DNA of 13,864 nucleotides from an uncultured Lachnospiraceae bacterium. Lineage in GTDB: Bacteria; Bacillota; Clostridia; Lachnospirales; Lachnospiraceae. The position numbers were made by a program, and so were the translations under genes. This document shows positions 1 through 13,864 of the stretch, piece after piece (positions within the stretch are counted from its first letter, which is position 1; each line of letters opens with the position of its first letter). The notes under the pieces were generated by a model, which saw only the letters and a program-made list of their open reading frames with translations, had not been told where the DNA came from and searched no databases. The DNA lies in contig CAMNFX010000016.1 in the NCBI GenBank assembly GCA_946537585.1, positions 1 through 13,864 on the forward strand. Direction: 5' to 3'.

Positions 1-371
1 GACCAGATGCAGTCGCAGCTTCCCGCGTTCAGCTCCGCGTCCTTGGCATCCCAGTTGAACGGGACCGCTTCATACTCCCAGCCGTAATAATCGCATACAG
101 CCTGTGCCATCTCGACATCGAAGCCGCCGGTCGTTCCATCGTCTCCGATATAGGAATACGGCGGATAATCAAGGTCAAAGCCATGCTTGAAAACGAACGT
201 TCCTTCCGAAGCTTCCGCTGCTGCCTCGGTCTCTGCAGGAGCCTCTTCCTTTGCGGCTTCCGTTGCTGCCGGAGCTGCAGTGGTTGCAGGAGCAGCTGAC
301 TCTGAACCGCAGCCGGTCAGAGCTGCAAGCGCGAGCATGCCTGCTGCAAGTGCGAGATATACTTTTTTCAT
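1..371 (-). CDS. Amino-acid ABC transporter substrate-binding lipoprotein (5' part, runs off the window)
   Basis: The first 123 codons are present; the gene continues beyond position 1. It should bind an amino acid outside the membrane and deliver it to an ABC importer (SBP family 3). Residues 1-20 are a lipoprotein signal (KK then an Ala/Leu-rich stretch) ending in lipobox LTGC, with C21 the lipidated cysteine. Residues 23-57 are an Ala/Thr/Pro/Glu linker. The binding domain starts near residue 58, with the family-typical FDLDYPPYSYIGDDG and GGFDVEMAQAVCDYYGW, then an NAGSCDCIW segment matching the usual D-(C/A)-I-W motif. The start is supported by GGAGG at 381-385, 9 nt upstream. A promoter of its own lies at 438-466. 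The ligand cannot be told from this fragment; polar or acidic amino acids and cystine are all possible. The permease and ATPase genes are expected downstream, outside the window. Confidence 0.9.
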   Translation of the reverse strand, partial: MKKVYLALAAGMLALAALTGCGSESAAPATTAAPAATEAAKEEAPAETEAAAEASEGTFVFKHGFDLDYPPYSYIGDDGTTGGFDVEMAQAVCDYYGWEYEAVPFNWDAKDAELNAGSCDCIW

Positions 372-396
372 ATTGTCATTCCTCCGTGTCAAATCC

Positions 397-495
397 TTAT
401 GCGAAACAATACAGCGTAATGCTGATATCGCGCTAGTATGTTAACACATTAAAGCATTGCCGTCAAGTTATTCCGGTTATCGGATTTTCGCATAA
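397..495. repeat. 10-bp inverted repeat flanking the lipoprotein gene promoter
   Basis: TTATGCGAAA at 397-406 and its exact reverse complement TTTCGCATAA at 486-495 bracket the promoter. One copy is about 20 bp upstream of the -35; the other is in the 5' UTR just ahead of the ribosome binding site. Because only the second copy is downstream of the predicted start, they cannot pair in the main transcript. A DNA-binding regulator is more plausible, but it could be chance. Confidence 0.4.
438..466 (-). promoter_or_regulatory. Sigma-A-type promoter of the substrate-binding lipoprotein gene
   Basis: On the minus strand: -35 TTGACG (461-466), 17-nt spacer, -10 TAACAT (438-443) preceded by TGT, an extended -10. 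The predicted start is near 431, giving a 5' UTR of about 60 nt. It lies downstream of the uraA terminator, so the transporter gene is probably an independent unit. Confidence 0.7.
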
Positions 496-503
496 CTTTC
501 CCC

Positions 504-532
504 AAAGAAAACGGCCGGGATCCCTCCCGGCC
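504..532 (-). terminator. Intrinsic terminator of uraA
   Basis: Minus strand: an 8-bp perfect stem GGCCGGGA/TCCCGGCC (513-532) with a GGGA tetraloop, followed by GTTTTCTTT. It lies 38 nt past the uraA stop codon. Confidence 0.9.
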
Positions 533-570
533 AGATCATTGTGGATTCCGGACAGCTCTGATCGATTTGA

Positions 571-1902
571 TCAATACTTTCCGAGGCTGCCTGCATCCTG
601 CGGGTTATCGGCAAATGCCTCGTCCCGTCCGGGCAGCACAGCGTTCAAAACGATTCCGACAAAGGAAGCGACCGCAAGGCCGGTAAGGCCGATCGTTGCG
701 GAGCCGACCGGGATCTGGATCGCGCCGCCCTCGAGCCCGTAGTTGATGCCGATGGAAAGGACCAGGATCAGCGCAGCAATAATGATATTTCTCGTATTGG
801 AGAAGTCGACCCTGTTTTCCACCACGTTGCGGACACCGATCGCGGAGATCATGCCGTAAAGGATCAGGGACACGCCGCCGATGGTCGCTGCCGGCATCGC
901 GTGGATCAGCTCGGAGAACTTCGGGCAGAAGGAAATGATGATCGAATAAACGGCTGCAAGACGGATGACCCTCGGATCAAAGACCCTGGTAAGAGCAAGC
1001 ACGCCGGTGTTTTCACCGTAGGTCGTATTGGCGGGGGCACCGAAGAGTGCCGCGATCGCGGTACCCACGCCGTCGCCGGTAAGGGTGCGGTGCAGACCCG
1101 GATCTTCGATGAAGTTCTGTCCGACGGTCGAACCGATCGCGGAGATATCACCCACATGCTCCATCATTGTCGCAAAGGAGATCGGAATGATCGTGACCGC
1201 TGCGGTAAGCAGAAGATGGGTATTCAGGTTTCCTCCCGTGAAAATGGAGAACACCGTATTCTCATATTTGATCGGGAAGCCGATCCAGGCCGCCTCGCGG
1301 ACCCCGGTGAAATCGACCTTTCCCATCAGCGCAGCCACCAGATAGGAGGAAACGACGCCGATCAGGATCGGGATGATCTTGATCATGCCCTTGCCCCAGA
1401 GGTTGCATACGATCACGACCACGATCGCTACCAGAGCGATGAACCAGTTCTGCGTGCAGTTCTGGATCGCGGAAGCGGAAAGGCAGAGACCGATGGCAAT
1501 GATGATCGGTCCGGTCACGACCGGCGGGAAGAAGCGTACCACGCGGCGGGAACCGTAGGTCCTGCAAAGCACTGCAAGGACCGCATACAAAAGACCGGCG
1601 CAGGCCACGCCGAAGCAGGCATAGGGAAGCAGTTCCGGCTCACCGTTGGGCGCGATCGCAAAATATCCGCCGAGAAACGCAAAGGACGAGCCGAGGAAGA
1701 CCGGCACCTTTTTCTTGGTAACTAAGTGGCAGAACAGCGTCGCAAGGCCGGCAAACAGCAGCGTTGCGGAAACGCTTAAGCCTGTCAAGGTCGGAACAAG
1801 GACCGTTGCTCCGAACATGGCAAACATGTGCTGCAGACCAAGGATCAGCATTTTGGGCGTACCCAGCTCCCTGGCATCTCTGATGGCATCCTGATTATTC
1901 AT
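571..1902 (-). CDS. uraA: Uracil permease, NCS2 (nucleobase:cation symporter-2) family
   Basis: A 443-residue inner-membrane transporter, the usual length for UraA/PyrP, that imports uracil with protons for pyrimidine salvage. Hydrophobic segments cover most of the chain, as expected for the 14-helix NCS2 fold. Family signatures: QHMFAMFGATVLVP (24-37), VPVFLGSSFAFLG (66-78), MMEHVGD with E248, and NTTYGENTG (292-300) with E297. E248 and E297 correspond to the uracil-binding glutamates E241 and E290 of E. coli UraA. The end of the protein is a short polar tail. The ATG at 1902 follows AAGAGGAGGG, with 4-7 nt spacing depending on register. Upstream lies a leader ORF plus terminator (1918-2029), so expression is probably set by attenuation; downstream is its own terminator. 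Uracil is preferred over xanthine as substrate because of the TTYGENTG form of the motif, but specificity is inferred. Confidence 0.93.
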   Translation of the reverse strand: MNNQDAIRDARELGTPKMLILGLQHMFAMFGATVLVPTLTGLSVSATLLFAGLATLFCHLVTKKKVPVFLGSSFAFLGGYFAIAPNGEPELLPYACFGVACAGLLYAVLAVLCRTYGSRRVVRFFPPVVTGPIIIAIGLCLSASAIQNCTQNWFIALVAIVVVIVCNLWGKGMIKIIPILIGVVSSYLVAALMGKVDFTGVREAAWIGFPIKYENTVFSIFTGGNLNTHLLLTAAVTIIPISFATMMEHVGDISAIGSTVGQNFIEDPGLHRTLTGDGVGTAIAALFGAPANTTYGENTGVLALTRVFDPRVIRLAAVYSIIISFCPKFSELIHAMPAATIGGVSLILYGMISAIGVRNVVENRVDFSNTRNIIIAALILVLSIGINYGLEGGAIQIPVGSATIGLTGLAVASFVGIVLNAVLPGRDEAFADNPQDAGSLGKY

Positions 1903-1917
1903 AAACCCTCCTCTTTA

Positions 1918-1950
1918 CAAAAAGAAAGGGTGACTGCGATGCAATCACCC
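1918..1950 (-). terminator. Intrinsic terminator inside the uraA leader (attenuator)
   Basis: Minus strand: 10-bp stem GGGTGATTGC/GCAGTCACCC (one G-U pair) with loop ATC at 1928-1950, followed by TTTCTTTTTG. It is upstream of uraA and ends only 15 nt before its start codon, so it is placed to stop transcription before the gene. The TGA of the leader peptide is bases 4-6 of the 5' arm. Confidence 0.85.
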
Positions 1951-2016
1951 TTGATAACAATACCAATGGAAAACAAATGACTCAGAAAGCTTATCGGTCT
2001 TCATATTGCTAACCAT
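1945..2016 (-). CDS. uraA leader peptide (23 aa, predicted attenuation ORF)
   Basis: A short ORF on the minus strand beginning MVSNMKTDKL and ending FVFHWYCYQG, with AGGAGG at 2024-2029 exactly 7 nt from the ATG. The second half is coded by very U-rich codons (TTT GTT TTC CAT TGG TAT TGT TAT). The stop TGA lies in the 5' arm of the attenuator hairpin, so a ribosome reaching it would cover the arm and block the hairpin. This matches the logic of the E. coli pyrBI leader, where low UTP slows RNA polymerase in a U-rich tract and lets the ribosome catch up. An alternative is amino-acid sensing (the end holds F, H, W, Y, C), but no single amino acid dominates. No peptide function is implied; the act of translation is the likely role. 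I know of no named family. Confidence 0.7.
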   Translation of the reverse strand: MVSNMKTDKLSESFVFHWYCYQG

Positions 2017-2047
2017 GGGACTTCCTCCTGCATTTATTTTCCACAAC

Positions 2048-2076
2048 AGCGTATCAAATAAATGCTGAAAATGCAA
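2048..2076 (-). promoter_or_regulatory. Weak candidate promoter for the uraA leader transcript
   Basis: Minus strand: TTGCAT (2071-2076), 17-nt spacer, TACGCT (2048-2053). The -10 match is poor, and the -35 falls inside the uppP 3' hairpin. If it is not real, uraA must be reached by read-through from ung-uppP. Confidence 0.25.
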
Positions 2077-2089
2077 GTCCCATTTTCAG
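2055..2089 (-). terminator. Probable weak terminator or 3' hairpin of uppP
   Basis: Minus strand: a perfect 9-bp stem CTGAAAATG/CATTTTCAG (2065-2089) with a 7-nt loop, followed by CATTTATTTG. It overlaps the uppP stop codon. The stem is AT-rich and the U-tract is broken, so termination may be partial. Confidence 0.5.
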
Positions 2090-2913
2090 TGTCCGAGGAT
2101 CGTGAACCAGATCAGCACGATGATGCCGAGTACGATCCGGTAATAACCGAAGACCGTGAAGTTGTTTTTCCGTATGTACTTCATAAGGAAGCGGATCGTA
2201 TAGACCGCGACCAGGAAGGATACCGCCATACCGAAAATCAGCTCAAAAAGCTGAAGCCCGGTGAATCCGAAGCCGTGCTTTACGATCTTCAGGAGGCTCG
2301 CGCCGAACATGACCGGAATGCCTAAAAAGAAGGAAAATTCCGCAGCCACGGGACGGGAGCAGCCGAGGATCATGGCGCCCAGGATCGTAGCACCGGAACG
2401 CGAGGTCCCGGGGATCAGCGCCAGACACTGAAACGCGCCGATCAGGACCGCCGTACGGTAGTCCAGCCTGGACATCTTATTGATCGGAAAGATCTTTTTC
2501 CTGTTGCTCTGCTCCAGGAAAATAAACGCAATGCCGTAGATGATCAGCGTGCAGCCGATCACGGTCGGCGTGCTTAAGTGCGCATCCAGGAAGTCATCGA
2601 GCGGCAGTCCCACGATGACCGCGGGAAGGCACGCAATGATGATCTTGGTCCAAAGCGACCATACCGCCCTCTTCTGCGCGCTCGTCTTCGTCCTTGAAAA
2701 CGGCCAGAGCTTTGGCCAGTACAGGACGACCACGGCGAGGATCGCTCCTAACTGGATCACGACCTTGAATACATTCCAGAAATCCTCCGGCTGCTGCAGA
2801 TGGATCAGATTCTCCAGCAGGATCAGATGCCCCGTGGAGGAGATCGGAAGCCACTCCGTATAGCCCTCAACGATTCCGAATAAAACTACTTTTAAAATCT
2901 CAACGATAATCAT
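2086..2913 (-). CDS. uppP: Undecaprenyl-diphosphatase (BacA/UppP)
   Basis: A 275-residue multi-spanning membrane enzyme that dephosphorylates undecaprenyl diphosphate to regenerate the lipid carrier for peptidoglycan and other wall polymers; loss or excess affects bacitracin sensitivity. Both catalytic motifs are intact: EGYTEWLPISSTGH (E16, E20, H29; E17, E21 and H30 in E. coli) and PGTSRSGAT (169-177, with R173). Length is normal for the family. The ATG at 2913 follows GAGG and sits 18 nt after the ung stop, so it is almost certainly cotranscribed with ung. The pairing has no obvious metabolic logic and may reflect only growth-linked expression. Confidence 0.95.
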   Translation of the reverse strand: MIIVEILKVVLFGIVEGYTEWLPISSTGHLILLENLIHLQQPEDFWNVFKVVIQLGAILAVVVLYWPKLWPFSRTKTSAQKRAVWSLWTKIIIACLPAVIVGLPLDDFLDAHLSTPTVIGCTLIIYGIAFIFLEQSNRKKIFPINKMSRLDYRTAVLIGAFQCLALIPGTSRSGATILGAMILGCSRPVAAEFSFFLGIPVMFGASLLKIVKHGFGFTGLQLFELIFGMAVSFLVAVYTIRFLMKYIRKNNFTVFGYYRIVLGIIVLIWFTILGH

Positions 2914-2931
2914 GATGTCCTCAGGTAATGC

Positions 2932-3606
2932 TCACGAATGGATGTCGGGGATCTGCCAGTCGATCGGCCTTTCCCCATGCTCCAGAAGAAAGCGGTTGCA
3001 CTGTGAAAAGTGTCTGCAGCCGAAGAAGCCGCGGGATGCGGAAAGCGGGCTTGGATGCGGCGCCTTCAGGATAAGGTGCTTCGGATTATTCAGCATCCTC
3101 GCCTTTTCCTGTGCCGGCTTCCCCCAGAGCATAAATACGACGGGCCGGTCGACCTCGTTGACTGCCCGGATCGCGGCATCCGTAAACTGCTCCCAGCCGA
3201 TCCCCCTGTGGGAAAATGCCTGGTGCGCCCGCACCGTCAGCACCGTGTTCAGAAGCAGCACGCCCTGCTTCGCCCAGGGCACCAGATACCCGTTATCGGG
3301 GATGCGGCATCCGAGATCATCGTGCAGCTCCTGGTAGATGTTGCGGAGGGATGGAGGGATCTCCACACCCGGATTTACGGAAAAGCAGAGCCCGTGCGCC
3401 TGATTGTCTCCATGATAGGGATCCTGTCCGAGGATCACGACCCTTACCTCATGAAGAGGCGTCAGCTCAAAAGCCTGGTAAAGATCCGCCGCCTTCGGGA
3501 AGACCGGATAGTGCGTGTACTCATCCTTTACCTTATAGTACAGCTCTTTGTAATAGGGTTTTTTAAATTCCGCGGACAATGGTCCGAGCCAGTCGTTTTT
3601 GATCAT
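2932..3606 (-). CDS. ung: Uracil-DNA glycosylase, family 1
   Basis: A cytosolic base-excision repair enzyme that removes uracil from DNA after cytosine deamination or dUTP incorporation. The 224 residues match the family length. Visible active-site motifs: GQDPYHG (60-66, catalytic D62, Y64), F75 in the CFSV stretch that stacks on uracil, LLLN with N120 for uracil recognition, and HPSPLSASRG (184-193) with H184 and the DNA-intercalating loop. No key residue is missing. The start has only a modest GGTGAT at 3612-3617, but an upstream start would be non-homologous. It is first gene of an ung-uppP unit with a promoter at 3718-3746 and a structured leader of about 105 nt. Confidence 0.97.
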   Translation of the reverse strand: MIKNDWLGPLSAEFKKPYYKELYYKVKDEYTHYPVFPKAADLYQAFELTPLHEVRVVILGQDPYHGDNQAHGLCFSVNPGVEIPPSLRNIYQELHDDLGCRIPDNGYLVPWAKQGVLLLNTVLTVRAHQAFSHRGIGWEQFTDAAIRAVNEVDRPVVFMLWGKPAQEKARMLNNPKHLILKAPHPSPLSASRGFFGCRHFSQCNRFLLEHGERPIDWQIPDIHS

Positions 3607-3622
3607 AATGTATCACCGCATG

Positions 3623-3712
3623 AATAAGCTTTGCGATGCTCCGCTGCCTTGTCAAATGTCCGAAAACAGGAAAGTGAACTATCTTTTTTCGTCCATTTTC
3701 CAAGAGCTTATT
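3623..3712 (-). promoter_or_regulatory. Structured 5' leader of ung
   Basis: The predicted transcript begins at 3711 or 3712 with AATAAGCT (3705-3712). This is the exact complement of AGCTTATT (3623-3630), which lies about 17 nt upstream of the ung ATG, so an 8-bp stem could close the whole leader. A nested CGAAAA...TTTTCG pairing lies inside. It matches no riboswitch class that I recognise. Confidence 0.35.
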
Positions 3713-3717
3713 GGCAC

Positions 3718-3746
3718 ATTATAGCATATCCCGCGTTGCCTTTACA
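3718..3746 (-). promoter_or_regulatory. Promoter of ung-uppP (extended -10)
   Basis: Minus strand: TGCTATAAT (3718-3726), a perfect consensus extended -10; 17 nt upstream is a weak -35, TGTAAA (3741-3746), which overlaps the end of addA. The strong extended -10 compensates for the weak -35. Confidence 0.8.
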
Positions 3747-6700
3747 GCAGTATTTCCTTCTTTAAATGCGTGCTGTAAATGATCTTTTCCGTGACTTTTT
3801 TCCCGGTGAGCTGCTCAAGTGCTCCCGCATACAGCTCGAGCTGGGTGCGGTAATGCCCGATCAGTACAGATTCGTCGACCGCATAATCGGTCTTGTAATC
3901 GATCAGGCTGATGCTGTCTTCCTCTTCGATATAAGCGTCAATGATGCCCTGCAGAAGCTGCAGCTCATGGCTTTCGGTTTCCGGGTCCAGCTCGAAGGCA
4001 GGCCTTCCGATCATAAAGTGCTGCTCACGGTGCAGCTTTCCTTCAGAAGCCGCCCTTGCCATACGCTGTCCTAAGGAAGATGCCAGAAAAGTCCTGACCG
4101 CCTCTTTATCCAAAAGCTCCAGGGATTCCTTATCCATACGGCCGCCGGACGAAAGCCCGGAAAGCATATCATCCGCGGTGCCTTTGTAGCTTAAAAGCTC
4201 CAGGGCACGGTGGAAGGCAGTGCCTCTCAGAGCGCCCTTGCTAACCGGAGCTCTTTTTCTCTGCCAGAGCTCCTCATAGTAGCTCTCCGCTGCTGCCGCG
4301 GCATCATCATAATCCGCAGCCGTACTCTCCTTGGCTTTTTTCTGCTCTTGTTCCTTTTGAGCATCCTGCTGATCCGAAGCTTCGGAAGCTTCAGCGGGAA
4401 TATCATCTGCAAAGGAACGCATCTTGATCTCCGAAACGGAGATCTTCGGCTTAAGTCTTGTCTCTGCCTCATACGGATATACGGAATGAAGGATCGTTTC
4501 CTGCTCTTCCATCCTGTTTCCTTTTCCGCCGGCACTCTCCATGTCCTTAAGGAGCTCCTGAAGATACCTGTTCCGGTCCCCGGTCCTTTTTTCAGCCTCT
4601 GCTTTTAACTCTCCCGGCGTCAGGATCTTAAGCGCAATGCTCTCCCTGTTCTTTGCCATCGCAAGGAGGAGCCAGTCCATCCAGTTATGATATTTCCGGA
4701 TCAGCTGTACGGGAAGCTTCTCATCCGCGCTCTGCTCCGCAAAAAAGGCGGAGGCTGTATTCAGAGCGTCTTCACATCTTTCGGAAGCTTTGGCGCGCGC
4801 TGCCGTAAGGATCAGCTTTTCCCTCGCTCTGGTCATCGCCACATAGAAAAGCCTGAGCTGCTCGCCCTGGTCTTCCCTTGCATATGTTTCCTTGATAAAG
4901 GCTTTTTTGAGCCCCGGATACCGGATGCCGCTTTCAGGATCCGTATAGTCTCCTCCGAGTCCGAGCTCCCGGTCCGCAACGATTCCTTCCTCCCTGTCAT
5001 TTCCCTTGGGTGCAGTGGCCATGCGTGCCAGAAAAACGACCGGGAACTCCAGCCCCTTTGATCCGTGGATCGTCATGACCTTCACGATGTTGTCATTTTC
5101 CGTGACGGCACCGGCCTCGCCGTGATCGGTATCGTATTTTTTCTGCTGCTCTATATATCTCGTAAACTGAAACAGTCCGTGATAATTCAGCTGACCATAG
5201 GACTCCGCACTTTCGAGCAGCATATCGAGATTCTTTCTGCGGATCATGCCGTCCGGTCCCGCGGCCGTCTGATCATAGTACCCGGTGTCGCTGAAAAGCT
5301 GCTCCAGAAGAAGGTGCACCGGGACCACATCGGCGATCTCCCGCCATCCGTCAAGGCGCCGGAGAAAGCTTTGTGTCTTTTCATCCTCTGCCGCCCTGAA
5401 TTTTACCGCCTCGTAAAAATCCTCCGGAGCAGTACCCCGGGCGGCACAGCTTTCCTCATAGGAAGCGCGGATCAATGCCAGCTCATCATCACTGAAGCCG
5501 CCGATAGGACTCCGCATCACTGCATCGAGGGGGATATCCTGCCGGGGATTGTCGATCACGCTGAGCAGGGCAAGCATTACCTCCACCTCCGGGGCGGAAA
5601 AGTATCCTGTGGAATTCTGAAAGTATGCCGGGATCCCATACTCGGAAAGGATGTCGACCAGCTTCTCCGCATGTCCCTTTGCGGCACGCATCAGTACGGC
5701 AATGTCCCGAAACTCCGCCCTCCGGGGCTTTCCTGTCTGCCGGTCCTGTACCGTAAAGCCCTCCTCCGGGCCTGCCTGGCACAGCTTAAGGATACGGCCC
5801 GCGATCATGCGGTATTCCGCTTCCTCGGTATCAACATCATCCTCTGTCCCGCTGCCCGGATCCATGACCAGAAATTCTGTCCGGCAGTCTTCCCGGTCCG
5901 GATAGGAGGCACCCGGATACAGCCTGGCCTTATCGTCATACTCCACGCCGCCAAGCTCCTTGCGCATGATGCAGTCAAACACATCATTGACCGATGAAAG
6001 GACCTCCGCGCGGCTTCGGAAGTTTTTGTTCAGCTCGATCCTTTTGTGTATGCCGTCCTCCGTGTAGCTTTGATATTTGTCGATAAAAAGATGCGGCTCC
6101 GCCTGCCGGAAACGGTAAATGCTCTGCTTTACATCGCCGACCATGAAGATGTCGGGCCTTCCGAAGCGCTCCGCGGAAAGGGCGGCGAGCAGCGCTTCCT
6201 GAACGCCGTTGGAATCCTGATACTCATCGATCATGATCTCCTTAAACTGCCCCGCAAGCTCATCGGCAAGCGCATTCGGGCGCATCCCGTCTCCTGTGTC
6301 TTCATACAGAAGCTGCAGCGCAAGATGCTCCATATCACTGAAATCCACCTGGTTTTTCTCGCGCTTCTTTTCCGCATACCGCTCCCGGAAGATCTTCGTA
6401 AGGCGGATAAGCTCCAGGTTGATCCTGGCTGTTCCCGCCGCAGACAGCTTAAGGTCTTCGGGCTTTAAAAGCAGGAACCTTCCCTGCAGCTTATCGGTGA
6501 CAAAGGCTTTGAAGCCGTCCCGGACAGCCTTTACAAAAGCGGTCATTTCCGGATCATGCTTGGCCTTGCTCGTCCTTTTAAGAGAAGAAAAGCGCATCTG
6601 CTGTACCTTGCCCCAGAGATCCTCATATTCGCAGCACCCTGTAATGATGCGGGCATAGCCGATACACTCCCGCACACCGTCAAGATAGGGATCCGGACCG

Positions 6701-7419
6701 CCCGGTTCCTCACAGAGCTCCTCCGCGCGGGATAAAAGAGGCAGATACTCTTTGGTGCTTTCCTGTATCCACTCCATGACAGCCTCATACCAGGGAAGCC
6801 CGGAAAGCTCTCCGGCCTCCTCCTTTTTGCAGATCTCCTCCTGCTCACTGAGAAAACGGTCCGGCCACTCACAGGAATCCGCAAAGCTGCTCAGCTTCTC
6901 GATCAGCACCGAAACACGCTCATCCATGCCTTTACCCGAAAAGCTGTCCACAAGGTTCAGGAAAGCCTCGCCTGCTTCCTCGTGCTGTTCGCCGATCATC
7001 TTCTCCAGGATGTCCATCCGAAGGAGCTTCAGCTCACTCTCTTCCGCCGCACGAAAACCGGGATCGATCTCCAGCTCCTGATAATACTGGCGGATCAGGT
7101 TCTGGCATACAGAGTCGATCGTGGCGATCCTCGCCCTGGGAAGGATCGCGCGCTGCAGCTTCAGCCAGCTGTTCTCCGGCTCCTGTTCGATCCTCTCGCT
7201 TAAGGCTCTGCCGACTCTTTCGCGCATCTCCTCCGCAGCGGCTCTGGTAAAGGTCATCACCAGAAGCTCATCCAGAGATATCGGGTCCTTTGGATCCGTG
7301 ATCAGTCCGATGATCCGCTCTACCAAAACGGCCGTCTTGCCGCTTCCGGCCGCAGCCGAGACCAGCAGATTGCACCCGCGGGTCTCTATGACCTTTTTCT
7401 GTTCTTCACTCCAGTTCAT
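3742..7419 (-). CDS. addA: ATP-dependent helicase/nuclease subunit A (AddA)
   Basis: A 1225-residue UvrD-type helicase fused to a RecB-family nuclease, the usual AddA size. With AddB it unwinds and resects double-strand breaks to start RecA-dependent recombination, in the role of RecBCD. Motifs in order: Walker A SAAAGSGKT (21-29), Walker B DEYQDSN (398-404), GDVKQSIYRFR (428-438), VMTIHGSKGLEFPVV (781-795), LRLFYVAMTRAREKL (855-869). The C-terminal nuclease has H1070, D1161, D1174 and K1176 in SLIDYKTDY, and QLELY (1193-1197). All are intact. A Gln/Glu/Lys/Ala-rich stretch (about 1010-1055) looks like a flexible linker between helicase and nuclease. AAGGAT precedes the ATG by 4 nt. It follows addB by 62 nt, with a hairpin in the gap. 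Confidence 0.97.
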   Translation of the reverse strand: MNWSEEQKKVIETRGCNLLVSAAAGSGKTAVLVERIIGLITDPKDPISLDELLVMTFTRAAAEEMRERVGRALSERIEQEPENSWLKLQRAILPRARIATIDSVCQNLIRQYYQELEIDPGFRAAEESELKLLRMDILEKMIGEQHEEAGEAFLNLVDSFSGKGMDERVSVLIEKLSSFADSCEWPDRFLSEQEEICKKEEAGELSGLPWYEAVMEWIQESTKEYLPLLSRAEELCEEPGGPDPYLDGVRECIGYARIITGCCEYEDLWGKVQQMRFSSLKRTSKAKHDPEMTAFVKAVRDGFKAFVTDKLQGRFLLLKPEDLKLSAAGTARINLELIRLTKIFRERYAEKKREKNQVDFSDMEHLALQLLYEDTGDGMRPNALADELAGQFKEIMIDEYQDSNGVQEALLAALSAERFGRPDIFMVGDVKQSIYRFRQAEPHLFIDKYQSYTEDGIHKRIELNKNFRSRAEVLSSVNDVFDCIMRKELGGVEYDDKARLYPGASYPDREDCRTEFLVMDPGSGTEDDVDTEEAEYRMIAGRILKLCQAGPEEGFTVQDRQTGKPRRAEFRDIAVLMRAAKGHAEKLVDILSEYGIPAYFQNSTGYFSAPEVEVMLALLSVIDNPRQDIPLDAVMRSPIGGFSDDELALIRASYEESCAARGTAPEDFYEAVKFRAAEDEKTQSFLRRLDGWREIADVVPVHLLLEQLFSDTGYYDQTAAGPDGMIRRKNLDMLLESAESYGQLNYHGLFQFTRYIEQQKKYDTDHGEAGAVTENDNIVKVMTIHGSKGLEFPVVFLARMATAPKGNDREEGIVADRELGLGGDYTDPESGIRYPGLKKAFIKETYAREDQGEQLRLFYVAMTRAREKLILTAARAKASERCEDALNTASAFFAEQSADEKLPVQLIRKYHNWMDWLLLAMAKNRESIALKILTPGELKAEAEKRTGDRNRYLQELLKDMESAGGKGNRMEEQETILHSVYPYEAETRLKPKISVSEIKMRSFADDIPAEASEASDQQDAQKEQEQKKAKESTAADYDDAAAAAESYYEELWQRKRAPVSKGALRGTAFHRALELLSYKGTADDMLSGLSSGGRMDKESLELLDKEAVRTFLASSLGQRMARAASEGKLHREQHFMIGRPAFELDPETESHELQLLQGIIDAYIEEEDSISLIDYKTDYAVDESVLIGHYRTQLELYAGALEQLTGKKVTEKIIYSTHLKKEILL

Positions 7420-7436
7420 ACTTATCCTTCATGTGC

Positions 7437-7473
7437 AAAAAACATAAGGAAACCGCGCCTCAGGGCCCGGCTT
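7437..7473 (-). other. Hairpin in the addB-addA intercistronic gap
   Basis: Minus strand: AAGCCGGGCC/GGCGCGGTTT (7450-7473) can form a 10-position stem with one G-G mismatch, one G-U pair and loop CTGA; a run of six T lies at 7437-7442, 7 nt past the stem. The spacing is poor for an intrinsic terminator. It could be a partial attenuator, an mRNA processing or stability element, or incidental. Confidence 0.4.
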
Positions 7474-7481
7474 GCTAAGTT

Positions 7482-10400
7482 TCATAGCAGTTCCTCCAGC
7501 TTCCGGTAAGAAAAGCCCGGAAGCTTCTCACTGAAGCCGCAGACGCTGTGGTAATCGCAGTAATCACAGCGGGTCCTGCCGCCGCTGCGATAGGGCTTCA
7601 CGCCGATCTCACCATCCAGGATCCGGTCCGCATCCTTGTGCATCCTCTCCCTGGAGTCCCGCATCAAGGTCTCGAAGCCCTCCTTCGAAAGCACACAGGC
7701 TCCCCTGGACTGTATGACTGCGGAGTTGCGAAGCTCCTTTGCCGTGATCGCCGCATCTGCAGGGACGCTTAATGTGTTGTCCATACAAAGCACCGTCTCT
7801 GCCTCCTCCGATACGGCTCCTTCCATGCGAAGGGTGTCGAGCTTCTCCCGTTCCACATCCTCCGGAAGGGACACATTTTTATAGTCCACCGCAGGATCTG
7901 CGATATGATAATAAAACATTCCTGCCGGTTCAGGCTCGTGAGAGCCTTTAAACCGGCCTCCCGCAAGCTTCAGCGCCATGTCCATGTAGGTCACGAGCTG
8001 CAGCTGCAGGCCGTTTTTCACAAGCTTTAAGTCAAATCTGGTGCTGCCGGACTTATAGTCGATGACCTTGACCAGGACCCGGTCTCCGACCGTACAGCAG
8101 TCGACTCTGTCGATCACACCGCTTAAGTCCAGCCGGTCCTCGCGATACCGGAAGGGAAGCTCGGTCCCGAGTGTCGTGAACCCGCCCTTAAGGAGCTGCT
8201 GCTTGAGGGCCCAGACCGTACGTCCGGTGATCTTCAGGACCCTTCCCGAAATGTACCGTGCCCTGGCGGAGGATTCCATGATGCTGTTATGATAGTCCCG
8301 CGCCGTCAGGCGGACAGCCTCTTCGCACATCCCCATAAGCGTCTGGTCATCGATCGAGAAGATCTCTTTCTTCTTATCTGCCGCCATTCTGAAGACCAGA
8401 TCAAGTGAGCTGTGATAAAGGTTTCCAATGTCAATTGCCTCAATATCAAACTCCTGGCGCTTTCGAAGCTTCAGCCCATACCTCAGGAAATGGCTGAAGG
8501 GGCAGCCTTCAAACTGCTCGATGCGGGTAACCGATCCCGAAAGCGTATCCTTATAAAGGCGGGCTGCAACAGCCGGCTGCAGCTTTTCCATCGTATGCGT
8601 GTGCATCGCCGCATCGATCAGCTCTCCTGCTCTTTTCTGGCTGACAGGATCCGAAAGCAGCAGCCTTCCCAGGCCTTTAAGACGTTCAGGATCCCTGTCG
8701 GGCTGACCGAGAAGCTCCGCAAAAGAAGACAGGGCATCCTCGTAGGAGACCGCAGACTGCGCCGCATCCTCACCGCTCATAAAGGTCACATCCCTGAAGC
8801 CATGGTAATGCCCCCGAAGCAGCTCTCCCACCACCTCGGAGGGCTTTCGCCCGCGGCCGTCCCTGCCCTCCGCGGCATAAGTGATCACGATCCTTTTTGA
8901 CGGCTTATGCATGAGCATATACAGGTAAAACAGCTGGTTGCAGCTGTCGGTCTTGTCATCCGGCGCGAGTTCAAGCGAACAGCGCTCCATCTCCTCCCGT
9001 TCACGATCGGTGAAAATACCGCCCCCGCTGACGGCAGAGGGAAGCAGCCCTTCATTTGCTCCGAGAATATATAACACATCGATATCATCAAAACGGCTGC
9101 GCTTGAGATCGCCGATCTGCAGCACATCGACTCTTGCGGGAAGCATCCCTGTCTTAAGGTCCGCAAAGCCGGCCTCTGTAAGGCGGGTAAAGTCCCGCAT
9201 ACTGACGCCTTCCTCGCCGAGTACGGCGGAAAGTCTTGCGAACAACAGCGGGATCTGCTCCGTGATCCTTACGATCTCTCCCGCTTCCCGTTCCATTTTC
9301 CTTTCCTCAAGCCGTAATGCAAGCTCGTTTGCCCGTTCTTCGATACCCGCCTCTTCAAAGAAAGCGAGCATGGCATCTGTTTTTCCGGAAAGCCGGTCTG
9401 CCTCACGAAGACGGTCATGCAGCCGGAAAACCTCGTCCATATCGACATCCGCTTCCAAAAGGGCTGCACGGATCCGCTCCCTTCCCCGGGTGCCCTCCGC
9501 CCGCAGGCGGTTTTCCAGCAAATCCACCCTCTCTCTTATCGCGTGGTCCGTGATCTTTAAGGGGTTCCGCAGATATCGCATCACTTCATTGAAGCTGTAG
9601 CCTTCCGTGATTACGGAAAGGGCTGCGCGGATCATTTCCACTGCAGGGGATCCGCCGGCATCCGCGCGTGTATCCATAAACCACGGGATCGCAGCCTTCG
9701 TCATCTCCCGCCGGAGGATCTCACGATAGGAGGCAGGATCCGTCACGGCAACCGCCATCCTCCGATAGGGGATCCCTTCGAGCAATGCTGCCCGCCGGAT
9801 CTTTCTGACCAGGAAGCGGACCTCATCCACCGGGTCCGAAGCAGCCGCGATCTCTACCCCGGGCTTACGTATGGATCTTTCCAGGATCACATCCTCTGAT
9901 TTCAGGATACGGTTTTTCTCCGCAGCCTCCGACACCTTTGCAACCGTTTCCCGGCTCATCCAGTAAAGATCCGAAATGCCGGAGCGCCCGCGCATCCTCC
10001 GGTAAGGCTCCGCCTTCGGATCGACCGTCACTGCAAAGGAGACCTCCGCCGCCATCGAAAGGATGTGTTCTATCAGTTTCAGCTGTACCGGCGTAAACCC
10101 GGTAAAGCCGTCAAATACGATATAAGCGTCCTTCAGAAGCTCCGACCGGGAAATGTTTTTCAAAAGCAGCTGCGGCATCTCCTCGGGTACGGAAAGCCCC
10201 TCATGGAGCCTCCTATGAAAATGCTCATAGATCATCCGCACATCGGAAAGCTTGGCCTTTAAGAGATTCCCGGAAGCCCTCTCTTCTGCTCTTTTCAGCT
10301 CCTCCACGGTGATCCCGTACTGATAAAACTCCGTGATGATGGTCCTCATCTGGCTGATAAAGCCGCCGGCGTCCTTCTTCTTTGCATAAACCTTAAGGTC

Positions 10401-10709
10401 CCCGGCACATTCAATGATGGCCTTCCGGATCAGGATCGCCTTGCTGACATCATCGAGAAGCACGGGCTGCTCGATCCCGAGCTCTTCCATGACCCGGTAG
10501 GCAAGCAGCTGAAAGGACAGCACGTCCAGGTTCAGCATGCCGTGCACCTTGCTGCTTTGTACGATCTGCTGCTGCGCATGCAGGGTATTCTGCTCCGGTA
10601 CAAACAGAAAATAGCGCCGATGCGGGTTTAAGGCCGCGTCCGCGCTGATCTTCTGATAAATATAGCGGGATTTTCCCGCTGCAGCGTCACCGAAAATAAA
10701 GTGATACAT
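7482..10709 (-). CDS. addB: ATP-dependent nuclease subunit B (AddB)
   Basis: A 1075-residue partner of AddA. AddB carries a degenerate helicase fold that in characterised enzymes reads the Chi signal, and a second nuclease domain that cuts the other strand. Seen: N-terminal P-loop GDAAAGKS (7-14); nuclease residues D867 and VIDYKSG (D884, K886), then QLQLVTYM (902-909). Four cysteines fit the AddB 4Fe-4S staple: C736 in FEGCPFSHF and C1048, C1051, C1057 (C-x2-C-x5-C), the same spacing as in B. subtilis AddB. The nuclease and iron-sulfur parts therefore look functional. The ATG has GGAG 9 nt upstream. A strong terminator (10725-10758) ends almost at this ribosome binding site, and no promoter is visible between, which makes the transcription of addBA puzzling. 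Confidence 0.96.
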   Translation of the reverse strand: MYHFIFGDAAAGKSRYIYQKISADAALNPHRRYFLFVPEQNTLHAQQQIVQSSKVHGMLNLDVLSFQLLAYRVMEELGIEQPVLLDDVSKAILIRKAIIECAGDLKVYAKKKDAGGFISQMRTIITEFYQYGITVEELKRAEERASGNLLKAKLSDVRMIYEHFHRRLHEGLSVPEEMPQLLLKNISRSELLKDAYIVFDGFTGFTPVQLKLIEHILSMAAEVSFAVTVDPKAEPYRRMRGRSGISDLYWMSRETVAKVSEAAEKNRILKSEDVILERSIRKPGVEIAAASDPVDEVRFLVRKIRRAALLEGIPYRRMAVAVTDPASYREILRREMTKAAIPWFMDTRADAGGSPAVEMIRAALSVITEGYSFNEVMRYLRNPLKITDHAIRERVDLLENRLRAEGTRGRERIRAALLEADVDMDEVFRLHDRLREADRLSGKTDAMLAFFEEAGIEERANELALRLEERKMEREAGEIVRITEQIPLLFARLSAVLGEEGVSMRDFTRLTEAGFADLKTGMLPARVDVLQIGDLKRSRFDDIDVLYILGANEGLLPSAVSGGGIFTDREREEMERCSLELAPDDKTDSCNQLFYLYMLMHKPSKRIVITYAAEGRDGRGRKPSEVVGELLRGHYHGFRDVTFMSGEDAAQSAVSYEDALSSFAELLGQPDRDPERLKGLGRLLLSDPVSQKRAGELIDAAMHTHTMEKLQPAVAARLYKDTLSGSVTRIEQFEGCPFSHFLRYGLKLRKRQEFDIEAIDIGNLYHSSLDLVFRMAADKKKEIFSIDDQTLMGMCEEAVRLTARDYHNSIMESSARARYISGRVLKITGRTVWALKQQLLKGGFTTLGTELPFRYREDRLDLSGVIDRVDCCTVGDRVLVKVIDYKSGSTRFDLKLVKNGLQLQLVTYMDMALKLAGGRFKGSHEPEPAGMFYYHIADPAVDYKNVSLPEDVEREKLDTLRMEGAVSEEAETVLCMDNTLSVPADAAITAKELRNSAVIQSRGACVLSKEGFETLMRDSRERMHKDADRILDGEIGVKPYRSGGRTRCDYCDYHSVCGFSEKLPGFSYRKLEELL

Positions 10710-10724
10710 CAGAATCTTCTCCGG

Positions 10725-10758
10725 TAAAAAGAAGGGAATGCTTTACGCATTCCCTTCT
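10725..10758 (-). terminator. Strong intrinsic terminator between the secreted-protein gene and addB
   Basis: Minus strand: a perfect 12-bp stem AGAAGGGAATGC/GCATTCCCTTCT with loop GTAAA (10730-10758), followed by TTTT. It lies 24 nt after the stop of the upstream gene and 2 nt before the addB Shine-Dalgarno. Confidence 0.92.
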
Positions 10759-10782
10759 GATTGTTTCATAGAACTGTTTTTG

Positions 10783-11343
10783 TCATTCCTCATCTGCGTA
10801 CATCCGGTCCAGATAATCGAAGTAATCATCCTCGGTGCAGATATAGAGGTACATGGTCTTTTTCTTTGAATCGCGGAAATCATAGTTCATCGTAAGCTCC
10901 ACGCCCTTTAAGGAATCGCTGTAGAGCTTCCCGCGGTCTGCCAGACTCTTGATCGCGTTCTCCGAGAACAGCGTGAAATCATCCTTCAGGTTCAGGTCAC
11001 CCGGCTGGAAGCTGCGGACGGTCTCCCGATAGGAACCGGACTGATCCTCGTTCTCGTAGATGATCGCAACCTCGATGGAGAGATGGCTCACATCCGCACC
11101 GGAATCACCGCCGACATTCACCACACGGAAAGAGGAATCCGGGGTGGCCGCAAGACCGTCGCGGTACTGTACCGTGCTGCCGGGATGCCCGGCATAGCAG
11201 AGACGGTCGCACTCCTCAAGGTCCAGCTCAATGGCAAACGGAAACTGTGCCGGCTTTTCCTTACCTGCCGCAAAAGCACTGAACGCCATGCAAAGACACA
11301 GCGCCAGAGCCAATATCAAAATTTTGGTATATCTCTTACTCAT
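10783..11343 (-). CDS. Secreted protein of unknown function (186 aa)
   Basis: I do not recognise the family. The preferred start is the ATG at 11343, because the product then begins MSKRYTKILILALALCLCMA and continues to AFA|AGKEK, a standard signal peptide with likely signal peptidase I cleavage after A25; an upstream in-frame ATG at 11376 would put 11 extra residues in front and has no usable ribosome binding site. The mature part, about 160 residues, looks like a compact mixed beta domain (HLSIEVAIIYENED, KGVELTMNYDFRD, KKKTMYLYICTEDD) with C45 and C49 close together and a very acidic C-terminus. LCLC in the signal core is not a convincing lipobox. There is no Shine-Dalgarno; the -10 box at 11350-11355 puts the transcript start on the ATG itself. 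It sits 69 nt after tyrS with no tyrS terminator visible, so it may also be read from the tyrS promoter. Confidence 0.75.
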   Translation of the reverse strand: MSKRYTKILILALALCLCMAFSAFAAGKEKPAQFPFAIELDLEECDRLCYAGHPGSTVQYRDGLAATPDSSFRVVNVGGDSGADVSHLSIEVAIIYENEDQSGSYRETVRSFQPGDLNLKDDFTLFSENAIKSLADRGKLYSDSLKGVELTMNYDFRDSKKKTMYLYICTEDDYFDYLDRMYADEE

Positions 11344-11349
11344 GCGGTC

Positions 11350-11358
11350 AGTATAGCA
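11350..11358 (-). promoter_or_regulatory. Extended -10 promoter giving a likely leaderless transcript
   Basis: Minus strand: TGCTATACT, with 6 nt (GACCGC) between the hexamer and the ATG at 11343. With standard spacing the +1 is the A of the ATG. The -35 region is weak (TTGTTC with a 15-nt spacer at best). Confidence 0.6.
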
Positions 11359-11412
11359 TAGGAAGCTTAAGAACAAAACATCCTTTTTCTTACATAATCA
11401 TTACAGATAAGC

Positions 11413-12639
11413 TTACCCCATCACGACTCTGACGAAGTTCTTCTTGCCTCTCTTTACGATCATTCCATCGCCGATCTCCGAAGCGCTGTAGGCTGCCTTG
11501 CTGTCGGTCACCTTGGCGTCCGCGACCGTAACGCCGCCCTGCTCCACATTTCTGCGGGCGTCGCCTCTGGAGCTGCAGAGCTTTGATCCTGTCAGGATGC
11601 TCAAGAGGTCGATCTTCCCGTCGGTCATGTCAGCAGCCGTTACCGTAAAGGTCGGCATATCGGCAGATGCCGCGCCGCTGAAGACAGCCTTTGCAGCCGC
11701 ATCAGCCTTATCGGCCTCTTCCTTTCCATGTACCAGCTCGGTCAGCTGATAAGCCAGGATCTCCTTTGCGCGGTTGAGCTCGGCACCCTGCCAGCTCTCC
11801 ATCGCCCTGATCTCTTCGAGCGGAAGGAAGGTGAGCATCTTGAGGCACTTGATCACATCGGCGTCGTCAACATTTCTCCAGTACTGGTAGAAATCATAGG
11901 GCGAGGTCTTCTCGGGATCGAGCCAGACAGCGCCGGAAGCGGTCTTGCCCATCTTCTTGCCTTCGGAATTAAGAAGTAAAGTGATGGTCATGGCATGCGC
12001 GTCCTTGCCGAGCTTCTTACGGATCAGCTCAGTACCCGCCAGCATGTTGGACCACTGGTCATCACCGCCAAACTGCATGTTGCAGCCGTAATCCTGATAC
12101 AGTCTGTAGAAGTCATAGGCCTGCATGAGCATGTAGTTGAACTCTAAGAAGGTCAGTCCCTGCTCCATACGGTTCTCATAGCAGCGGGCCGCAAGCATCT
12201 TATTGACGGAAAAATGCACGCCGATATCACGAAGGAACTCGATATAGTTAAGGTTTAAAAGCCAGTCCGCGTTATTGACCATGATGGCGTCATCCTTGCC
12301 GTCGCCGAAATGGATAAAACGCTCCATCTGCTTGCGGAAGCAGTCACAGTTGTGCTGGATGGTCTCCACCGTCAGCATCTTGCGCAGGTCGGAACGCCCG
12401 GAGGGGTCGCCGATCATACCGGTGCCGCCGCCGACCAGCGCAACCGGCTTATTGCCCGCCATCTGAAGACGCTTCATCAGGCACAGTGCCATGAAATGAC
12501 CGACATGAAGGCTGTCTGCCGTCGGATCGAATCCGATATAGAAGGTCGCCTTTCCGGCGTTCACCATCTCCCTGATCTCGTTCTCATCGGTCACCTGGGC
12601 CAGCAGACCGCGCTCAACCAGTTCCTCATAGATACCCAT
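11413..12639 (-). CDS. tyrS: Tyrosyl-tRNA synthetase
   Basis: A 408-residue class I synthetase that charges tRNA-Tyr with tyrosine in the cytosol. The catalytic core has YIGFDPTADSLHVGH with HIGH variant H45-V-G-H48, LVGGGTGMIGDPSGR (69-82), GGDDQWSN (191-198, usually GGSDQWGN), and the KMSKS-equivalent KKMGKT (228-233). The C-terminal ~65 residues (LCSSRGDARRNVEQGGV onward) form an S4 RNA-binding domain for tRNA. Length and order match the TyrS (not TyrZ) type. AAGGAG at 12651-12656 is 11 nt from the ATG, rather long. It has its own promoter and a short leader with a palindrome; no T-box leader is present. The D and S in GGDDQWSN are mild deviations in the substrate-site loop. Confidence 0.97.
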   Translation of the reverse strand: MGIYEELVERGLLAQVTDENEIREMVNAGKATFYIGFDPTADSLHVGHFMALCLMKRLQMAGNKPVALVGGGTGMIGDPSGRSDLRKMLTVETIQHNCDCFRKQMERFIHFGDGKDDAIMVNNADWLLNLNYIEFLRDIGVHFSVNKMLAARCYENRMEQGLTFLEFNYMLMQAYDFYRLYQDYGCNMQFGGDDQWSNMLAGTELIRKKLGKDAHAMTITLLLNSEGKKMGKTASGAVWLDPEKTSPYDFYQYWRNVDDADVIKCLKMLTFLPLEEIRAMESWQGAELNRAKEILAYQLTELVHGKEEADKADAAAKAVFSGAASADMPTFTVTAADMTDGKIDLLSILTGSKLCSSRGDARRNVEQGGVTVADAKVTDSKAAYSASEIGDGMIVKRGKKNFVRVVMG

Positions 12640-12672
12640 CGATTTAAGTTCTCCTTATCGCTTATATTTGGA

Positions 12673-12693
12673 AAGATGTACCGGGTACATCTT
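12673..12693 (-). promoter_or_regulatory. Palindrome/hairpin in the tyrS leader (possible operator)
   Basis: AAGATGTACC-C-GGTACATCTT on the minus strand: 10-bp perfect arms around one base. In RNA it gives a 9-bp stem with a CCG triloop. It starts about 10 nt after the predicted transcript start. It is not followed by a U-tract, so it is not a terminator. It may bind a dimeric repressor as DNA or stabilise the mRNA 5' end. Confidence 0.6.
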
Positions 12694-12709
12694 GTCATAT
12701 CGGACTTAT

Positions 12710-12738
12710 ATAATACCCTAATCACGGTACTTTTGCAA
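12710..12738 (-). promoter_or_regulatory. Promoter of tyrS
   Basis: Minus strand: TTGCAA (12733-12738), 17-nt spacer, TATTAT (12710-12715). Predicted start near 12703, leader about 64 nt. Confidence 0.75.
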
Positions 12739-12762
12739 GTAACATCGCTGATCAGCGCAATT

Positions 12763-12801
12763 AAAAACAGGAGGCTCCTGTCGATTCGAAGGAGTCTCCT
12801 G
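12763..12801 (-). terminator. Intrinsic terminator of the cell-wall-binding-repeat gene
   Basis: Minus strand: CAGGAGACTCCT/AGGAGCCTCCTG, 12 positions with one A-C mismatch, 10-nt loop, followed by TTTTT. It lies 16 nt past the stop codon. Each arm is itself near-palindromic (AGGAG-N-CTCCT). Confidence 0.9.
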
Positions 12802-12817
12802 GATAAACCGTCAGACT

Positions 12818-13846
12818 TTACTGGATCATCACACCGTTCAAGTCAAAGAGGTGACCGTCCGGGTTGTAGGCGCTCTGGACTCTGGCGCCGCTGGCATCGC
12901 AGTAGTAGGTCTTGCCGCCGACGGTGATATAGCCGGTCTGCATGATGCCGCTCTCATTCATGTAATACCACTTTTCATTCACGTTGTTCCAGCCGGTCGC
13001 CATCTGTCCGTCCGGAAGAGCGTAATACCAGTGGTCATTGTTCCAGATCCAGCCGGTCATCATGATGCCGTTCTGGTCAAAGTAGTACCAGTGATCATTG
13101 ATCCTGTCCCAGGTATTTCGCGGACCGGTTCCGTTGGAATAGCGGTAGGTCCAGCGGTCTCCGATCCGGATCCAGCCGGTAGCGGCGTTCTTGATGGGAT
13201 CTGAGCCGTTCGGGATCTGAGACAGGACCGCAGTGCTGTTCGTCCGGTTGTCGCGGTTGCTGTATCCCATACCGCCGAAGCCATTGTAGATCACGGTGCC
13301 GCTGCTTTGCGTGCTGTTGCTCACAGGGCTTCCGGTCGTGACCGTGATCAGAGGCGCATTGGCGCCGGGGCCTGCCGGCACCTGATAGCTGTAGCTTCCG
13401 TCGGCATTATAGGTCGGATTATACATGACTCCGCCGTAATCATAGTATCCGGGGGTAAAGCTTCCGCGGTCAATGTCATCCGATGTCACGGATACTGTGT
13501 TGCTTTGGCCGGACCAGCTGCTGTAATCTCCGCCCACGAACTTTGCCCGGACGATATAGTAGTACTTTCCGGTGGCTGAAAAGTTCATGGAATAGCTGGT
13601 ATCGGAGGTCTTATAGGTCTTGTAGTTAGTGTTCCAGGACCCGTCCCTCATACGGGCAAGCTGGATCTCGTACTTATCTACCGCTTCGGATGCAGGGTAG
13701 GAAGCGCTCCAGGACGCGTCTCCGCTTTCATTTAAGTAAACATTGTTCCAGGTCACCGGCACGACAGCAAATGCGGCACCGGCAAGACTTACGGAAAATG
13801 CACATGCAGCTGCAAGAGCAGCCGCGGAATGTCTGATCTTGATCAT
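12818..13846 (-). CDS. Secreted fibronectin-like protein with C-terminal cell-wall-binding repeats
   Basis: A 342-residue exported protein. Residues 1-27 are a signal peptide ending AAFA. Residues 30-122 resemble a fibronectin type III domain (VTWNNVYLNESGDASWSAS, YEIQLAR, KYYYIVRAKFVGG, then SNTVSVTS). A Gly/Ser/Tyr/Asn-rich spacer (about 125-220) follows. Residues 224-324 hold about five 20-residue choline-binding-type repeats of form GW-x(4-5)-WYY-x(4-6)-G-x-M-x-TG, such as GWIWNNDHWYYALPDGQMAT; the first (GDRWTYRYSNG) and last (GGKTYYCDASG) are diverged. The short tail NPDGHLFDLNGVMIQ looks like a partial repeat. No catalytic domain is evident, so it may be an adhesin or structural surface protein held to wall polymers, but ligand and role are unknown. 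GAGGA precedes the ATG by about 8 nt; its promoter is outside the window. Confidence 0.88.
   Translation of the reverse strand: MIKIRHSAAALAAACAFSVSLAGAAFAVVPVTWNNVYLNESGDASWSASYPASEAVDKYEIQLARMRDGSWNTNYKTYKTSDTSYSMNFSATGKYYYIVRAKFVGGDYSSWSGQSNTVSVTSDDIDRGSFTPGYYDYGGVMYNPTYNADGSYSYQVPAGPGANAPLITVTTGSPVSNSTQSSGTVIYNGFGGMGYSNRDNRTNSTAVLSQIPNGSDPIKNAATGWIRIGDRWTYRYSNGTGPRNTWDRINDHWYYFDQNGIMMTGWIWNNDHWYYALPDGQMATGWNNVNEKWYYMNESGIMQTGYITVGGKTYYCDASGARVQSAYNPDGHLFDLNGVMIQ
12875..13177 (-). repeat. Tandem cell-wall-binding repeat block (about five units of roughly 60 bp)
   Basis: This is the coding region for residues 224-324 of the surface protein. The middle three units are most alike, with recurring WYY and (I/M)M-x-TGW elements. 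At DNA level the units share short words such as CCAGCCGGT on the plus strand but are not identical, so it is an old array and not a recent expansion. Confidence 0.7.
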
Positions 13847-13864
13847 GGGATATCCTCATCTTTA

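Follow-up and report, generated by a model that had tools for sequence, protein, structure and literature searches.

A candidate pyrBI-type, UTP-sensing attenuator ahead of the uracil permease gene in Clostridia lacking PyrR

The uracil permease gene in the 13,864-nt stretch of Lachnospiraceae DNA analysed here (the window) is likely to be controlled by a transcription attenuator of the pyrBI type, in which a ribosome on a short leader frame mediates the sensing of UTP, in Clostridia that lack PyrR. Through this leader, a shortage of UTP probably turns on the import of uracil. We infer the response to UTP, the read-through, the transcript start and the translation of the leader from sequence alone.

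The leader and its proposed action

The whole leader element and the permease gene lie on the minus strand of the window, the element sitting between uppP (2913-2086), which encodes undecaprenyl-diphosphate phosphatase, and the gene of an NCS2 permease (1902-571). The parts reported in the first-pass annotation are all present on this strand: a consensus Shine-Dalgarno sequence (SD), AGGAGG (2029-2024), whose GGAGG does not vary between the window and three relatives; an ORF of 23 codons, running from the ATG at 2016 to the TGA at 1945 and encoding MVSNMKTDKLSESFVFHWYCYQG; a U-rich tract (1980-1954), the proposed region of UTP-dependent pausing, with 16 U in 27 nt by direct count and 16 U within the last 30 nt ahead of the stem; and a stop codon (1947-1945) that forms positions 6-8 of the 5' arm of the terminator, at +8 of the stem. 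The terminator had also been correctly called together with its U-tract (TCTTTTTG, 1925-1918), but its stem, given as 10 bp, proves in the terminator scan to have 12 bp, with one G-U pair and the loop ATC (1952-1926, dG -17.9). The distance from the leader ATG to the start of the stem is 64 nt, and the SD of uraA, GAGGAGGG, lies at 1913-1906.

A putative promoter (2076-2048), with TTGCAT (2076-2071) and TACGCT (2053-2048) separated by 17 nt, is suggested by a block of conserved sequence that the window shares with three relatives; a consensus scan of the window's leader region returned no promoter above threshold. At the end of uppP lies a hairpin that resembles a terminator (2089-2065, minus strand); it overlaps the putative -35 box, placing TTGCAT partly in the loop and partly in the 3' arm of that hairpin.

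The likely substrate of the permease is uracil. In profile searches its sequence (gene 1902-571, minus strand) scores 302.6 bits against TIGR00801, above the cut-off, 294.7 bits against the PRK10720 uracil permease model, below the curated cut-off of 477, and 198.7 bits against the xanthine permease model. Its best solved relatives are the uracil permeases 8omz, 3qe7 and 5xls; in the alignment to 8omz, which covers residues 19-422, the EHVG and TTYGEN motifs are retained, and we take their glutamates to bind uracil. The window's genome encodes a second NCS2 permease (L002, at G000:C15:5661-6911), 28% identical to uraA, with a strong terminator upstream and no leader ORF in the scan.

Under the proposed mechanism, transcription would begin just 5' of the leader SD, at a start predicted from the layout, and RNA polymerase would then traverse the later, U-rich half of the ORF. 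When UTP is ample, this passage would be fast, the ribosome would not yet have arrived, and the hairpin would form and stop transcription before uraA. When UTP is scarce, the polymerase would presumably pause and linger in the U tract as the ribosome initiates; a ribosome at the stop codon in the 5' arm of the terminator would then leave no hairpin, uraA would be transcribed, and the import of uracil would restore UTP.

This geometry can be set against rules established in E. coli (PMC4824070). There, placing a stop codon 5 bp ahead of a terminator takes termination down from about 90% to less than 10%, and termination is maximal when the distance from stop to terminator is over 27 nt. A terminator that falls within a frame's first 100 bp is not repressed unless a pause of the polymerase lets the ribosome couple to it, for which the authors cite pyrBI. 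The stop within the stem and the stem 64 nt past the ATG fit these rules, so the terminator of the window should win unless the polymerase pauses. The U tract would supply this pause and make it dependent on UTP. Bacillota are classed as having runaway transcription (PMC13323073), and the purine content of the window's genes (52.9% overall, 45.3% for uraA) is in its overall figure in keeping with that class. If the class applies, it should be hard for a ribosome to catch the polymerase unless UTP slows the latter.

A competing antiterminator was found in none of the 13 leaders folded, where the best alternative pairing was no better than in shuffles (lowest fraction 0.20). As no upstream partner of the terminator's 5' arm stands out from these shuffles, this argues against switching of the trp, riboswitch or PyrR type, and direct blocking by the ribosome remains. 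An amino-acid attenuator of the trp or his type, which would sense Phe or some other amino acid through control codons, is thus one that we hold to be extremely improbable. Late residues are more often Phe than anything else (27 of the 145 late codons of 13 leaders), but Phe codons are expected from U-richness, and third-position U is also frequent in the late codons that do not encode Phe (0.44, against 0.35 in early leader codons and 0.19 in uraA). Further points against control codons are that none is fixed, that the 13 peptides have no residue run in common, and that such sensing would have no connection to uracil import.

Conservation in the genus

The genus set consists of 25 genomes, including the window's own, which is 59% complete. 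Close orthologs of uraA, defined by E under 1e-180, were found in eight of them, and all eight are preceded by an SD, a leader ORF of 18-38 codons, a U-rich tract and a terminator. The 30 nt preceding the stem hold 13-18 U in every case, and the stop falls at -7, -4, -4, +2, +3, +6, +6 and +8 relative to the stem, so that the conservation of the ORF and of its stop-in-stem geometry that was to be sought in aligned relatives holds for 8/8 genus orthologs. The peptides share no common motif among the eight compared, a KLQESF-like stretch being common only to the four nearest leaders, and the leader sequence itself is conserved only between the window and its three nearest relatives.

The covarying stem predicted by the first-pass annotation was likewise found. 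In an alignment of seven sequences, four of which are close kin and from which G014 was omitted as misaligned, 97.4% of cells are paired, six of the 12 terminator pairs have changed on both sides, and four of five covariation measures beat shuffles; further pair types in this alignment show no excess (8 against a shuffle mean of 10).

Occurrence of uraA in the genus is patchy (8/25), the sequence upstream of the leader differs among the genomes, and in the UraA tree the genus copies fall into two groups with PyrR-associated relatives between them. Taken together, these patterns suggest that uraA has been transferred along with its leader.

The 5' end of the leader may also have a role. In the predicted minimum free energy fold, the arm TGGAAAATAAATG (2043-2031), which adjoins the putative start of the transcript, is able to pair with positions 1979-1967 of the U tract and would enclose the leader SD; other genus leaders have similar pairings made of different sequences. 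With shuffling done segment by segment, p is 0.010 for the window (G000), 0.025 for G023 and 0.06-0.67 for the other six genus leaders (0.67 for G022), giving a combined p of 0.002 for five genus lineages. Five distant leaders gave no signal (combined p 0.59). Shuffling of whole leaders yielded a stronger signal but ignores the purine-rich SD. It is a possibility that the pairing is a gate which closes once the U tract leaves the polymerase: the transcribed tract would pair with the extreme 5' end and hide the ribosome site of the leader, such that a ribosome could load only during the time that the polymerase is held within the tract. If this were true, the switch would work without standing coupling of transcription and translation. 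The wider proposal is that a ribosome-mediated sensor of UTP has arisen repeatedly on the uracil permease of Clostridia without PyrR, bacteria in which transcription is believed to outrun translation, and that this genus has added a kinetic gate at the U tract; we regard it as doubtful, and put it forward tentatively.

uraA terminators, PyrR and pyrB across Clostridia

The wider survey drew uraA loci from four sources: a named genome collection (the best 80 of the matches listed), relatives (30 loci), a sample of the class (40 of 391 genomes with a match at 1e-120, giving 30 loci) and the family of genome G148 (42 of 120 genomes with 43 places, of which the best 30 were scanned). Within the final 200 nt, a terminator is present at 58 of the resulting 167 distinct loci and missing from 109, in some cases because of contig ends. 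A leader ORF, counted as any frame that has an SD and stops no earlier than -13 and no later than the hairpin's end, is present at 36 of the 58 uraA terminators; of 782 control terminators taken from these loci, 80 have one (Fisher 3e-19). The rows are related by descent rather than independent, and the 36 include two repeats (L175 duplicates L059, and L224 duplicates L066) and four doubtful cases (L021, L034, L059/L175 with a weak SD, and L227 within pyrR). The remaining 22 uraA terminators have no leader ORF. In smaller, earlier sets the corresponding counts were 12/38 against 3/394 with a strict SD and 22/45 against 45/491 with a looser one, the count of 36/58 against 80/782 being the fullest. 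Six additional stretches upstream of uraA (L211-L216, outside the 167) contained no leader.

Could these arrangements be ordinary terminators with spurious ORFs in U-rich intergenic regions? Some ORF is seen by the loose test at those 80 control terminators, and 74 of 810 controls have at least 13 U in 30 nt. Set against this are the eight of eight genus orthologs, the 36 of 58 uraA terminators, and a strict test requiring both an SD match of at least 5 and at least 13 U in 30 nt, which 16 of 58 uraA terminators pass compared with 3 of 810 controls; its thresholds were picked after the genus leaders had been seen, its rows are kin by descent, and the controls had grown from 782 to 810 as later loci were added. 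The position of the stop points the same way, lying at +1 to +3 in 15 of 36 leaders and in 6 of 83 control ORFs. We therefore give a chance origin of the arrangement next to no credence.

The leaders are also distinguished by their U content. The last 30 nt hold on average 12.1 U in the 36 leaders against 9.3 in the 22 other uraA terminators (p 0.003), with 8.1 in the controls and 7.4 in those controls that have an ORF. Towards the stem, the U fraction per 10 nt of the 36 leaders rises from 0.27 to 0.47, and that of C stays steady at 0.19-0.25. Individual leaders differ widely, 20 having at least 12 U in 30 nt, four having 10-11 and 12 having at most 9; six of them (L025, L046, L064, L066, L239 and L250) have 4-9. 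The overlap of ORF and terminator is thus broader than the U tract, and some uraA leaders may respond to something other than UTP.

This variation bears on an explanation in which the attenuator reads the translation of the leader in general, be it initiation rate, growth state or translation stress, and the U tract is a by-product or a generic pause. The 12 leaders of low U content, the Lachnospiraceae L025, L046 and L064 among them, speak for it, as do the genus 5' ends that can pair with the U tract and so enclose the SD. We nevertheless judge it unlikely: the enrichment towards the stem is in U and not in C, all eight genus leaders keep their 13-18 U despite diverged peptides, and the controlled gene resembles a uracil importer. 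Sensing of UTP stays our preferred reading.

Two further groups of Lachnospiraceae loci were seen in the survey. L011, L025 and L046 share a uraA leader with an ORF of 13-20 codons that ends at a CACGTCAGGG..CCCTGACGTG terminator, and have 11, 7 and 7 U in 30 nt, respectively; PyrR is absent from the genomes of L011 and L025, the two of the three that were checked. L023, L034 and L039 have in common a uraA terminator whose loop is CTTGA and whose arms are rich in ATAT, and none of these three has a convincing leader ORF. In G054, a frame of 76 codons crosses the terminator and stops 5 nt before the uraA ATG. The motif TGACAATCAC..GTGRTTGTC has four matches in the 120 genomes of G148's family, all of them at uraA leaders. 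A quick tree of 150 rows, in which L225 and L092, both outside the 36, were labelled by eye, has seven changes of leader label, at least three of which are forced by well-supported branches, so repeated gain or loss of the leader is likely.

The PyrR gene has no match over the curated cut-off in any of the 25 genus genomes, the window's own incomplete genome included, nor in 12 other genomes of the family, and is found in 6 of 24 genomes of the order. For a closer comparison, 16 genomes were chosen after their leaders had been seen. PyrR is absent from all five with a leader ORF at the terminator (L051, L056 from Pseudoflavonifractor phocaeensis, L066, L075 and L092), present in all five whose leaders show loops that we take to be PyrR-like by their motif (L009, L012, L040, L044 and L038; an Rfam search of L009 and L012 left these loops unreported), and absent from the six others, three of which (L008, L011 and L025) also have a leader ORF. 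In G148's family, sampled as 30 genomes by UraA score plus G148, which was picked for its leader, PyrR occurs in 8 of 31 genomes and directly ahead of uraA in seven of the eight. The scanner reports a leader in 14 of 23 PyrR-less genomes of this sample and in one of the eight PyrR-bearing ones (p 0.023); that sole match is doubtful and sits inside pyrR, and p becomes 0.003 on its exclusion. The scanner reports no leader in nine of the PyrR-less genomes, among them that of L225, which has a leader by eye. On these comparisons, the uraA leader tends to occur in genomes without PyrR, and it is not the only substitute for PyrR.

A switch of the PyrR or riboswitch type with an unrecognised binding site would be suggested by the adjacency of uraA and pyrR in other Clostridia, and by the fold of the window's leader and terminator, which is more stable than its shuffles (z -5.06). 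However, as well as the absence of PyrR from the 25 genus genomes and of an antiterminator from the 13 leaders, no Rfam family exceeds threshold in the window, PyrR site included, in agreement with the earlier failure to find such a site in the leader; in the loci of 20 relatives nothing does so save a tRNA; and the leader sequence is unconserved across the genus. This reading seems to us very unlikely. The one Rfam candidate considered in the window, L20_leader, scored 18.2 bits (E 0.22) where 58.7 are required, and was rejected as a chance match.

The presence of a similar element at pyrB was examined as well. Upstream of pyrB in 20 genus genomes, in stretches that may miss the first promoter of the operon, no terminator is preceded by 40 nt whose U fraction exceeds 0.40; in G011 (L158), a hairpin between pyrE and pyrB is accompanied by a GTG-initiated ORF that ends at -11, with 9 U in 30. 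In leader-bearing genomes outside the genus, no U-rich leader was found at pyrB, and at L221, L260 and L265 the ORFs that lie near a hairpin are poor in U. The lack of a U-rich leader at pyrB counts against the proposal and makes the element look tied to uraA. In six leader-bearing genomes (G022, G599, G535, G514, G579 and G544), five of which are 93-100% complete, pyrB is undetectable; the last five named make up 5 of 14 leader-bearing genomes in G148's family. These organisms possibly depend on imported uracil, and the switch, if the proposal is true, may govern their main supply of pyrimidines.

If the proposal is true, sensing of a nucleotide through polymerase speed and ribosome position is not special to enteric bacteria, but is a recurrent stand-in for PyrR in Clostridia. 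The leader would then also be a natural in vivo reporter of whether ribosomes can catch RNA polymerase in Bacillota.

Comparison with known systems

The closest known counterpart is pyrBI of E. coli with its leader peptide PyrL, which likewise has an SD-led leader ORF, a U-rich stretch, an intrinsic terminator and a pyrimidine gene downstream. The two classic sources on attenuation of this type are Roland 1988 and Turnbough and Switzer 2008. By our count, pyrL has 12 U in 30 nt, and it ends 3 nt before pyrB; the ORF of the window is shorter and ends inside the terminator, whereas that of G054 ends as pyrL does. Passage of the frame through the terminator is therefore seen in G054 and not in the window, and presumably is unnecessary for the mechanism, as the case of E. 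coli pyrE suggests. At pyrE, a translated frame also ends near a terminator ahead of a pyrimidine gene. In the K-12 record this frame is an rph gene in truncated form, with 34 nt between its stop and the stem of the pyrE attenuator; there a whole gene serves as leader, unlike the dedicated short ORF of the window. In pyrBI, coupling of the ribosome over pyrL is described in PMC5021804, with the position of the ribosome deciding termination. No sequence relation is seen between the pyrBI leader and that of the window, which in addition belongs to a Gram-positive bacterium and precedes a permease gene instead of that of aspartate transcarbamoylase.

Other attenuators are known in Gram-positive bacteria. 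In the PyrR attenuators of Bacillota, a terminator before pyrimidine genes, including that of uracil permease, is opened when pyrimidines are scarce. The window resembles them in having a terminator ahead of a uracil permease gene, and differs in that its genus has no PyrR over cut-off and its sequence no PyrR site over threshold. At the pyrG attenuator of Bacillus subtilis, slippage occurs at the transcript start under pyrimidine starvation and the ribosome is not needed, unlike in our proposal, which relies on the ribosome. This CTP-sensitive reiterative transcription has in common with the switch proposed here the sensing of a nucleotide in a Gram-positive bacterium; pyrG attenuation is mentioned in PMC4448216. 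His leader peptides before hisS and hisZ in bacilli, proposed on the basis of premature terminators in PMC2965389, are a case of leader-peptide attenuation in Firmicutes, but they contain a stretch of His codons and sense an amino acid rather than a nucleotide as proposed here; the text of that paper makes no mention of uracil, UTP or pyrimidine. Among the motifs surveyed in PMC3766115, the PyrR site is the one that controls pyrimidine metabolism.

Among the open-licence papers listed, judged by titles and the openings of abstracts, none describes a pyrBI-type attenuator in a member of Bacillota or upstream of uraA. Two observations go further than the first-pass annotation: the layout is found again in Clostridia outside the genus, where it tends to be missing if PyrR is present, and the leaders folded have no competing antiterminator. 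What would be new in the window is a pyrBI-type layout in a Gram-positive bacterium, set on a permease gene, in a phylum whose transcription is predicted to be of the runaway kind.
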